In this document: in pieces, positions 1 to 64,000 of the stretch
How positions within the stretch are numbered: position 1 is the stretch's first letter
Layout: each line of letters begins with the position of its first letter
Program-made: the position numbers and the translations under genes
NCBI RefSeq assembly: GCF_040515995.1
Contig: NZ_CP159485.1
Span: 2,356,001 to 2,420,000 of the forward strand
Reading direction: 5' to 3'
DNA length: 64,000 nt
Origin: Proteinivorax hydrogeniformans
GTDB lineage: Bacteria; Bacillota; Proteinivoracia; Proteinivoracales; Proteinivoracaceae
Notes under the pieces: model-generated
What the model was told of the DNA's origin: nothing
Database searches by the model: none
What the model saw: the letters and a program-made list of their open reading frames with translations, nothing else

Positions 1-1
1 G

Positions 2-127
2 GAAAAGGGCTATTCAGAAATTGCTTCATCTTGTGAGTATGACAATACAACAAGCTACCATTTCCACAAGGGAATAGGCTTTAAAGAAGCCAATAGGATT
101 ATCTGTTTTATAAAGGATATTAGGTAG
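2..127 (+). CDS. 3' end of AAC(6')-type GNAT acetyltransferase (cut by window edge)
   Basis: The frame is open from base 2 and stops at TAG 125-127, giving about 41 residues. The ending (FHKGIGFKEANRIICFIK) resembles the C-terminus of aminoglycoside 6'-N-acetyltransferases, which use acetyl-CoA to acetylate the 6' amine of aminoglycosides. The acetyl-CoA loop lies outside the window, so whether the gene is intact cannot be seen. The family call rests on one short stretch; another GNAT enzyme is possible. Confidence 0.55.
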   Translation, partial: EKGYSEIASSCEYDNTTSYHFHKGIGFKEANRIICFIKDIR

Positions 128-164
128 GATAAAAAAATCAGAGGAGATGAAAAGAGAGAGTTGA

Positions 165-242
165 CTACCTAAAAGTCCACCGAGATACTATTTTATGACA
201 GATCCCGATGGTTATGAGATAGAAGTTATTAGAATAAAGTAA
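165..242 (+). pseudogene. Glyoxalase/VOC-family C-terminal remnant
   Basis: After an in-frame stop, this short frame reads LPKSPPRYYFMTDPDGYEIE and ends in EVIRIK and TAA 240-242. The 'DPDGYEIE' signature, with its metal-ligand glutamate, is the C-terminal strand of glyoxalase I / lactoylglutathione-lyase-like proteins. No start codon or N-terminal part exists upstream. It is therefore the tail of a deleted gene, in the same direction as msrA 20 bases further on. Confidence 0.55.
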
Positions 243-261
243 AGGAGAAGGAGGAATGTAA

Positions 262-831
262 ATGAAGGGTTCAGAGAATGAAGCAAAATATGAAAGGGCT
301 ATTTTTGCAGGAGGATGTTTTTGGTGTATGGTATCTCCCTTCCATGTTTTTGATGGGATAATAGATGTGGTATCAGGCTATATGGGGGGACATAAAGAAA
401 ATCCAACCTATGAAGATGTGAAGTCTCAAACATCAGGACATTATGAGGTTGTGCAAATTACCTATGACCCAGATAAGATAGACTATGATAAGTTACTAAA
501 GGCTTTTTGGATGCAGATAGATCCTACAGACCCCGATGGTCAGTTCCATGACAGAGGGCCATCTTATAAATCTGCTATTTTCTACACCACAGAGGAACAA
601 AAAGAGAAAGCTGAAGCATCAAAAAAAGCTTTAGATGCCTCAGGTAGATTTTCTAATCCAGTTGTAACGGAGATATTACCTGCTTCAACCTTCTACAAAG
701 CTGAGGAATATCATCAAGATTACCATGAAAAAAATCCTACCCATTATAAAGAAGATAGGAAAATATCAGGAAGAGATGAGTTCATTAAAAAGCACTGGGG
801 AGAAGAATTCTGGGAGCTATTTGATGAATAA
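262..831 (+). CDS. msrA: Peptide methionine-(S)-S-oxide reductase MsrA
   Basis: The 189-residue protein reduces methionine-S-sulfoxide in proteins in the cytoplasm. The hallmark GGCFWC is at residues 17-22, with Cys19 as the expected catalytic nucleophile. Other family blocks are the 'SGYMGG' region, 'ITYDPDKIDY', 'DPTDPDGQFHDRGPSY' and the C-terminal 'KAEEYHQDYHEKNP'. The length fits a stand-alone MsrA with no fused MsrB. The start at 262 follows a GGAGGA ribosome site. A bidirectional terminator at 911-945 closes the unit. The upstream acetyltransferase and glyoxalase pieces are decayed neighbours. Confidence 0.96.
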   Translation: MKGSENEAKYERAIFAGGCFWCMVSPFHVFDGIIDVVSGYMGGHKENPTYEDVKSQTSGHYEVVQITYDPDKIDYDKLLKAFWMQIDPTDPDGQFHDRGPSYKSAIFYTTEEQKEKAEASKKALDASGRFSNPVVTEILPASTFYKAEEYHQDYHEKNPTHYKEDRKISGRDEFIKKHWGEEFWELFDE

Positions 832-855
832 AGACAAGCTGAAGTGTGCGTGAAT

Positions 856-892
856 GCAAAACCAGTGGGTTCAAGCTTTTGATATTTCAATA
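856..892 (+). mobile_element. Relic of an IS110-family right end
   Basis: These 37 bases align with the last ~38 bases of the two complete IS110 copies: a CAAAAC block, GGG, TTCA(A/G)G and then CTTTTGATATTTCAATA. The match enters the IS interior, so it is more than a shared target. The downstream 'tatgg ... AAAGAACCTACCC' flank also matches the flank of the copy ending at 14557. I infer that an older or duplicated insertion was lost here except for its end. Confidence 0.45.
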
Positions 893-910
893 TATGGAAG
901 TAAACCAATT

Positions 911-945
911 AAAGAACCTACCCAAAAATATGGGTAGGTTCTTTT
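911..945. terminator. Bidirectional intrinsic terminator after msrA
   Basis: A perfect 13-bp stem (AAAGAACCTACCC 911-923 with GGGTAGGTTCTTT 932-944) around an 8-base A/T loop, with a T-run on either strand. It serves msrA on the plus strand and could serve rlmD-type reading on the minus strand. The same hairpin occurs at 14572-14606. Confidence 0.85.
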
Positions 946-1006
946 AATTATCCTTGATCAGCAGACAAATGTTCTCTACATGTGTTGAATTGACGACGTC
1001 AACAAA
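944..1006 (-). pseudogene. rlmD 3'-end remnant (R1), intron-free
   Basis: Read on the minus strand this gives FVDVVNSTHVENICLLIKDN and a stop, after an upstream in-frame TAA. The last 13 residues (HVENICLLIKDN plus the preceding T/S) match the end of the RlmD gene at 15233-16648. The junction 948/949 reads through without the group II intron that interrupts the same sequence at 14609/15256. It therefore records both a lost rlmD copy and the unoccupied intron site. Confidence 0.7.
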
Positions 1007-1230
1007 TTAGAAAAGGATAGTGTTGGCTAATATTATTTTTGAGTTCTATTTCCTGTTTAAGAAGGGTTTATGTTCATTTCGTGTATGTGTGTAGAAACAT
1101 GGTAACAACTGTACTATGAATTTATTTGTTAATAAGTTTTTTAAGAAACTAGGGTTTTATTGTCAAGTTAACTCACATGTTGGACGCACTAAAAAAGGAA
1201 AGATCTTTATATACCCTTACCCTTATAACC

Positions 1231-1400
1231 TTATTGATCCTTAAATTTGCTTATTCTCTTTTGCATTTCCCTTTCTAATTCAAATAATTCATCACTAGCT
1301 TCGGATACTTCTTGTATAAAGGTGAACTGAGACTCCATGTTAGCAGATACTTCTCGGTGCCTGCCGCTTTCTCCTCCGATACAGCAATAAACCCTTTGCC
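1231..1400 (-). pseudogene. Methyl-accepting chemotaxis protein C-terminal remnant
   Basis: One minus-strand frame reads GKGFIAVSE, the start of the conserved MCP signalling hairpin (usually GKGFAVVA(D/E)E). After a frame change another reads GESGRHREVSANMESQFTF and then IQEVSEASDELFELEREMQK, RISKFKDQ and a stop at 1231. This is the normal end of an MCP. The frameshift/deletion and absence of ligand-binding, membrane and HAMP parts show a dead gene. Bases 1007-1230 beside it hold nothing I can assign. A TCACCCAC/GTGGGTGA hairpin (1405-1432) separates it from the IS. Confidence 0.6.
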
Positions 1401-1575
1401 ACTCTCACCCACCTTATAGGTTGAGTGGGTGAAAAGTATTGAAATATCAAAAGCCTGAACATCCCGTACGTTTTGTCAAGTTTCTTTATAATATGTTTAT
1501 TTTTAACTTTTTTTCTTTTAAATGGATATAGTTGAACATAAGTTCCCTTAGTTTAGAAAAAGTGCTTTTTAAAAA

Positions 1576-2790
1576 TTACGCAGCTTTACTTGTTTCTTTT
1601 TCACGACGTTCATATTTTCTATTGTTTTTGATCATACTCCATATTACTCTTGTTAAATGCCGTCCTAAGGACCGCAGAGCTTGATTGTATTTCTTGCCTT
1701 CATCACATTTTTTTTGGAAGTAAACTTTAGATTCATCAACCCTTCGCACATGATGCTGCAGTGCTTGCATCATAGCTTTTTTCGCATGTTTGTTAACTTG
1801 TTTAGGTGATTTTGTTCCTTCATATAGGCCAGAACTATTGTCAAGAGGAGCCATACCTAGGTAGATTGCTAACCCAGCCTCAGAGTCAAACCTACTAATT
1901 GTACCTATTTCTGCAGCTATTATTCCAGAACAAATAGGGCCAAAGCCTGGTATGCTTCGAATAAGAGAGCCCAATCTTGACTGCCTAACTAATGATTTGA
2001 TTTGTTTTTCTAATTCAATTAACCTTTCTTTAAGGGCTAATAAGCGCGAAGCATCTTCTGCTATCATAGGGCCTACCCACTCTACTTCTGAGCCAAAGCT
2101 AGCTTCCTCTTGCCACCTTTGTAACTTTTTAGCATGTCCTTTACCAACACCTTGAATCTTGAGTATTGTCGGTAATCTAAGTCTTTTTAACTTACGCAAG
2201 TCCGGACGACAGCTCAAAAAGCGCAGTACATAAAAGGCATCCACAGATGCAAACATTTTCAAAAAACCTGGGCATACAGATTGCAGATCTGCTTGCATTC
2301 TATTTTGTATTATAACTTTTTCTTTAACTATCTGATGGCGACGGCGACTAATACGTTTTAATTTAGTTTCAATCTCAGATGTGTTATGCACTTCTTGAAG
2401 CACTTCCTTGCCTTGTTCCATCATTGGGGCCATCATCATAAGGGTGACTATTTGTCTTGCATCCATGCGGTCATTTTTCTCTGGTGTAGCGAAGATTTCT
2501 TTAAAACGGGCAAACTTTAGGTTATTAACATTTAGTAACATGTACCCTTTATCTTTAACCATTTGATCTAATGGCCGAGCATGGCCATTAGTCCCCTCCA
2601 TACCAACAACTATGTCTGATACTTCATAAGCTTGTACAAAAGATGTTATTTGATTAAAGAAATACCTAAACCCTTTCTGGCTATGGGGTATCTCAAAATC
2701 CTTTAAAATATCTCCTGCTAAGCCTATAGCTACATGATGATTGTAATAACCTACGTCTACACCAACTATCATCTGCTGACCTTGCATCAT
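1576..2790 (-). CDS. IS110-family transposase (copy A)
   Basis: The 404-residue protein has the IS110 two-domain layout. The N-terminal DEDD/RuvC-like domain starts 'MIVGVDVGYYNHHVA' (first Asp) and continues through 'VVGMEGTNGHARPL' (Glu) and 'PEKNDRMDARQIV' (Asp pair). The C-terminal Tnp domain holds 'IPGFGPICSGIIAAEIG', 'GLAIYLGMAPLDNSSG' with the catalytic serine, and a basic helical end. It catalyses strand exchange through a circular intermediate, guided by the bridge RNA upstream. The start follows AGGAGGG. The protein is identical to copy B, so one copy arose recently. Confidence 0.95.
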   Translation of the reverse strand: MMQGQQMIVGVDVGYYNHHVAIGLAGDILKDFEIPHSQKGFRYFFNQITSFVQAYEVSDIVVGMEGTNGHARPLDQMVKDKGYMLLNVNNLKFARFKEIFATPEKNDRMDARQIVTLMMMAPMMEQGKEVLQEVHNTSEIETKLKRISRRRHQIVKEKVIIQNRMQADLQSVCPGFLKMFASVDAFYVLRFLSCRPDLRKLKRLRLPTILKIQGVGKGHAKKLQRWQEEASFGSEVEWVGPMIAEDASRLLALKERLIELEKQIKSLVRQSRLGSLIRSIPGFGPICSGIIAAEIGTISRFDSEAGLAIYLGMAPLDNSSGLYEGTKSPKQVNKHAKKAMMQALQHHVRRVDESKVYFQKKCDEGKKYNQALRSLGRHLTRVIWSMIKNNRKYERREKETSKAA

Positions 2791-2808
2791 TCTCCCTCCT
2801 ATTTTTTA

Positions 2809-2980
2809 TTTGCACCCAATTAAAGTTGTAATCCAACGTTACGTCTACTAGCAGAGCCACTTCCCGTAGGACGGCATCATCCCGGTCAACGTTACGGACA
2901 CAACAAAAACGAGGGCGGCATTTCAGGACTGAGTTAACTCATTTCTGAGCAACTGACCCCGCGAGCCACACCCTCGTTTG
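2809..2980 (-). ncRNA. Putative IS110 bridge RNA, copy A
   Basis: This is the non-coding stretch between a TATAAT box and the transposase ribosome site, identical to 13014-13185. It opens with a long hairpin (AAACGAGGG pairing with CCCTCGTTT ~60 bases later), followed by a region with two GTAACGTTG repeats. IS110 members carry a guide RNA of about this length (~177 nt in IS621) in the same place. The ends are inferred, not mapped. Confidence 0.6.
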
Positions 2981-3084
2981 CTAATCATTATATCAGTTTA
3001 TATTATAATTTAAAGGGGTGTGACTCAATTTTTTAAAGAATCAGACCCCTTTAATCACAAATTTATACGTAATATATTAGGGGT

Positions 3085-3402
3085 CTATCTCATATTTCCA
3101 TGGTAGACCCCCTTCTTTTTATTCCCTATTTTATTTGGAGAAGCTTCAGCAGCATTCTCTTCTGTATATCCGCATTCTAACAGCGGGAGGTTCTTGTACA
3201 ACTCTTCAAACGAATTGAAAACAAAAAGATTTTCAACTATAGCGCATAGAGTTTTCTCATTGTTTGCTGTGTTTACGAAATATATTTTATCACCTATACT
3301 TATTTTTCTTCTTTTTTCATCAAAAAGGCGAAGCTCTATAGTTTTTGTTCCTTCTTTAATCATTTGAAACGGTGAAGGGTTAAGTTTCATCATATGTTCC
3401 AC
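3085..3402 (-). pseudogene. ASCH-domain protein, 3' end replaced by IS110
   Basis: From a GTG start behind AAGGAGTG the protein reads KLNPSPFQMIKEGTKTIELR, then 'DEKRRKISIGDKIYFVN' and 'FNSFEELYKNLPLLECGYTE'. This is the ASCH fold, a putative RNA-binding domain related to PUA. The native frame runs to about 'EASPNKIGNKKKG', and the last residues (VYHGNMR) come from the IS left end. The family's final strand ('EEYGVVGIEI' type) is missing, so the protein is probably not functional. Confidence 0.75.
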
Positions 3403-3425
3403 TATAGATTCACTCCTTCAAATTC

Positions 3426-3580
3426 TTATTTATCACTCTTTGTCATCAATACTACCGTCTCTACGTGGGCCGAGGTGATGGCATTGATGTCAGAAGATGA
3501 TTTTTGACCTCGACGTATGCGGGAACATATCAATCGGTTTTTGGGGATTTTTGAGGAAGTGTCGTATGGGGGAACATGTC
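3426..3580 (-). repeat. rlmD-tail / att-like remnant R2
   Basis: Read leftwards this block has two 'DMFPHT' codon sets (near 3580-3563 and 3535-3515), then SSDINAITSAHVETVVLMTK and SDK and a stop at 3426, with frame breaks between. 'VDMFPHT..HVE..LL' is the conserved end of RlmD-type 23S rRNA methyltransferases. A homologous block, R3 (19097-19262), flanks the prophage. In both, cargo, a promoter and a large serine recombinase lie on the same side. I read it as the displaced 3' part of an rlmD-like target, i.e. an attachment-site remnant. Confidence 0.6.
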
Positions 3581-3633
3581 AATTGAAGTCATTATCTCCT
3601 TTTGAAAATTCTATATTAAACTCAATTGTTCTT

Positions 3634-3888
3634 CTAAACTTCGATCACATAGTACCTACTATTATCAAATACTATTATCCAGGAGAACTTATATCTACAT
3701 TTTAACTCGATAGAACCTTTGTCTTTTAATGCTCCTGTAGGTTTGAATATTTGACCATACACTGCATGTTCTTCTCTGAAGCATGCGTAAATCCCAAGAT
3801 TGTTTCTTCCTTCATAAAATGGCCTATCCGAAACCATGGTTACAGCAGCAGTTTTGTTAAAACCTTGTTCTTTTAGTTCTTCTATAAT
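3634..3888 (-). pseudogene. Unrecognised gene remnant
   Basis: After an in-frame stop the frame runs from IIEELKEQGFNKTAAVTM and VSDRPFYEGRNNLGIYACFR to a stop at 3634. No start with a ribosome site is seen. The composition looks like real protein (Phe/Tyr-rich, alternating pattern), but I do not recognise a family with confidence. Bases 3581-3633 hold nothing clear. Confidence 0.4.
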
Positions 3889-3898
3889 TTAATATCTT

Positions 3899-3952
3899 TT
3901 ACCTGGAATCCTCCTGAAGGATTTCAATAATCAGTTGATCAATGGAATCCAT
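3899..3952 (-). pseudogene. Lrp/AsnC-like N-terminal stub
   Basis: ATG at 3952 begins MDSIDQLIIEILQEDSR and then stops. The pattern 'MD..D..II..LQ.DSR' is how Lrp/AsnC transcription regulators begin, just before the helix-turn-helix. Nothing of the rest follows. The stub is short, so the match could be chance. Confidence 0.3.
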
Positions 3953-4075
3953 ACACAACACCCGCTCTCTGTAAACCTAAGATTCACTCTGATGTTTATT
4001 TATCATTGTTCCTGTCTCCATTATTTTACCCTTTTATTTTAATAAGAACCAATAGAAGTTCCTTAAAAGACGGCA

Positions 4076-4111
4076 AAAGCCCCGGCAGTGTTTCCACGAC
4101 CGGGGTGCTTT
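4076..4111 (-). terminator. Terminator of the sortase-adhesin operon
   Basis: A GC-rich stem (AAAGCCCCGG 4076-4085 with CCGGGGTGCTTT 4100-4111, one bulge), followed on the minus strand by TTTT. It lies 29 bases past the adhesin stop codon. Confidence 0.75.
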
Positions 4112-4139
4112 GTGTAATGATTATGCATTTCCTTCAGAG

Positions 4140-7100
4140 TTACTCATTGTTATTTTTCCGTTTTTTTCTTGTTGCCAGGAAAAGACCGGAGGCCATGATT
4201 GCCATCCCCATGATTACGTAGAGGAGTGTGGACTGCTGTCCGGTTTTCGGCAGTTCAGGTCCTCTGGGAGTTTCATCATCAATAGGAATCCTTGCATGGT
4301 TTACAGCTGTCCATTCAAAGATCACTTTGCTGTCATCAATCATAATCGTGTGGATCTCATCATCCAACTGATAACCAGAGGGTGCTTCCATTTCTTTTAT
4401 GGTGTAGGTTCCAAACAGTAAGCCTTCCACCATGGCAGTTCCGTCCTCACCCGTGGTCAGTGTCCAGGTGTTTTCTCCCGACTCATCGGTAAGCTTGAAA
4501 GTCGCTCCCCTAAGGGGCTGATTTGTTTCGGAATCGGTTTTTAGAATTCGCAAAGATACAAACTCGTTTACAAATTCTCCAAGATCAAGGACTTTTGGCT
4601 CACCCATAGTGTTCATATCAATTGTAAAGAACAAGGGTTCAGGATTTATTATATATCCATCCGGGGCTTTTATTTCTTGAATAATGTACTCTCCCGGCGC
4701 CAGATTTTCTACTAATACAACTCCCTCATTATTAGATTTTAGTTCTCCCATAATTAGATTGCCGCTTTGATCTCTGATTTCAAAGACTGCATTTGATACG
4801 GCTTTTCCATTTTGATCAACCTTCTGCAGTTGAACCGCTCCTTGATAATTCATTGCATGCCCTACTGAAACTACTGTAGGTTCTCCTTCTGTTTTTGCTT
4901 CGATGGTAAAACTAAAATGCGACTGATCTAACATAAAACCACCCGGGGCTTTTGTTTCTACAAATGAATACTCGCCCGGTGCTAATCCCGTTACAAGAAT
5001 TTTACCTTCAGCATCAGAGATTAGTTTTTCTTTTATTACTTCATCCTCCATTAGCAGCTTGAATTCGGCACCGGGTAAGGGGGCTCCTTCTTTGTCGGTT
5101 TTAATTAGCTGTGCTTTGCCTTGATAATTTACAAAAGCATCTAAAACCAATGTTTCCGGTTTTCCTTTTGCTTCTCCGCTTATGGTAAAGGTAATGGCTT
5201 CAGTATTTAAAATATATCCTTCCTCCGAATTTACTTCCGTTAGTCGATAGTCTCCCGGTTCAAGATTATTTATACTAAAGCGACCATTCTCATCACCGGT
5301 AATATCTTCGTGGATGATCCTATAGTCATCATTAACCTGTTTCTCGAGCTTGAAAACCGCTCCTGCTAATGATTCTCCAGCCTCATCCACTTTCTGCCAC
5401 TGGACGCTTCCTTGATAATTGATCATATTTCCGGAATTCACAACGACGGGTTTACCTTCGGCACTACCCTCAATGGTAAAGGCAACCGGTACTTCGTTTC
5501 TTATAAATCCTTCCGCTGCTTTCGTTTCTACAAAATAGTAATCGCCAGGGGCAAGATCCTCAGCAAACACTCTTCCGTTTTCATCGGATTTTAATCCGGT
5601 TTGAATTATGTTTTCTTCTCCATCTTCAATGGTAAAGATTGCACCTGCCAAGGGGTTCCCATCCACGTCTTCTTTGTGAAGCTCAACAGAGCCTTGATAA
5701 TTAATGGCCGTTCCTGCTTCTACAGTTTCAGGAACACCTTCGGCTTCTGATGTAATGCTGAATGAAATTTTCTCCGTGTTGATCACATATCCATCCGGTG
5801 CTTTTGTTTCTACAAAGTAATAATCTCCAGGTGCTAGGTTTTCAGCCATTAGAACTCCATCTTCACCGGTTTCCAGATCCGCATAAATTAAATTGTCATA
5901 TTGATCAAACAAACTAAATACGGCTCCTTGGAGTTTGTTTCCCTGGGTATCCTCTTTTACAAGTTCCACAGATCCTTGATAGTTCTTCCAATCGCCTAAA
6001 ACAACTATCGAAGGTTCCCCTTCATTCGTTGCATTAATCTCAAAATGCATAGGAGTCGAATCAATAATGTATCCCTCCGGTGCTTTTACTTCAACAATTG
6101 AATACTTCCCAGGAGAAATCCCCGTTACGAGTAATCTTCCATCTTCCGCTGTGGTTAACCCACTAAAGACTGCCTCACCATTCTCATCTTTAATTTCATA
6201 CTCTGCTCCCGCAAGGGGATTTCCAGATGCATCGGTTTTTATTAAGCGAACTCTTCCCTGGTAGTTGGTATAGTCATACTCAAATACCTGTGGCTCTCCA
6301 CTTAACCTGTCAGGAATCGTAATGCTTATTTCTTCTGTGTTGCGAATGTATCCATCCGCTGCTTGGGTTTCAATTAGTTGATAGGTTCCCGGGGCCAAAT
6401 CATTGATCTCTACAATCCCATTACTATTGGATGTAAGATTTTCATGTACTATTGATCCCGAACTGGTTTCAAGTCTAAATCTAGCTCCTTCTAAAGGATT
6501 TCCTGCTTCATCTTTTTTGGAAATCTCAACAGAACCTTGATAATTTACTATGTTAACTATAGGGATTGATTGCGTACCATCATCATTAATGCTTATCGTA
6601 AACTCCACGGGTTCAGTATTAAGAATGTATCCCTCAGGTGCAGCCGTTTCAATTAAATAATACGCCCCTTGAGGTAAATCTTCTATGGTAATGACGCCCT
6701 CTTCCGCTACAATATTTTGCTTTATTAAATCATCATTTGCATTATACAGATCAAATTTAACTTCCTTTTCAATGATCTGATCGTTTTGATTTACCTTTTC
6801 TATCCTTACTTTTGTAAAGGCGTTGTGTTCATTCCAATTTAATAACTCTCCCTCACCTTCGTGTGATAGAGTAACAACGATACCCTCAGCTAACTCATCA
6901 CTAATAATATAGCCTGCAGGGGCCTCAATTTCTTTTAAAAGATAGTCTCCCCGTCGAAGTCCACCGAAAACAACTTTCCCGTCGGCATCGGTTGTTCCCG
7001 AACGCAATAACTGGTTTCCATCTTTAGTATAGAGATGGAACAAGGCTCCTTCAAGTAAGATCTCTTCCGATTCATCGGTCTTCGTGATTTCAAGGCCACC

Positions 7101-9932
7101 TCGAACACTGCTTCCGTCTCCTCCACCTGCATTACTTTTTGTAACTTTACTTCCATCTTCACTTTCAATGGTTTCCACATTTAATCCCGTGGCAGTAAAT
7201 GTATTTGTAATTTCTTCACCTTGAGGTGCCAGTGGATCAATGTAAGAACTATACTCAAGAATGTAAGCCTCCGTAATCTCATCAGGGAAAGTAAGCTCAA
7301 AATTCTGTTTTCCTGATAATCCATCGGTCTCAATCGTGATATTATAGTCCTCTCCTTCGATTAAGGGTTCTCCCTCTTTTGATAAAACCCCATCTTCATT
7401 CACGGATGCTTTATAGAGGAAAAAAGTTTCTTCTAACAAAATAGAATTCAAATCAGGATTGTCAACTAGCTTATAGTCTTTTATTCTTGATTGGTTAGGA
7501 TTCAGATAAACCTCCCAGTCGATGCGTTCATTAAATTCACCGGTTTGTTCCCCTGATTTCGTTGCATATTCGCCACCAAAGGGGACAGACACTTTAGCTT
7601 CCAAGGTAAATTCATTTTTACCGCTTGTAACTGTTGCAGTATTTACCACTTCATCATCCTCGATCAAATCATTTTCAAATTTTGTTTTGAATCTGATTCC
7701 AATTGCAGTTCTTTTATCTTTAAATTCATTATCTAAAGTTACCGTAAGAGTTTGATCATTAGAATCTGAAGGGAGTTTCGTTTCATATTCTCCTTCTGAA
7801 AGAGGTTGTCTATTGAAAATTTTACCTGCTGCATCCACCTCGTAACTGTATACTTCCAAAGACCCCTCCACAAGTTCCTGGTTCTCGGGAATTTCATCGG
7901 TTATTATATAGTCCAGCTCAATGGGAAGTCTGGCATAATTTGTGTTGACTTCCCAAGTGATTTTCTGCTCCACCGCATTATAAGTACCGAACTTCACACC
8001 ATTTGTTGCTGTGCATTTCGTATCTTCACCTTTTATTTCTCCAGTTGAAATTTTATAACTCTTATCATCTTCTTCCCATTCGATTTTTGCCTGGTTTTTA
8101 TACGTTGCCGTACCATCGGAATTTCTCTCAAAATTCGTGGTAAGGGTTAGGGTTAAAGGTTCCTTTATCAGCTCGTTAAACTCTATTTTAAAACCGCCGG
8201 GATTTCCTGGTGTTGGAGGCGTATATGTTAAATCATAGTTTGTAAATTCTGATTCGTCGTCTTTATGAATTGCAACACTGTCCTCATCAAGCGTCATCCC
8301 ATCCCCGATGAAGGTATCGGTCAAAACAAGATTTTCCATCAAATAACTGTTCTGATTCAGCTTTATTTCCCATGTCATTTCTTTGTTGCCAATATCCGTG
8401 CCGATGTGTTCTTTTATAATTCCCTGCTGTCCCCAGTTCCCACTGCTGCCATCGGTTTTTTCAGTTCCAGTAGTGACCGTATTGGTGACCGAACCACCTT
8501 CGTCAACAATTCCTGTTCCTTGCGAGCCCAACAACTTGGTCGTATATTGAATCTGATAAGCCTGGGTATCAATATCTTGATCGAAGGTCACTTTGAATCC
8601 GGAATCGCCGTCAAAAATCTCCAAATCAAACAGATCAGAAGATATGGGATTTCCTGTGTCTACTGTGGCATTCCCATTTTCGTCAATCGTTACAGGATAA
8701 ATCTTAAACTTATCTTGATCGAGCTCCATTACTCCATCAGGACTCCATGTATCTTCAATCCATGCAAATTCTTCTTGAATGAATTTTTCATTATAATTAT
8801 AGTTGATTTTCCATTCAAAGGCCTGGTCTCCTGATTTATAATCGGGATCCGCTTTTTCAATGGCTCTCCCAAACCCACTGCTAACGGTAGCAACTGCTGG
8901 TTTAGACTCTTCCCCGTCACTGGTTAATGTGGCGTTATTTGCGAAGGTCTGGGTACCGTCAAAGCCTTCCTCGGGCTCGACAATATCTGTTGTATAAGTT
9001 ATACGGTAAGCTTGTTTCAGCTCTTCCTCCGTTAAATTGATAAATTCAATTTTCAAATCTCCGTTTTCATCTACCGTTACTTGGTATTTATCATCATCTA
9101 GTGGATCTCCTTCCTTACGATCTCCCTTTGAAGTCATTTCCAGAATGATAATTTCTAAACTGTCGATCTGATATTTCATATTATCAGGAATAACATCTAC
9201 TACTGAGGGATGGACCATTTCATCTAAAACCGTATTAATATCCACCCTCCAATAAGCTTCAGAGCTATTGAATCCTTCGTTGTTTATCGTCCCAGCTTTA
9301 TCAATTAATGTCCCACCTTTGGGAACGACCGGGAAGGAAATGCTGAAGCCCGGAATGTTTTCAAATTCAATTTCCTGTACAATTTCATCGCTCAGTTCTT
9401 CTTCATTTAAAGATATTGCAAACCAAAACTCCGCTTCAACATTATCCCCTTCCACATTTTCGTTGAATGTAAAAGTAACCACCCCATCAGCGGTAACTGT
9501 CCAAGTACCAATGGATCCTAACAATCCATTAGTTGCAGAAACCGGGTCAAACTCATTCGGCAGATTAAAAGTGTATGTATCCCCGGCTTTCACTTCATGG
9601 TCATCAGGTAATGAGATTTTAATCTCCAGACGACCGGTTTCCGCAGCATTCAGATTATAAGGATAATCTGCACTGTATTCATTCCCTTCATTATCAGTAA
9701 AAATCACTTTCTCAAAAATAATATCCTCATTTGAAAGGTTTCCAGCAAAAACTTTGTAACCTCCGCTACCTAACATCCCCTCCGGCATCATCTGCCCCAA
9801 AAATGGCATGAGCATCATAAACACCAAAGAAAGGGCAATACTTCTCCGGAACATTCGTCTCCGGCTGTTAAAGCCCCTCTCTTCCATTTCTTCTCTTCGC
9901 TTTCTTTCCCGATATGCTTTTCTTCTGTCCAT
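4140..9932 (-). CDS. Giant LPXTG-anchored adhesin with ten SpaA-type repeats
   Basis: The start at 9932 (MDRRKAYRERKRRE) has GGAG 8 bases upstream, better than the ATG 12 codons earlier; it gives about 1,930 residues. A basic N-terminus and hydrophobic 'IALSLVFMMLMPFLG' form the export signal. Next comes an adhesin-like domain (to ~220), then several collagen-binding/Ig-like units (to ~1000; 'WEVNTNYARLP', 'WEVYLNPNQSRI'). Ten SpaA/Cna-B-type units of ~90-95 residues follow, mostly linked by 'NYQG'; each has a K.D strand and an 'ETKAPDGY' Glu, the parts of an intramolecular isopeptide. LPKTG, a membrane helix and KKRKNNNE end it. It is exported, cut at LPKTG and linked to peptidoglycan, probably by the adjacent sortase. 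The ligand is unknown. Confidence 0.93.
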   Translation of the reverse strand: MDRRKAYRERKRREEMEERGFNSRRRMFRRSIALSLVFMMLMPFLGQMMPEGMLGSGGYKVFAGNLSNEDIIFEKVIFTDNEGNEYSADYPYNLNAAETGRLEIKISLPDDHEVKAGDTYTFNLPNEFDPVSATNGLLGSIGTWTVTADGVVTFTFNENVEGDNVEAEFWFAISLNEEELSDEIVQEIEFENIPGFSISFPVVPKGGTLIDKAGTINNEGFNSSEAYWRVDINTVLDEMVHPSVVDVIPDNMKYQIDSLEIIILEMTSKGDRKEGDPLDDDKYQVTVDENGDLKIEFINLTEEELKQAYRITYTTDIVEPEEGFDGTQTFANNATLTSDGEESKPAVATVSSGFGRAIEKADPDYKSGDQAFEWKINYNYNEKFIQEEFAWIEDTWSPDGVMELDQDKFKIYPVTIDENGNATVDTGNPISSDLFDLEIFDGDSGFKVTFDQDIDTQAYQIQYTTKLLGSQGTGIVDEGGSVTNTVTTGTEKTDGSSGNWGQQGIIKEHIGTDIGNKEMTWEIKLNQNSYLMENLVLTDTFIGDGMTLDEDSVAIHKDDESEFTNYDLTYTPPTPGNPGGFKIEFNELIKEPLTLTLTTNFERNSDGTATYKNQAKIEWEEDDKSYKISTGEIKGEDTKCTATNGVKFGTYNAVEQKITWEVNTNYARLPIELDYIITDEIPENQELVEGSLEVYSYEVDAAGKIFNRQPLSEGEYETKLPSDSNDQTLTVTLDNEFKDKRTAIGIRFKTKFENDLIEDDEVVNTATVTSGKNEFTLEAKVSVPFGGEYATKSGEQTGEFNERIDWEVYLNPNQSRIKDYKLVDNPDLNSILLEETFFLYKASVNEDGVLSKEGEPLIEGEDYNITIETDGLSGKQNFELTFPDEITEAYILEYSSYIDPLAPQGEEITNTFTATGLNVETIESEDGSKVTKSNAGGGDGSSVRGGLEITKTDESEEILLEGALFHLYTKDGNQLLRSGTTDADGKVVFGGLRRGDYLLKEIEAPAGYIISDELAEGIVVTLSHEGEGELLNWNEHNAFTKVRIEKVNQNDQIIEKEVKFDLYNANDDLIKQNIVAEEGVITIEDLPQGAYYLIETAAPEGYILNTEPVEFTISINDDGTQSIPIVNIVNYQGSVEISKKDEAGNPLEGARFRLETSSGSIVHENLTSNSNGIVEINDLAPGTYQLIETQAADGYIRNTEEISITIPDRLSGEPQVFEYDYTNYQGRVRLIKTDASGNPLAGAEYEIKDENGEAVFSGLTTAEDGRLLVTGISPGKYSIVEVKAPEGYIIDSTPMHFEINATNEGEPSIVVLGDWKNYQGSVELVKEDTQGNKLQGAVFSLFDQYDNLIYADLETGEDGVLMAENLAPGDYYFVETKAPDGYVINTEKISFSITSEAEGVPETVEAGTAINYQGSVELHKEDVDGNPLAGAIFTIEDGEENIIQTGLKSDENGRVFAEDLAPGDYYFVETKAAEGFIRNEVPVAFTIEGSAEGKPVVVNSGNMINYQGSVQWQKVDEAGESLAGAVFKLEKQVNDDYRIIHEDITGDENGRFSINNLEPGDYRLTEVNSEEGYILNTEAITFTISGEAKGKPETLVLDAFVNYQGKAQLIKTDKEGAPLPGAEFKLLMEDEVIKEKLISDAEGKILVTGLAPGEYSFVETKAPGGFMLDQSHFSFTIEAKTEGEPTVVSVGHAMNYQGAVQLQKVDQNGKAVSNAVFEIRDQSGNLIMGELKSNNEGVVLVENLAPGEYIIQEIKAPDGYIINPEPLFFTIDMNTMGEPKVLDLGEFVNEFVSLRILKTDSETNQPLRGATFKLTDESGENTWTLTTGEDGTAMVEGLLFGTYTIKEMEAPSGYQLDDEIHTIMIDDSKVIFEWTAVNHARIPIDDETPRGPELPKTGQQSTLLYVIMGMAIMASGLFLATRKKRKNNNE

Positions 9933-9933
9933 T

Positions 9934-10614
9934 TTACTCCACTCCTTTTCCCTTATGTACGCTGCCAAACTCTTCCCTTCCCAAATACTTTCCCTTTACA
10001 ATCAAACGCTGTTCTCCACCCCGGGTGCAACTAACAAGGGTGATTTCCGTCACCCCCTCCACATCCTCGATGACATGAACCGCGTGGGGATCAACAATTT
10101 CAATGCTTGTGGTTTCATAAATGTATGTCCACTTTTTGTCCGTCACGGTGATCACATCCCCCACTTCCATCCGGTGTATGGGCGCAAAATACAGCTCCGG
10201 GTTCAAGGAGTTGTGTCCCGCCAAGGCGTAGTTTCCCAGGCCCATATCCTGGTCCGGCTTCATGGTACCCGCTCCCACATCGAGAACTGCATTGCTCACT
10301 CCGTAAAAGATGGGAACCTCCATCTGCACAGAGGGAATGTGGATGATTCCGATGACACCCTCCCGATCAAAGTCATAGCGCTTAAACCGGGTGTCTAAAA
10401 ACTCCACCTCTTCAAAATTGAAATGGTCTTCCCTGTTTTCCATGGTTTCCCGGACCATCCTCTGATTCTCTGCAATCTCATCAGCATCAATGGTCTGAAG
10501 CTCATCCGATGCACGTCTTAATGCTCCCGGGGTGTAAATATAATTGATGACCAGTGGGTAAGCAACCACAAGAAGGCCCAGTGCCATAAGCACCAGCCCG
10601 ATTCTTCTTTTCAT
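9934..10614 (-). CDS. Sortase, probably class A-like
   Basis: The 226-residue membrane transpeptidase has an N-terminal anchor (IGLVLMALGLLVVAYPLVI). The catalytic set is His in 'YALAGHNS', Cys in 'TLVSCT' and Arg in 'GGEQRLIVKG'. 'GIIHIPSVQMEVPIFYG' is the usual sortase entry strand. No C-terminal membrane helix is seen, which argues against class C pilin sortases; class D is also possible. The stop lies one base before the adhesin start, so the two are translationally coupled. The pair is likely a dedicated enzyme and substrate. Confidence 0.92.
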   Translation of the reverse strand: MKRRIGLVLMALGLLVVAYPLVINYIYTPGALRRASDELQTIDADEIAENQRMVRETMENREDHFNFEEVEFLDTRFKRYDFDREGVIGIIHIPSVQMEVPIFYGVSNAVLDVGAGTMKPDQDMGLGNYALAGHNSLNPELYFAPIHRMEVGDVITVTDKKWTYIYETTSIEIVDPHAVHVIEDVEGVTEITLVSCTRGGEQRLIVKGKYLGREEFGSVHKGKGVE

Positions 10615-10893
10615 AAGACTCCACTCCCTATATTTGACAACACTCTGAATTGTTTATACCCTTCAGCCTGATGTTTAAACACCAATGATCAGAACACAGC
10701 TATCTTCTTATCTTCACCCTAAATTCCACGTGTGTTTTAAGAAAATCATTAAATCTCGATATTTCCTAAGAAGAATTCAAGAAGCTACTTCTACATTTTT
10801 ACATTTTTTACTCCCCTTCGTCTACAAATTGAATAAAACCTCGAATCTACACTCGAGTCCAAAAATCTTTAAGTATATACCCTTATTTACAGC
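10615..10893. other. AT-rich leader upstream of sortase, no gene seen
   Basis: About 280 bases between the promoter at 10894-10922 and the sortase start. I see no convincing frame, RNA fold or terminator. It would be the long untranslated leader of the sortase-adhesin mRNA if that promoter is used. Confidence 0.5.
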
Positions 10894-10922
10894 ATTATAA
10901 TATATATATATTGCGCTTACAA
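10894..10922 (-). promoter_or_regulatory. Promoter for sortase-adhesin cargo (TTGTAA-N17-TATAAT)
   Basis: On the minus strand -35 TTGTAA (10922-10917), a 17-base spacer and -10 TATAAT (10899-10894). The same design and flanking bases occur in the same place in the prophage (21761-21789), just downstream of its large recombinase. That conservation supports it. Confidence 0.6.
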
Positions 10923-10978
10923 GTCAAAGCAAGAAATAGTTTAACAATTGCCATTATTATCAGTCAACAACGCTTGCA

Positions 10979-12553
10979 TTACTTCAAAATATCTACAATA
11001 CTCTCAACTCCCGACTTGAATTCAACCGTAAACTTCTCTTCAAAAATCGTCACTTTCTCAATAAGCCTTCTTACCAGCTGCTCATCATATTCTTCCAACT
11101 CTTCTGTTTGCTCATCTATAAACTCAGCCATCTCAGCGATACGTTGCCTTTTTCCTTCACGCTCTGCATTGTCAACCATTGCACTTTGCTTCAATTCTCT
11201 AAGGCGGTATATCTCGTCCGCCACATCCTCATATTTCTCTTTGGAGTTGGCCCGCCTTAATAGTTCTTTTTGAAGTTTCTCCAGTTTTTCATCAATGTCT
11301 TTTGTGGCTTTGTCGCATTCTTCATTCAAAACGGTGGCAATGTTCTCTTTCAAGACTGCTAGGAAAGTTTCTTTCCCGCTTAACACTTCATTCATCGCTT
11401 TTACAACTGCTGCTTTTAGAACCTCTTCATTAATAGTTGGGGAAGAGCAGTCGGAGCCTTTTTCTTCTAGACGGCTGACGCATCTCCAGACTATGGACCT
11501 GCATCCTCGATTGTTCCAATGAACCCTTCTGTATATTTCGCCACATTCTGAGCAGTAAACAATGCTGGATAGAGCGTACTTACTGCTGTAAACTCGCTTT
11601 TTTCCACTCTTTCCTGTATAAAGGTTGGCCCTTCTTACAAGTTCTTCCTGCACCTGCATGAAAATTTCACGCGGGATGATGGGCTCGTGGCTGTTCTCAA
11701 CATAGTATTGTGGAACAATGCCGCTATTGACAACTCGCTTCTTGGAAAGGAAATCGACGGTATATGTTTTTTGTAGCAAGGCATCACCGATGTACTTTTC
11801 ATTTTGCAAGATTTTCTTAATAGTTTCTGGTCGCCATTTTTTCTTGTTTGCAGCAGTCAATATTCCGTCCGCTTCCAATCCTCGTGCGATTTGAAGTAAG
11901 CTTGCTCCTTCGAGGTATTCTCGGTATATGCGCTTTACCACTTCTGCTCCTGTCGGATCGATCACCAGACGCTTGTTTTCATCTTTGGTATAGCCGAAGA
12001 AACGATTGTGGTTAACCTGAATTTCACCTTGCTGGTATCGATGCTGAATACCCAACCTCACGTTTTGGCTTAGGGATTGGCTCTCTTGCTGGGCCAGGGA
12101 AGCCATGATAGTCAGCATAATCTCACCCTTGGAGTCCATGGTGTTGATGTTTTCTTTTTCAAAATACACTGCTATGTTCTTTTCCTTGAGCTGTCTAATA
12201 TAATTTAAGCAATCCAGCGTGTTGCGGGCAAATCGACTGATGGACTTTGTAATAACTAAATCGATGTTGCCCTCCATACACTCCTCAATCATACGGTTGA
12301 ACTCTTCTCGTTTTTTAGTGTTAGTACCGGAAATGCCGTCATCTGCAAAGATGCCTGCAAACTCCCATTCAGTATTTTTCTTTATAAATTCCGTATAATG
12401 TGCAACCTGTACCTCATAGCTTAAATTCTGCTCTTCAGTTTCTGTAGAAACACGGCAATAGGCAGCGACACGCAGTTTCTTAATTTTTTCTTTTGCGGCT
12501 GTACTTCCAACTCTTTTTCGTGCCGGAATTACAGTTATATTTTTTCCTGCCAT
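10979..12553 (-). CDS. Large serine recombinase (paralogue of the prophage recombinase)
   Basis: The 524-residue protein has an N-terminal resolvase domain with 'AAYCRVST' (Ser36 nucleophile), '[15 protein letters not shown]' and '[11 protein letters not shown]'. A recombinase domain (to ~300), a zinc ribbon ('CSECGEIY' ... 'WRC' ... 'CSSP') and a coiled-coil end follow. Such enzymes integrate and excise elements at short att sites without host factors. Compared with the protein at 21884-23461, the catalytic domain has diverged but the remaining ~350 residues are nearly identical. Upstream lies the stump of a partner recombinase. It may still act at att sites of the same specificity. Confidence 0.93.
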
Positions 12554-12576
12554 ATTACACCTCGCTTTCTATCAAA

Positions 12577-12884
12577 CTATATAGGTACTCCGCTCTTGTG
12601 TTCAAAAAACCCTTTAGTCATAAGACCAATCAGTGTATTGCGTTCTTCGGTTAATTGCTCCATGCGTTTATCTATGGCATCAAATCTTGCAAGATCGCAT
12701 TCTTCATCAATCTTGTTTATAGAATCATAAAGTGGCTTCAGTATTAGCTTTTTGCTGAATGCGAGGTTATTCATCATGGTTGAGAATGTTGCTTTTATCT
12801 CTCCATCACGCAAAAATAACATGGAGCAGCTGTCCTTGTCTTCAATGTGTCCTTTGCAGCTCCAAGCAAAGTGCAAAACATTGG
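12577..12884 (-). pseudogene. C-terminal stump of a second serine recombinase, cut by IS110
   Basis: From the IS110 junction the frame reads HFAWSCKGHIEDKDSCSMLF, then 'SFSK'-type helices, 'RMEQLTEERNTLIGLMTKGF' and a stop. This matches the zinc-ribbon and coiled-coil part of the recombinase at 23880-25454 ('WCCSKHISNIEKCSMIY ... LMTKGYLE'). Just past 'LMTKGFFE' another frame gives [12 protein letters not shown] and a stop, the end of the small middle ORF of the intact triplet. So an internal deletion has joined the two genes, besides the 5' loss to the IS. Confidence 0.8.
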
Positions 12885-13013
12885 GGTCTACCATGGAAAT
12901 ATGAGATAGACCCCTAATATATTACGTATAAATTTGTGATTAAAGGGGTCTGATTCTTTAAAAAATTGAGTCACACCCCTTTAAATTATAATATAAACTG
13001 ATATAATGATTAG

Positions 13014-13185
13014 CAAACGAGGGTGTGGCTCGCGGGGTCAGTTGCTCAGAAATGAGTTAACTCAGTCCTGAAATGCCGCCCTCGTTTTTGTTGTGTCCGT
13101 AACGTTGACCGGGATGATGCCGTCCTACGGGAAGTGGCTCTGCTAGTAGACGTAACGTTGGATTACAACTTTAATTGGGTGCAAA
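13014..13185 (+). ncRNA. Putative IS110 bridge RNA, copy B
   Basis: This starts ~7 bases after a TATAAT box (13002-13007) and ends before the transposase ribosome site. A 9-bp stem (13015-13023 with 13079-13087) closes a structured 5' part. The 3' part has two GTAACGTTG repeats around GC-rich arms, where the target and donor loops would be expected. The assignment follows from position and from knowledge of the family. Confidence 0.6.
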
Positions 13186-13203
13186 TAAAAAATAGGAGGG
13201 AGA

Positions 13204-14418
13204 ATGATGCAAGGTCAGCAGATGATAGTTGGTGTAGACGTAGGTTATTACAATCATCATGTAGCTATAGGCTTAGCAGGAGATATTTTAAAGGATTTTG
13301 AGATACCCCATAGCCAGAAAGGGTTTAGGTATTTCTTTAATCAAATAACATCTTTTGTACAAGCTTATGAAGTATCAGACATAGTTGTTGGTATGGAGGG
13401 GACTAATGGCCATGCTCGGCCATTAGATCAAATGGTTAAAGATAAAGGGTACATGTTACTAAATGTTAATAACCTAAAGTTTGCCCGTTTTAAAGAAATC
13501 TTCGCTACACCAGAGAAAAATGACCGCATGGATGCAAGACAAATAGTCACCCTTATGATGATGGCCCCAATGATGGAACAAGGCAAGGAAGTGCTTCAAG
13601 AAGTGCATAACACATCTGAGATTGAAACTAAATTAAAACGTATTAGTCGCCGTCGCCATCAGATAGTTAAAGAAAAAGTTATAATACAAAATAGAATGCA
13701 AGCAGATCTGCAATCTGTATGCCCAGGTTTTTTGAAAATGTTTGCATCTGTGGATGCCTTTTATGTACTGCGCTTTTTGAGCTGTCGTCCGGACTTGCGT
13801 AAGTTAAAAAGACTTAGATTACCGACAATACTCAAGATTCAAGGTGTTGGTAAAGGACATGCTAAAAAGTTACAAAGGTGGCAAGAGGAAGCTAGCTTTG
13901 GCTCAGAAGTAGAGTGGGTAGGCCCTATGATAGCAGAAGATGCTTCGCGCTTATTAGCCCTTAAAGAAAGGTTAATTGAATTAGAAAAACAAATCAAATC
14001 ATTAGTTAGGCAGTCAAGATTGGGCTCTCTTATTCGAAGCATACCAGGCTTTGGCCCTATTTGTTCTGGAATAATAGCTGCAGAAATAGGTACAATTAGT
14101 AGGTTTGACTCTGAGGCTGGGTTAGCAATCTACCTAGGTATGGCTCCTCTTGACAATAGTTCTGGCCTATATGAAGGAACAAAATCACCTAAACAAGTTA
14201 ACAAACATGCGAAAAAAGCTATGATGCAAGCACTGCAGCATCATGTGCGAAGGGTTGATGAATCTAAAGTTTACTTCCAAAAAAAATGTGATGAAGGCAA
14301 GAAATACAATCAAGCTCTGCGGTCCTTAGGACGGCATTTAACAAGAGTAATATGGAGTATGATCAAAAACAATAGAAAATATGAACGTCGTGAAAAAGAA
14401 ACAAGTAAAGCTGCGTAA
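13204..14418 (+). CDS. IS110-family transposase (copy B)
   Basis: The same 404 residues as copy A: a DEDD N-terminal domain ('GVDVGYYNHHVA', 'GMEGTNGHARPL', 'NDRMDARQ') and a C-terminal domain with 'GMAPLDNSSG'. The start follows AGGAGGGAGA. Sharing identical sequence in inverted orientation, the two copies can invert the 10 kb between them (sortase, adhesin, recombinase) by homologous recombination, whether or not transposition is active. Confidence 0.95.
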   Translation: MMQGQQMIVGVDVGYYNHHVAIGLAGDILKDFEIPHSQKGFRYFFNQITSFVQAYEVSDIVVGMEGTNGHARPLDQMVKDKGYMLLNVNNLKFARFKEIFATPEKNDRMDARQIVTLMMMAPMMEQGKEVLQEVHNTSEIETKLKRISRRRHQIVKEKVIIQNRMQADLQSVCPGFLKMFASVDAFYVLRFLSCRPDLRKLKRLRLPTILKIQGVGKGHAKKLQRWQEEASFGSEVEWVGPMIAEDASRLLALKERLIELEKQIKSLVRQSRLGSLIRSIPGFGPICSGIIAAEIGTISRFDSEAGLAIYLGMAPLDNSSGLYEGTKSPKQVNKHAKKAMMQALQHHVRRVDESKVYFQKKCDEGKKYNQALRSLGRHLTRVIWSMIKNNRKYERREKETSKAA

Positions 14419-14571
14419 TTTTTAAAAAGCACTTTTTCTAAACTAAGGGAACTTATGTTCAACTATATCCATTTAAAAGAAAAAAAGTTAAAAATAAACA
14501 TATTATAAAGAAACTTGACAAAACGTACGGGATGTTCAGGCTTTTGATATTTCAATATGGCAAAAAACTTT

Positions 14572-14606
14572 AAAGAACCTACCCAAAAATATGGGTAGGT
14601 TCTTTT
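14572..14606. terminator. Bidirectional terminator, duplicate of 911-945
   Basis: The same 13-bp stem AAAGAACCTACCC / GGGTAGGTTCTTT with an A/T loop and a T-run. The group II intron begins 4 bases past it, the classical insertion position of group IIC introns. Confidence 0.85.
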
Positions 14607-14609
14607 AAT

Positions 14610-15255
14610 GTGCGCCCAGCATGTGCGTTAACTTGGCGGTGAAAGTCCGCTGTGGACTTGGTAGTGGGAACCACTAGTCGAAGGCAAGGGTATCCACCGT
14701 GAGGTGGAATCTGAAGGAAGCCCTAGGCAAAATCCCGGTCTGAGGAACACAAACCACATATAAGGCTTGCTTAGGACGGACGAGTTTGCATAACAAAACA
14801 AAGTCCAACACTACCCGAATCCTAAGGAGTAAATGTGGCAGATATATGGGAGGAAGGTTAACGTACTTACCTGGGGAGGTCTGAGTGGCATGCTACTGCA
14901 TGAGAATGGAATTTTCTCTCTTAGTAACCTATATCGAGAGATATAGCTGAACACTCAGAAGTCAGTTCAAGTCATAGTACCGCTTAAACCTATCGAAAGA
15001 TAAGGCTAGGGAAGGACTTGACGATAATTAAATAATAGCTATTAAGAAGGCCCCTCATGTTGATAGCAGCCAACCCTTTTGGGACTACCTAACTGAGAAT
15101 AGAGTGGAACTCGAAGGTAAATGTTAGGAGTGCTTAGTGAAACCTACGCTTAATACATGACAGAGTTCAATTATTTAATTATCGAACCGCTGTGTACGGG
15201 TCCGTATGCATGGTGGTGTGAGAGGACGGCGGTTAGTCACCGCCTCCTACTCGAT
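14610..15255 (+). mobile_element. Group IIC intron lacking its reverse transcriptase
   Basis: The 646-base element begins GTGCGCCCAGCATG and ends CTCCTACTCGAT. Inside are blocks I recognise from the Oceanobacillus iheyensis group IIC ribozyme: 'GGAATCTGAAGGAAGC', 'CGGTCTGAGGAACAC', 'GAGTTTGCATAACAAAACAA' and 'GGGGAGGTCTG'. Domain V starts at 'GAACCGCTGTGTACGG' (~15184) and domain VI is the GGCGGT-TAGTC-ACCGCC hairpin. Domain IV holds only short stem sequence, no reverse transcriptase, so mobility would need an enzyme in trans. The borders are fixed by the intron-free sequence at 941-955. It sits right behind a terminator. Confidence 0.9.
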
Positions 15256-16648
15256 TATCCTTGATCAGTAGACATATGTTCTCTACATGAGACGTGTGCG
15301 GAAACATATCAACAGGTTGTATTTCTTCTGCTATATATCCATGTTTAGATAAAAACTTAATATCTCTTGCTTGGGTTATGGGGTTGCAGGATATGTATAC
15401 AACCTTTTTGGGGTTTATTTTTACTAGTGACGATAAAAATCTTTCGTCGCTGCCGCTTCGTGGTGGATCCATTACTACTACGTCCAGTTTTTGCCCTTCT
15501 TCTTTCATGTGGAGCATAAATTCGCCGGCATCTCCCTCATAAAAACGGGCGTTTTGCACTTTGTTTAGTTTGGCATTTTTTATTGAGTCTTTTACGGCAT
15601 CTTTGTTGAGCTCTACTCCTATTACTGATTTTACTTTCTCGCTTAGAATTATTCCTATTGTTCCGATGCCGGAGTAAGCATCCATGACCACTTCGTTTCC
15701 TTTAAAATCTGCCATTTCTATGGCTTTACCGTATAGTTTTTCTGTTTGGATAGGGTTTACTTGGTAGAAGGATTTTGATGATATGTTAAAGGTATAGCCA
15801 CATAATGTGTCCTTTATGGTTCCTTTGCCGTAAAGGACTTTTTCTCTGTCTCCTAGCACCATGCTGGTTCTTTTGCTGTTTATGTTTTGAATGATTGTTG
15901 TTATTTCAGGATGTTTTTTACGGAGTGCTTTTATAAAGTTGTTTTTTGATGGAAACATGGGGCCTATCGTAACTAGTACTACCATTACTTCCTTTGTGGC
16001 AAAGCCTACTTTAACTAGCACGTGTCTTATAAGTCCTGTGTCTCTTTCTTCGTCATAAGCTTTTAGTTTAAAGGATTTCATAAGCTCTCTTATTGTTTTA
16101 TTTATTTCATCTGCTTTGCTGCTTTGAATAAGGCACCTTTCAACAGGGATTATTTTATGACTTTGCTCCTCGTAAAACCCCGATACTATCTCTTTGTTTT
16201 TATAAGAGTATGTAGCGTGTATTTTATTGCGATAGTCATAGGGGTTGTCCATCTTAATGATGGGGTTTATTTTGCCAAAGGGTTTCATTAATCTTTCTAC
16301 CAAACTCTGTTTTAGCTGGGCTTGATCGTCATATGATATATGCTGGAGCTGACATCCTCCACATTTTTCATAGTGTTTACATTTGGCTTTAATTCTTTTA
16401 GGGGATGGTTTTACAACCTTTAAAATCTTTCCTGTGATGTACTTCCCTTTTTTAGTGATTTCAATTTTTGCAGTTTCGCCTTTTAGAAGGTTGGGGATGG
16501 GTATCTGTTGATTGTTGTAAGATATGATGCCTTTTCCTTCTGAATCATAGTCTATACATTTGGCTTCTATTGTTTCTTTTTTTGAGGAGGGTTTGTGTCC
16601 TCTTTTTGTGTTATTGTAGTTTTTGTTGAAGTTTCTTGTTTTCTTCAT
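15233..16648 (-). CDS. rlmD: 23S rRNA (uracil-5-)-methyltransferase, RlmD/RlmCD family
   Basis: The 471-residue enzyme uses SAM to make 5-methyluridine in 23S rRNA. An N-terminal TRAM domain (~25-85) precedes a 4Fe-4S set (CKHYEKCGGC and a later Cys in 'ERCLIQ'). The SAM site is 'MDAYSGIGTIG', with 'VVMDPPRSG' and the catalytic Cys in 'VVYISCNP'. The family ending 'VDMFPHTSHVENICLLIKDN' is intact. The last six residues (RVGGGD) and the stop lie in the antisense strand of the group II intron; remnant R1 shows the original stop directly after KDN. This gene's 3' end is a common integration site for mobile elements in Bacillota. Confidence 0.93.
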   Translation of the reverse strand: MKKTRNFNKNYNNTKRGHKPSSKKETIEAKCIDYDSEGKGIISYNNQQIPIPNLLKGETAKIEITKKGKYITGKILKVVKPSPKRIKAKCKHYEKCGGCQLQHISYDDQAQLKQSLVERLMKPFGKINPIIKMDNPYDYRNKIHATYSYKNKEIVSGFYEEQSHKIIPVERCLIQSSKADEINKTIRELMKSFKLKAYDEERDTGLIRHVLVKVGFATKEVMVVLVTIGPMFPSKNNFIKALRKKHPEITTIIQNINSKRTSMVLGDREKVLYGKGTIKDTLCGYTFNISSKSFYQVNPIQTEKLYGKAIEMADFKGNEVVMDAYSGIGTIGIILSEKVKSVIGVELNKDAVKDSIKNAKLNKVQNARFYEGDAGEFMLHMKEEGQKLDVVVMDPPRSGSDERFLSSLVKINPKKVVYISCNPITQARDIKFLSKHGYIAEEIQPVDMFPHTSHVENICLLIKDNRVGGGD

Positions 16649-16697
16649 TTTATTTCATCCTTTATACTGATATTATGGGTAGCCATGTGCTGACGGG

Positions 16698-17136
16698 TTG
16701 ACACAGAGGTCAACCCCTACACCTACGGGGAGCTCCCTTCTACTGATTGACATAGAGGTCAACCCCTCCCCTGCGAGGAGTTCCTTTCTGCTGATTGACA
16801 TAGAGGTCAACCCCTCCCCTGCGAGGAGTTCCTTTCTGCTGATTGACATAGATGTCAACCCCTACACCTACGAGGATTTCCTTTCTGCTGATTGACATAG
16901 AGGTCAACTGCTACCCTGCGGGGAGTTCCTTTCTGCTGATTGACATAGAGGTCAACTGCTACCCTGCGGGGAGTTCCTTTCTGCTGATTGACATAGAGGT
17001 CAACCCCTACCTCTGCGGGGAGTTCCTTTCTACTGATTGACATAGAAGATCAACCCCTACACCTACGGGGAGTTCCTTTCTACTGATTGACATAGAGGTC
17101 AACCCCTACACCTGCGGGGAGCTCCTTTCTGCTGAT
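16698..17136. repeat. Nine tandem 48-50-bp units, each with two palindromes
   Basis: Units begin at TTGACA positions 16698, 16747, 16795, 16843, 16892, 16940, 16988, 17037 and 17087. Each holds TTGAC-N6-GTCAA and then CCCC-N8/9-GGGG, followed by AG(T/C)TCCTTTCTGCTGA. Outer and inner units differ by a few substitutions (CCCCTACAC, CCCCTCCCC, TGCTACCC). The array is open in frames on both strands, but no ribosome site leads into them. The reverse strand resembles a type I-E CRISPR repeat in shape, but the intervening bases do not vary. It lies between rlmD and a kinase gene, both on the minus strand. Confidence 0.9.
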
Positions 17137-17247
17137 CGTTAGATTGTCTATGTTTTTCAAGTATAACCTCCCCTTATATTAGATTATTTACCTATTATAT
17201 TATGCTTTTTTGTACCATTTAGGAACCACTCTGCTAAACCCATCATA

Positions 17248-18108
17248 TTATTCTATTATTTGCTTACTAAGACGCTGCATTGTTGCAACTTCCTTTTTTC
17301 CAAATTTAACGGCCCAGGGCAGTGAGCCTATTTGATTAACTGCAGTATATAGCGCCATAAGCTCAAAAAAATGCTTATCAACCTGATCGTTAAAGTATCC
17401 ATTTATCATTCCCGATGCAAAGTAATTGCTTACATCAACTGTGAAAATCATACGATTAAATTCATCCCAAGGGTCGCCAAAGTCAAATCGATTAAAGTCT
17501 ATAATCCCTACTGTACCCTCATTATCAATAACCAAATTACCCACATGAAAATCACCATGCATAAAAACAGTAGGTCTGTTTTTAATAAGAGGCCGGTAAC
17601 GTTCAATTACTTCAAGAAATTTATGTGCATCCTCCAAAGCCACTTCACAGCTTTCATACATTTTTAACTTAGAATCTATTTTTCTATTATAACGCTTGTC
17701 CCATGATTCATACTCATCTAGCATTGGAATTGAGTTAATTTTGCGAAGGGACTGTCCAGCTTTATATCCCATTTTATATTGTTTTTCTTTTGAGTAATTC
17801 TTTAGCGCAATTTCAGCATCTTCAACATCTACCCATGTGTAAATTATATATGTCCGTTCTTCATTTAAACAGGTGCCAAAGGCAAGGGGGCTTGAAGCAC
17901 GGATTGTGCGGTCCATGGCACTTAAGTATTGAAACTCTTTATGTTTGCGTTCTTTTTCCTTGATACTAGAAATACGGAGTAGTAGCTTTTGACCTGAATT
18001 AGTTACAACCTTATATTTTTCATCGGCTGACCAGCCCTTTTTAACTGGCGTAACTGTTTTAAACTGTTCAGCACCTTGTATGCCATAATTTTTAAGTTTG
18101 TCTATCAT
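17248..18108 (-). CDS. Aminoglycoside phosphotransferase / choline kinase-family protein
   Basis: The 286-residue protein has a kinase-like fold. The N-lobe lysine region is 'KYKVVTNSGQKLLLRIS', the catalytic loop 'VFMHGDFHVGNLVID' (Asp and Asn) and the metal-binding motif 'VGIIDFNRFDFGDPWDEFNR'. Such enzymes transfer phosphate from ATP to aminoglycosides, macrolides, choline or other hydroxyl compounds. The substrate cannot be read from sequence, so resistance should not be assumed. The ATG follows a GGGGGGAG ribosome site. Confidence 0.85.
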   Translation of the reverse strand: MIDKLKNYGIQGAEQFKTVTPVKKGWSADEKYKVVTNSGQKLLLRISSIKEKERKHKEFQYLSAMDRTIRASSPLAFGTCLNEERTYIIYTWVDVEDAEIALKNYSKEKQYKMGYKAGQSLRKINSIPMLDEYESWDKRYNRKIDSKLKMYESCEVALEDAHKFLEVIERYRPLIKNRPTVFMHGDFHVGNLVIDNEGTVGIIDFNRFDFGDPWDEFNRMIFTVDVSNYFASGMINGYFNDQVDKHFFELMALYTAVNQIGSLPWAVKFGKKEVATMQRLSKQIIE

Positions 18109-18186
18109 AAGCTCCCCCCCTAGTGGCTTTCTTTAGTGCTGACATAAATTTCTCAGTACGTCGAACATCTTTGATGAGGATACTTA

Positions 18187-18408
18187 TTAAAGTACAGCTT
18201 TCTTTTTGAAAAGAACTGCCAGCGCAATACAGACTACGATTCCAATGGCGTAAGGAATACCTGCTAAAAATGCAGTCCATACCGGTGCACTGTAACCAGA
18301 ATATTTAATTCCCCATACCATATCACTATAGTTATATGCAACAACTGCACACATTACATTGGAGAGCAATACTGCCAGAATCCAAAAGATGGTCGATAAA
18401 GTTTTCAT
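18187..18408 (-). CDS. Small two-helix membrane protein of an XRE-regulator operon
   Basis: The 73-residue protein has hydrophobic segments at ~8-27 (FWILAVLLSNVMCAVVAYNY) and ~45-66 (FLAGIPYAIGIVVCIALAVL), then KKKAVL. The start has AAGGAGG 8 bases upstream. It begins 12 bases after the XRE gene. Such pairs are common in Clostridia; the function is unknown. The 78 bases on to the kinase start contain no gene. Confidence 0.75.
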   Translation of the reverse strand: MKTLSTIFWILAVLLSNVMCAVVAYNYSDMVWGIKYSGYSAPVWTAFLAGIPYAIGIVVCIALAVLFKKKAVL

Positions 18409-18420
18409 GTGTAATCCTCC

Positions 18421-18891
18421 TTATTTGTTAGAAGTGTTTTTCAGGAGCAAAACAGCACCAACAATAATGGCTATAACACAGACAATAAGAAAGATGCCGT
18501 TACCATCAATACTAATCATTGACGATTCTTTCATTTGATTAGATGTGGAGGGAATGAAAATGGATATGATTCCCCATATTATCAAACAGACAATTCCTCC
18601 AATACACGTAATCATTCCGAGCATCCATTTATCTCGGTTACCTTTTTGAATATGATAACCACCCTTCTTTGCATTCAATGAATCTTGGGCTGGATTATCT
18701 TCTTTCATAAGGAAATCCAATGAAACATTGAAGTAATTACTGATGGCAAGAAGCTTTTCGCTTTCCGGAACGGATTGTCCAGATTCCCATTTTGAGATGG
18801 CCTGCCTCGATACACTTAGTTGTTCTGCGAGCTGCTCCTGGGAAAGGCCGCTTTTTTTACGAAGCTCATATATTTTTTCTGAAAATGCCAT
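18421..18891 (-). CDS. XRE-family transcription regulator with membrane-bound C-terminus
   Basis: The start at 18891 (MAFSEKIYELRKKSGLSQEQ) has AAAGGAGG 7 bases upstream, giving 156 residues. The helix-turn-helix (~7-60) includes LAEQLSVSRQAISKWESGQS. Two C-terminal hydrophobic segments (MITCIGGIVCLIIWGIISIF; IFLIVCVIAIIVGAVLLL) tether it to the membrane. It likely regulates its own operon with the small membrane protein downstream and may respond to envelope signals. Confidence 0.88.
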   Translation of the reverse strand: MAFSEKIYELRKKSGLSQEQLAEQLSVSRQAISKWESGQSVPESEKLLAISNYFNVSLDFLMKEDNPAQDSLNAKKGGYHIQKGNRDKWMLGMITCIGGIVCLIIWGIISIFIPSTSNQMKESSMISIDGNGIFLIVCVIAIIVGAVLLLKNTSNK

Positions 18892-19096
18892 ATTTCCTCC
18901 TTTCACACAAAGCATACCGAAAATGTAAGTAGAACACTATATACACCAGTAGGCAATCCCGCAACTGACGGTAGCAAATGCGTTTTTATGCCGTTTGACA
19001 CATCAACTTAAAATATGCTAACTCATTAAATAAGAATTTACATTAGTTCTTTTATTCATCCTAGGTGGGTTCATTGGGTTCATTTTCAACCTGATT

Positions 19097-19262
19097 TTAC
19101 GCCTTAGGTGTGTTCACCCTTGACATCAGTACAACTGTCTCAACATGGCCCGAGTTGATAGCATTGATGTCTTGAAATGATTTTTGCCCCCCGTCGTATG
19201 TAGAAACATATCAATAAGTTTTTTGGTGATTTTTGAGGAAGTGTCGTATAGGGGAACATATC
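19097..19262 (-). repeat. rlmD-tail / att-like remnant R3, left end of prophage
   Basis: On the minus strand, right after the last cargo stop codon, come two degenerate 'DMF(P/L)(Y/H)T' codon sets about 57 bases apart. An F-QDINAINSG stretch, then HVETVVLMSRVNTPKA and a stop at 19097 follow. It is homologous along its length to R2 (3426-3580). The 5' part of an rlmD-like gene is missing on this side. The position, between flanking chromosome and a recombinase-bearing prophage, fits attL. Bases 18892-19096 beyond it hold nothing I recognise. Confidence 0.6.
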
Positions 19263-20311
19263 TACTTAATTTCTGACGTTCTTCCCCCATAAACATGGAC
19301 TGAATCATCTACAATTATCGTGCGGTTAACATTATTAAAACAAGCCATTTTCGTAGAATCTAAGAAGTTATATTTTTCGAGCGATTTTTGTGTTTCTCCG
19401 AGTTTAAATATATATGTTAAATCACCATACCAAGTAAGACATCCACATAGTATCCATTGCCCATCTTCTGGAAACCACATATAACCAACAACATGAGAAG
19501 TATCGTTTGGCATAACTACTGATGATACCGGTCCTTTAGAGTAGCGAAACCAAAGTTGTTCCGACCAGGTACCATACCTTATATATTTACGAATATTGTC
19601 AAAGTTAGAATCTAAAACAAATTCCTTGCCATTTAAGTAGCACAGATAATTAAACACCGTTTTGGCACATACTCTTCTCATTATCGAATCAATTTTAAAA
19701 CTAATTTTCGTTGTAAAGTCAGGCTCTTTAAATACATCTGCAACAGACATTTCGGTATAAGAGTAGCAACTATTCTTCAAATAACCTTTTTCTATAAGAA
19801 CTCTATCCAAATCATCTTTTGATATACCTGTATTTACTATAGGGCTTGGAGCTATTTTCATTTTGCTTATCACTTCTTCAGTTGCTTCGGGCAAATCATC
19901 AATTGTATAGTAATTGTATTCTTGTCTTTCTACATCATTAACAATACCTACCATTGGCTCAGATTCAAAGCGAACTCTATAAGGGTTGTCTTTATCAGTT
20001 ATCACAATAAAAGGAACCCCTTTAAAAATATTTTCGTCCCCAATCAAACGAATCCTATTACCTTGAAGTTTTCTTCCATCTGACATTGGAGTATTTCGAA
20101 ACTGCATCCGTAAAAATGCTTCGTACGAGTCAAGGGCTATTATGTTTTCTACATTGATACTAAAATAAGAATTGCATTCTTGACAAACCTGAAAGTCGCT
20201 CAAAACATAGCCATTTTCATATTTACCCATCATTTGAGGGACTACATGCTCTTTATTGAAGTCCTTCTCATGTTTCATTTGTAAACAATATATACATTTA
20301 TGGTTTTTCAC
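19262..20311 (-). CDS. HNH-type nuclease-like protein, cargo operon gene 3
   Basis: I prefer the GTG start at 20311 (VKNHKCIYC), which has GGGGGAT before it; an ATG at 20359 is possible. The N-terminus has a Zn-binding HNH-like core, CIYC ... FNKEHVVPQMMGKY ... CQECNSYF, i.e. Cys pairs around 'EHVVP'. The ~250 residues after it match nothing I recognise. The stop codon abuts attachment remnant R3. It ends the operon 20680-20450-19262, just downstream of the prophage recombinases. This looks like lysogen-expressed cargo, possibly anti-phage; that is inference. Confidence 0.75.
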   Translation of the reverse strand: MKNHKCIYCLQMKHEKDFNKEHVVPQMMGKYENGYVLSDFQVCQECNSYFSINVENIIALDSYEAFLRMQFRNTPMSDGRKLQGNRIRLIGDENIFKGVPFIVITDKDNPYRVRFESEPMVGIVNDVERQEYNYYTIDDLPEATEEVISKMKIAPSPIVNTGISKDDLDRVLIEKGYLKNSCYSYTEMSVADVFKEPDFTTKISFKIDSIMRRVCAKTVFNYLCYLNGKEFVLDSNFDNIRKYIRYGTWSEQLWFRYSKGPVSSVVMPNDTSHVVGYMWFPEDGQWILCGCLTWYGDLTYIFKLGETQKSLEKYNFLDSTKMACFNNVNRTIIVDDSVHVYGGRTSEIK

Positions 20312-20449
20312 ATTTATCCCCCACTTCCCTCTCATTAAGCTTTTCATAGCAAATATCATTGCTTAGAGCTTCGATTACTCATTATCGAAGGGTAACTAAA
20401 ACTTCTACCACTCACTCCTCTAATTAACTTGCAAAATTTATCCCATTCA

Positions 20450-20662
20450 TTATAGGGCGTGATTTAGAGCTGCTTCTTTATCCCACTCACATTCAGATTC
20501 TTTACAAAAGTATTCAGGATCAGTATCGGTGATGCAGCAGCCACCAAACTTAATCTTACCTTCTTTAGATAACATAAAAGCTTCATGTGTTGGCATGCCA
20601 TATAAAATCCTCACAACATTTAATGCCCCGCAATGTGGGCACTTCTTATAATTGGTTCCCAC
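20450..20662 (-). CDS. Small zinc-ribbon protein, cargo operon gene 2
   Basis: The 70-residue protein has CPHCG near the start and CCITDTDPEYFCKESECEWD later, suggesting one or two metal sites. It begins 17 bases after the previous gene ends, so it is co-transcribed. No family function is known to me. Confidence 0.65.
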   Translation of the reverse strand: MGTNYKKCPHCGALNVVRILYGMPTHEAFMLSKEGKIKFGGCCITDTDPEYFCKESECEWDKEAALNHAL

Positions 20663-20679
20663 AGATTCATCTTCTTTCC

Positions 20680-21660
20680 CTAATACTTATTTGGAAACTT
20701 CTCTTTCCCAAGCAACCACAAATATTTATCAATATCCTTCAATGAGTATTCCTCTAATTCATAGAATTTCCTGAAGCGAATAAGTATCTCTTTAAACACC
20801 CTGTAGTCCTTTAGTTCCAGAGTTTTGAATTTACTGAAATTGTCTCGGTCTCTAAAATACCTCAACACCTTATCTACATAGCTGTCATAAATTGGGAAGG
20901 CAAGCGGATTATGATGGCTACAATATTTTGTCGCGAAAGAATAGAAATTTTTCACGCTGCCATTATCCATATGGACTTTTGCAAGATCATTTACTAATGT
21001 TATATCTTCGCTTTCTATTCTCTCATCAATATTTAAATTTATGATATGTTTTGCGACGGTGTACGGAGAGAAAATGTTCGTACTATAAAAATCGTTAAGT
21101 GATGATACCTTAATAAGAACATCGTCTATATCTGTATTCTTTGGATAAGTTCTGAAAAACAACTTTTCAAGAGCACTTTCTTGGAGTGTATAATTTTCAA
21201 GGTTATCCCAAACATCTAAATATTTAATCATTTCTCTTTTACTCGGAGTGGGTACTCCTTGGTTTTTTTCAGTTTCTATTTCATCTTCACCTGTATGCTC
21301 ATCATCCTTTGTTGACAAAGGTTCAATCATCTCATTTTCTAGAAATTTCTGTACCCCGCCATAGCTCTTGTCTATATATTCTTTTAGTATTTTCATTGAC
21401 CTCAAATAACTATAGGAGTTACTTCTAGGGGTTTTCACTTTACGTACATTAACAAAGTACTCCTCAAGCTTTTCTCTACAGCACTCCATGGCTTGCTCAT
21501 TTTTTAATGATTCCCAAAAACCAACTCCAACATTATGTCTATAGGCATAAAAGGCATCACTTAGAGCTACATTCTTATCCTTGAGATGTGAATACTCCAT
21601 TTCTAAATATTGCCTCATGCCTTCTCTTAAATCGTCGATCAACAGTTCTTCAGTATTCAT
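20680..21660 (-). CDS. Protein of unknown function, cargo operon gene 1
   Basis: The start at 21660 (MNTEELLIDDLREGM) has AAAGGGGGA 7 bases before it; 326 residues. It is mostly helical and charged, with an acidic middle (DDEHTGEDEIETEKNQG). The C-terminal half has 'SFATKYCSHHNPLAFPIYDS', a His/Pro/Tyr-rich motif I have seen in uncharacterised helical proteins but cannot assign. It has no signal peptide or membrane helix. It heads a three-gene operon under the promoter at 21761-21789. Confidence 0.7.
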   Translation of the reverse strand: MNTEELLIDDLREGMRQYLEMEYSHLKDKNVALSDAFYAYRHNVGVGFWESLKNEQAMECCREKLEEYFVNVRKVKTPRSNSYSYLRSMKILKEYIDKSYGGVQKFLENEMIEPLSTKDDEHTGEDEIETEKNQGVPTPSKREMIKYLDVWDNLENYTLQESALEKLFFRTYPKNTDIDDVLIKVSSLNDFYSTNIFSPYTVAKHIINLNIDERIESEDITLVNDLAKVHMDNGSVKNFYSFATKYCSHHNPLAFPIYDSYVDKVLRYFRDRDNFSKFKTLELKDYRVFKEILIRFRKFYELEEYSLKDIDKYLWLLGKEKFPNKY

Positions 21661-21760
21661 AGAAAAATCCCCCTTTCGCAACTTCCCGGCGATATACAAT
21701 TAAAATAAGCCTCGAGTGTATATTCAGGTTTTTTTGTCTATGTTTACACCCTTACTATCT

Positions 21761-21789
21761 ATTATAAAAGATATTTATAACGTTTACAA
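21761..21789 (-). promoter_or_regulatory. Promoter for prophage cargo operon (TTGTAA-N17-TATAAT)
   Basis: -35 TTGTAA (21789-21784), a 17-base spacer, -10 TATAAT (21766-21761). The surrounding bases align with the promoter at 10894-10922 behind the other recombinase. It would express the cargo independently of phage late genes. Confidence 0.65.
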
Positions 21790-21883
21790 TTTAAAGAAGA
21801 AATTGTTTGATGATTGCTACTTTTTATCTGCAAAAGGGAACCCGTCCAGTAGCTTTCGATACTCGCTTTACGGGCTAGATCCT

Positions 21884-23447
<1,564 letters not shown>

Positions 23448-23461
<14 letters not shown>

Positions 23462-23879
23462 CTTCAATCACCTCGCTTTCTATCAGGCTATAAACATACT
23501 CTGCTTGCTTAAAAGGATCATCGTAAAGCTGTTCTGGTTTTTTCATAGAGAACAAATATTTTTTTAGGCTCTTTTTTTTGGCCGCCCCCTCTCTGATTCT
23601 TCCTAGCATTTCGGCTCGCCTTAACCTTTCAGCTTCAGCCTGTTCAAATGTACCTTTATCAATAATCTGTGGATAATAACCGTCTCCAAGATACCGCTTA
23701 TTTGTAAGCATCTTTGCAATTGTTGAATGGTATCCCTTTATCCCTGCTTCTTTGGCAGCATTACTTAGAGAAAGGCCCGAGAGGTAAATGCGGTAAAGTT
23801 CCTTAACTCTTGCTGCTGCTTCTTGGTCAATAACCGCTGCGCCTTTTTCGATTTTATATCCATAAGGTATGTGTGGCAT
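23448..23879 (-). CDS. Stand-alone recombinase DNA-binding-domain protein, 2 of 3
   Basis: The 143-residue protein begins [20 protein letters not shown] and resembles the 'recombinase' domain that follows the catalytic domain in large serine recombinases ('[20 protein letters not shown]', '[20 protein letters not shown]'). It has no resolvase domain or catalytic serine. The ATG directly follows the upstream gene's stop. It may be an accessory or directionality subunit; that role is inferred. Confidence 0.8.
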
Positions 23880-25454
23880 TTATCTTTTCATCCTTTCTCT
23901 CAGTGTAATGCCGCATTTTAGCTCAAAACCTATTTCAGTTGGTGAAAAGGCAATAATTCTATCAACAAACTGTTCAAATCGGTCCTCATCAAATTCTAGG
24001 ATGGCATCAGTTCTTGAAACATATTTTATAAGCTGTTCCAGCTCGGTCACTCTATTTACTTCACCATTGATTGACCGATAGAGCATATCCTTTTTCTCTT
24101 TTAGATTTTTAGCTTCTTCGATTAGCTCATTCTTTTGACTATTAAAAAGAGCAGGCTCCAGATACCCTTTCGTCATAAGATTTACTAGCACTTTAAGCTG
24201 TTCAGCGTTTTCTTCGATTTTCGACTCAATTGCCTGCGCTTGATTAATATTAACCGCATAATCTGTGGACTTTAAACTTTGAAGAAGTGGTCTTAGCATT
24301 ACTTTATAGGAGTAGATCAGTTTATTCATCATTAGTATAAAAGCTTCATGAATTCTGTCTTCTCTAATGTAAATCATGGAACATTTTTCAATATTTGAGA
24401 TATGTTTGGAACAGCACCATGCGATATACTTATTTCTTTTTGAACTGTGAATTCTTCTTTTGAAGGTGCTGCCACATTCACCGCATATAACTTTTGTTGA
24501 AAGAGGATAGCGGTTTAAATATTTACTGCAGTCTTTTTTGACCCCTTTTTCTTTTCCCCGCTGTTTGATTGCTTCATTTGCAGCTTCAAAATCAGTATGA
24601 CTGATGATGGCTTCGTGGTGGTTTTCTATAAAGTACTGATCCAATTCACCTCTATTTCTTCGCCTGGTAAAAGTCTCATCGGTATAAGTTTTTTGCATGA
24701 GCAAATCTCCAGTATACTTTTCATTTTGAAGAATGCCCCGGATCGTGTTTGCTCTCCATTGGCCACCCTTTTTTGTGGGCACCCCATCAGAATTTAGTTC
24801 TTGAGCGATCCGTTCAGTACCCTTTCCCGATAACGCATCTGTAAAGATTCGTTTGACGACCTCAGCCTGCTTTTGATTTACGACCATGCTTCCATCTACA
24901 TAGTCATACCCATAGGGCGGGTAGGAAATCTTATAGGTTCCATTTTTAAACCTTCTTTTAATGGCCCATTTGCTATTCTCTGAAATTGAGATTGATTCGT
25001 TTTCTGCTAGGCTACTTAAAATGCTTAGCATCAACTCGCTGTCCATATACTGTGTATTGATGTTTTCCTTCTCGAAATAAATAAATACCCCAATGTTAGT
25101 CAACTTTCTGACAAGCTCTAAGCAATCCGTTGTGTTTCTTGCAAATCTACTAATTGATTTCGTTATGATGAAGTCAATTTTTCGCTCCTCACAATCTTTA
25201 ATGAGTCTCTGAAGCTCTGCTCGGTTTTCCTTTTTAGTTCCTGAAATACCTTCATCATAATATATCCCTACAAAATCCCAGTCAGAGTTTGCTTTAATAT
25301 AAGTTTCATAGTGGTGCTTTTGCACATCAAGGCTGACCAGCTGTTTTACATTGTCTGTTGAGACCCTGGCATAGGCCGCAACACGAAGCTTGGTTTTTTT
25401 AGCCGCCACACTTTCGTTTTCTTGTATTTTTGTCACCTTTCTCACCTGATTCAC
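23880..25454 (-). CDS. Prophage large serine recombinase 1 of 3
   Basis: The 524-residue protein has a catalytic domain with 'AAYARVST' (Ser32), 'YDEGISGTKKENRAE' and 'SRFARNTTDCLELV'. The recombinase domain includes 'YKISYPPYGYDYVDG' and 'AQELNSDGVPTKKGG'. Zinc ribbon 'CGECGSTFKRR ... WCCSKH' and a coiled coil end it. It is only distantly similar to recombinase 3, so the pair could act as unlike partners, as CcrA/CcrB do. The stump at 12577-12884 is its counterpart in the other element. Confidence 0.92.
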   Translation of the reverse strand: MNQVRKVTKIQENESVAAKKTKLRVAAYARVSTDNVKQLVSLDVQKHHYETYIKANSDWDFVGIYYDEGISGTKKENRAELQRLIKDCEERKIDFIITKSISRFARNTTDCLELVRKLTNIGVFIYFEKENINTQYMDSELMLSILSSLAENESISISENSKWAIKRRFKNGTYKISYPPYGYDYVDGSMVVNQKQAEVVKRIFTDALSGKGTERIAQELNSDGVPTKKGGQWRANTIRGILQNEKYTGDLLMQKTYTDETFTRRRNRGELDQYFIENHHEAIISHTDFEAANEAIKQRGKEKGVKKDCSKYLNRYPLSTKVICGECGSTFKRRIHSSKRNKYIAWCCSKHISNIEKCSMIYIREDRIHEAFILMMNKLIYSYKVMLRPLLQSLKSTDYAVNINQAQAIESKIEENAEQLKVLVNLMTKGYLEPALFNSQKNELIEEAKNLKEKKDMLYRSINGEVNRVTELEQLIKYVSRTDAILEFDEDRFEQFVDRIIAFSPTEIGFELKCGITLRERMKR

Positions 25455-25498
25455 CTCCTTTAAGGTCTGTTACATATTACCTCTGAACGCCCACTATA

Positions 25499-25729
25499 TC
25501 AAGGTTTATCAGGCATTAGCTGTGCTAAAATAGGGGAGTAAGATTTCCGATTTAAAAGCATGATTTTACTAAATTCTTCTTGGGATATAAGCTCCTTTTC
25601 TAGCATCTTACGAAGAACTTTTTCACCCCGATGATAATCAAATTCTCTTTGAAGCTGTTCATGACTGATAGGCTTTCGGCCTGAAACCGCCAGTGGGTTT
25701 TGCTCTTTAGTGATCTTTGTAATTTCCAT
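25499..25729 (-). CDS. Small SHOCT-like protein upstream of recombinases
   Basis: The 76-residue protein contains 'EFDYHRGEKVLRKMLEKELI' and 'SQEEFSKIMLLNRKSYSP', a helical pattern like SHOCT-type short C-terminal domains. Such small ORFs often precede serine recombinases in Clostridia elements. It starts 45 bases before recombinase 1. The function is unknown; regulation of integration is a guess. Confidence 0.7.
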   Translation of the reverse strand: MEITKITKEQNPLAVSGRKPISHEQLQREFDYHRGEKVLRKMLEKELISQEEFSKIMLLNRKSYSPILAQLMPDKP

Positions 25730-25811
25730 ATAGGCAACCTCCGTTTCTACAGGACCCCTGTACCTATATGCAAAAAATTAAAGACAATCGAACCCCTAAA
25801 AAGGCATAAAA

Positions 25812-25847
25812 AATAACCCGAAGAGCTTTTACACTCCTCGGGTTATT
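25812..25847 (-). terminator. Terminator of the late (structural-lysis) operon
   Basis: A near-perfect stem (AATAACCCGAAGAG with CTCCTCGGGTTATT), followed on the minus strand by TTTTTT. It separates the lysis genes from the integration module. Confidence 0.85.
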
Positions 25848-25860
25848 AATACTGTTAAAT

Positions 25861-26829
25861 TCATTCATACCTCATATACGCATCAAACCCTGCTTTTTGC
25901 AAGCGGTCCATTAATGCCTTTGCATTTTCCTCTTTGCCAAAAGCACCCACTTGAACTCGATATAGTTTTTCCGGTGCTGCCCCTTTTTCTTCTTTTTCCA
26001 CATCCACCAGTTCTAAAATCTCTTTATCAACCCATGTCATAATGCCCGGTGATTCGTCCCCTGTACGCTTGTGGATTTTCTTTCCTAGCAGTACCGCCTT
26101 TCTACCACCTCTTAAGACTGTTTTTCCGTTCGAGCGATTTTGGGTGATTTTATGATTCGTGCTTTTTACCCAAGACGGAATTTGGGGCCCATTAGGATAA
26201 TAACGATTTGCAGCGTCTTTGATTTTCACAATATCTCCTACATAAAAATCTTCATTTTTAGGATTTTTTAACCCTATCTTCACAGCAGCTCTAAAACTGT
26301 CCATACTCTCTCCATGCTTAGGAAACCAATGATCGGGGTCTGCATGATTGCTGGCAATTCCCTGCCTGTGACCTTCAGCGTGACCAATGATATCTTTCTC
26401 AGTTAAGCCGTGCTTTTTGCATAAAAATACACATAAATCTACTGCATTTTTCCAAGCAGCTCTAAAATAGGCTTCATTTTTCTTTACGTCATAGCCAACC
26501 ATGGTAGCACCTCGAAATGAATGTCCTGCAGGTTCACAAATCTCAAAACCAATGTGGGTATTATTCGCAGCTCCTCCTGCATGCCACCCCCTATGGTTCC
26601 AAGGCAGGTACTGCCATATCTCTTTATCATCTAAAAAGGCATGAACACAAACCTGCCTGTTAATCTCTCCGGCTCTGTAGGATTTATTCCACCTACTAAA
26701 CCAGGAACCTGCCATCACTCCCGGTGTTGCTGTGGAATGAACCATGATGCCTTTCGGTGTAATGGTTCTACCTGCTGTATAGCAATCATTTCTAGTCATA
26801 AATTTAGTTTTTAAATTACTTAACGTCAT
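25861..26829 (-). CDS. Phage endolysin: N-acetylmuramoyl-L-alanine amidase
   Basis: The 322-residue protein has an Amidase_2/PGRP-type domain at ~1-190. 'GIMVHSTATPG' carries the first zinc His; 'WNHRGWHAGG', 'IGFEICEPAG' and 'NHADPDHWFP' supply further site residues. The linker (~200-275, 'DFYVGDIVKIKDAANRYYPN') resembles cell-wall-binding modules of Clostridia endolysins. The C-terminal ~45 residues (LYRVQVGAFGKEENAKALMD) form a SPOR domain that binds denuded glycan. It cuts the amide bond between MurNAc and the stem peptide at lysis. It overlaps the holin gene by 14 bases. Confidence 0.92.
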   Translation of the reverse strand: MTLSNLKTKFMTRNDCYTAGRTITPKGIMVHSTATPGVMAGSWFSRWNKSYRAGEINRQVCVHAFLDDKEIWQYLPWNHRGWHAGGAANNTHIGFEICEPAGHSFRGATMVGYDVKKNEAYFRAAWKNAVDLCVFLCKKHGLTEKDIIGHAEGHRQGIASNHADPDHWFPKHGESMDSFRAAVKIGLKNPKNEDFYVGDIVKIKDAANRYYPNGPQIPSWVKSTNHKITQNRSNGKTVLRGGRKAVLLGKKIHKRTGDESPGIMTWVDKEILELVDVEKEEKGAAPEKLYRVQVGAFGKEENAKALMDRLQKAGFDAYMRYE

Positions 26830-27232
26830 CCTTACCCTCTCCTTCTTTAAGTTGTTCTAAGACCTCTACCAGTTTTTCTGGTACTGGCAGACCAAGTCTT
26901 GTTGCATTTTCTGTGATGCTAATTCCTTCATTGGAAAGATAAAAAAAGATGACAGCCGTGCGGATAGCACCTCCATCACCAATTACGTTGCTGTCGATTA
27001 CATTGGCAATCCCTACAAGTACAAAAATAACTACCTTTTGAAATATCCCCTTAGCACCTATATCGCTTGAGAGATGCCTTTCAACTATAGCGCACATCAC
27101 ACCTAAAATATAATCCACAACTACAAAGGCTATTAAGGCATACAAAAAGCCATCAACTCCCCCTAAAAACCACCCGACATAACCGCCGACTGCAGCAAAT
27201 GCGATTTGAGCGTAGGTCAGTATTTCCTTCAT
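26816..27232 (-). CDS. Phage holin (phi29/TcdE-like family)
   Basis: The 138-residue membrane protein has three likely helices (~8-28, ~30-50, ~68-85) and a charged C-terminus (LEQLKEGEGKDDVK). 'FVVVDYILGVMCAIVERHLS' and 'GAKGIFQKVVIFVLVGIANV' are typical of the toxin-secretion/phage-lysis holin family. It would open the membrane to release the amidase encoded next. Confidence 0.88.
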   Translation of the reverse strand: MKEILTYAQIAFAAVGGYVGWFLGGVDGFLYALIAFVVVDYILGVMCAIVERHLSSDIGAKGIFQKVVIFVLVGIANVIDSNVIGDGGAIRTAVIFFYLSNEGISITENATRLGLPVPEKLVEVLEQLKEGEGKDDVK

Positions 27233-27330
27233 TAACTTCCCTCACTTTCTTTTTAATTTATCTATATAAAAAGGCGCTTTATGGTAAAAAGGTAGTTAAC
27301 CTTTAAATCATAAGGCCTTAGTTTATATCA

Positions 27331-28689
27331 CTAATCCTCATCATAAATTCTGCTGCTAGATTTATGTTGAGTTATCTTACTTATATAATCTGTTAGCCTG
27401 CCTTGGCCGATTTGGCCACCGCTATCTACTATAAACTCAGTAGAAAAACCTCCCTTTCCAAACCTGTGCCGTATTTGAGTTATAAGGCCTAAATTATCGG
27501 CACCTTTTTCATCTATAATCACAGCTTCATCTCCAATTAGAAGATAGGGTCTAAAGGGCCCAGTGAAGGTTTCAACCTTCCCGACGTATTCTAACTGTTT
27601 AGCTATAGTGTTGGCATATTTTTGTGCATCGTCTTTGGTTGTTCCTTCAGGTATAGTTACATACAGAGTTTTATTTCCTCTTAGGTTCCAGCCTTGATAG
27701 GCTTTTACGTCTTTATAAATTTGAATTTCAAACCCTCTGTTATGGACACAAACCCTTCTGTAAGAGTCCATATCATCTCGAACTATGTTTCTTGAGAAAA
27801 CTTCACTACCTCTTTGAAATTGGTAGGTACTTCTAGTATTAAAAGCTCCATAACTATTGTTGCCTGCTACAAGGCTTCCATCTACTAACTCTTCTATTTT
27901 CCAGTTGTCTTCACTTTTTAAAATATCTTTTATTCCGCTAAGATAATCCATATTAGGGTCAAATTCATAGCCTGCTTTAACGTTAGATGCTTGTACCACT
28001 ATGTTATATGGACTAACTCCAGCTAAAATTAAAATATCTTTTATATGCTCGTGGATGTGTTTATAACTTAAAACTGTATTTTCATCAAAGGACTGATCTT
28101 TAAGTGCTTTTCCCATTAAGTTTCTACCGTTACAAGAAGCAGCGTGATCTAGCAATCTGTAATTAGATCTATCAATATAAAATCTTCCTAAATCGTAAAA
28201 ATCACTATCTCCCATCTTAAAGCTAAAGTTTATCCTTGAGCCTGGGGTAAGGTAAGACTCATGCTCTGAAACTCCTACATTTCCTTGTTTTTCAGGGTCA
28301 GGGTTTTTAACATTTTCTACACTTAAGTCAAAGCTAGATACCGGGCTATTTATATCATACTGAATACTTGCATTTTCTAAATATGGGCTTAAATCTATCT
28401 CAAGCTCATAGATTAAAAGCTTATGGATATCACCGGTCTTGTAAGCTCCAACCGCACCAAAGCCACCTAAAAGGTTAATACCAAAATACTTTATATCATC
28501 ATCTACAGATATATCCACCTTTTGTTCAAACTTCCTTTGGCTCCAAGTACCTAAAGGTGTTTGCGTTGCCTTTCCATAAAGTCTTCCGTTTTCCATTGAT
28601 AGTACTTGAGCCTCATTGTCATAAAAATGGAGAAGGTCAGGACTTTTACCCTGACCAACTTCTTGTACCTTTTCAAATTCTAAACGCAT
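27331..28689 (-). CDS. Baseplate/tail hub-like protein
   Basis: The start at 28689 (MRLEFEKVQEVGQGKSP) follows GAGGTGG; ~452 residues. It is the last structural gene before the lysis genes. The pattern 'GSRINFSFKMGDSDFYDLGRF', 'SCNGRNLMGKAL' and 'YANTIAKQLEYVG' fits hub-type tail proteins that bind a membrane or the fibre stem. No peptidase residues are evident. Assignment is by position and general similarity. Confidence 0.55.
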   Translation of the reverse strand: MRLEFEKVQEVGQGKSPDLLHFYDNEAQVLSMENGRLYGKATQTPLGTWSQRKFEQKVDISVDDDIKYFGINLLGGFGAVGAYKTGDIHKLLIYELEIDLSPYLENASIQYDINSPVSSFDLSVENVKNPDPEKQGNVGVSEHESYLTPGSRINFSFKMGDSDFYDLGRFYIDRSNYRLLDHAASCNGRNLMGKALKDQSFDENTVLSYKHIHEHIKDILILAGVSPYNIVVQASNVKAGYEFDPNMDYLSGIKDILKSEDNWKIEELVDGSLVAGNNSYGAFNTRSTYQFQRGSEVFSRNIVRDDMDSYRRVCVHNRGFEIQIYKDVKAYQGWNLRGNKTLYVTIPEGTTKDDAQKYANTIAKQLEYVGKVETFTGPFRPYLLIGDEAVIIDEKGADNLGLITQIRHRFGKGGFSTEFIVDSGGQIGQGRLTDYISKITQHKSSSRIYDED

Positions 28690-28707
28690 CCTATCCACCT
28701 CACATAC

Positions 28708-30159
28708 TTAACCTTCTCCAAACTGTATCTCAAAGGAAACATCTAACACATAACCCTCTGTCTTAGGTATATAAGGCACCGTATAATCTGCTGTAATCGT
28801 GGCACCTTCATTAGGAGGCGTGTTAAAAACAACTGTTGGCGTTTTATAGTTTTCATTTAGCATCCTAACAGAATGAATGGTAGATGTTGAACTATCGTGG
28901 CCTGAAAATCTAAACCGTAGATATTCATATGGCTCTTCTATAGTGTAGGTATAAGTGCTTGGATCCCACCCTCCATCTGAAGCTGAGTAAATTTGTTCAA
29001 ATTCTTCCCCATCATTTGAGCCATCTACATATACATAGGCCCGCCTTGCGGTAAATAAATATTCCCCTTCAAGGACAAACTCTAATGTCTTACCTACTAT
29101 TTTACTTGGATCTACCTTTACTACAGTTGTTGGCAAAAGCTCGGCGTACTCAGGTTTTCCGTTAAAAGGGCTTGAAAATATATTAAGGTTATTTGGATTT
29201 AATGATAAATCTATAGCCTTCCAAAGAGGAAGCTTTTCTCGATACGATCCACTTTCTATATTCTTTAGTGTAATGTTTTCTGCCTTTTGCCCATCAACCT
29301 TTATATCTACATCAAAAATATCATACCTTTTTAAGTCAAACTCAGTAGTTTCCCCATCTCCAACTCCAATATTTTGCTCTTCTAATCTAAAAGGCTGCCA
29401 TTTAGTTGAGTTTATTAAGCTAGCCCTACACAAATCTGAAAGGGCTACTTCATAGATATCATAGTTTCCTTCGTCGGTGTTAAGCCTGGTTGAGAAGGTA
29501 ACTTTGCGATTTTGCTCGTCGGCTGCGGAAGTTAAAAACCTACAGTATATATAGTTTCCTACATCACCGGTTTGGGTCGTCTCACCTATGTCACCTATAA
29601 CAAGTCTAGGGTTAGAAAAATCATCACCTGTAAGGTATGAGATCAATCTATTTTGAGTTCCCTTCTGAAAAAAATCAATATCAGGGTTAGAATTATCTAG
29701 CTCTATAAAAACTGTGGCATATATAGTTATAATATCGACGTCGGTTTTGTTGATGGTTAAGAGGTTCCCTTCCGCATCTTTAATTAAAGCGTGGGTGTTT
29801 ACACTTACGTTATGGTTACTAATACCAACTTCAGTTATCGACTCTCCTACGTATTCATCAGCTTCTAACCTGATGCTTTTTGTCCAAGAGCTAACAGGAA
29901 AGTCTCGGACAACTTCTTCTGTTGTAGCTCTTTTTCTATCAATCCTATCAAAAAGGGATGTGCGGGTAGGCTCTGGAGTTCCTGTGCCTCTTCCAAACAC
30001 AATATTATCAAAATAGCTTTCAAACTCTACTAACCGACTATACATACGATTTAAAATAATATTTTCTGCCTGCCCCTTTATCTTTAGTTTATTTGTTTTA
30101 GCATCTCTAACTTCAATATCAAAGCGGTTATGGATTTTTGCTTTTGTTTTAACCTTCAT
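28708..30159 (-). CDS. Tail fibre/baseplate protein
   Basis: The 483-residue protein's N-terminus ('NIILNRMYSRLVEF' ... 'IVFGRGTGTPEPTRTSLFDR') resembles the attachment region of tail-fibre proteins in Clostridia siphophages. The middle and end are beta-rich, with a discoidin-like stretch ('YVDGSNDGEEFEQIYSASDG' ... 'YLRFRFSGHDSS') that may bind sugar. It lies between the LamG protein and the hub-like protein. Confidence 0.6.
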   Translation of the reverse strand: MKVKTKAKIHNRFDIEVRDAKTNKLKIKGQAENIILNRMYSRLVEFESYFDNIVFGRGTGTPEPTRTSLFDRIDRKRATTEEVVRDFPVSSWTKSIRLEADEYVGESITEVGISNHNVSVNTHALIKDAEGNLLTINKTDVDIITIYATVFIELDNSNPDIDFFQKGTQNRLISYLTGDDFSNPRLVIGDIGETTQTGDVGNYIYCRFLTSAADEQNRKVTFSTRLNTDEGNYDIYEVALSDLCRASLINSTKWQPFRLEEQNIGVGDGETTEFDLKRYDIFDVDIKVDGQKAENITLKNIESGSYREKLPLWKAIDLSLNPNNLNIFSSPFNGKPEYAELLPTTVVKVDPSKIVGKTLEFVLEGEYLFTARRAYVYVDGSNDGEEFEQIYSASDGGWDPSTYTYTIEEPYEYLRFRFSGHDSSTSTIHSVRMLNENYKTPTVVFNTPPNEGATITADYTVPYIPKTEGYVLDVSFEIQFGEG

Positions 30160-30175
30160 TTATAACACCTCTTTT

Positions 30176-32035
30176 CTATGGGTTAATCACATCTATATGG
30201 ATAAAGTCTAAATCTAAGTTTATCGCCTTTGCTGTTATTGTTTCTTTCTCTGCAGGCACACCTTTATACTTAACTTTAATAAATTCAAGGAAATAGTCTG
30301 TTGATACATTTATATTTTCAGTGAGATTAGGGTTTGAGAGGCGCTTTAAACCTTCTGGCTTAAAGTTTTCAGTAAAACTTTCAACACTTCCAAACTCGCC
30401 TGTTAAATTACCTTTTGAAGCGTCATATGAAACTGTAAGCTCACCCTTAACATTTTGAAATCTTTCTGTGCTTAAATCCTTAGTTTCTAAAACTATCTTT
30501 AAGTTATCAGCTAAAGCAGTACTTTTTAGAGTTGGTGTAATCAAAGTTTTTTCTGTAGATAAGATAAACTTTAAATAAAAGGTTTTGTCATCTATTACTT
30601 CGCCGCTATTTATAGGTTGCCAGTTAGTTTTGTCAAAAGAGATAAAAGAGTCTACCTTTGTATTTTCCGGCTCACTTTTTTCTATCTTAAACATACAGGG
30701 GTGTTCAGATTCTATCGCCTTTGTCTGTACTTCTTTAGTAGGCTTGTACACTCCATCGCCTTCTAAAAATGAGATGTGATCAAAGGTTTTTCTTCCTGTC
30801 GATGTAAAATACCCTATACCAAACTTACCTTTCTCATATTGATCATCTTCAACTTCTAACATCCAGTTATCCGGCTCTTTATTATCGTCTGGCCAAATTT
30901 TAGCTCTTAATTGGTTACCTAAGGCTTGAAATCTAATCCAATAATAAACATCTGTGTCCCATGGATAATCTTTAGAAACTAGAGTGTTTGTACTTGGCGT
31001 ATAAGATACTATACGGATAATGTCATCTCCACCGTAAACTTCTGCAAAATATCCTTGTTCGTCACCAGAGTCCCCTTTTGCTCTTAAATGCGCCCTTATT
31101 TGGTTATTCGATTTACTTTCCGTCTTTGCCTTAATTAAAATTTCACCGTCTTTATATTCTTTGGGGTTTGTTAAAACACATCTTTCTGAATCACTTGTGC
31201 TAACAGTTAATTGGCCCTGAGTGTTTATATTATAAGAAAAAGAGCCCCAAAAAGGCTCAAAAACGTTATAATACCATGTTGGTCTATCTATAACCCCATC
31301 GTTATTGTTTATAAGATCAAAAGCTGTGTCACCTGCTTCTTCATCAATCTTCCAGTGACCAACTAAAGTGTCATTTGTCCAGATTTCAACATTTGAGATT
31401 ATGCCATCAAAGTAGTTACCGTCATCACGTTTACCGATTTCAATTCCGTTTGTAGGCTTTAATACTTTGTTAGTAGTGGTAAAGGAATATACTTTTTCAC
31501 CGTCAAAGAATATATCCACTTCACCCTTTTTGTAACTAAACTCTATATCATGAAATTTGTAGCGCTTGAAGTAGTCCCCATTTGGTCCACCATGTTGCTC
31601 GCCATATATGTTTACTCTAGGTTGACCGTTAAATATATAAAGCGCCCAAGCATTATCATTTGACGTATTTACTATTCTTTGGTTACCGCTAGTTGTGTTT
31701 GTCATAATGCGAGCCTTAACCCTTAGGTTGTCAGTACTGTACTTTTCAATAAAGGGGATGCTGATATGGTTGTTTCCTTGAAAAAATAGTGATTTTTCTT
31801 CTTTACGGGGATTTTCCTCTAAGCTTATATTTTCTTCTGACCATAACGGTACAGCGTCAACTTTTTTAAGTGGATAATCTTTGTCAATCAATGGATCGTT
31901 TACATGCTTAAACTCTGTTCCTGTTATAGTAAAAGCATCATTGTTTAGGGTTTTATCTTTAAATTCATTTGTAAGGGCTTTATCAAACTTTATAACCACA
32001 AACTTGCCATCTGATTTTTCCCATTTTCTACTCAT
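30176..32035 (-). CDS. Tail protein with LamG/concanavalin-like domain (receptor binding?)
   Basis: In this 619-residue protein residues ~85-245 look like a LamG jelly-roll ('VKARIMTNTTSGNQRIVNTS', 'HDIEFSYKKGEVDIFFDGEK', 'YFDGIISNVEIWTNDTLVGH'). A second beta-sandwich follows ('RIVSYTPSTNTLVSKDYPWD', 'WIRFQALGNQLRAKIWPDDN'). Such domains bind polysaccharide, so it is a candidate host-receptor-binding protein. It overlaps the upstream gene by 8 bases. Confidence 0.6.
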   Translation of the reverse strand: MSRKWEKSDGKFVVIKFDKALTNEFKDKTLNNDAFTITGTEFKHVNDPLIDKDYPLKKVDAVPLWSEENISLEENPRKEEKSLFFQGNNHISIPFIEKYSTDNLRVKARIMTNTTSGNQRIVNTSNDNAWALYIFNGQPRVNIYGEQHGGPNGDYFKRYKFHDIEFSYKKGEVDIFFDGEKVYSFTTTNKVLKPTNGIEIGKRDDGNYFDGIISNVEIWTNDTLVGHWKIDEEAGDTAFDLINNNDGVIDRPTWYYNVFEPFWGSFSYNINTQGQLTVSTSDSERCVLTNPKEYKDGEILIKAKTESKSNNQIRAHLRAKGDSGDEQGYFAEVYGGDDIIRIVSYTPSTNTLVSKDYPWDTDVYYWIRFQALGNQLRAKIWPDDNKEPDNWMLEVEDDQYEKGKFGIGYFTSTGRKTFDHISFLEGDGVYKPTKEVQTKAIESEHPCMFKIEKSEPENTKVDSFISFDKTNWQPINSGEVIDDKTFYLKFILSTEKTLITPTLKSTALADNLKIVLETKDLSTERFQNVKGELTVSYDASKGNLTGEFGSVESFTENFKPEGLKRLSNPNLTENINVSTDYFLEFIKVKYKGVPAEKETITAKAINLDLDFIHIDVINP

Positions 32036-33314
32036 TGTAGATCTCCTCCACTTTAGGTAAAGGTAGTGATTCTGGCACTAAATTTTTAGGGTAAAACTTT
32101 TGCTTAAATGGCTCATAAACATCACCCACTCCATTTTCCGTTTCATTTGCTCTAAATCTTAAAACCCCTTCTTCACCTACGTCATTAAAGTTTGTAAATG
32201 TAAGCTTATACGTTTTTTTATCTATCTTTTCAATGCTTTCAGGATAGTACTTTCTATTAAAGTTATCCTCAATTTCAAAGTCAGATTCTTTGTAGTTATA
32301 AAGTTCATTTTTCACCCTAACTATTAAAATCTTGCCCCAGTTTTCTTCAGCGTCTGGCATGTTTTCGATATGCATAAAGCTATTGTCTGTGCTGGCATAC
32401 AAAAGCTTTAAATTTACTTTGTCAGGTTTTATATTTATTGTTTCTTTTAAAGCCGATAAATCTAGGTAATCAATAGGGATAAAGTTTATATTTAAAGTAT
32501 GTGGCCTAACATGAATTTTTTCAGGTGAAATTGCCATGCCAGCCCAGTTTCTTTTAGTTATAGCCCAGCTTATGGTTTCATTTTCATCTTCGATAATAAA
32601 GCCTAAGCGATAGTCGTTTGTTAAAAAGAGGTTTATATTTTGGGCTTTTTTAGCAAACTCTGAAACGGCCCGTTCATTTTCCCATACAAAATTGTTATCT
32701 TCTTGCTCTGAATAGTTTCTATAATAAACCTTTCCATCTGTTTTAATGTAAGCTGCTACTACTCCATGGTCATGAACTGGCACAGCTACACTTTTCCAGC
32801 CCCGTATGGCCGTAACTTTTTTTACACCTTCTGCTAGCTTTTGTTTTGTGTTATGTGCATCCCACCTTTGGGTATACAAAGCGCCGCTATTATCTACCCA
32901 AAATATATAAGGCTTTTCATAGGTCTTTATATTCCATAGGTTTCTTTGGTTTAACTCCCACCTACCATCAAAGGCAATTGCTACAGACTTTGCTTTTCCT
33001 ACTTCGAATTGATTAATAAATCCGTCGCCTTTTTTATCTGGGTATGCTCTTTTTGAAGTTTTAGCTATACCGTTATCTATATGGATCTCATAAATGCCAG
33101 TTGGCCTTCCTAAAGGGGTTAGTCTTTGAGGTGTAACTGCTATATCTGATATCCCTTCCTTTTCCCTTATAATTTCTGTATTAAAATAGGTGGTATCTTG
33201 GATTGAGGAGCGAGGTCTTGAGATAGTTACTTCTATCTTGGGGTCTGTATTTTTATACTTAGTATACTTTTTACTTGCAAGTTTTTCTTTTAAGGAAGGT
33301 GGTATTTTTCTCAT
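32028..33314 (-). CDS. Tail/baseplate protein with repeated beta segments
   Basis: The 428-residue protein begins MRKIPPSLKEKLASKKYTKY. Residues ~95-260 contain repeated Trp/Tyr-rich strands ('AIAFDGRWELNQRNLWNI', 'YIFWVDNSGALYTQRWDA', 'AAYIKTDGKVYYRNYSEQ') suggesting a propeller-like fold. It sits where siphophages encode the tail-associated (Tal) protein. I see no lysin motif. Overlaps both neighbours by a few bases. Confidence 0.5.
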   Translation of the reverse strand: MRKIPPSLKEKLASKKYTKYKNTDPKIEVTISRPRSSIQDTTYFNTEIIREKEGISDIAVTPQRLTPLGRPTGIYEIHIDNGIAKTSKRAYPDKKGDGFINQFEVGKAKSVAIAFDGRWELNQRNLWNIKTYEKPYIFWVDNSGALYTQRWDAHNTKQKLAEGVKKVTAIRGWKSVAVPVHDHGVVAAYIKTDGKVYYRNYSEQEDNNFVWENERAVSEFAKKAQNINLFLTNDYRLGFIIEDENETISWAITKRNWAGMAISPEKIHVRPHTLNINFIPIDYLDLSALKETINIKPDKVNLKLLYASTDNSFMHIENMPDAEENWGKILIVRVKNELYNYKESDFEIEDNFNRKYYPESIEKIDKKTYKLTFTNFNDVGEEGVLRFRANETENGVGDVYEPFKQKFYPKNLVPESLPLPKVEEIYNE

Positions 33315-33688
33315 TTGTATTTTTCCTCATCTAAGATGTTTAACTTTACATCCCCTTTAAAAAGCCTGCGGTTTTTATCTTTAAACCCCACCGTAATCCT
33401 TGACCACATAATAGGCCCATCTATTTCTCCAGTAAAACTTTTATCATACTCTATTAGCCTTATATATTCGGCTTTGGATTCAATTTCATCTATTATCTCA
33501 ACCTGCCCTTGATTGGCTATCACTTTAAAGCTAATACTTTTTTGAGGGTCACCTATAACTTGGGTGTGGTAACTTCCATCTAACAGTTGGTTTGTTATTT
33601 TAATACTTCTATATTTTGGCGGATAGACTTTTTTAACAATTTCACTAAGGCGTACTTTTTCCATGCTTTCAATTCTAATATCATCCAT
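33311..33688 (-). CDS. Small tail protein following the tape measure
   Basis: The 125-residue protein is beta-rich ('EYIRLIEYDKSFTGEIDGPI', 'RITVGFKDKNRRLFKGDVKL'). It occupies the position of the distal tail (Dit) gene but is shorter than typical Dit. Its start touches the tape-measure stop and its end overlaps the next gene. Role assigned by position only. Confidence 0.5.
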   Translation of the reverse strand: MDDIRIESMEKVRLSEIVKKVYPPKYRSIKITNQLLDGSYHTQVIGDPQKSISFKVIANQGQVEIIDEIESKAEYIRLIEYDKSFTGEIDGPIMWSRITVGFKDKNRRLFKGDVKLNILDEEKYK

Positions 33689-36600
33689 TAGCCTCTAGCC
33701 TCCTGACGTAGCCTATCCATGATAATATCAACTGTTTCATAAAGTTCGTTTTGATTGCTTACCCCTACCACTTTAATTGTTCCTGTGTGGTTGATATCGG
33801 CTTTTTTATCTAGAATCTGCTCTGTGTGGTAATCGTTATATATCTTAGAGCCCCTGGGCAGTTCAACAAGCTCTGGACCTAGCTCTCCTACCATAGTTAG
33901 CCCACCTTGAAAAAAGCTTGTCCCTTGAAAGTTTCTTTGAAATGGAGTTGGCACCCTACTTGTAATATTTTCTGTTATGTTTTGAACTTTTTGAGTAATG
34001 GTAACTTCCTTATCTTCTATCCTTTGCTCGTTCCAGCTTCTAAGGCGGTCGATACCACTTTGTATGGAATCGCCAATATTTGAAAACGACTCTGATACTT
34101 TATCTGCCATAGAAGAAAACCTTCCACCAGTTAAGTCGTCCATAGCAGTTAGGCTATTTTCCCAATCTTTTCTATACCTATTTGTAAAGGTTCTAATTGT
34201 TCCTTGTATTCCACCACCGTTTTCGCTAATAGTGTCTCGCATGTTCTGCCAAGACTCTGAGGTATTAGATTTTAAGTCATCCCAAGTTTTAGTCGTTGTG
34301 TTTTTAACGTTGTTCCAAGAGTTACTTATACTATCTCCTATTTCCCTTGACCTTTCGGCGATGCTGTTTTTCATAACTCCCCACCTAGATAGAACTTCAC
34401 CGGTTTGCCAATCCACTTGATCTACATGCTCGTTTGCCTGAATTTTTGCCTCTGAAATAACACTATCGTGCATCTCTTTAGCGTTTTTGATAGACTCTTC
34501 CTTCTGCCTAGCTGCCTCCTGAATCAAACGATCGGCTTGCTCTTTTGTGATACTCCCTGCTTCATCCCGTTGACGTATGATTTCACGGATGACCTCATCA
34601 TGCTGGTCCTTAGCCGCTTCAATAGCACCTTCTTTTTGCTCTATGCTGTTTTGCACCACTTCAGCCGCCTGTAAGGCACTCAACTCTCCCGCTTGAGCTC
34701 TCATTCGTTCCATAATGACTTTTGATTCTAGCTCACTTTCAGATAAGGCTTGTATGCCTGTTTCCACCATTTCTTGTTGGATAGCATTGATTTCTTCCTG
34801 CTCCGATTTAGTTAGAGCTCTTTTTTCTTCAGACGCTGTATCTAGGATTTCTTTTATCCTCGCCTCTCCATCAGCTATAGCCTGTTTTCTATTTTCATAG
34901 CCTGTTTGCATATTCTCTAAAACTTCCTGCTGCTCTTGTTCTGACATTTCTGCACTGTTACTGACAAAGTCTTGCATCTTTGCTAAAGATTCTTCATGAT
35001 GTTCATCAAGACCAGCTTGGACTTGTTCTGCCATCTGTGTAAAGTTTGATGTGATTCCTTCGGCCATTTCTTCGGTTACCGTCTGACCACTCCATGAAAG
35101 CTGGTTAAGAGCAATAGTCGCCTCTTCGTTAAGCTCCATAAATCCACCTACCGCTTCCTCCGTGGATGCAGATACTTCATCACCGAATAAGTCAACAGCG
35201 GGAATGCTGTCCTCTCTTAAATGTCTAGCAAGGGCAATTCCGCCTACGGTTAGCGCTGCTACCGCTGCTACGGCAAGGCCAATGGGGCCTGTTAGGACGG
35301 TCGCTGCTGTTGCCAGTGCCCCTTTTGCTGCAACCAGTCCTCCTGTTGCGGCAGTAGCTGTTCCTGCGGCTGCTGTTTTACCGGCAATGGCGATGGAAAT
35401 TTTAGAAAAGACTCCAATAATCGCTCCAGCGCCAGATACGATTTTCCCACCGATAATAAGAAGTGGACCAATAGCAGCTACAAGGGCTGCGACTTTAATA
35501 ATGGTCTCTTGGGTACTCTCATCAAGGTTTGAAAACCAAGCTACTGCATTTTGAAGGCTCGCCACAAGTGTGTTTAAGTGAGGGACCAATACCTCAAAGA
35601 TCTGAATGGCCACCCCTTCAAGCGCAGATTTTAATTTGGTCAGTTCCCCTTGAAGATTATCCTGCATAGTGGAAGCCATATCACCTGCTGCACCATCAGA
35701 ACCTCGAATGGCTGCCTCCAACTCTGTATATTTCTCTGAGCCTTCTGCCAGCATAATGTTAACACCACGCATAGCTTGCTCGCCAAATATAGCTCCAAGG
35801 GCGGCGTCTCTTTGGGCATCAGACATCCCTTTTGTCGCGGCTTCAACATCTGCCATAATACTGCCAAGGTCTCTCATATTCCCTTCAGCGTCATAGACGG
35901 CTACGGCTGTTTCACCAATTGCAATTGACCCATCTTCAGCACTATTTCTGATATCCCTTAGCACAGCTGCAAAAGTAGTTCCTGCCTGCGACCCTTTAAT
36001 ACCTGAATCGGCAAAGATAGCAAGAGCAGTGTTTGTATGCACCAGATCCATTCCTGCAGCATTAGCCGAAGCACCGGCATACCTCATGGCTTCTCCAAGC
36101 TGACGTACGTCCGTGTTCGATTTAGAAGAAGTCGCTGCAAAGATATCTACCGCTGTTTCAGCTTCTTTAGCTTCCATTTGAAAAGCACTCATAGTGTCTG
36201 TGACGATATCTGAAGCCTGTGCTAAATTCATATTAGCAGCGGCTGCGAGGTCAAGGACTCCAGGAAGGGCTGCTACCATCTCTTTTGTATCCCATCCTGC
36301 AAGGGCCATATATTTAAGCCCTTCTGCTGACTGAGTAGCAGAAAATTTAGTGGTAGAACCCATTTCTTTGGCGATATCCTCTAGGGCTTTTATTTCATCA
36401 CCAGTAGCGCCACTAATGGCTTGTACTTCACTCATTCCTGCCTGAAAATCAGAGCCTACTTTAACCGCTGCCGTACCAATTCCCACTAAGGGGAGAGTTA
36501 CTTTTTTTGTGAGGTTTTTGCCCACATCGCCCATCTGTTTCCCTACGGCCTGCATTTTCTGCCCAACAGGTTCTAAAGCTTTTCCCATCTGGTACCAGGA

Positions 36601-36984
36601 GGTGGACTGTTTGGCTATTTCTCTATTGACGTTTTTTAAATCTTGCTCCATGTAATTAAGTCTAGTCTGGGCTTGATTTAGTTTGATTTCTAAATTTTGT
36701 GTGGCTTTAGCATCGGCCCCCTTGGTCTCTACTGACCTTTGATGGGCCTGTCTTAAAGCTTCTACCTTTCTGCTTTGCAATGCCTTTTGATTAGTTAAGG
36801 TATCTGACTTTGCCCTTAACTTATCCAGCTCACCGCCATGCTTTCCAATCTCGGAGCTTGCCAACTTAAACTCTGACTGTACTTTTCTAAGTTGTTGATT
36901 AATGTTGGATATGCCATTTTGAAAGCCAGTGGCATCAAGCCCCACTCGAACATTTAAACTTCCTACCTCTGCCAATTTATCCAC
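33688..36984 (-). CDS. Phage tail tape measure protein
   Basis: The ~1,098-residue protein sets tail length. An N-terminal coiled coil (~10-140) is followed by the conserved tape-measure core ('GSDFQAGMSEVQAISGATGD', 'KFSATQSAEGLKYMALAGWD', 'FADSGIKGSQAGTTFAAVLR'). Hydrophobic stretches lie at ~495-590, then a long coiled coil, and a C-terminal 'FFQGGLTMVGELGPELVELP' that usually meets the baseplate. The annotated start is GTG at 36984; TTG three codons on has better spacing from AAAGGGGGTGG. It begins 6 bases past the end of the frameshift product. Confidence 0.93.
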   Translation of the reverse strand: MDKLAEVGSLNVRVGLDATGFQNGISNINQQLRKVQSEFKLASSEIGKHGGELDKLRAKSDTLTNQKALQSRKVEALRQAHQRSVETKGADAKATQNLEIKLNQAQTRLNYMEQDLKNVNREIAKQSTSWYQMGKALEPVGQKMQAVGKQMGDVGKNLTKKVTLPLVGIGTAAVKVGSDFQAGMSEVQAISGATGDEIKALEDIAKEMGSTTKFSATQSAEGLKYMALAGWDTKEMVAALPGVLDLAAAANMNLAQASDIVTDTMSAFQMEAKEAETAVDIFAATSSKSNTDVRQLGEAMRYAGASANAAGMDLVHTNTALAIFADSGIKGSQAGTTFAAVLRDIRNSAEDGSIAIGETAVAVYDAEGNMRDLGSIMADVEAATKGMSDAQRDAALGAIFGEQAMRGVNIMLAEGSEKYTELEAAIRGSDGAAGDMASTMQDNLQGELTKLKSALEGVAIQIFEVLVPHLNTLVASLQNAVAWFSNLDESTQETIIKVAALVAAIGPLLIIGGKIVSGAGAIIGVFSKISIAIAGKTAAAGTATAATGGLVAAKGALATAATVLTGPIGLAVAAVAALTVGGIALARHLREDSIPAVDLFGDEVSASTEEAVGGFMELNEEATIALNQLSWSGQTVTEEMAEGITSNFTQMAEQVQAGLDEHHEESLAKMQDFVSNSAEMSEQEQQEVLENMQTGYENRKQAIADGEARIKEILDTASEEKRALTKSEQEEINAIQQEMVETGIQALSESELESKVIMERMRAQAGELSALQAAEVVQNSIEQKEGAIEAAKDQHDEVIREIIRQRDEAGSITKEQADRLIQEAARQKEESIKNAKEMHDSVISEAKIQANEHVDQVDWQTGEVLSRWGVMKNSIAERSREIGDSISNSWNNVKNTTTKTWDDLKSNTSESWQNMRDTISENGGGIQGTIRTFTNRYRKDWENSLTAMDDLTGGRFSSMADKVSESFSNIGDSIQSGIDRLRSWNEQRIEDKEVTITQKVQNITENITSRVPTPFQRNFQGTSFFQGGLTMVGELGPELVELPRGSKIYNDYHTEQILDKKADINHTGTIKVVGVSNQNELYETVDIIMDRLRQEARG

Positions 36985-36989
36985 CCCCT

Positions 36990-37162
36990 TTACAATATTT
37001 CATCAATATAAGTTTGCTCCTGCCCCAGCTTTCTTCGCATTAGTTTGAGGTAGTACACGATGTCCATGTTGTCTATTTCATGCAGTTTCCAACCCTGCTC
37101 TAATAAATTCAGGTACAACTTACCTATAAACTCTTGGGGAGCAATCACACTCCCCTTTAGCC
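36990..37162 (-). CDS. Tail assembly chaperone, frameshift extension (gpT-like)
   Basis: In the -1 frame after the slip site the sequence reads KRLKGSVIAPQEFIGKLYLN, then LLEQGWKLHEIDNMDIVYYL, KLMRRKLGQEQTYIDEIL and stop at 36990. It has no start of its own. The pattern (helical, EFI..LYL.L.EQGW.L.EID) is that of the T part of G-T chaperones. The fusion 36990-37456 would be made by a fraction of ribosomes and recruits the tape measure to the tail tube. Confidence 0.8.
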
Positions 37163-37456
37163 GTTTTTTTCATCACCTGCTGTTACATCTTCTACACTTC
37201 CTGTGACTTCCTGAATACAGCAGGTAATGGTGGAAAATAATTCATCTGAAGAAAGCCCATCATAGACTTCATCTACCGTAAATTGATGACCAAAGATCTC
37301 CACTACAAAGGCCACCAGTGTATCTAACTCTTTTACACTTATGTTATCAAAATTCGTATTTTGAGATACTTCAATGGTTCTTCTTACCATACGAGCAGAG
37401 ATAAAATCTGTAGTAAAAATCTTATCTTTGCCCTTTAATTTAAGTGTAATTTGCAT
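37157..37456 (-). CDS. Tail assembly chaperone (gpG-like)
   Basis: The 99-residue acidic protein includes 'ITLKLKGKDKIFTTDFISAR', 'DNISVKELDTLVAFVVEIFG' and 'FTVDEVYDGLSSDELFSTIT'. This is the usual short chaperone between major tail and tape-measure genes. It ends GDEKNG, within the frameshift site. Confidence 0.88.
   Translation of the reverse strand: MQITLKLKGKDKIFTTDFISARMVRRTIEVSQNTNFDNISVKELDTLVAFVVEIFGHQFTVDEVYDGLSSDELFSTITCCIQEVTGSVEDVTAGDEKNG
37163..37169 (-). promoter_or_regulatory. -1 ribosomal frameshift site A AAA AAC
   Basis: The minus strand reads GAT GAA AAA AAC GGC TAA. Shifting back one base at the canonical heptamer A-AAA-AAC leads into the open gpT frame, which otherwise has no start. 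The zero-frame stop follows two codons later. Confidence 0.85.
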
Positions 37457-37469
37457 TTTATTCCCTCCT

Positions 37470-38042
37470 CTAGTCTTCAGGTTCTTCTTCCGTCATATCG
37501 CCAGGTACGGATTCAAACCAGTCCTCTGCCTCTGTAAACTCTGAGCTTCCTTCATCAGCAGTATGCTTCCACTGTCCATCGTGAGATCTTGGCATAAAAA
37601 CAAATCTCAGCTTTGGTGTTCTATGTTCCACGTTGTCCCTTTTTGTCGAATAATCCTCTGCCATAGGTTGAGCTACTCCTTTTAAAAGCCAGATGTAGCG
37701 ATACTTACCATCGGACTTTTGGCTTTTAAAGCCTAGGGCAATGTGTGGTGGTACATCTCCTGCCTTTTCAATTAATACTCCGTTAACGATTTTGCTCCCT
37801 GTAAGAGTAGCCCTCGTTTTTAAAGGAAGGTCCGCTGTTTCAATCTCCACATCAATTTTCCCAAGGGCTGACACCGACTCCCAAAGCTGATCATCAGCAT
37901 AAAGTTCCTGAGTATTTACTGTTGGATTAATAGTGGCGTTTATGGCTCCTGCCAACTCCTCTGTCTCATCATATAAAAGACTTTCCGTCGTATCTTCCAG
38001 CACCTCTGCAAAATGTAGTTCTTTTAATCCTACTTGTGCCAT
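37470..38042 (-). CDS. Major tail tube protein (phi13-type)
   Basis: The 190-residue protein begins MAQVGLKELHFAEVLEDTTE, then 'ELAGAINATINPTVNTQELY', 'ESVSALGKIDVEIETADLPL' and 'HIALGFKSQKSDGKYRYIWL'. This is the pattern of tail tube proteins of HK97/phi13-type siphophages. The gene order (tail completion, tube, chaperones, tape measure) agrees. Confidence 0.9.
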   Translation of the reverse strand: MAQVGLKELHFAEVLEDTTESLLYDETEELAGAINATINPTVNTQELYADDQLWESVSALGKIDVEIETADLPLKTRATLTGSKIVNGVLIEKAGDVPPHIALGFKSQKSDGKYRYIWLLKGVAQPMAEDYSTKRDNVEHRTPKLRFVFMPRSHDGQWKHTADEGSSEFTEAEDWFESVPGDMTEEEPED

Positions 38043-38369
38043 TTAATTCTCCTCCTTCTCTAGTTTATATCGCATGACCTTATGGTAGATTTTTAGGTCC
38101 TTTTCATAAAGGTCATAGAAATTAAGTTTAGTAAACCCTGTGTGTTTCATGTTTTGGTGTACTTCTTTTACTAACTCCGTATAGTCCCCCTTAGACCAGA
38201 TGTCCAGCTGAATATACTGGCCGGTGATGAGTTCATCATCGTCGGCATAAATCTCGGTTTTATCCAGGTAGGTAAAAAAGGTAATATAAGTTTCAGCATT
38301 TCCGCTATAGGTTTGAAAAGCTACGGGAGCACTTAAAGAAGATAGGGCCGATAAAATGGTTTTATTCAT
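38043..38369 (-). CDS. Tail completion/terminator protein (gp17-like, DUF3168 type)
   Basis: The start at 38369 (MNKTILSALSSLSAPVAFQT) overlaps the upstream stop as ATGA; ~108 residues. 'AETYITFFTYLDKTEIYADD' and 'GQYIQLDIWSKGDYTELVKE' fit the family that caps the tail at the head. The other start (38399) lacks a good ribosome site. Confidence 0.8.
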   Translation of the reverse strand: MNKTILSALSSLSAPVAFQTYSGNAETYITFFTYLDKTEIYADDDELITGQYIQLDIWSKGDYTELVKEVHQNMKHTGFTKLNFYDLYEKDLKIYHKVMRYKLEKEEN

Positions 38370-38740
38370 CTTAGCCCTAGCCCTTTCTTTAGCTCCCATG
38401 AGATTTTCTCCATGGCTTTATCTTTGGACTGCTCATAACCTCTCGACATAAAGGGGTTGGCTTTCGTGTAGACGGTTCCAAATTCCAAAAACTTAGCGTA
38501 CCAGCCAGCATTACCTGGTCCTATCTGCACATGCTTCATCCCTTCTTTGGTTCTAACACCGGAGCGTCTAATACTTCTCTTTAATGTCCCAGTTCGTTCA
38601 GGTGCTTCTTCTACAATGGCATTTTGAATTACGTCTCCTGCTTCTCGAAGTGCCTTATTTTCAATCTTCTCCCCGTCTTTTCCCATCTTCTCTACGGCAC
38701 TAATTAATTCTTCCATCCCTTCCAGTTCCATCTTAGCCAC
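38366..38740 (-). CDS. HK97 gp10-family neck protein
   Basis: GTG at 38740 (VAKMELEGMEELISAVEKMG) lies 9 bases after AGGAGG; ~124 residues. 'NAIVEEAPERTGTLKRSIRR' and 'YAKFLEFGTVYTKANPFMSR' are the conserved core of the HK97-gp10 family of head-tail connection proteins. An upstream ATG (38827) lies inside the preceding gene and is unlikely. Confidence 0.85.
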   Translation of the reverse strand: MAKMELEGMEELISAVEKMGKDGEKIENKALREAGDVIQNAIVEEAPERTGTLKRSIRRSGVRTKEGMKHVQIGPGNAGWYAKFLEFGTVYTKANPFMSRGYEQSKDKAMEKISWELKKGLGLR

Positions 38741-39059
38741 TTTGCACCACCTCCTTCGCCCGAATTTCCACCCACTTATTTCTGTATTTGATGTTATCAA
38801 TGGCGATGATGTTATAGCGTTTGTCACGAAATAAAATCTCCATAGAAGGGTCCAGCTTTGGAAAGTACCTAATCGTAAACTTTACCGTATGCTCTGCCTG
38901 CACTTGGGCTGCCTGATAAAACTCTCTACCATGAAGGTGACTGACATATGTCCATACGGTTTTCACATCTTCCATTGTTTCTACTTCAAAGCCATTTTCA
39001 TTGACGGTGGTGATTTTCTTTTGAAAAGTGATCCGGTGTCTTAAATCTCCAATTTTCAT
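38733..39059 (-). CDS. Head closure (head-tail adaptor) protein
   Basis: The 108-residue protein includes 'MKIGDLRHRITFQKKITTVN', 'VWTYVSHLHGREFYQAAQVQ' and 'KYRNKWVEIRAKEVVQSG'. This is the typical SPP1-gp16-like stopper protein that seals the connector. It overlaps the gp10-type gene by 8 bases. Confidence 0.88.
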   Translation of the reverse strand: MKIGDLRHRITFQKKITTVNENGFEVETMEDVKTVWTYVSHLHGREFYQAAQVQAEHTVKFTIRYFPKLDPSMEILFRDKRYNIIAIDNIKYRNKWVEIRAKEVVQSG

Positions 39060-39063
39060 CCCA

Positions 39064-39336
39064 TCACCAGCTTTCCTTTCGGTAAGGGCTTAGGAGATCT
39101 TTCAAGGTTTCGAAGGTAGATTTAATGCCATCTCCTTCCCGGTTTTCATACATGGAAGCGGTGGCAAAGAGTACAGCGTTCTTCACAAGCTCCGGAACTT
39201 CTTCAAACTCTGCTAATGGATATCTTAATATGCCTTCACATAATTCAATTGATGCTGTAAGTAGTGAGGCAATGAGGGCATCTTCCTCATCACCTTCTAC
39301 TCTCAGATAAAGCTTTGCTTCTTCTAAAGAAATCAT
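39064..39336 (-). CDS. Head-tail connector (gp6-like adaptor)
   Basis: The 90-residue helical protein starts MISLEEAKLYLRVEGDEEDA and has 'LIASLLTASIELCEGILRYP' and 'LVKNAVLFATASMYENREGD', the standard gp6-like DNA-packaging adaptor family. Confidence 0.88.
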   Translation of the reverse strand: MISLEEAKLYLRVEGDEEDALIASLLTASIELCEGILRYPLAEFEEVPELVKNAVLFATASMYENREGDGIKSTFETLKDLLSPYRKESW

Positions 39337-39352
39337 GCCCTCACCATCCTTT

Positions 39353-39580
39353 CTACTTCATCAGCCCTGCAGCTTTTAATTTCACAAGAAGTTCATTGAA
39401 ATCATCTCTTAAAGCAGCAACAGTAGTGGCATTGCTTTCTTCCTGAGATTCTATTAAGGTTCCTCCAGTGAATGGTTTTCCTTCCACTAAAAAAGAGGCC
39501 CCTTCTTTTATCTCAAGAGTGCCTCCTACGACCCATTTATCGCCGCCATTTTCTTTATAGTTTTTACTCAATAATCCCAC
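39353..39580 (-). CDS. Head fibre-like protein
   Basis: The 75-residue protein has a 'KWVVGGTLEIKEGASFLVEG' beta part and a helical end ('ALRDDFNELLVKLKAAGLMK'). This resembles the small head-fibre proteins that often follow the capsid gene in Clostridia phages. It begins one base after the capsid stop. Confidence 0.65.
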   Translation of the reverse strand: MGLLSKNYKENGGDKWVVGGTLEIKEGASFLVEGKPFTGGTLIESQEESNATTVAALRDDFNELLVKLKAAGLMK

Positions 39581-40765
39581 CTACGCTTTCATCTGTAGTA
39601 CTTTTACAGCTTCAGGAAGAATGAGCTTACCATCCACACGCTGAGTCGCTTTAAATCCAACTTGTCCTGTCGCTGCATAAAGTTCGTTCAGCCTTTGGAA
39701 AGATCTCCCCTGTCTATCGGCAATCCAATAGTAGGAGGTATCACCAAAGGCAATAGGCTTTGAAGCCGCCTCAATTATTGGAACATGGCTGGAAGTTTTT
39801 ACAGGTCGATTTAAAATCGTATCAGGTTCTCCTGCTCTAACAGATGGCTGCCATAAATACTGACCATTTCCATCTTTAAGCTTCCTAACCTCCTTAATGG
39901 TTGCATCATTAGTTATAAAGGTCGCTTTCTTTCTGTAGGGTGACTTTAGGGAATAAAATAGATCCATTAAGTCATCAAACTTTAGGGTAGCAGCTGTTGT
40001 TGTGTGTCCAAGCTCAGCACTTCCAAAGAGCCCTGTTGGTTTCCCGTTCCCGTCTCCGATAATAAAGGCTTCTTCTTCTCGTTGACCAATACGTCTTGCA
40101 AACTCTTTTGCGATATAGGTGCCTAGATTAAACACACTGTCTTGTAAGAGCTCTTCTGATACCTTAATCATGGTAGCTAGCTTATAAGCACCAATAGACA
40201 TAATCCCAAAGCTATCGTCAGATTCTGGAATTGGTCCTTCTTCATCTACCCAAGAAGCCGTCCCTTTAGATGCCACAACTGGGATTTTCCTATCCCCCGA
40301 GGAAGTTTTTATAATTTTTGCAATGCTTCTCATTAGGTTTTCTTCTTCCAAGGCTTCAATGAGAGTTCTTTCAAATTGATCTGGCGCAAGGTATCCGCCC
40401 TCACTGTCTTCTCCAATCTTTAAAGTGTTTCTTGCAGATTCCGTCGTTTGGCGTCTCATAGCATTCCAAAAGGCTCTGTCATACTCCCTTGATGCTCTGC
40501 CTTGTTTTTCAGGATCGTTTTTATTCTCCGGCGTGTTTCTTATAGCATTGGTAGTGGCTTTTGATAACTCTAAATCAAGGGCTGATTGCCTTTCTAGTCT
40601 TTCTACCTCTTTTCCAAGGGCCACCACTTCAGCTTCCATCTTTTCATAAGTGGCGGTGTCCTCTGGAGATAAAATCCCATTTTCACCACGTTTTTCATCT
40701 AAGAATTTCTTAGCCTGCTCCCACACTTTCGCTCGTTTTTCTCGAAGTTCTAATACCTTATCCAT
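39581..40765 (-). CDS. HK97-type major capsid protein
   Basis: ATG at 40765 (MDKVLELREKRAKVWEQAKK) lies 8 bases after GGAGGA; 394 residues. The N-terminal ~105 residues are a coiled coil (delta domain), probably cut off by the protease encoded upstream. The fold shows in 'GGYLAPDQFERTLIEALEEE', 'GDRKIPVVASKGTASWVDEE' and 'EEAFIIGDGNGKPTGLFGSA'. It forms the icosahedral shell. Confidence 0.95.
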   Translation of the reverse strand: MDKVLELREKRAKVWEQAKKFLDEKRGENGILSPEDTATYEKMEAEVVALGKEVERLERQSALDLELSKATTNAIRNTPENKNDPEKQGRASREYDRAFWNAMRRQTTESARNTLKIGEDSEGGYLAPDQFERTLIEALEEENLMRSIAKIIKTSSGDRKIPVVASKGTASWVDEEGPIPESDDSFGIMSIGAYKLATMIKVSEELLQDSVFNLGTYIAKEFARRIGQREEEAFIIGDGNGKPTGLFGSAELGHTTTAATLKFDDLMDLFYSLKSPYRKKATFITNDATIKEVRKLKDGNGQYLWQPSVRAGEPDTILNRPVKTSSHVPIIEAASKPIAFGDTSYYWIADRQGRSFQRLNELYAATGQVGFKATQRVDGKLILPEAVKVLQMKA

Positions 40766-40778
40766 TTTCACATTCCTC

Positions 40779-41480
40779 CTATTTGATTAATTCCAGCCGC
40801 TTGGCCAGTTGACTTACATCAGTTCCTTCTACTTTTTCTTTACTTTTGGTTGTAGGTTTTGATTTATTTAACCTGCCAATAAAATGATTGGTCACCGTCA
40901 TCTTGTCAAAGAGAAAGCCATTTACAACCGCATCCGGTACTTTCTTTTCGGTATAAAGCACTTCATCACAAAAGCCTAACTCTAGAGCTTTTCCAGCACT
41001 CATCCATGTTTCTTTGTCCATCATGGTTGATATTTTTTGTCTAGTGAGCCCTGCTTTTGACTCATAAGCATTGATAATACTTTCTTTGACTTCTGATAAG
41101 ACTTCAATGCCTCTTTTCATATCCAATACCTCGCCCCATACGATGGTAGCCGGGTTGTGGATCATAAGCATTGCTGTGGGAGACATAAGAACTTCATCTC
41201 CTGCCATAGCGATAACCGAGGCGGCACTGGCGGCAATCCCATCAATCTTAACAGTGACCTTGCCCTCGTATTCCTTTAGCATGGTATAAATCCTGCTTGC
41301 AGCAAAACAGTCTCCCCCTGGGGAGTTGATGAACAGGGTTATATCTCCCCTTTCTGCTTCAAGTTCCTCTTTAAAAATCTTAGGCGTTACATCATCTTCA
41401 AACCAGCTTTCCTCTGCAATATATCCATCAAGGTAAAGTGTCCTCCCTTCTTCTGTCTTAGCAAAATTCCAAAACTTCAT
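40779..41480 (-). CDS. ClpP-like head maturation protease
   Basis: The 233-residue protein has a ClpP/crotonase fold: 'DITLFINSPGGDCFAASRIY', 'GIAASAASVIAMAGDEVLMS' with the catalytic Ser, and 'MLMIHNPATIVWG' with the His. It cleaves the capsid delta domain during prohead maturation. Its start adjoins the portal stop and the capsid gene follows. Confidence 0.93.
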   Translation of the reverse strand: MKFWNFAKTEEGRTLYLDGYIAEESWFEDDVTPKIFKEELEAERGDITLFINSPGGDCFAASRIYTMLKEYEGKVTVKIDGIAASAASVIAMAGDEVLMSPTAMLMIHNPATIVWGEVLDMKRGIEVLSEVKESIINAYESKAGLTRQKISTMMDKETWMSAGKALELGFCDEVLYTEKKVPDAVVNGFLFDKMTVTNHFIGRLNKSKPTTKSKEKVEGTDVSQLAKRLELIK

Positions 41481-42704
41481 CTACCCCTCACTTCCTTTCT
41501 TATCTTTTTTAACATAAGCACCTATATCTTCGAGTTTTAGCATGTTTCCATTCACAGCATAGACATCCCCATGCTCAATAGGATTTAGGTCTTCTAGCTC
41601 CCTCACATCGTTGGGACTTAAAAAACCATTTTGAATACCAATGCTGTAACCTTCCATTCTAGTCTTATAGTCCCCCCTAAGAAGGCCCTCCACATTCATC
41701 TTGAAGAAATAGTCCTTCTGTTCCGATGGTGACAGCAAAGTCTTTTTCATAGCCATTTCCCAGCGCGAGAGCCAAGGTGTCAGTGTGTATTTCACAAACT
41801 CCAAACTCTGCTGCTCAATGTTTGAAAAACTGGACCTCTCCAAATCCCCAATCATATGTGGCGGAATACGAAAGATCCTAGCAATTTCATTAATCTGAAA
41901 CTTACGTGTCTGGAGAAACTGGCTCTGCTCTGGCGGAATCGTAATGGGTTTAAAGGAAAGCCCCTCTTCTAAGACAGCCACTCGATTGGCATTATTACTG
42001 CCCCCATAAACGCTATTCCAGCTATCCCTTACCTTCCCCGGATCCTTTAATATACCGGGATGCTCTAATACACCACCGGGATTTGCACCATTTTTAAAAT
42101 AGGTAGCGCCGTATTCCTCTGTGGCGATAGCCATTCCTATTGCTTGCTTTGCCATGGCAATGGGGGAATGTCCCACCAGTCCATCAAAACCAAGTCCCGG
42201 GATGTGAAGCACTTCAAAACTTCTTAAGATATGCTCTTCACTGTCTTTTTGATAGCTATAGTAAATCTCACCACTCTCACTTCTCTTTACTGTCATTTTG
42301 TCTGGCATAAGAGGGTAAAGAGATACCACTTTTCCTCTACCGTCACGAATTACCTGGGCATATGCATTTCCCCATAATAAAAGATGACCCATCAGTGTTT
42401 CTCGAAACACAAAAGAAGTCATCTCATCATTAGGTGCATCATGGAGCAAAGTGTATAAACGATGGTCGATTGCTTTTTCTTTTCCCTTGTCTGTTCGAAC
42501 ATAGGTGTGAAGCGGTAGTGATGCTATGGTTTCAGATAGAATTCTTACACAGGCATAAACAGCAGATGTTTGCATGGCAGTTCGCTCGTCTACATGCTTT
42601 CCACTACTGGTTGGACCAAAGAAAAAGCTGTAGGCACTCTCCCACATGCTGTTATTTGGATCAGCTCTTGAATTAAATAACTTTGATATTATCGGTATTT
42701 TCAA
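41481..42704 (-). CDS. HK97-family portal protein
   Basis: The start codon is TTG at 42704, 7 bases after AGGAGGTG; 407 residues. Portal blocks: 'VYACVRILSETIASLPLHTY', 'LLWGNAYAQVIRDGRGKVVS', 'FLQTRKFQINEIARIFRIPP' and 'RSSFSNIEQQSLEFVKYTLT'. It forms the dodecameric ring through which DNA enters the head. It follows the accessory cassette and its terminator. Confidence 0.94.
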   Translation of the reverse strand: MKIPIISKLFNSRADPNNSMWESAYSFFFGPTSSGKHVDERTAMQTSAVYACVRILSETIASLPLHTYVRTDKGKEKAIDHRLYTLLHDAPNDEMTSFVFRETLMGHLLLWGNAYAQVIRDGRGKVVSLYPLMPDKMTVKRSESGEIYYSYQKDSEEHILRSFEVLHIPGLGFDGLVGHSPIAMAKQAIGMAIATEEYGATYFKNGANPGGVLEHPGILKDPGKVRDSWNSVYGGSNNANRVAVLEEGLSFKPITIPPEQSQFLQTRKFQINEIARIFRIPPHMIGDLERSSFSNIEQQSLEFVKYTLTPWLSRWEMAMKKTLLSPSEQKDYFFKMNVEGLLRGDYKTRMEGYSIGIQNGFLSPNDVRELEDLNPIEHGDVYAVNGNMLKLEDIGAYVKKDKKGSEG

Positions 42705-42731
42705 ACTTGATCACCTCCTAAAAATGGGCAT

Positions 42732-42760
42732 GAAAAAAGCATCTCGTGTGAGATGCTTTC
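42732..42760 (-). terminator. Terminator behind the accessory cassette
   Basis: Stem AAAGCATCTC / GAGATGCTTT with a 4-base loop, followed on the minus strand by TTTTTTC. It lies 16 bases past the cassette and before the portal ribosome site. Confidence 0.8.
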
Positions 42761-42775
42761 AATATTTTTACACCT

Positions 42776-43117
42776 TTATTTATACTTGTCTTTTACAATA
42801 ATACTTTCTGGTTCTCTATAAATTCTTTCTATTGTTTCTTTTTGACTATCTGTTAATTCCTCAAAAGTCTTATGTTTCATGCAAATTTCCCACCATACAG
42901 TCTTTTCTATGCCACACTTATTACATGTTCTTGGGCTTATAACTGAGAATGGATACATATAGGGAGGATAATCCCAACCAGCTTTATACCCCTCTGCTGG
43001 TGTCATAATCATTTTTTGCCCACACGCTTCGCATACAAATCTAAGTTTTTGATTTTTAAACTTTTCTCTGTTGTCTTTGTTCGGTAGAGGCATTGAAGTC
43101 TCTTTAAAATTTATCAT
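42776..43117 (-). CDS. Zinc-ribbon protein, accessory cassette gene 3
   Basis: The 113-residue protein has CEACGQKM (~31-38) and CNKCGIEK (~66-73), a classical two-knuckle zinc ribbon, with an aromatic stretch between (GWDYPPYMYPFSVI). A charged helix ends it. ATG follows TTAGGAGG. The family is not recognised. Confidence 0.65.
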   Translation of the reverse strand: MINFKETSMPLPNKDNREKFKNQKLRFVCEACGQKMIMTPAEGYKAGWDYPPYMYPFSVISPRTCNKCGIEKTVWWEICMKHKTFEELTDSQKETIERIYREPESIIVKDKYK

Positions 43118-43149
43118 AGTGACCTCCTAACTATTTAAAAAGCAACAAA

Positions 43150-43551
43150 CTAAACAAAAGCTTCATCTATACTGTTTATCATACTTAGCCCTCTTTCTTT
43201 CATGCCTTGCTTAACAGCAATCGAAAGGTTCAACATATTACGAAATTCATCCAAGGTAGTAAATGCAACGATTCGCCCCACAATTTTTATAAGCCAGTCG
43301 TAGGTAACCCAGTTACAACCAACTATAGATGCCACTTCAGAGCCCAATTTATTGTGTAGTTTCGACCCCTTTGGCATAGCACACTTCACAGCAGCCACCG
43401 CGAGGGCATCTTCTAAAATTTCTTCTTCATCCTCCAATTTAAAGGATCCAGTACAGGCATTACCACTGTCTCCAAAGTCCAGCCAGCCAATGTTTTCTGG
43501 GTAAGATGAAAGTAAAATTATGGTTTTCCCAATTTCCGTTATATCTCTCAC
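43150..43551 (-). CDS. Unrecognised protein, accessory cassette gene 2
   Basis: A soluble, mixed alpha/beta protein of 133 residues starting MRDITEIGKTIILLSSYPEN, with 'EEEILEDALAVAAVKCAMPK' and a helical end. Genes 1 to 3 are separated by only ~28-32 bases, so they form one operon. No family or motif is recognised. Confidence 0.6.
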   Translation of the reverse strand: MRDITEIGKTIILLSSYPENIGWLDFGDSGNACTGSFKLEDEEEILEDALAVAAVKCAMPKGSKLHNKLGSEVASIVGCNWVTYDWLIKIVGRIVAFTTLDEFRNMLNLSIAVKQGMKERGLSMINSIDEAFV

Positions 43552-43579
43552 TTATTACTCCTCCTTCTCCTTATTATAG

Positions 43580-43999
43580 TTAAATTATTTCATATACAAT
43601 AGCATTGTTTTTACTGAGTTTTGGCTTTCCATTGTCATGATACGCCTGTCTAATGTTACTAAAATCTCCATGACCTATTTGTTTTTTAAAGTTTCTCCCA
43701 ATTTGTGCCCGAACAGCACTAGGCTTACCATTACAACTCATTTCAATATCTTTAAAAGTTTTTGAAACAGTCAAAATATCAAACTCTTTTGGTACTCCAG
43801 GAGTATTAATATAGACCTTAATTTCCTCCAACACCTTATTTGTTAATACTGATAACGGTAACTGCTTATTGCTTCCAATGCCATACAACGAACTAAGTTT
43901 TTCATTCACAAGAGCAGAAACACTAATCCCTAGGGTTTGAGCTTCTTCATCTAATTTTTGTTCTAACTCAGAACTTGGATAAAACTGAATTCTTTTCAT
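43580..43999 (-). CDS. Ribbon-helix-helix-like protein, accessory cassette gene 1
   Basis: The 139-residue protein begins 'MKRIQFYPSSELEQKLDEEA' and 'LGISVSALVNEKL', the strand-helix-helix pattern of RHH DNA-binding proteins. The C-terminal part ('PKEFDILTVSKTF', 'SAVRAQIGRNFKKQIGHGDF') resembles DUF1413-like domains. ATG follows GAGGAG. It could regulate its own cassette. Confidence 0.6.
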   Translation of the reverse strand: MKRIQFYPSSELEQKLDEEAQTLGISVSALVNEKLSSLYGIGSNKQLPLSVLTNKVLEEIKVYINTPGVPKEFDILTVSKTFKDIEMSCNGKPSAVRAQIGRNFKKQIGHGDFSNIRQAYHDNGKPKLSKNNAIVYEII

Positions 44000-44034
44000 A
44001 ATAAAAACTCCTCACGATAAAGTATTATGTTTCT

Positions 44035-44063
44035 ATTATAATATTTTATAGTTATAGAGTCAA
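44035..44063 (-). promoter_or_regulatory. Strong promoter of the accessory cassette (TTGACT-N17-TATAAT)
   Basis: -35 TTGACT (44063-44058), exactly 17 bases, -10 TATAAT (44040-44035), then ~35 bases to the cassette start. It lies right behind the terminase stop. Confidence 0.75.
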
Positions 44064-44079
44064 TCACTAATTGCAAATT

Positions 44080-45636
44080 TTATATAAAGAGAAGCCCCCT
44101 CCCATCATAAACCGACTTCCCACCATGATTCCCGTCATTCCTAATAGCCCTGTCAAGAGCCATAATCATCGCCACAGCTCCATCAATCTTTTCACTGGAT
44201 TTAGCTTTATCCGGCTTAATATTTCCTGCAGGATCGGTTCTAATATGAATATTATCCATCATCCAGCCAAGGACTGGATGTCCTCCGTGGGCTATTCGTT
44301 TTTCAAGAGCCAGTTTCATTAACTCTTTTGTGGGCGGCGACATATCTTTAAAGCCTTGTCCAAAAGGCACCACAGTGAAACCTGCTCCTTCTAAGTTTTG
44401 AACCATCTGCACTGCTCCCCAGCGGTCAAATGCGATTTCCTGTATATTAAACCGAGTTCCTAAGTCCTCAATGAATTTTTCTATAAAACCATAGTGTATG
44501 ACATTGCCTTCAGTCGTCTCAATATGACCTTCTCTTTCCCAAATGTCGTAAGGGACATGATCTCTACGTACTCTTAAATCCATGTTATCCTCTGGAATCC
44601 AAAGGTATGGCAATACATAATATTTATCATCTTCTTCCGTTGGTGGAAATACCAATACAAAAGCGGTAATGTCCGTAGAGCTTGATAAGTCCAACCCACC
44701 GTAGCAGATTCTACCCTTTAGTTTCTCAGGCTCTACTGGGATGCTACACTTCTCCCAAGTTTCCACCGGCATCCACTTGATATTTTGCTTAAGCCACATA
44801 TTCAGCCGCAGCTGCTTAAATAGAGCTTCTTCTGCTGGGTCCTGTTTGGCCTGCTGGAAGTGTTCCCTAACTCTTTCTATTTTGATGGTGTGGCCAAGGC
44901 TTGGATTGGCTTTATACCAGTTCTTTTCATCCTCCCAGTCATCACCTTCATCAAGACCATAAATAATTGGTAAGAATGTATCGTCTATCCTTCTGCCATT
45001 TAAAATGTCTTTCGCCTTTTGGTGCATCTCCCAGCCATAACCTCTTAGCTTATCTCCTGCTGTAGTAAGATAAATAAAGAGCGGCTCTTCTCTAGCATCT
45101 CCGGAGCCGGTAGTAAGCATCCTAGCAAGGTCTGCATTAGGGTAAGTCCAAATCTCATCTAGTATTACACAAGAAACATTCAGTCCCGATTTGGATTTTA
45201 CATCGGAACTTAAAACTTGATAAAAGCTCCCGGTTTGTGGATAGACAATTCTCTTAGTAGACATCACGGTTTTTGTTACATTCGATAAGGTCTGGTTCCC
45301 TTCTACAAAGTTTACGCTGGTATTGAAGATAATGCTTGCTTGCTGACGATCACAAGCGGCTACATAGACCTCTGCATTAGATTCACCATCAGCAAGGAGC
45401 ATATAAAGGGCAATAGCTGCGGCGATTTCACTTTTTCCCGATTTTTTAGGGATTTCCACATACACCGTGCGGTACTGCCTAGTTCCATCTTCCCTTACCG
45501 TTCCAAAGGCTTTTTTTATTAAATCAATCTCCCAAGGAAGTAGCTTAAAAGATTTTCCTGCCCATTTCCCTTTGGTAAGTTTTAACTGCTCAATAAACTT
45601 AATCACTCTATTGGCTTTTTCTTCAGAGTAAGGCAT
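44080..45636 (-). CDS. terL: Terminase large subunit
   Basis: ATG at 45636 (MPYSEEKANRVIKF) has GGAGG 8 bases upstream; ~518 residues. The ATPase has Walker A 'EIPKKSGKSEIAAA' and Walker B 'VSCVILDEIWTYPN'. The nuclease half has 'CYGGLDLSSSTDITAFVLVF' and 'IAFDRWGAVQMVQNLEGAGF'. It pumps DNA into proheads and cuts it, together with the P27-type small subunit. Confidence 0.95.
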   Translation of the reverse strand: MPYSEEKANRVIKFIEQLKLTKGKWAGKSFKLLPWEIDLIKKAFGTVREDGTRQYRTVYVEIPKKSGKSEIAAAIALYMLLADGESNAEVYVAACDRQQASIIFNTSVNFVEGNQTLSNVTKTVMSTKRIVYPQTGSFYQVLSSDVKSKSGLNVSCVILDEIWTYPNADLARMLTTGSGDAREEPLFIYLTTAGDKLRGYGWEMHQKAKDILNGRRIDDTFLPIIYGLDEGDDWEDEKNWYKANPSLGHTIKIERVREHFQQAKQDPAEEALFKQLRLNMWLKQNIKWMPVETWEKCSIPVEPEKLKGRICYGGLDLSSSTDITAFVLVFPPTEEDDKYYVLPYLWIPEDNMDLRVRRDHVPYDIWEREGHIETTEGNVIHYGFIEKFIEDLGTRFNIQEIAFDRWGAVQMVQNLEGAGFTVVPFGQGFKDMSPPTKELMKLALEKRIAHGGHPVLGWMMDNIHIRTDPAGNIKPDKAKSSEKIDGAVAMIMALDRAIRNDGNHGGKSVYDGRGLLFI

Positions 45637-45651
45637 CGCCATCACCTCCCT

Positions 45652-46125
45652 CTAGTTTTTTACCCTTAACAGTTCCGCCATTGGATCATCTTTAGCTTCT
45701 TCTTCTATGTCCACTCTGATACGGGTCCTTGCCGCAGGAGTCAGTCCAAACTCAGAACAGAAGTCTTTCATCACTTTAAGATAAGTCTGAGCAATAGACA
45801 CCTGTGGCACCTGCTGAATATATCCGGATGGGGTCTTAAATATGGTCCCATGTTTAGATAGAAATTCCTCCGCTTCCTTCCATCTGGCATAGGCCTGACA
45901 ATATCCTGCAAAGGCAGTCATATCTACCTTAGTGAGAATTCCCATAGACTCTAGAACCTTCACCATTCGTTTCCATTCTTTCTTTGCTTCCGGTTCCAGC
46001 CATGACGGACACTTAGGTGCTCGTTTCTCTGGCTTTGGTTCTTGGTCATTGAGGGGTTTTCTTCCTGGGTTGCCTTCCAATATTTTTAATTCTGTTGGTT
46101 TTGGTTTTCTACCTCTTTGGCCCAT
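45652..46125 (-). CDS. terS: Terminase small subunit, P27 family
   Basis: ATG at 46125 (MGQRGRKPKPTELKILEGNP) lies 7 bases after AAGGAGG; 157 residues. The GRKPLND start, 'CPSWLEPEAKKEWKRMVKVL' and 'FCSEFGLTPAARTRIRVDIE' are typical of P27-type subunits that recognise the packaging site. Bases 46126-46274 upstream contain no gene; a cos/pac site could lie there but I cannot see one. Confidence 0.92.
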   Translation of the reverse strand: MGQRGRKPKPTELKILEGNPGRKPLNDQEPKPEKRAPKCPSWLEPEAKKEWKRMVKVLESMGILTKVDMTAFAGYCQAYARWKEAEEFLSKHGTIFKTPSGYIQQVPQVSIAQTYLKVMKDFCSEFGLTPAARTRIRVDIEEEAKDDPMAELLRVKN

Positions 46126-46274
46126 GGCTTTCACCTCCTTAAATAACCAGAAAAAGAGCCGATTCTAGCCCTTTTTTCTAAAATCTTTTCGCACTTGGGT
46201 CTTTCTCTTTTTCAGGACAAAGGGTCATATACAGCCGGTGTTAAGTCTCGACATAATTCGACCCGTTTTGAGTA

Positions 46275-46460
46275 TCATTCAACCTCCACATATTCCATAA
46301 GCACCCGTAGCGCTTCATCATAGCTCGTTGACAGGATGACTTTCTCAACCATTTCCTCAGCTTCTTTTTTCATACCGACTCCCTTTAGAGCCCTACTGGC
46401 AATGCCTATCAAGTTAAAGATGTTTCCATTCTCACCAATCAGTTTTACTTTAGGCTTCAT
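46275..46460 (-). CDS. Small conserved phage protein
   Basis: ATG at 46460 (MKPKVKLIGENGNIFNLIGI) has GGGAGG 8 bases before it; 61 residues. It overlaps the preceding gene by 11 bases. The 'IASRALKGVGMKKEAEEMVE' and 'SYDEALRVLMEYVEVE' pattern recurs in Clostridia phages near the terminase; the function is unknown. Confidence 0.7.
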   Translation of the reverse strand: MKPKVKLIGENGNIFNLIGIASRALKGVGMKKEAEEMVEKVILSTSYDEALRVLMEYVEVE

Positions 46461-47196
46461 GGGCTGCGCCTCCCTTGAATGCTCCATTACCCGAGAGATT
46501 TTTTAACAGCTCACGTCTTGCTTCTTTATAATCATCACCAATCATTCCCAAGCGAAGAAGCCATGTTCTGAAGGTGTACTTTTCATTAGTAGTGGCCTTG
46601 GATTTATAGGATGCACACTTTTGCTTTTGAGCCAGTTTGCAGATTAGGGTAAAGAGCTCCTCTGCGCCTGCAGATTCTTTTGGCAACTCGATGGTCATCT
46701 CATCCTTTAGAAAATCAAGGGTGATACCGGAAACCTTCTCCAGCCCAATCTCTGTGGCATGATTATTAAAATCCTCTAATGTTATGATGGACGCTGCATT
46801 TATGGCAGTAATAAAATCCTCTTCAATGAGATTCCCAGCCAATCCAAGTGACTTCTTAATCAACTCCTGTTTGCTGTAGATCATATTTAGTATATTCCTG
46901 AGGGCCCTTCCATCATGGCTTTCGAGCGGAAGAGGTATTTCATAAGGCGCACTTGTTGTAGTCTCCTCTGCTCCTAACCTTGGAATTTCTTCTTCTGCCG
47001 ACTCTCCTTCCTTCCGGTTTAGCACATCTCTAAGTTCAATTGCTCGTCCTCGTTCATTTACAATCTTCCCTTCCCGGTCAATAGTATAGGTCTGCTCCTC
47101 AGTTCTTATTTCATAAGCAAAGCTGGGTACTCCTAGGTATTGTGCCTTTACACCAAAGTGTTCACTTACTGTTTTTACGATTTGTTTTCGTTCCAT
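46450..47196 (-). CDS. Phage protein of unknown function ('virulence-related' type)
   Basis: The 248-residue protein begins MERKQIVKTVSEHFGVKAQY. It has an acidic linker (~60-80) and a helical C-terminal half ending 'TNEKYTFRTWLLRLGMIGDD' and 'YKEARRELLKNLSGNGAFKG'. Relatives between methyltransferase and terminase genes are often labelled virulence-related without evidence. No enzymatic motif is seen. Confidence 0.6.
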   Translation of the reverse strand: MERKQIVKTVSEHFGVKAQYLGVPSFAYEIRTEEQTYTIDREGKIVNERGRAIELRDVLNRKEGESAEEEIPRLGAEETTTSAPYEIPLPLESHDGRALRNILNMIYSKQELIKKSLGLAGNLIEEDFITAINAASIITLEDFNNHATEIGLEKVSGITLDFLKDEMTIELPKESAGAEELFTLICKLAQKQKCASYKSKATTNEKYTFRTWLLRLGMIGDDYKEARRELLKNLSGNGAFKGGAAHEA

Positions 47197-47263
47197 CTCA
47201 ATCCCTCCTGTGGTTTTTGGGTACTACTATATATCACTTAAAACCACAGAAATAGCAAGGGAT

Positions 47264-48511
47264 TTATTCAGTTACAACATCTTTATATTTCAACTTCTCA
47301 CCATCTCTAATTAAAAATACATCTTCGTCAGTTCCTGCAGCTTCGGCATATCTTTTCACAATTACATCCACAAAACGTTCATCCAGTTCAATCCCATAGC
47401 AAATTCTATCTGTCTGTTCAGATGCGATCCATGTACTACCAGATCCACCGAAGGGTTCCAACACAATACTATTTGTTAGGCTTGAGTTTTTAATTGGATA
47501 GGCAATTAAAGGAACGGGCTTCATGGTGCTATGCAGTTCACTTTTTGAAGGTTTGTCAAAATTCCAGACAGTGGTCTCTGCTCTTCCTGCGTACCACTTA
47601 TGTTTTCCTTTTTTCTTCCAGCCAAATAGGCAAGGCTCATGCTTCCACTGGTACGGACTGCGACCCAATACTAAAGATTGTTTCACCCACTGGCAGACCC
47701 CAGAGAGATAAAATCCTGCATCTTGAAAGGCCTTTCTAAAAATATGGCCTTTGGTATCTGCATGGAATACATAGATGGAAGCGTCATTGGCCATATGATT
47801 TTCCATGTTAGTAAAGGCGTCTAACAGAAATTTATAGAACTCCTCATCCTGTAGGTTGTCATTTTTGATGGTTCCTTGGCTTCCATCGTAGGAAACCCCG
47901 TACGGAGGGTCCGTCACCACCAGATTGGCCTTCTTCCCATCCATCAATTTTTCATAGGTTTCAGCTTTGGTGCTATCTCCACAAATAAGGCGGTGTCTGC
48001 CTAAGAGCCATATGTCACCTTGTTTAGATATAGCTTCTTCTTCTAAGGTTGCATCTACATCAAAGTCATCATCTTCCACTTCTTTATCGTGTATATTTGA
48101 GAATAATTCATCAACCTCAGCAGCATTAAAGCCAGTAAGCTCCACTTCGAAGTTCAGGTCTTTTAAGTTTTCAAGTTCCACTGCTAATAGCTCATCATCC
48201 CAGCCAGCATCAAGAGCCAGTTTATTATCTGCGATGATATAAGCCTTCTTCTGTGCTTCAGTTAAGTGTTCCACCATCACACAGGGCACTTCTTTGATAC
48301 CCTCTGCCTTTGCAGCTTCACAGCGACCATGCCCTGCAATAATATTCTTATCCTTGTCGATGAGTACTGGATTTACAAATCCAAACTCCCGAAGGCTACT
48401 GCGGATTTTATTAATCTGCTCTTTACTATGGGTCCTGGCATTGTTGGCATAAGGGATAAGTTTATCCACCGGGATGAGTTTCATTTCTTCAGTTGTTTTC
48501 ACAGGCTTCAC
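47264..48511 (-). CDS. DNA methyltransferase with ParB-like N-terminal domain
   Basis: The 415-residue protein (GTG at 48511, or GTG four codons later nearer AGAGGTG) has a ParB/Srx-like domain at ~10-130 ('NNARTHSKEQINKIRSSLRE', 'NIIAGHGRCEAAKAEGIKEV'). An adenine/cytosine-N methylase follows: DPPYG in 'NLVVTDPPYGVSYDG' and the SAM motif 'VLEPFGGSGSTWIASEQT'. DPPY before FGGSG fits the beta class. It likely methylates phage DNA against host restriction; no partner nuclease is seen. Confidence 0.92.
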   Translation of the reverse strand: MKPVKTTEEMKLIPVDKLIPYANNARTHSKEQINKIRSSLREFGFVNPVLIDKDKNIIAGHGRCEAAKAEGIKEVPCVMVEHLTEAQKKAYIIADNKLALDAGWDDELLAVELENLKDLNFEVELTGFNAAEVDELFSNIHDKEVEDDDFDVDATLEEEAISKQGDIWLLGRHRLICGDSTKAETYEKLMDGKKANLVVTDPPYGVSYDGSQGTIKNDNLQDEEFYKFLLDAFTNMENHMANDASIYVFHADTKGHIFRKAFQDAGFYLSGVCQWVKQSLVLGRSPYQWKHEPCLFGWKKKGKHKWYAGRAETTVWNFDKPSKSELHSTMKPVPLIAYPIKNSSLTNSIVLEPFGGSGSTWIASEQTDRICYGIELDERFVDVIVKRYAEAAGTDEDVFLIRDGEKLKYKDVVTE

Positions 48512-48531
48512 CTCTTTCTAAATTTGGGTAT

Positions 48532-48578
48532 AAAAAAACACCCTTAAACCCCACTATTTCTAAAGGTTTTACAGGTGT
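48532..48578 (-). terminator. Terminator upstream of the methyltransferase gene
   Basis: On the minus strand ACACC...GGGTGT with an inner AAACC/GGTTT pairing, followed by seven or more T. It would end transcription from the accessory block before the methyltransferase ribosome site. Confidence 0.65.
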
Positions 48579-48732
48579 TCGATTATTCTTAATGGTTGTT
48601 ATATCAATGGTCCTAAAAGCCTTAAATGCCTATTATACCCCCCTCTGGAATTTCTCGATTTCTTACACGAAGGGGGGCGGCGGTCCTGGTGCTACTGGGT
48701 TGTAGAGAATATGACCGCCCTACCCTTTTTAT

Positions 48733-49326
48733 TTATAAATCCAATCTAATTGAACCGTTAGTTTTGTTTTCATTAAAAGATACCTCAAATCCAAATTTCT
48801 TATAAAAACGTTCTGAACGTTCGAAATGATCTTTATCAACCTCTGATAACAACCCTGAAATATACTCTACTCCTAAAGACTTGGCTAGTTTAATATAATG
48901 TTCCATCATAATCGAACCATTCCCTATATTATCGTCGATGTTAATAATATCATCTATTTTAATATAAGTACGTAACTTTGGCTCACCTAATGTTTTTCTA
49001 AGACTACCCATAATACGTGGGAGATGTCCTGCCCCGGGGTAGGATCGTCCATATAATTTTACCCACACACAACTATCTGTAACCCTTTCAGTAATAATCA
49101 GCTCTTCATTGTTCTTATTATTTTTCATCCCAACAATTTTTGAACCTTTATCAATATCAAATATCCTTTTTATAAGCCTGTATTGTTCATACTTTTTCTT
49201 GCTTTCTCTTTCTATCATTTTGATTTTGATTTGATTCTCTTCTTCTTTTTCTCTAATAAACTCTTTGTATTTAATATCGTAATTAGCCAACTCCTTACGA
49301 AATATAAGCTTCATTAACTTTTTCAT
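48733..49326 (-). CDS. GNAT-fold acetyltransferase-like protein with N-terminal coiled coil
   Basis: Of the 197 residues, ~1-50 are a charged helix (REKEEENQIKIKMIERESKK). The C-terminal ~90 resemble a GNAT fold: 'IDDNIGNGSIMMEHYIKLAK' (acetyl-CoA loop region) and 'DHFERSERFYKKFGFEVSFN'. The substrate is unknown. ATG follows AGGAGG. It has its own promoter (49363-49391), as expected of a lysogen-expressed gene. Confidence 0.7.
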   Translation of the reverse strand: MKKLMKLIFRKELANYDIKYKEFIREKEEENQIKIKMIERESKKKYEQYRLIKRIFDIDKGSKIVGMKNNKNNEELIITERVTDSCVWVKLYGRSYPGAGHLPRIMGSLRKTLGEPKLRTYIKIDDIINIDDNIGNGSIMMEHYIKLAKSLGVEYISGLLSEVDKDHFERSERFYKKFGFEVSFNENKTNGSIRLDL

Positions 49327-49362
49327 AGGCCGCCTCCTAATATGTAAGATAAATATAAATTA

Positions 49363-49391
49363 ATTATAACTTACTCTAAAACTAATAACAA
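49363..49391 (-). promoter_or_regulatory. Promoter of the GNAT gene (TTGTTA-N17-TATAAT)
   Basis: -35 TTGTTA (49391-49386), 17 bases, -10 TATAAT (49368-49363), about 35 bases before the GNAT start. It abuts the end of the HNH gene. Confidence 0.6.
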
Positions 49392-49733
49392 TCAATATTG
49401 ATATCTTTGATATCTATCCTTTGTCATAGTTTTTCTATCATGACATCTCTTACAAAGAGCCTGCCAGTTACCCTCATCCCATAAGAGCTGTCGATTACCT
49501 CGATGCGGAACTATATGATCAACCACTGTTGCATTTACCAGTATACCATCTTCATTACACTTAACGCAGAGAGGATTTGCTTTTAAGAATCTTGCTCTTA
49601 CTTTTCTCCACCTGCTGTCATAACCTCTGGCAGCTGCGCTAGGTCTATTTTCGGTGTGTATCTTACAATATCTTTTATCCGTTAAGTTAGGGCATCCTGG
49701 ATGTTTGCAAGGTTTCTTAGGTTTTTTGGGCAT
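49392..49733 (-). CDS. Phage HNH endonuclease
   Basis: The 113-residue protein opens with a small zinc motif (CKHPGCPNLTDKRYCKIHTE). The HNH core follows: 'PLCVKCNEDGILVNATVVDH' with 'IVPHRGNRQLLWDEGNWQAL' and CKRCHDRKT. HNH proteins near terminases often assist cos cleavage during packaging. Here the terminase genes are ~3 kb downstream. Confidence 0.92.
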   Translation of the reverse strand: MPKKPKKPCKHPGCPNLTDKRYCKIHTENRPSAAARGYDSRWRKVRARFLKANPLCVKCNEDGILVNATVVDHIVPHRGNRQLLWDEGNWQALCKRCHDRKTMTKDRYQRYQY

Positions 49734-49760
49734 TGATTGATACCTCCTGTTTCGGGCATA

Positions 49761-49868
49761 GAAAAAGCCCTGGAAGCAAGTGTCCCAGAGCTAAGTATCC
49801 TTAAAAACAAAAATACGAGATGGTGCAGGCACCTTCTCGCTAAAAACTCTTATGAGTTTTTGTTCCTT
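49761..49868 (-). ncRNA. Structured RNA downstream of abiF, own promoter and terminator
   Basis: Starting ~7 bases after the TATAAT at 49880-49875, the RNA has three hairpins. They are AAAAACTC-ATAA-GAGTTTTT (49842-49861), a CGAGA(A)GGTGC stem with GCACC(A)TCTCG (49816-49839), and AGCTCTGGG/CCAGGGCT (49766-49792) followed by TTTTTC. AACAAAAA near the 5' end can also pair with TTTTTGTT at ~49803-49812, giving an alternative or pseudoknotted fold. No frame is open. A conserved 'abiF RNA' is known beside Abi_2/AbiF genes, so this is probably that partner RNA. Confidence 0.75.
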
Positions 49869-49874
49869 GATATT

Positions 49875-49904
49875 ATTATACACTTAATTCGTAAAAGTAG
49901 TCAA
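49875..49904 (-). promoter_or_regulatory. Promoter of the abiF-associated RNA (TTGACT-N18-TATAAT)
   Basis: -35 TTGACT (49904-49899), 18 bases, -10 TATAAT (49880-49875). It lies within the last codons of abiF, and the -10 box overlaps the abiF stop codon (49878-49876). This gives the RNA its own transcript in the same direction. Confidence 0.75.
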
Positions 49905-50808
49905 TAACTTTTTTAGCGAAATCATAGTGAGATATTAATAATTGGTTTTTGTTAAAGTAGGATTTGTTACGAGTCATCCTATCATCTGTAAATTCCTTAA
50001 GCTCTAACATAGTGATTTCTCTTATTCTCTTACTAGTTATGATATTGTTGAATACATACAGGGTTACCACAAAGTCATGCATTACTGGATTTCTCATTCT
50101 GTTCTTTCTGGCTTCTCTCCCAACGCCATCTATCTTTGTGATATAATGTTTTATTTTCTCATTAGGTCTGATCTGATAGTTATAAGGTGTTCTCAAACTA
50201 TTTAATAGACAGCTGTTATGAGCTGCTGCATTTCTTAATAACCTTACAGACCAAAGAAGTTTCTCCACAGATCCTTTAGTATTGTATTTTCTATAATATA
50301 TGTGATACAACTTTGTAAAATCGTTAAAGCTTAAAACTTCAACTATATTCCAAATAGCGAATTCGTCTTTATATTTTCTCACCAAGTCTGAAGATGCAGA
50401 GTTCTTGCTCTTTACACTTATATTATCTCTTATGTACGGATATTTGGTAAAAAGCTCTTCTAAGATGCTGTAGCCATCTTCATTCTCATTCGCCTGAAAG
50501 TCTCTTAATAGTTGTGTCTTTAGAAAGTGTTCAATATCTAAAGTCATCTTCAAAATAACCCTTCTAAAATACATATCTATTTTTGACAGCTCGACAAGGT
50601 ATGCAAACTCTAGGTTTACATATTTACCAGCATTCTCACCGCCTTTATATTTTTCGTAATTTTTAGCGTAGGATTTAATTTTAAAATAATACGTGTTCTC
50701 TCTTAAGAATTGCTTTGCTTCTTCTTCATCGATGATGTTAAATTTAATACCATTTATATTTTTCATATGTTCTATTTGTCCATCTACCGTTAATTTTTCT
50801 TTTCTCAT
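49876..50808 (-). CDS. abiF: AbiF/AbiD-type abortive infection protein (HEPN RNase-like)
   Basis: The 310-residue Abi_2-family protein has N-terminal 'KNINGIKFNIIDEEEAKQFL' and 'YFKIKSYAKNYEKYKGGENA'. The HEPN-type motif RNAAAH (Arg192 to His197, R-x4-H) lies in 'WSVRLLRNAAAHNSCLLN'. Family members are toxins that stop growth of phage-infected cells; AbiF-RNA pairs have been proposed as relatives of the ancestors of Cas13. ATG at 50808 is preceded by AGGGGAG. A TATAAT box lies ~30 bases upstream with a weak -35. The ncRNA promoter sits in its 3' end. It is probably cargo protecting the lysogen. Confidence 0.88.
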   Translation of the reverse strand: MRKEKLTVDGQIEHMKNINGIKFNIIDEEEAKQFLRENTYYFKIKSYAKNYEKYKGGENAGKYVNLEFAYLVELSKIDMYFRRVILKMTLDIEHFLKTQLLRDFQANENEDGYSILEELFTKYPYIRDNISVKSKNSASSDLVRKYKDEFAIWNIVEVLSFNDFTKLYHIYYRKYNTKGSVEKLLWSVRLLRNAAAHNSCLLNSLRTPYNYQIRPNEKIKHYITKIDGVGREARKNRMRNPVMHDFVVTLYVFNNIITSKRIREITMLELKEFTDDRMTRNKSYFNKNQLLISHYDFAKKVIDYFYELSV

Positions 50809-50903
50809 ATATGCTCCCCTAACATAAAACTTTCCTTTAAAATATTATATCATATAATCCAATTTTTTTAGAGGGTCTTCAGTATGTGTAATCCTTAGAT
50901 ATA

Positions 50904-50936
50904 GAAAAAGCCCTCGGGATATTTATCCTTTGGGCT
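50904..50936 (-). terminator. Terminator between arpU-like gene and abiF
   Basis: Stem AGCCC-(AAA)-GGATA with TATCC-(CGA)-GGGCT and TTTTTC after it on the minus strand. Just upstream (~50945-51000) a second GC-rich fold is possible (CCC-aa-GGGA with TCCCGGG), so the region may carry more than a plain terminator. Confidence 0.75.
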
Positions 50937-51060
50937 GTGCTGCGTTTCCCGGGAGTCGTGGTCGATCTATCCCTTGGGCGTATTCAGACAACACACCGTA
51001 TTTTTCTATACCTTTGCATCTTATACTATAGCACATATTAGATATGACATTCACTGACAT

Positions 51061-51480
51061 TTACTGACGTTTTTTTATTTTTTTAATTTCTTTTAATGCT
51101 TTTCCGTGAGCCCTAAATGCCGTCCTTATATCAAACCCTATCTCTCTTGCAACCTCGTCCCAGCCCTTACCATTAATATAACGTTGTTCCAGAATTATTT
51201 GGCTAATAGGATCATCCACCTGGTTAATGGTCCCTGTGATTTCAGCCTTGACATCCACCAAACGGTCAATATCTTCGTTTATTTCATTTTCCAAATCGAC
51301 TATCTTTGCTACAGTATTTTCTACATGGCTTTTGATATTATTACCGCCGGACACTTTTTCTTCTGTAAGGTTAGCACCCACTTTAGCAGCCAAAGCTCTT
51401 AGGGTATCTAGCTGTTCCAGTTTACTGTTTATTCTTTGATCAAGCCACATGGCCTGTGATAAATATTCCTTTGCGTTCAT
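51061..51480 (-). CDS. ArpU/DUF1492-type phage late transcription regulator
   Basis: The 139-residue protein has an N-terminal coiled coil (QRINSKLEQLDTLRALAAKV) and a C-terminal sigma-region-4-like helix-turn-helix ('ISQIILEQRYINGKGWDEVA', 'REIGFDIRTAFRAHGKALKE'). Such proteins activate late genes; the position between replication and packaging modules fits. It overlaps the upstream gene by 4 bases. Confidence 0.85.
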   Translation of the reverse strand: MNAKEYLSQAMWLDQRINSKLEQLDTLRALAAKVGANLTEEKVSGGNNIKSHVENTVAKIVDLENEINEDIDRLVDVKAEITGTINQVDDPISQIILEQRYINGKGWDEVAREIGFDIRTAFRAHGKALKEIKKIKKRQ

Positions 51481-51665
51481 TCGGCATCTCTCTCCCTTCT
51501 CAAATCTGCTATTAACTTTTCTCCATCAATGCTTGTCAGCACCCTAAACCACCCAGAACGAAAGAACCTCTCAATGCTGGCTCTATTGGATGGATGTTTT
51601 GAAGCCCTATAATCTTTAACTGATTGCAGTATGATGGCATTTGCTAAGGTTTCATAAGGATCCAT
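51477..51665 (-). CDS. Small conserved phage protein
   Basis: ATG at 51665 (MDPYETLANAIILQSVKDYR) after GGTGGTGG; 62 residues. 'PSNRASIERFFRSGWFRVLT' recurs in Clostridia prophages just upstream of the late regulator. Unknown function; it overlaps both neighbours. Confidence 0.7.
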   Translation of the reverse strand: MDPYETLANAIILQSVKDYRASKHPSNRASIERFFRSGWFRVLTSIDGEKLIADLRRERDAE

Positions 51666-51888
51666 CTTTACCACCACCAAAGTAGGCTCTGGCTATCCGT
51701 TCCTGGGTTTCGATATCTAGTGTTCGGATTTTAGCCATAGCTTTTTCCCGATCTGCTTTTACTTCCGCTGATGTTTTATAAAACCTACATCCATCACAGT
51801 TTTTCTTCGTTAGGGCGATGCACTTATCAGGATGATATGCGAAGCAATCTGTTTTGTCTGGTTTAATCGTTTTAGCGTGTCTCTTCAT
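51652..51888 (-). CDS. Small cysteine-rich phage protein
   Basis: 78 residues with C-x8-C-x6-C-x2-C (DCFAYHPDKCIALTKKNCDG CRF) that may bind zinc, then a helical end (KADREKAMAKIRTLDIETQE). ATG adjoins the stop of the previous gene. Unknown function. Confidence 0.7.
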   Translation of the reverse strand: MKRHAKTIKPDKTDCFAYHPDKCIALTKKNCDGCRFYKTSAEVKADREKAMAKIRTLDIETQERIARAYFGGGKDGSL

Positions 51889-52316
51889 TACTCCACCTCT
51901 TTTCTCTGTTTACATTGGACAGTAAAATATCTAATAGGTATCTTTAGGTCTTTAGCTTTCTTTATTTCAACAGTCATACCTGAAGATATCCTATCACCAA
52001 AGACCCATAACTCATGACACTTCCCAAGTAGTACCAAACCCATACCAATCCCCAGCTGCCTCTCTTTTGGGTCGTTTTCTTTTAAAAACTGTGGGTACAT
52101 CAAGTGTGGAATAATCGGCACAGCATTTTGGATTACAGCAAATCGCCCATATCTTTTGGCTCTTAGAGTATTCCCCTCGATATCTCCGGCAAAGGGAGAA
52201 CAGATAAAAACAACCTTTCTACGCTTTTTAGCTTTCTTTTCTTTTTCAATATTGGTTAATGCTTCATAAACCGTCGGGTCCAGATAACCTTCTGAATTAT
52301 ATAAATTTACACCCAT
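51888..52316 (-). CDS. Nucleoside deoxyribosyltransferase-like protein (DUF4406/DUF7768 type)
   Basis: ATG at 52316 (MGVNLYNSEGYLDPTVYEAL) is 9 bases after AAAGGAGG; ~142 residues. The core 'KVVFICSPFAGDIEGNTLRA', 'VPIIPHLMYPQFLKENDPKE' and 'ELWVFGDRISSGMTVEIKKA' is a Rossmann-like deoxyribosyltransferase-type fold. It may modify or salvage nucleotides; activity is unproven. Confidence 0.8.
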   Translation of the reverse strand: MGVNLYNSEGYLDPTVYEALTNIEKEKKAKKRRKVVFICSPFAGDIEGNTLRAKRYGRFAVIQNAVPIIPHLMYPQFLKENDPKERQLGIGMGLVLLGKCHELWVFGDRISSGMTVEIKKAKDLKIPIRYFTVQCKQRKEVE

Positions 52317-53685
52317 TGTCATTTCCTCCTTTGATTTTTCTCACTCTCGCCTTTACTGCCTCTAGCAGTTCCAGCTGTCCTTTTTCTTTATATTTAAGTG
52401 CTTTCATCACATCTTCATCAGCAGTTCCTCTAGCTACGAGATGATGGACGATGACATTTTCATTTTGTCCTTGCCTATAGAGCCTGGCATTGGCTTGTCC
52501 ATAGAGCTCTAAGCTCCAAGGGAGTCCAAACCATATGATGGTGCTTCCTCCTGCTTGAAGATTTAGTCCATGTCCTGCTGAAGCTGGGTGTGCTAGTAAA
52601 ACTTCTACCTTACCTTTATTCCAATCTTTTATATCCTCTGCTGTTTTAAGGACTCTGGTATCCTTGATGTGCTTTTGAATCCGCTGGAGGTCATGCTTAT
52701 AGGAATAAAACACAAGTACCGGCTTTCCATTAGCAGCTTCTATGGTATCTTCCAGCGCCTTTAGTTTCTCTTTGTGTATCTCCTGTACTCCTCTATCCTC
52801 ATCATAAACAGCACCACCAGCCATTTGGAGAAGTTTCCCCATTAGAACCGCTGCATTACTGGCTACGACATCCGTATCCTCTATAGAAAGTATCAGTTCC
52901 TTTTCCAACTTCTTGTATTTCTTAAGCTCTCCGTCTTGTAAGTTTACGGATATCACATTCATCATTAGCTCCGGCATCTTAAGATAATCATCGGATTTCA
53001 TACTGATACAGATGTCACTTAGCTTTTCATAGATGGCTTCCTCTGCCCCTTCTTTTAGCTTGTAGCTAAAGATCACGTGCTGGTTTCTTTTATCCGGAAG
53101 AAAGTATCGCTCCCTGTAGCCAGTGATGGTTTTTCCAAGCCTCTCGCCACCATCCAATAGGTAAATCTGTGACCATAAATCCATCAATCCATTGGGTGCG
53201 GGTGTTCCAGTAAGACCGACGACTCTTTTAAGAAGTGGCTTTGTTTTCTTTAGAGCCTTAAACCGTTTCGCCCTTGGGCTTTTGAAACTAGAAAGCTCAT
53301 CTAGGACCAACATCTCAAAGGGCCAGTTCTTATTCTCAAAGTAGTCCACCAGCCACTGAGTGTTTTCTCGATTAATGATATATAACTCGGCTGGCTTATG
53401 AAGTGCAGCTATTCGTTCCTTCTCTGTTCCTAGTACTTTGGATAAACGGATATTCTTTAAGTGGTCCCATTTCTCCAGTTCTTCCTGCCAGGTGCTTTCT
53501 GCTACTCTAAGGGGAGCAATCACCAACACCTTGGATATTTCAAAGTAATCGTAGAGAAGGTCATTAATGGCGGTGAGGGTAATCACACTTTTGCCGAGCC
53601 CCATTTCCAGCATCAAGGCTGACTTCTCTTTTCCAATAATCCACTGTCTAGCATACTCTTGATAGTCATAGGGTATATATTTCAC
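52297..53685 (-). CDS. SNF2-type DEAD-box helicase
   Basis: The 462-residue superfamily 2 helicase has Walker A 'LMLEMGLGKSVITLTAINDL', the DEAD-like box 'LVLDELSSFKSPRAKRFKAL' and 'VVGLTGTPAPNGLMDLWSQI'. The second lobe has 'HGLNLQAGGSTIIWFGLPWS' and 'QANARLYRQGQ'. Typical of phage replication modules; it works on DNA, often beside the VRR-NUC nuclease, whose gene overlaps its start by 4 bases. Confidence 0.95.
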   Translation of the reverse strand: MKYIPYDYQEYARQWIIGKEKSALMLEMGLGKSVITLTAINDLLYDYFEISKVLVIAPLRVAESTWQEELEKWDHLKNIRLSKVLGTEKERIAALHKPAELYIINRENTQWLVDYFENKNWPFEMLVLDELSSFKSPRAKRFKALKKTKPLLKRVVGLTGTPAPNGLMDLWSQIYLLDGGERLGKTITGYRERYFLPDKRNQHVIFSYKLKEGAEEAIYEKLSDICISMKSDDYLKMPELMMNVISVNLQDGELKKYKKLEKELILSIEDTDVVASNAAVLMGKLLQMAGGAVYDEDRGVQEIHKEKLKALEDTIEAANGKPVLVFYSYKHDLQRIQKHIKDTRVLKTAEDIKDWNKGKVEVLLAHPASAGHGLNLQAGGSTIIWFGLPWSLELYGQANARLYRQGQNENVIVHHLVARGTADEDVMKALKYKEKGQLELLEAVKARVRKIKGGNDNGCKFI

Positions 53686-53960
53686 GCCATCACCTCCTGT
53701 AAAAACAGCTCAATACTTCTATATGAATCTATGACATACACCTTAAATCCTAATTTCTCTAGTTGCTCTTTACGCTTTAGTTGCAAGGGTCTTAGTTTCT
53801 CTCCCGGTGCCTTTAGTTCTACAAAGAAGAGTCTGCCTCTAGGAAATAGCACCAATCTATCTGGCATTCCTGCCATACCGGGTGAGGTGAACTTAAGACA
53901 AAACCCACCAATACCCTCCACATCTTTTTTAAGTTTTAGTTCCACTTCTCTTTCTTTCAC
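53682..53960 (-). CDS. VRR-NUC domain nuclease
   Basis: 92 residues with the PD-(D/E)xK-type site: E near the start (REVELKLKKDVEG), 'SPGMAGMPDRLVLF' and 'RLFFVELKAPGEKLRPLQLK'. Stand-alone VRR-NUC proteins of phages act as structure-specific nucleases with the adjacent SNF2 helicase. Confidence 0.93.
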   Translation of the reverse strand: MKEREVELKLKKDVEGIGGFCLKFTSPGMAGMPDRLVLFPRGRLFFVELKAPGEKLRPLQLKRKEQLEKLGFKVYVIDSYRSIELFLQEVMA

Positions 53961-54022
53961 TTTCAGTCACCCTTTCTTCAAACCTTGATTTACAAGGCTT
54001 TAAGGCATCAATCTTATATGAG

Positions 54023-54124
54023 GGTGTTGGTCGGTGGACCCTATATATATAACTTTTATATATATATTTATTATTTTTTTCTACTATAGAAAAGTTCTAT
54101 ATATGCCCATCACCGACCATCACC
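54023..54124. other. Candidate phage replication origin
   Basis: GGTGTTGGTCGGTGG (54023-54037) faces its inverted near-copy CCATCACCGACCATCACC (54107-54124). The ~65 bases between are almost all A/T. It lies directly downstream of a primase-helicase gene, in the only sizeable gap of the replication module. P4-type primases bind GGTG-rich repeats at their origin, which makes this the best origin candidate here. Confidence 0.45.
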
Positions 54125-54139
54125 TTTAAGATAAATACA

Positions 54140-56380
54140 CTATTTTAGAAATTCTGATTTAAGCTTAAACCCTCTGACAATAACGCCTTTCTTTGTCCTT
54201 TTCCTTTCAAAACCTAGTGAGTCTAATGCCGTATAAAAATCTGCAGTGCTCCTGGTAAACTCACCGGTTCTTATGCAAAAAGCTCGATACTCATCATAAA
54301 CCTCTCCCGATTTTGCTGTGTAGCTTTCATCGACCTCACAGCACTCTACTAGGAAATGGGCCAGCCAATCGTTATTTTCCTTATAGCTTTTGATGGCCTC
54401 TTTTACTTTCTTAGGAAGATCTATTTTGAAATCATCTTTAATGACTTTTTCTGCTCCTTCGATAATCCACCTAAGGATAGCTCCACCAGCTTCTTTATAG
54501 AGATAATCTCCGTAGTTCTTAATGTCACTGCTGCCTTCAATCTTGGCTTCAAAGGGAATAACAATAAGCCTTCTCCATGTCCCCTCATCAATGGCCCCCA
54601 CCTTTGGTAAGTGGTTGGTGTATAGCACTAGGGTATGAGTTGGTACATACCCAAAGGGGTCCTTGTATTTCTTCTCTGCATAAATTTCATCTGTAGAGCA
54701 GAGTAGTTTGATATTAGAAGTGCTAAGCCTCATTCCTTCTTCAAGCTCTGCTGCAATTAACAGTCTTTTACCTTTAGCCTCTGCAAGCTCCGGTTTTACA
54801 TTTCTTCTATTCCCAACGGTTAGAACATCTGCCGAGATGTTGCCGCTGTAACTTCCTAGCACTCTGGCGATGACATTCCAGAAGGTGGACTTACCATTTC
54901 TACCTTCACCGTAAGCTATAATCAGTGCTTCAATATACACCTTACCGATGGCTGCAAGTCCTGCCACCCTTTGAACATACTCGATTAATTCTTTGTCCTT
55001 TAAGAATGTGATGTTCAGCATATCCTGCCAAACAGACCTCCCGTTATCGCTTGGATCTACTGCGGTCTGCTTTGTTATAAAGTGTGAAGGACTAGGCTCC
55101 ATACTGATGCCTTTCTTTAAGTCATAGGTGGCACTTGGGGTATTGAGTAAAAACTCATCTGTGTCAAGGTCTTTTATATCTATAGACAGCATAGGCTGTG
55201 CTTCTTTTAGGGTTGCTGCTATCTTTCTCGTATCTCTTCTTGAGATGGCATACTTTCTATAGGCCAGGGCATTTTCATATTTTTGGAATGACCTCTCCTG
55301 CTCATTTGTAAATTTGTCCAGTGCTTTTTTGGCCCCTACTTCTTCCAGAACACCATCCGCACCATTTTTCACCATCTCGGCCATGATTTTTTGGGTCTCA
55401 ATCTCTGCTTCTTCAAGTTGCCGCGTGGTTAACTCTTGGGATACAGCTTGTGCTTTTGGCTTTGACTCTTCCCAGTAGCTACCGTTATAGGCGATATAGT
55501 CCGTTGATGGTGAAAAACGAAGGACACCTTTATACTCATTAGCCAAAACCACTGCTTGACCTACATCAGAGAAATCCTCCGGTTTTAGTTTAAGTTCCTG
55601 ATTGTAGGCCTCTGGTGGAATATAGCCTTCCTGCTTCACTACCTTTTTGCCAAAGCTTGACGCACTTTTCCAGATCAGTTTTAACTCACTTTCAGGAAGA
55701 GGCGGACTACATTTGTCTGCTTCTTTTAGGAAAATCTCGTAGGCTTTCTCTGTATCACCAAAGCGCTTGATGGCCCTTGCTGCATATCTAGACATATGGT
55801 TATTCCGACTACCTTCCGGTACTACGTCCTTACGTTCTTCCCAGTTTTCAAACTCCGCTTCTTCCAAAAATTCAATAATGTCCTTATCTCCATCATAGAA
55901 CTCTACCTCTGGCTCCTCTGTACCAAAGAGAAACCTACCACTATCTAAAGCATTGTGGTCAAAGTACGGGAATACTGCTGCTATTCTCTTTTTCAACTCA
56001 CCGTATTTTGTAGCATCTTTAATCTCCGGTATCACAAAGTACACATGGAACCGGGGTCTAGCTGCCTTACTACCTTTAACCTTCATGTGATTTCTGCTAT
56101 AAGCTGCTACAAATGGCACTCCAGCAAAAGAAATGGCCACGTCTAAAGGCTCCACCCAGTCCTTTGGATCATCTGAATGATCATTATCACAATCAAGGGG
56201 AATGTTATCCGCCTTGATGAAGTTGGCGTTTTTTCTATAGTTATCTTTGTACTCAGCTGTCACATGGTCGAACTTTATTGCTTCTAGCATAGTAGCTTCA
56301 TCTGTTACAACTACCTTCTTTGGATAGAGACAGTTTGATAAATTGCCCGTTGCATTTGATGCATATAAGGTAAACACCAT
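54140..56380 (-). CDS. Phage primase-helicase (prim-pol plus D5/P4-type helicase)
   Basis: In this 746-residue protein the N-terminal ~200 residues look like an archaeo-eukaryotic primase: 'IPLDCDNDHSDDPKDW' (acidic pair) and 'RPRFHVYFVIPEIKDATKYG'. A D5-N-type linker precedes the SF3 helicase with Walker A 'AYGEGRNGKSTFWNVIARVL', 'AEAKGKRLLIAAELEEGMRL' and 'VLYTNHLPKVGAIDEGTWRR'. A C-terminal winged-helix part follows. It starts and unwinds replication forks of the phage genome. Confidence 0.92.
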   Translation of the reverse strand: MVFTLYASNATGNLSNCLYPKKVVVTDEATMLEAIKFDHVTAEYKDNYRKNANFIKADNIPLDCDNDHSDDPKDWVEPLDVAISFAGVPFVAAYSRNHMKVKGSKAARPRFHVYFVIPEIKDATKYGELKKRIAAVFPYFDHNALDSGRFLFGTEEPEVEFYDGDKDIIEFLEEAEFENWEERKDVVPEGSRNNHMSRYAARAIKRFGDTEKAYEIFLKEADKCSPPLPESELKLIWKSASSFGKKVVKQEGYIPPEAYNQELKLKPEDFSDVGQAVVLANEYKGVLRFSPSTDYIAYNGSYWEESKPKAQAVSQELTTRQLEEAEIETQKIMAEMVKNGADGVLEEVGAKKALDKFTNEQERSFQKYENALAYRKYAISRRDTRKIAATLKEAQPMLSIDIKDLDTDEFLLNTPSATYDLKKGISMEPSPSHFITKQTAVDPSDNGRSVWQDMLNITFLKDKELIEYVQRVAGLAAIGKVYIEALIIAYGEGRNGKSTFWNVIARVLGSYSGNISADVLTVGNRRNVKPELAEAKGKRLLIAAELEEGMRLSTSNIKLLCSTDEIYAEKKYKDPFGYVPTHTLVLYTNHLPKVGAIDEGTWRRLIVIPFEAKIEGSSDIKNYGDYLYKEAGGAILRWIIEGAEKVIKDDFKIDLPKKVKEAIKSYKENNDWLAHFLVECCEVDESYTAKSGEVYDEYRAFCIRTGEFTRSTADFYTALDSLGFERKRTKKGVIVRGFKLKSEFLK

Positions 56381-56538
56381 TACTTCCTTGCCTCCTCTAG
56401 TTTCCTCTGAAGGCCTTTCTTGGCTCCTTCAAGATTTCCTGAAAGAGCCTGGCCTTTTAATGTTTTCAACGTTTGCCTAGGGAGCAATTCTCGATAACCT
56501 CCTAGACTCTTAATAAAAAATTTTACAGCACCGTCCAT
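56380..56538 (-). CDS. Small conserved phage protein
   Basis: The frame reads MDGAVKFFIKSLGGYRELLP, RQTLKTLKGQALSGNLEGAK and KGLQRKLEEARK with a stop, 52 residues. The ATG is 2 bases after the antirepressor stop and its TAA overlaps the next ATG (TAATG). Such tight packing and the 'QTLKTLKGQ.L.G..EGA.KGL' pattern, common in phage replication modules, show it is real. Confidence 0.75.
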   Translation of the reverse strand: MDGAVKFFIKSLGGYRELLPRQTLKTLKGQALSGNLEGAKKGLQRKLEEARK

Positions 56539-56540
56539 CT

Positions 56541-57329
56541 TTACGCCGACCTCTCCCTTTCCACCAGTGGCAGCAGATTTCGCTCATTTTTGAGTAAATC
56601 GTAGAGAAACAGTCTCCCTTTCTGTGTCCAGTAGGTGTGCATCTTATTTCTATTCGCATCGATGGCGTGGGTCTTAGACTGGGTATATCCCATATCTGCA
56701 TAGTGCTGATACAGTAGCCATGTGCCATGCATCTTGTACTGGACCCCCAGCTCATGTAGTAACTTGTTTAAAGCTCTCCCACTCATGCCGTAATCTTTAG
56801 CAATCACCGTAATGGGAACTACCGACTTGTTTTGAAGAATAAGATCATAGTAGCTGGCCTTTGGCTTCAGCTCTCCAATCATCTGCCTATTCTTTGCATT
56901 TTCAAGTTCCAGTTCTTTTGCTTTTGCCTTGGCTTCCTTGTACTCAGTGAATATCTTGATGCCAAGGTCAGGATTTTTAAGAATATCATCCAACAGCTTG
57001 TCCGCCATGTACACCCCGTGCTTTCTGATATCAGGTAGTACTTCATCAAAGATCCAACGTTCAAATCGCTCTGCTTCAGGAAGTTTAGATTTTACAATTA
57101 AGCGGTATAGATCGCCTTCAGGTATGAACTTGATTTCCTGCTCGCCGCCACTTGTAGGGACTCGGTGTTTTACCGACCCCTTTGTATGTCTGTTTACAGC
57201 ATCATAAGGATCCACATAACCTAAAATTTTGGCGCACTCTGTTGCAGGGAAGTACTCCTTCCCATTTATGACTAATACCCCTATTTTCCCGAACTCTGTA
57301 TTGTTAAAAGTTTTCATTTCCTTCATCAC
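56541..57329 (-). CDS. Phage antirepressor (BRO-N plus KilAC)
   Basis: The 262-residue protein has a BRO-N domain (~10-110: 'KEYFPATECAKILGYVDPYD', 'RFERWIFDEVLPDIRKHGVY'), a coiled-coil linker, and a KilAC DNA-binding domain ('VVPITVIAKDYGMSGRALNK', 'YQHYADMGYTQSKTHAIDAN'). It usually opposes the phage repressor. It stands inside the replication operon here, not next to a repressor. Confidence 0.93.
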   Translation of the reverse strand: MMKEMKTFNNTEFGKIGVLVINGKEYFPATECAKILGYVDPYDAVNRHTKGSVKHRVPTSGGEQEIKFIPEGDLYRLIVKSKLPEAERFERWIFDEVLPDIRKHGVYMADKLLDDILKNPDLGIKIFTEYKEAKAKAKELELENAKNRQMIGELKPKASYYDLILQNKSVVPITVIAKDYGMSGRALNKLLHELGVQYKMHGTWLLYQHYADMGYTQSKTHAIDANRNKMHTYWTQKGRLFLYDLLKNERNLLPLVERERSA

Positions 57330-57340
57330 AATTCTCCTCT

Positions 57341-59302
57341 CTAATCTTTCATATAGTATTCTGTTTCAAATCCATCTGCGTTCATCGGTAGCCCTTTTGC
57401 CCAAGGAATCGGCTCTGACATGATGCGGTTTATCTCATTAAGCGAGCTTTCACCCTTTGGGACATCTAGAACCACTTCATCATGGATATGGGCCACGATC
57501 TTAAAGCCTTTCTCATCCAGCCTTAGTAGGGCTTCTGCCAAACAGTCTCTTGCTGTCGCCTGAACAATATTTTCAACGAGACGACCTCCGTATGTGCTTA
57601 TGCGACCCCAAGCTCTAGTGGTCTGCTCCATGCCTTCATAGGTGAGCTTCTCCCTGTTAAACCGCTCATCCATCTCAATTCTTGGTTTTACATACACAAG
57701 GTTTCTGCCTGAGGGTAGCTGGATAAAGAGCATTCCGCTTTTGTAGTAAAACTTCAGTCCGTGCCGCATAGTTACGAGTGTTCTTCCCTTGACGGCTTTT
57801 ATAGCTGCATCTTCTATCGCATACCAAAACTTCACAATGTTAGGATTGGCTTGTCTCCATGCGTCCACAATCCTTTTAAGCTCACTTTCACTAAGGCCCA
57901 TTCTGTCAGCTCCCATAGCTTTCAGAGCTCCAACACTGCCCTGGTAGCCACAGGCCAAGGTTGCTATTTTACCTTTAGCCCTCAGCTCGTACTCAGGATT
58001 GCCCCTCACAATTTTCTCAAGGGGTACACCAAACATGCGGCTTGCTGCCATTTCATAAATCTTCCCGTGTCCTTTAAATGTTTCCATTACCCATGTCTCA
58101 TTTGCTAGCCATGCAATTACCCTAGCTTCAATAGCACTAAAGTCTGATACGATAAGGCGGTGACCTTTTGATGGAATAAAGGCGGTTCTAATGAGCTGGG
58201 ATAGAGTATCCGGCACCGAGTCAAAGAGCATCTCTAAGGTTTCATAGTCTCCAGCTTTTAGAAGTTCTCTGGCAATGTTTAGGTCGGCCATGGTGTTTCT
58301 GGGCAGGTTCTGTATTTGTATTAATCTTCCAGAAAATCTCCCTGTGCGATTAGCACCATAGTACTGAATCAACCCTCCAGCTCTCTCGTCTTTCCTCATG
58401 GCTCTTGTCATGGCTTCATACTTTTTCACCGAGGTCTTAGACATCTCTTGCCTTAGTTCCAACAGTTGTCTCACTTCCTCAACTCCCGTTTCATCCAGCA
58501 GTGCTGCTACTGCGTCTTTTGCTAAACTATCTACTTTTAATCCATGTATATCTTCCAACCAAGCTTTTAGCTGGGCAGGGCTATTAGGATTATCTACCCC
58601 CGTTAAATCCTTGGCTTCCTTAGTCAATTTATTTTGATACTGTTCATCACACTTGATGGCGTGTTCTACCAACACCTTGTCGAGCCTTATTCCTCCATCA
58701 TTTATCTTTTGGTCCAACTCCCATAGCTTCTGCTCCTTATCTATCATGGGGAAGGGAGCAAGCTTTCGCCTAATCTCCCGTTCCACCTCTACATCCTTTT
58801 TGCAGTAGGACTTAAACAACTCCCACTTCTCCCTGTCATGCACTGGCAGGTTTCTCGTTCTCCCGCCATTAGCTTTAGTGGCTCTGCAAGGTACGGAGAA
58901 ATATCTAATTAAGGCTTTCCCTTCTTTCATCTTTTGTTCTTTTAGCCCTACCACTTTAGCCACTGCATCAAGATGTCCCGGCAGGCCCATAGTGAGTGCA
59001 TGGGCCTGAGAGCATCTCCACTGCTCTGGTGGCATGTCCATTCCTAGATATGCTTTTAAGCAAGTTCTTTCAAACTGAGCATTATATGCTGTCTTAATTA
59101 CTGTAGCGTCCGTTAATGCCGCTATAACCTCTTCCGGGATTGCTTCACCGCTCACTAAATCCACTACTTGTACTTCTTGATCATCAAAAGCATAAGCAAA
59201 AAGTAGAATTTCAAAGTCCTCTGACTGAGAATATGGGTAGACTCCACTTTTTATGAGGTCAACACTGCTATAGGTTTCTAAGTCAATACTAAGCACTTTC
59301 AT
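57341..59302 (-). CDS. Phage family A DNA polymerase
   Basis: ATG at 59302 (MKVLSIDLETYSSVDLIKSG) follows GGTGATAGGG; ~653 residues. The N-terminal DnaQ-like exonuclease has 'SIDLETYS'. Polymerase motif A is 'LIVSDFSAIEARVIAWLANE' and motif C 'IVAHIHDEVVLDVP', with 'KGKIATLACGYQGSVGALKA' in the fingers. There is no 5' nuclease domain. It copies the phage genome with the primase-helicase. Confidence 0.95.
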   Translation of the reverse strand: MKVLSIDLETYSSVDLIKSGVYPYSQSEDFEILLFAYAFDDQEVQVVDLVSGEAIPEEVIAALTDATVIKTAYNAQFERTCLKAYLGMDMPPEQWRCSQAHALTMGLPGHLDAVAKVVGLKEQKMKEGKALIRYFSVPCRATKANGGRTRNLPVHDREKWELFKSYCKKDVEVEREIRRKLAPFPMIDKEQKLWELDQKINDGGIRLDKVLVEHAIKCDEQYQNKLTKEAKDLTGVDNPNSPAQLKAWLEDIHGLKVDSLAKDAVAALLDETGVEEVRQLLELRQEMSKTSVKKYEAMTRAMRKDERAGGLIQYYGANRTGRFSGRLIQIQNLPRNTMADLNIARELLKAGDYETLEMLFDSVPDTLSQLIRTAFIPSKGHRLIVSDFSAIEARVIAWLANETWVMETFKGHGKIYEMAASRMFGVPLEKIVRGNPEYELRAKGKIATLACGYQGSVGALKAMGADRMGLSESELKRIVDAWRQANPNIVKFWYAIEDAAIKAVKGRTLVTMRHGLKFYYKSGMLFIQLPSGRNLVYVKPRIEMDERFNREKLTYEGMEQTTRAWGRISTYGGRLVENIVQATARDCLAEALLRLDEKGFKIVAHIHDEVVLDVPKGESSLNEINRIMSEPIPWAKGLPMNADGFETEYYMKD

Positions 59303-59313
59303 CCCTATCACCA

Positions 59314-59841
59314 CTAGGATAAAAAGTCATCTTCAACAGCGGTAAAATCATCTTCTGCTTTTGGCTTGCCGCCTAGTGGTTCTCCGTCCTCTAGTTTTTG
59401 GATATTTTGAAGCCCACAAGCAATCCCCTTATTCCCATTAGCATTGTAGGCGTAAAACACGACACTCACTCTACAATAGCAACCGGAGTAAAACTCTGTA
59501 GCATCAAGTATTGGCTGTAAATCCTTATCAACTACCCCCGGCTTTACTTTGCTATTGGCATTGATAAAATAGCTGTCGGCATAAGCTTCATCCTCTGGCC
59601 GATCTACATCACCATCACGAATGGGCGTTTTAAGATTTGCCGGTATTTTTCCGCCTAACTTGGATACTCCTTCTTTCTTGGCTGTTTCAATAGCTTTATT
59701 GATTTTATCTAGGGTCGTCTTATCACTTTTAGGAAAGATAAAACTAAGGCTATACTTAGGTTCACTTCCATTAACTGATTTAGGGTTAACTACACTCACA
59801 TAACTTGCAAGACCTTTTCCTGTAATTACTTTGGTTGACAT
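59314..59841 (-). CDS. DUF2815 phage protein, probably ssDNA-binding
   Basis: The 175-residue protein ('KYSLSFIFPKSDKTTLDKIN', 'NANSKVKPGVVDKDLQPILD', 'YSGCYCRVSVVFYAYNANGN') fits DUF2815, proposed to be OB-fold-like single-strand binding proteins. The acidic tail (AEDDFTAVEDDFLS) resembles SSB-type partner-recruiting tails. It lies between polymerase and DUF2800 as usual. Confidence 0.88.
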   Translation of the reverse strand: MSTKVITGKGLASYVSVVNPKSVNGSEPKYSLSFIFPKSDKTTLDKINKAIETAKKEGVSKLGGKIPANLKTPIRDGDVDRPEDEAYADSYFINANSKVKPGVVDKDLQPILDATEFYSGCYCRVSVVFYAYNANGNKGIACGLQNIQKLEDGEPLGGKPKAEDDFTAVEDDFLS

Positions 59842-59848
59842 ATTATCA

Positions 59849-61015
59849 CTACTCCTTTATAAATTGTTTTTCAAAATCAATTTCTGCACTGCTTTTTACA
59901 GCAGGCCGTTTATCATCTTCCGGTACTAATCTCAATTTCCCAGGTGGCTTTTTAATAAGGTCACCGATAATTTGGCTGAACTCTTTTTTTCCCAACTCTT
60001 TTTCAAGCTTTGTAAGACTCAATAATGATTTACAATAGATCCGTTCTTCTGGATACCCAGCATTTAATAGCTTTTCTGCCACTTCTTTTTCAGAGATGTA
60101 CTTTCTTGTGGCTCTGCCCTCTACCAGCTTCATGCCAGGCCATGTCTTACCACATCTTGCCTTTTCAAAAGCGTAACTTTCTACATCAGTGGCCCATTTC
60201 TTAAATTCCTGTACCTGCAGTAACACTTCTGTAATTTCCTCATCTGTTAGAAGTGCCGGTTCTTTAAAGTCCATGCAAGCCAACCTCATATTTTCATCAT
60301 GGCGAGCTCGACAGGTGGCTTTTACCTTACAAAAGCGGCAGTGCTCTCCGGGCTTAAAATCTCCCTCTCCCTTAAAGGCAGCTTCTGCTCTTGGCCTTAC
60401 AACTTCTTCTGACCACTTTATAAGGTCTTTTACTTCCATCTCATCGGTGGAAATGTTATCGAGCCTCGGCTGAATGATGGTCATCCGAACCACCTTAATG
60501 TCGTAGAGAACACCAAAAGTGTTAATCGCTCCTAAAGCATAGAGCCGAGCTTGGGGATTCCCAACTGCAGACACTGCCACGCCTTTGCCTCCCTTTAGGT
60601 CAATAACTTCCAACACATCGTCTGTTACAATTACCACATCGCCAGTGCCAAAGCCATCCCTAACCCACGGGCTGTAGTCCAGTCTTTCTTCAATTAGAAT
60701 AAGTGGGTCTTTGCATCTGGATCTGGCTTCGTTAATTCTCTCAAGCACAGCTGCTACATACTCATCCACCGCTGTCTTTATTTCCTCTGAGTAGAACTGA
60801 CTCTTGTGCATCTGCTTAAGGTTTTTGTTAAAAGCGGCTTTCTGGATGTGACCTAGGTGATGATGCAGATACAGCTCTGATAGCTCATGCATGAAAGTTC
60901 CCTCCATGGCATAGGGGCTGGTGGTATCCTCTATCTCTTCTTCCAGCCTGACACTCGGGCTGCAGTGGAGCCATCTGTGAGCCCCTGAAGCGGAAAGCAA
61001 AGCATGAGCCGCCAT
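59849..61015 (-). CDS. DUF2800 nuclease (RecB/Cas4-like PD-(D/E)xK)
   Basis: The 388-residue protein contains 'SASGAHRWLHCSPSVRLEEE', 'AMEGTFMHELSELYLHHHLG', the nuclease-like 'DVLEVIDLKGGKG' and a possible Fe-S cluster set CRFCKVKATC. DUF2800 proteins are thought to process DNA ends for phage recombination. The start overlaps the upstream stop. Confidence 0.9.
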   Translation of the reverse strand: MAAHALLSASGAHRWLHCSPSVRLEEEIEDTTSPYAMEGTFMHELSELYLHHHLGHIQKAAFNKNLKQMHKSQFYSEEIKTAVDEYVAAVLERINEARSRCKDPLILIEERLDYSPWVRDGFGTGDVVIVTDDVLEVIDLKGGKGVAVSAVGNPQARLYALGAINTFGVLYDIKVVRMTIIQPRLDNISTDEMEVKDLIKWSEEVVRPRAEAAFKGEGDFKPGEHCRFCKVKATCRARHDENMRLACMDFKEPALLTDEEITEVLLQVQEFKKWATDVESYAFEKARCGKTWPGMKLVEGRATRKYISEKEVAEKLLNAGYPEERIYCKSLLSLTKLEKELGKKEFSQIIGDLIKKPPGKLRLVPEDDKRPAVKSSAEIDFEKQFIKE

Positions 61016-61287
61016 TAAATCTCACCGGCTTTCTCTAGGATCTCTGCATACTTGTCTTCCGGAATATCACTGAGCTTCTTAGCACCAAAGCCAGTTATGA
61101 GCTCTTTGACTTCTTTTTGCTTTCCACTTTGCGATAGTGCGGCGAGTGCACCCCTGACTTCCTTAAAGCTAGGCTTCTTATTTTTTGTTACCACTTCTGC
61201 ACCATCTACCTGTTGCTCTTTTGCTAATGCTTCAATGCTGTCTGCCAATTTCCTAAGATCCCTTGCAACTTGAAGGGTAGCTTTCAT
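61015..61287 (-). CDS. Small conserved phage protein (often mislabelled 'rrp5')
   Basis: ATG at 61287 (MKATLQVARDLRKLADSIEA) follows AAGGAGGTG; 90 residues. A helical N-terminus is followed by 'KEVKELITGFGAKKLSDIPE', which looks like a small SAP-type DNA-binding turn. It is co-encoded with DUF2800/DUF2815 in many Clostridia phages. Confidence 0.75.
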   Translation of the reverse strand: MKATLQVARDLRKLADSIEALAKEQQVDGAEVVTKNKKPSFKEVRGALAALSQSGKQKEVKELITGFGAKKLSDIPEDKYAEILEKAGEI

Positions 61288-61489
61288 GGCCCACACCTCC
61301 TTCCTTTAGTTCTTTGATCTCCACTGTCTCGACTGAATCACCGGGTGTAATCACAAGTAGACCCACATTTTTCCCTAGTAACCAATCAAGCATTTTACTT
61401 CGGACGGTTTTCTTGCTGCTTTCAATAACAGGGTTTTTGTCGCTACCGGACTTTGTCACATTGATCGTGACTTTGTGTTTAAGGCTCAT
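61253..61489 (-). CDS. Small phage protein of unknown function
   Basis: The 78-residue protein starts MSLKHKVTINVTKSGSDKNP and has 'KMLDWLLGKNVGLLVITPGD' and 'SVETVEIKELKEGGVGHESY'. It overlaps the next gene by 35 bases. It is first of the DUF2800-polymerase operon. No family recognised. Confidence 0.7.
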   Translation of the reverse strand: MSLKHKVTINVTKSGSDKNPVIESSKKTVRSKMLDWLLGKNVGLLVITPGDSVETVEIKELKEGGVGHESYPSSCKGS

Positions 61490-61565
61490 TTTCGGACTCC
61501 TTTCCAGGGGCGATTAATTTACCCCTCATCAATAAGCGAAAATAATAGACTATTCGAACCCCTTT

Positions 61566-62060
61566 TTATGAAAAGTTTTTTCTTAATTTTGCATGGATCT
61601 TTTTTAGCCGTTTCCGGATTGCCGCTTCCGTTACGCCTTCTTCAGCGGCGATGTCTGTGTTGGAACGCTTGTCCATATATACTTTCTTAAACAGTTCTTT
61701 CTGCTGCGGTAAAAGACACTCCATAGCTTGAGTAAGTTTACCCAGCATTTCTTGATGTTCGCCTTCTTCCTCCGCTTCAATATAAATGCTCTCAGGGTTT
61801 AAACTTTCATCTGCTAGGTATTTGTTGCGATCATCTACTGATTCATTTTCTTTGTCTTTGTAGGCATCCAGATGGGTAGTAACTCTGTAATTATAGCGAC
61901 GCTGCTTGTCCACTTCATTGTCGTCAATAGAATGAAGAAGTTCGATGTCTGCTTCGGTAACTCCATTTTCCCCTGGAGTAATAACGATTTGTCCCCCTTC
62001 AGCGGGATAATAGATGTAATTTGTTCTCTTCTTTTGGCTTGTTTTGTACTTTTTTAACAT
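61566..62060 (-). CDS. Phage sigma-70-like regulator
   Basis: ATG at 62060 (MLKKYKTSQKKRTNYIYYPA) has GGGTG upstream; 164 residues. The C-terminal region-4-like helix-turn-helix is 'MECLLPQQKELFKKVYMDKR', 'SNTDIAAEEGVTEAAIRKRL' and 'KKIHAKLRKNFS'. The acidic middle lacks a clear region 2, so it may be an activator rather than a full sigma factor. A strongly structured RNA with a terminator lies directly upstream. Confidence 0.85.
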   Translation of the reverse strand: MLKKYKTSQKKRTNYIYYPAEGGQIVITPGENGVTEADIELLHSIDDNEVDKQRRYNYRVTTHLDAYKDKENESVDDRNKYLADESLNPESIYIEAEEEGEHQEMLGKLTQAMECLLPQQKELFKKVYMDKRSNTDIAAEEGVTEAAIRKRLKKIHAKLRKNFS

Positions 62061-62101
62061 GTTTTGCACCCTTTCCGTCCTGCATTGGACGGCAGAATGC
62101 A

Positions 62102-62255
62102 AAAAGAGTCTGTGGTGAAGATGTCCACAGACTCCGCTTGTCCTAAAAATGGGCGCACGAAATCACGGTGGGTGCATCTCCACTCCTAGCAAGGCTTTAA
62201 TACCATGCTCAGAAGTCTTATGCATCCCGCCGTCCGTATGCGCACTAGGACATTG
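62102..62255 (-). ncRNA. Structured RNA with terminator upstream of the sigma-like gene
   Basis: The minus strand from ~62251 forms one long interrupted stem: GTCCTA/TAGGAC outside (62251-62246 with 62146-62141), then GCGCA/TGCGC, CGG/CCG, GGG/CCC, TGCAT/ATGCA, ACTTCT/AGGAGT and AGCATGG/CCTTGCT around an A/T loop. A separate perfect hairpin AGTCTGTGG/CCACAGACT with TTTTT (62134-62102) follows as terminator. No credible coding frame fits. It could be an sRNA or an attenuator of the sigma-like gene. Confidence 0.6.
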
Positions 62256-62300
62256 AGATATTATTTAGAAAGCAACACTGCTTATCTATAACTAAAGTAA

Positions 62301-62350
62301 CACGGATTTTTTTATAAAAATGGACATGCCATGTCCCGTCAAAATCCGTG
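62301..62350. repeat. Nested inverted repeats in the early regulatory gap
   Basis: CACGGATTTT (62301-62310) pairs with AAAATCCGTG (62341-62350) and encloses GGACAT-GCC-ATGTCC (62322-62336). A related GGACA-N5-TGTCC lies at 63606-63620. It may be an operator or hairpin; nothing more can be said. Confidence 0.45.
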
Positions 62351-62355
62351 CAAAT

Positions 62356-62417
62356 AAAAAAGCCGGAGTTATCCTTTTTCAGCCTTTATGGCTTACTTAG
62401 ATAACTCCGGCTTTTTG
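62356..62417. terminator. Bidirectional terminator between repressor and sigma regions
   Basis: A 13-bp stem AGCCGGAGTTATC (62361-62373) / GATAACTCCGGCT (62400-62412), with A-run before and T-run after, separates the regulatory genes from the early operon. Confidence 0.8.
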
Positions 62418-62457
62418 CTCCTCGATTGGTTACGGGGCAGATTGCGGTAGTTTCTGT

Positions 62458-62641
62458 TTACTTATTTGCTGCCCTTGCAGCTTTTACCTGATGTACAACA
62501 TCCTCCCAAGGAATTGTCACAAACTTATTTTTACTGATTTTCTGTTCGAGATAGACTTTTTCACCATCAACGATAACATCGCAGAAACGTGGGGGAACTG
62601 TATTGGGGGTGTGAAGATTTCGTATGGGTTTTTTTTATCAT
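62458..62641 (-). pseudogene. Small phage gene interrupted at an A8 run
   Basis: ATG at 62641 follows GGAGGAAGG, a very good ribosome site. The first codons are ATG ATA then eight A. With seven A the frame would read MIKKPIRNLHTPNTVPPRFC, DVIVDGEKVYLEQKISKNKF and VTIPWEDVVHQVKAARAANK with a stop at 62458. The 184-base length is one base too long. Either a frameshift mutation, a sequencing error, or slippage at the A-run restores the ~60-residue protein. Confidence 0.6.
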
Positions 62642-62664
62642 TCGCCTTCCTCCAAACATTTTAT

Positions 62665-63453
62665 TTAAAATGGAATTGTATCATCGTCATCACTTACATC
62701 ATCCTTCATAAAGGAGTCAATGACATATTGAAGTTCTCCCTTGACCCTTGGGTGTTTCATACGCTCACTTACAGTTGAGTACAGCTCATCTACTAGGTCC
62801 GCCAGTGGAGATATTTCGTTATTCCTACATAGGAAATTGGTTCCAGTACCAGGTATATACATCCAAATTTCTTTAGCAAAAGCATTAGGATCATTTACTC
62901 GATAAACGCTCTTGCTGATATTCATAATGTAAAGAATTGATCCATTTTTTAAACGTAAATTGAAACAATCACCATAGATGCTGGTTTTACAGTCAAAACT
63001 CTTAGAAACAAAAACAACTCTAGAAACTTCGTTTGGGTAATCTCCTTCACCTTCTTCGTAAAAAGTTTCATAACTAAGAAGCGGATGATCTGAATAACTA
63101 TTTTTATCAGTTTCAGCTCGATTTAGCCAGTCTGCGGACTCACAATTCCAATCTAATTTATCATCTATTGTGTCCTTATTTAATTTCTCCAAGAAAGATA
63201 AGAGATATCTTTCGTTAGGTGTCATTTCCGTAAGTTCTACATTTAATAGTGTGTTAATGCTTACGTTCAAAGAGTCTGCAACATTCATAATAAAGTCGAT
63301 CCCCGGTTTTGTATTACCCTCTTTGCTTATCCTTGATATGTAACCAGGGCTTACACCTGCATCGCTTTCCAACTCACCAATTTTCTTCCCAGCATCTTTC
63401 AAAAGATAAGCTATATTGTCAAGCATCAACTTTTTGTTGAACTTTTTCGTCAT
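62665..63453 (-). CDS. XRE-family phage repressor-like regulator
   Basis: The 262-residue protein has a helix-turn-helix at ~10-65 ('LLKDAGKKIGELESDAGVSP', 'GYISRISKEGNTKPGIDFIM') and a ~190-residue C-terminal part ('YEEGEGDYPNEVSRVVFVSK', 'MYIPGTGTNFLCRNNEISPL') that I do not recognise. No LexA-type Ser/Lys protease pair is evident. The promoter at 63485-63513 is directly upstream. Confidence 0.8.
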   Translation of the reverse strand: MTKKFNKKLMLDNIAYLLKDAGKKIGELESDAGVSPGYISRISKEGNTKPGIDFIMNVADSLNVSINTLLNVELTEMTPNERYLLSFLEKLNKDTIDDKLDWNCESADWLNRAETDKNSYSDHPLLSYETFYEEGEGDYPNEVSRVVFVSKSFDCKTSIYGDCFNLRLKNGSILYIMNISKSVYRVNDPNAFAKEIWMYIPGTGTNFLCRNNEISPLADLVDELYSTVSERMKHPRVKGELQYVIDSFMKDDVSDDDDTIPF

Positions 63454-63484
63454 TATCCCACCTCCTTTTTACTTGTCTAGGATG

Positions 63485-63513
63485 ATAATATCACGATTTA
63501 ACATAACTGTCAA
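63485..63513 (-). promoter_or_regulatory. Consensus promoter of the XRE regulator (TTGACA-N17-TATTAT)
   Basis: -35 TTGACA (63513-63508), 17 bases, -10 TATTAT (63490-63485), then AAGGAGGTGG and the ATG at 63453. A perfect -35 and spacing. Confidence 0.75.
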
Positions 63514-63565
63514 ATAATATTTGTAACTTTACCTATCATTCAAGTTATTTTTTTATTTGACGAAC

Positions 63566-63598
63566 AAAAAGCAGACCATTACTTCAGGCCTGCTTTTA
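63566..63598. terminator. Terminator between the two regulator genes
   Basis: Stem AAAAGCAG(A)CC / GG(C)CTGCTTTT around a 9-base loop, with a T-run on the minus strand. It ends transcription from the right-hand gene before the XRE promoter. Confidence 0.75.
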
Positions 63599-63612
63599 AT
63601 TAAGTGGACAAG

Positions 63613-64000
63613 TCATGTCCATTTTTTAACGTTTTTTTTTTTAAGTTCTATCCCATAGGGCGCCAAGTACTCTTGAATCGCCCATAGTGGCTCCGGATAT
63701 TTCAGTAGAAGAGCTTCTTTTATCCATTGATGCTCAACTTTCATCGGTTGTAATTTACAGTTCAATACATCCATAAGTTTTTCACTTAATATAGGTGGTA
63801 AATTTAGTCCAAAACAAATAAGTGCCGCTGTCTCAACAGATGGAGCTGTTTCACCCCTAACAGTACGGCTTATTGTTTTAGGGTCGCGATCAATTGCATC
63901 GCCCAAATCAGTGTATTTCATCTCTCGCCAGTCTAATAGTAGCTTCATGCATTGTTCAGGGTCATCGGTCATCTGCTTTCGGATAGCAACGTACTCTTCA
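63613..64000 (-). CDS. Helix-turn-helix protein, 5' part outside the window
   Basis: The frame stays open to the right edge (…EEYVAIRKQ before the Met at 63972), so at least 129 residues are seen and the real start is outside. A Cro/CI-type HTH ('WREMKYTDLGDAIDRDPKTI', 'SRTVRGETAPSVETAALICF') lies in the visible part, followed by 'PEPLWAIQEYLAPYGIELKK'. An HTH so far from the N-terminus suggests an N-terminal domain beyond the window, perhaps a metallopeptidase as in ImmA-like proteins; this is a guess. Confidence 0.65.
   Translation of the reverse strand, partial: EEYVAIRKQMTDDPEQCMKLLLDWREMKYTDLGDAIDRDPKTISRTVRGETAPSVETAALICFGLNLPPILSEKLMDVLNCKLQPMKVEHQWIKEALLLKYPEPLWAIQEYLAPYGIELKKKNVKKWT

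Follow-up and report, generated by a model that had tools for sequence, protein, structure and literature searches.

The DNA analysed here, referred to as the window, is a stretch of 64,000 nucleotides from Proteinivorax hydrogeniformans (NZ_CP159485.1, positions 2,356,001 to 2,420,000) that carries a prophage early operon on its minus strand. The first gene of the operon, which starts with ATG at 62060, encodes a sigma-70 region 4-like protein of 164 amino acids (61566–62060, minus strand; Pfam Sigma70_r4_2, E = 1.5e-7, above the cut-off), as anticipated by a first, sequence-only reading that had placed a phage sigma-like gene at this position. Further on, the operon encodes a DUF2800 protein, an Enc34-type ssDNA-binding protein, DNA polymerase A, an antirepressor with ANT and Bro-N domains (56541–57329) and a D5-type primase/helicase. 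A leader RNA of about 200 bases, also on the minus strand, adjoins the 5' side of the first gene. Its 5' start is the conserved AUCUCA at 62254–62259 and its 3' end is the start codon at 62060; these limits (62060–62259) follow from a family assembled with nhmmer and a covariance model, and from the rows of alignment A2.

A small ORF lies 5' of the leader (62465–62641, minus strand) and has similar DNA in Ruminococcus phages (L005 and L006). Its reading frame seems to be shifted relative to its own ATG at an 8-T/A run (62629–62636), which could reflect a frameshift, phase variation or a sequencing error. Two strong inverted repeats separate this ORF from the leader (62302–62350 and 62358–62418), one of 48 bp with the centre GGACATGGCATGTCC and the other a hairpin with A/T runs on both sides, similar to a bidirectional terminator. 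The only Rfam matches in the window are two group II intron domains (14693–15017, plus strand; RF02001 and RF01998). A 310-amino-acid ORF elsewhere (49876–50808, minus strand) seems to resemble abortive-infection proteins of the Abi_2/AbiF type. An AbiF system that is encoded by a phage and regulated through RNA has been reported (PMC12373285).

Architecture and family of the leader RNA

Folding of positions 62095–62256 (minus strand) gave an energy of -70.5 kcal/mol, compared with -44.2 +/- 4.2 kcal/mol for 200 dinucleotide shuffles (z = -6.3; 0/200 as low), and a GUCCUA/UAGGAC helix (62246–62251 with 62140–62145) closes a long irregular stem. The structured RNA with a long stem of this closure that the sequence-only reading had proposed is thus confirmed. 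The fold proposed for 62102–62255 is real; the RNA itself, however, is encoded on the minus strand, is longer (62259 to 62060) and includes a third hairpin that had been missed.

Three structures follow one another along the minus strand. The rod domain, closed by the helix just described, occupies 62140–62251 and contains two strands that recur below: A5 (GGACGGCGGGAUGCA, 62221–62235) on its 5' side, and K with the rod 3' strand (AGUGGAGAUG + CACCCACCGU, 62165–62184). The P2 hairpin (62106–62135) has 10 perfect pairs between its arms, GAGUCUGUGG and CCACAGACUC, and a loop of ACAUCUUCA, and is followed directly by five U residues at 62101–62105. A perfect 9-bp terminator hairpin with T5 had been described here; the hairpin and the U-tract are present, with 10 pairs rather than 9. 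In the third hairpin (62062–62105), the U-tract arm and the anti-SD strand S5 (UGCAUUCUGCCGUCC, 62087–62101) pair with GGACGGAAAGG and an A-run, burying the Shine-Dalgarno (SD) sequence GGAAAGG. A further short hairpin of variable sequence 5' of AUCUCA (62266–62288, minus strand) was seen by folding in most members of the family and is missing or weak in L084, L100, L155 and L156. Several segments, such as UUUC.UGCGC.CAUUUU, are conserved and unpaired; these invariant bases suggest a binding pocket, but tertiary folding alone could explain them.

Blastn finds the RNA at 88% identity in two phages, Erysipelothrix phage phi1605 and Streptococcus phage Javan630, and its conservation far exceeds that of its flanks. 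DNA patterns and profile searches of viral contigs and genomes yielded about 75 distinct copies, carried by phages and prophages whose hosts belong to several Bacillota orders, with copies in Clostridiales, Negativicutes, Erysipelotrichaceae, Lactobacillales and others. A covariance model, R1, detected the RNA in about 10 of 398 genomes sampled from the host phylum and added nine divergent members; these nine, which played no part in first spotting the A5:S5 and K:P2-loop pairings described below, served as held-out members. Two other R1 matches, L163 and L164 (E ~1e-3), were rejected as false from their gene context, read by eye: the former looks like an anthranilate-synthase leader, whereas the latter adjoins riboflavin-synthesis genes. 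A plasmid collection searched for the leader gave no match.

When relatives of the sigma-like protein were scanned, the RNA was found at nearly every locus having sufficient upstream DNA. Throughout the family its 3' end is the SD and AUG of the downstream gene. The downstream proteins fall into several types with unrelated N-termini, and most share a C-terminus resembling sigma-r4 that is weakly scored in some members; the protein of L097 has no Pfam match, and in L156 (1501–1701) the leader stands directly 5' of a gene read as rha-like, with no sigma-like gene in between. Conservation of the RNA exceeds that of the downstream gene and does not follow codons, whereas a codon-like pattern would have spoken against an RNA; the element is non-coding.

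Three copies are irregular. In L108 (342–427), the leader is truncated after the 5' half of the rod by an insertion with a transposase-like ORF. L165 (1501–1682) has no P2, and its closing stem is lengthened to 13 bp (GAGCCUGAUUACG/CGUAAUCAGGCUC) and followed by UUUU. In L162 (1501–3209), the leader and the start of the sigma-like protein are, by eye, in frame with a sequence resembling 1-deoxyxylulose-5-phosphate synthase, a fusion that we read as a prophage remnant or an assembly join.

No family in Rfam 15, including C4, riboswitches and phage motifs, matched the leader in the window or at nine homologous loci at the gathering cut-off, and a permissive scan of the leader returned matches only at E > 1; the earlier reading had named no RNA class. 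The literature searched held no description of the element; supplements of RNA-motif surveys (e.g. PMC8040213) fell outside that scope, and an earlier unnamed prediction is therefore possible.

Covariation of two alternative folds

Covariation in homologous prophages, proposed earlier as a check, was found for two folds. State 1 consists of the rod, P2 and the third hairpin that buries the SD. Among its pairs, 114 alignment cells had changed on both sides, compared with 50.3 in shuffled alignments (0/500), under a null that ignores phylogeny, and 80.6% of cells were paired, compared with 34–44% when the strands were slid. These counts are weaker in the L112 and L123 clades because MAFFT alignments misplace part of the rod 3' strand there. 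The U-tract serves as the 5' arm of this SD hairpin, and its preference for the cognate A-run arm beside the AUG was marked (P = 5e-5); this pairing survives loss of the U-tract itself, as UUUCUGCGUUCC/GGAACGCAGAAA in L007 and AUUAG/CUAAU in L112.

In state 2, S5, which otherwise hides the SD, pairs with A5 over 15 contiguous base pairs. RNAalifold predicted A5:S5 without prior hint on alignments of 38 and 46 rows, giving a 15-bp helix on the latter. Covariation of A5:S5 amounted to 22 cells compared with 9.7 in shuffles (0/500), again under a null that ignores phylogeny, and 88.6% of cells were paired compared with 40–64% when slid; in the same test, two other measures, how many pairs covary and how many pair types occur, were not above shuffles. 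Among clade representatives, cognate duplexes outperformed swapped ones both for A5:S5 (P = 1e-4) and for K with the P2 loop (P = 5e-5), and over 17–18 representatives, with 18 for A5:S5, the cognate preference of the A5:S5 and K:P2-loop duplexes gave P = 1e-5. A5:S5 recurred in 9/9 held-out members (permutation P = 1.2e-4), and K:P2-loop pairing was likewise preferred (P = 1.3e-4, n = 8). The held-out A5:S5 pairs include very different sequences, such as GGCAAAGGAUACA/UGUAUCCUUUGCC in L160 and AGGGCCGGGA/UUCCGGCCCU; the pairing in L159 is UAGAAGUAC/GUACUUCUA. Pairing of A5 with S5 is poor in L061 and L097, and that of K with the loop in L156 and L158. Clades are few and the sequences within a clade related, a dependence that the held-out and swapped-pair tests lessen and do not remove. 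A weak pairing of AUCUCA with K (P = 0.03 among many tests) is not claimed.

State 1 is predicted to be the more stable fold in 38/38 sequences, which implies that state 2 needs help to form; nested energies place state 1 about 10 kcal/mol below state 2, with the K:P2 pairing left uncounted. Covariation of both folds supports two mutually exclusive structures in which the ribosome binding site would be hidden (OFF, state 1) or exposed (ON, state 2). That the RNA regulates the early operon, as the sequence-only reading had suggested, is strongly supported by this covariation, by its non-coding nature and by its position before different sigma-like genes. On the computed observations, namely a conserved family, two covarying folds, complementarity of K to the P2 loop, a palindrome (see below) and a place at the SD, we read the leader as a probable cis-acting, bistable, riboswitch-like translational switch of the phage early/replication operon, with odds of roughly three in four.

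The palindrome, and other readings of the leader

H1, detected with RNAalifold, is an inverted repeat at 62232–62251 (minus strand), GUCC/GGAC with GUCU/AGAC and GCCU/AGGC as variants, built around a palindrome, UGCGCA, at 62239–62244. Between GUCC and GGAC, 47/47 members and 23/23 distinct loop sequences have a perfect palindrome of 6 or more nucleotides, with six central tetramers (GCGC, GGCC, AGCU, UGCA, ACGU and UCGA); windows of the same size elsewhere are palindromic in 0–11%. The conserved feature is self-complementarity, not sequence. In the predicted folds, the palindrome is mostly paired in OFF and exposed in ON. H1 was rejected as a simple local hairpin: it is conserved, yet its cognate preference reached only P = 0.046. 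Other possible partners of its GUCC are the distal GGAC of the rod and the GGAC of the SD strand; RNAalifold on 46 rows gives the latter instead, as a candidate partner of GUCC in the ON state.

Retention of the palindrome suggests homodimerization of the leader, with two copies pairing. In the HIV-1 leader, a dimerization palindrome is hidden or exposed through pairing in which the AUG region takes part (PMC7357161). The phage leader resembles this arrangement of dimerization site and U5:AUG switch in having a palindrome whose exposure depends on the fold and an alternative fold that uses sequence on the start-codon side. The likeness is one of logic, without homology, between a viral genome leader and a phage mRNA that presumably serves gene control rather than genome packaging, and the dimer itself is putative. 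An extension of this idea, to which we give little credence, is that the leader is an RNA-only dosage sensor, in which kissing of palindromes would stabilize ON so that more of the early regulator is translated as transcript, and hence genome copy, number increases. If true, the leader would count its own transcripts in the service of lytic commitment.

The palindrome could also be a contact for a protein. A phage or host protein, such as the sigma-like product or a dimeric regulator at the palindromic repeat, might bind the rod or the palindrome and thereby set the state of the leader; the inverted repeat present in every member and the many conserved unpaired rod bases would suit such a reading, and A5 resembles the SD strand, as in autoregulation by target mimicry. 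The RNA precedes several unrelated sigma-like N-termini, however, and palindrome type does not track downstream protein type, which makes it unlikely that the downstream protein is the ligand. We regard a protein-binding leader as possible, if somewhat doubtful.

Transcription attenuation is a rather unlikely explanation. P2 and the U-tract would then end early transcripts unless the freed rod 3' strand paired with the P2 5' arm and loop, and the window offers a G+C-rich hairpin of 10 bp with U5, most of the main clade has U4–5, and complementarity of K does reach from the P2 loop into the P2 arms. However, this alternative pairing is predicted to be no clear winner over the 10-bp P2 stem, and the L007, L061, L059, L112 and L123 clades have a broken U-tract or none, while pairing with the A-run still covaries; the sequences UUUCUG, UUCUUG, AUUAG, UCCGAU and UAUUUG take its place in divergent clades. 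Because the U-tract is lost while its pairing on the AUG side covaries, the conserved roles of P2 are to offer a loop complementary to the rod and to stand next to the SD hairpin. The RNA's own terminator, plausible locally as first read, is thus at best a feature of some clades.

A small RNA, one of the roles suggested by the sequence-only reading, is conceivable. Release of the rod, with or without P2, as a small antisense RNA with P2 and S5 on other transcripts as its targets in trans, in the manner of c4, is improbable. In phage P1, an operon that includes c4, icd and ant is under the control of the C4 antisense RNA (PMC8198154), and the layout at the immI locus of P1, P7 and P22 resembles the one here: an upstream RNA with two segments complementary to ribosome-binding-site sequences, in an antirepressor early operon. 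A5 and K are complementary to two such sites on the same transcript, S5 and the P2 loop, and the operons hold an antirepressor or a Rha-like gene. The leader is, however, larger than c4, with another sequence and fold and a sigma-like first gene, and promoter-like sites near it occur at chance level only, so that no separate promoter stands out. As the leader has no C4 match and A5:S5 is predicted to free the SD, opposite in sign to C4 repression, we do not file it as c4.

A DNA-level element, whether operator or replication origin, with inverted repeats that merely resemble RNA is very improbable: the element sits 5' of replication genes and the palindrome of H1 might act as an operator for a dimer, but G-U pairs occur in nearly every covarying helix, the helices span the SD as far as the start codon, and one strand with two alternative partners makes sense only for RNA.

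A proposed translational switch

The translational switch that we favour would work as follows. During transcription the rod would fold first and P2 second, and S5 would then pair with the SD strand, leaving the first early gene, encoding a sigma-like regulator or rarely Rha, untranslated. Were the rod opened or left unstabilized, A5, as a mimic of the SD strand, would form a long helix with S5, the P2 loop could hold the rod 3' strand (K), and the 5' GUCC might clamp the GGAC immediately upstream of the SD, leaving GGAAAGG and the AUG free for translation. The exposed palindrome may stabilize this ON form through homodimerization or serve as the contact of a dimeric ligand. We infer the direction of control (rod as OFF), the co-transcriptional order of folding and dimerization; candidate triggers are a metabolite, a protein, an RNA dimer and the rate of transcription.

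Like translational riboswitches, the leader has a conserved upstream domain, one strand of which (A5) is also part of an expression platform hiding or exposing the SD, and the two mutually exclusive pairings, S5 with the SD strand and A5 with S5, covary by computation. It differs from them in its place in a phage early operon, its obligatory palindrome, its extra P2-loop pairing and its lack of an Rfam class, and because ligand binding is putative we do not file it as a riboswitch; a ligand sensor fits the modelled two-state anatomy. The cIII mRNA of phage lambda is also an early regulatory, bistable RNA, one fold of which occludes the ribosome binding site; its element is much smaller, lies within the coding start and has neither a conserved upstream domain nor a palindrome.

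Few conserved two-state leader RNAs are known from phages. Functional RNA oligomers are reported to be seldom seen in nature (PMC7357161). The exchange of two strands and the palindrome allow direct and simple tests. The leader appears to represent an undescribed and widespread class of regulatory RNA that controls the first early gene in many temperate phages of Bacillota, and, should the switch prove real, the signal behind it would give the lysis–lysogeny decision a new input.
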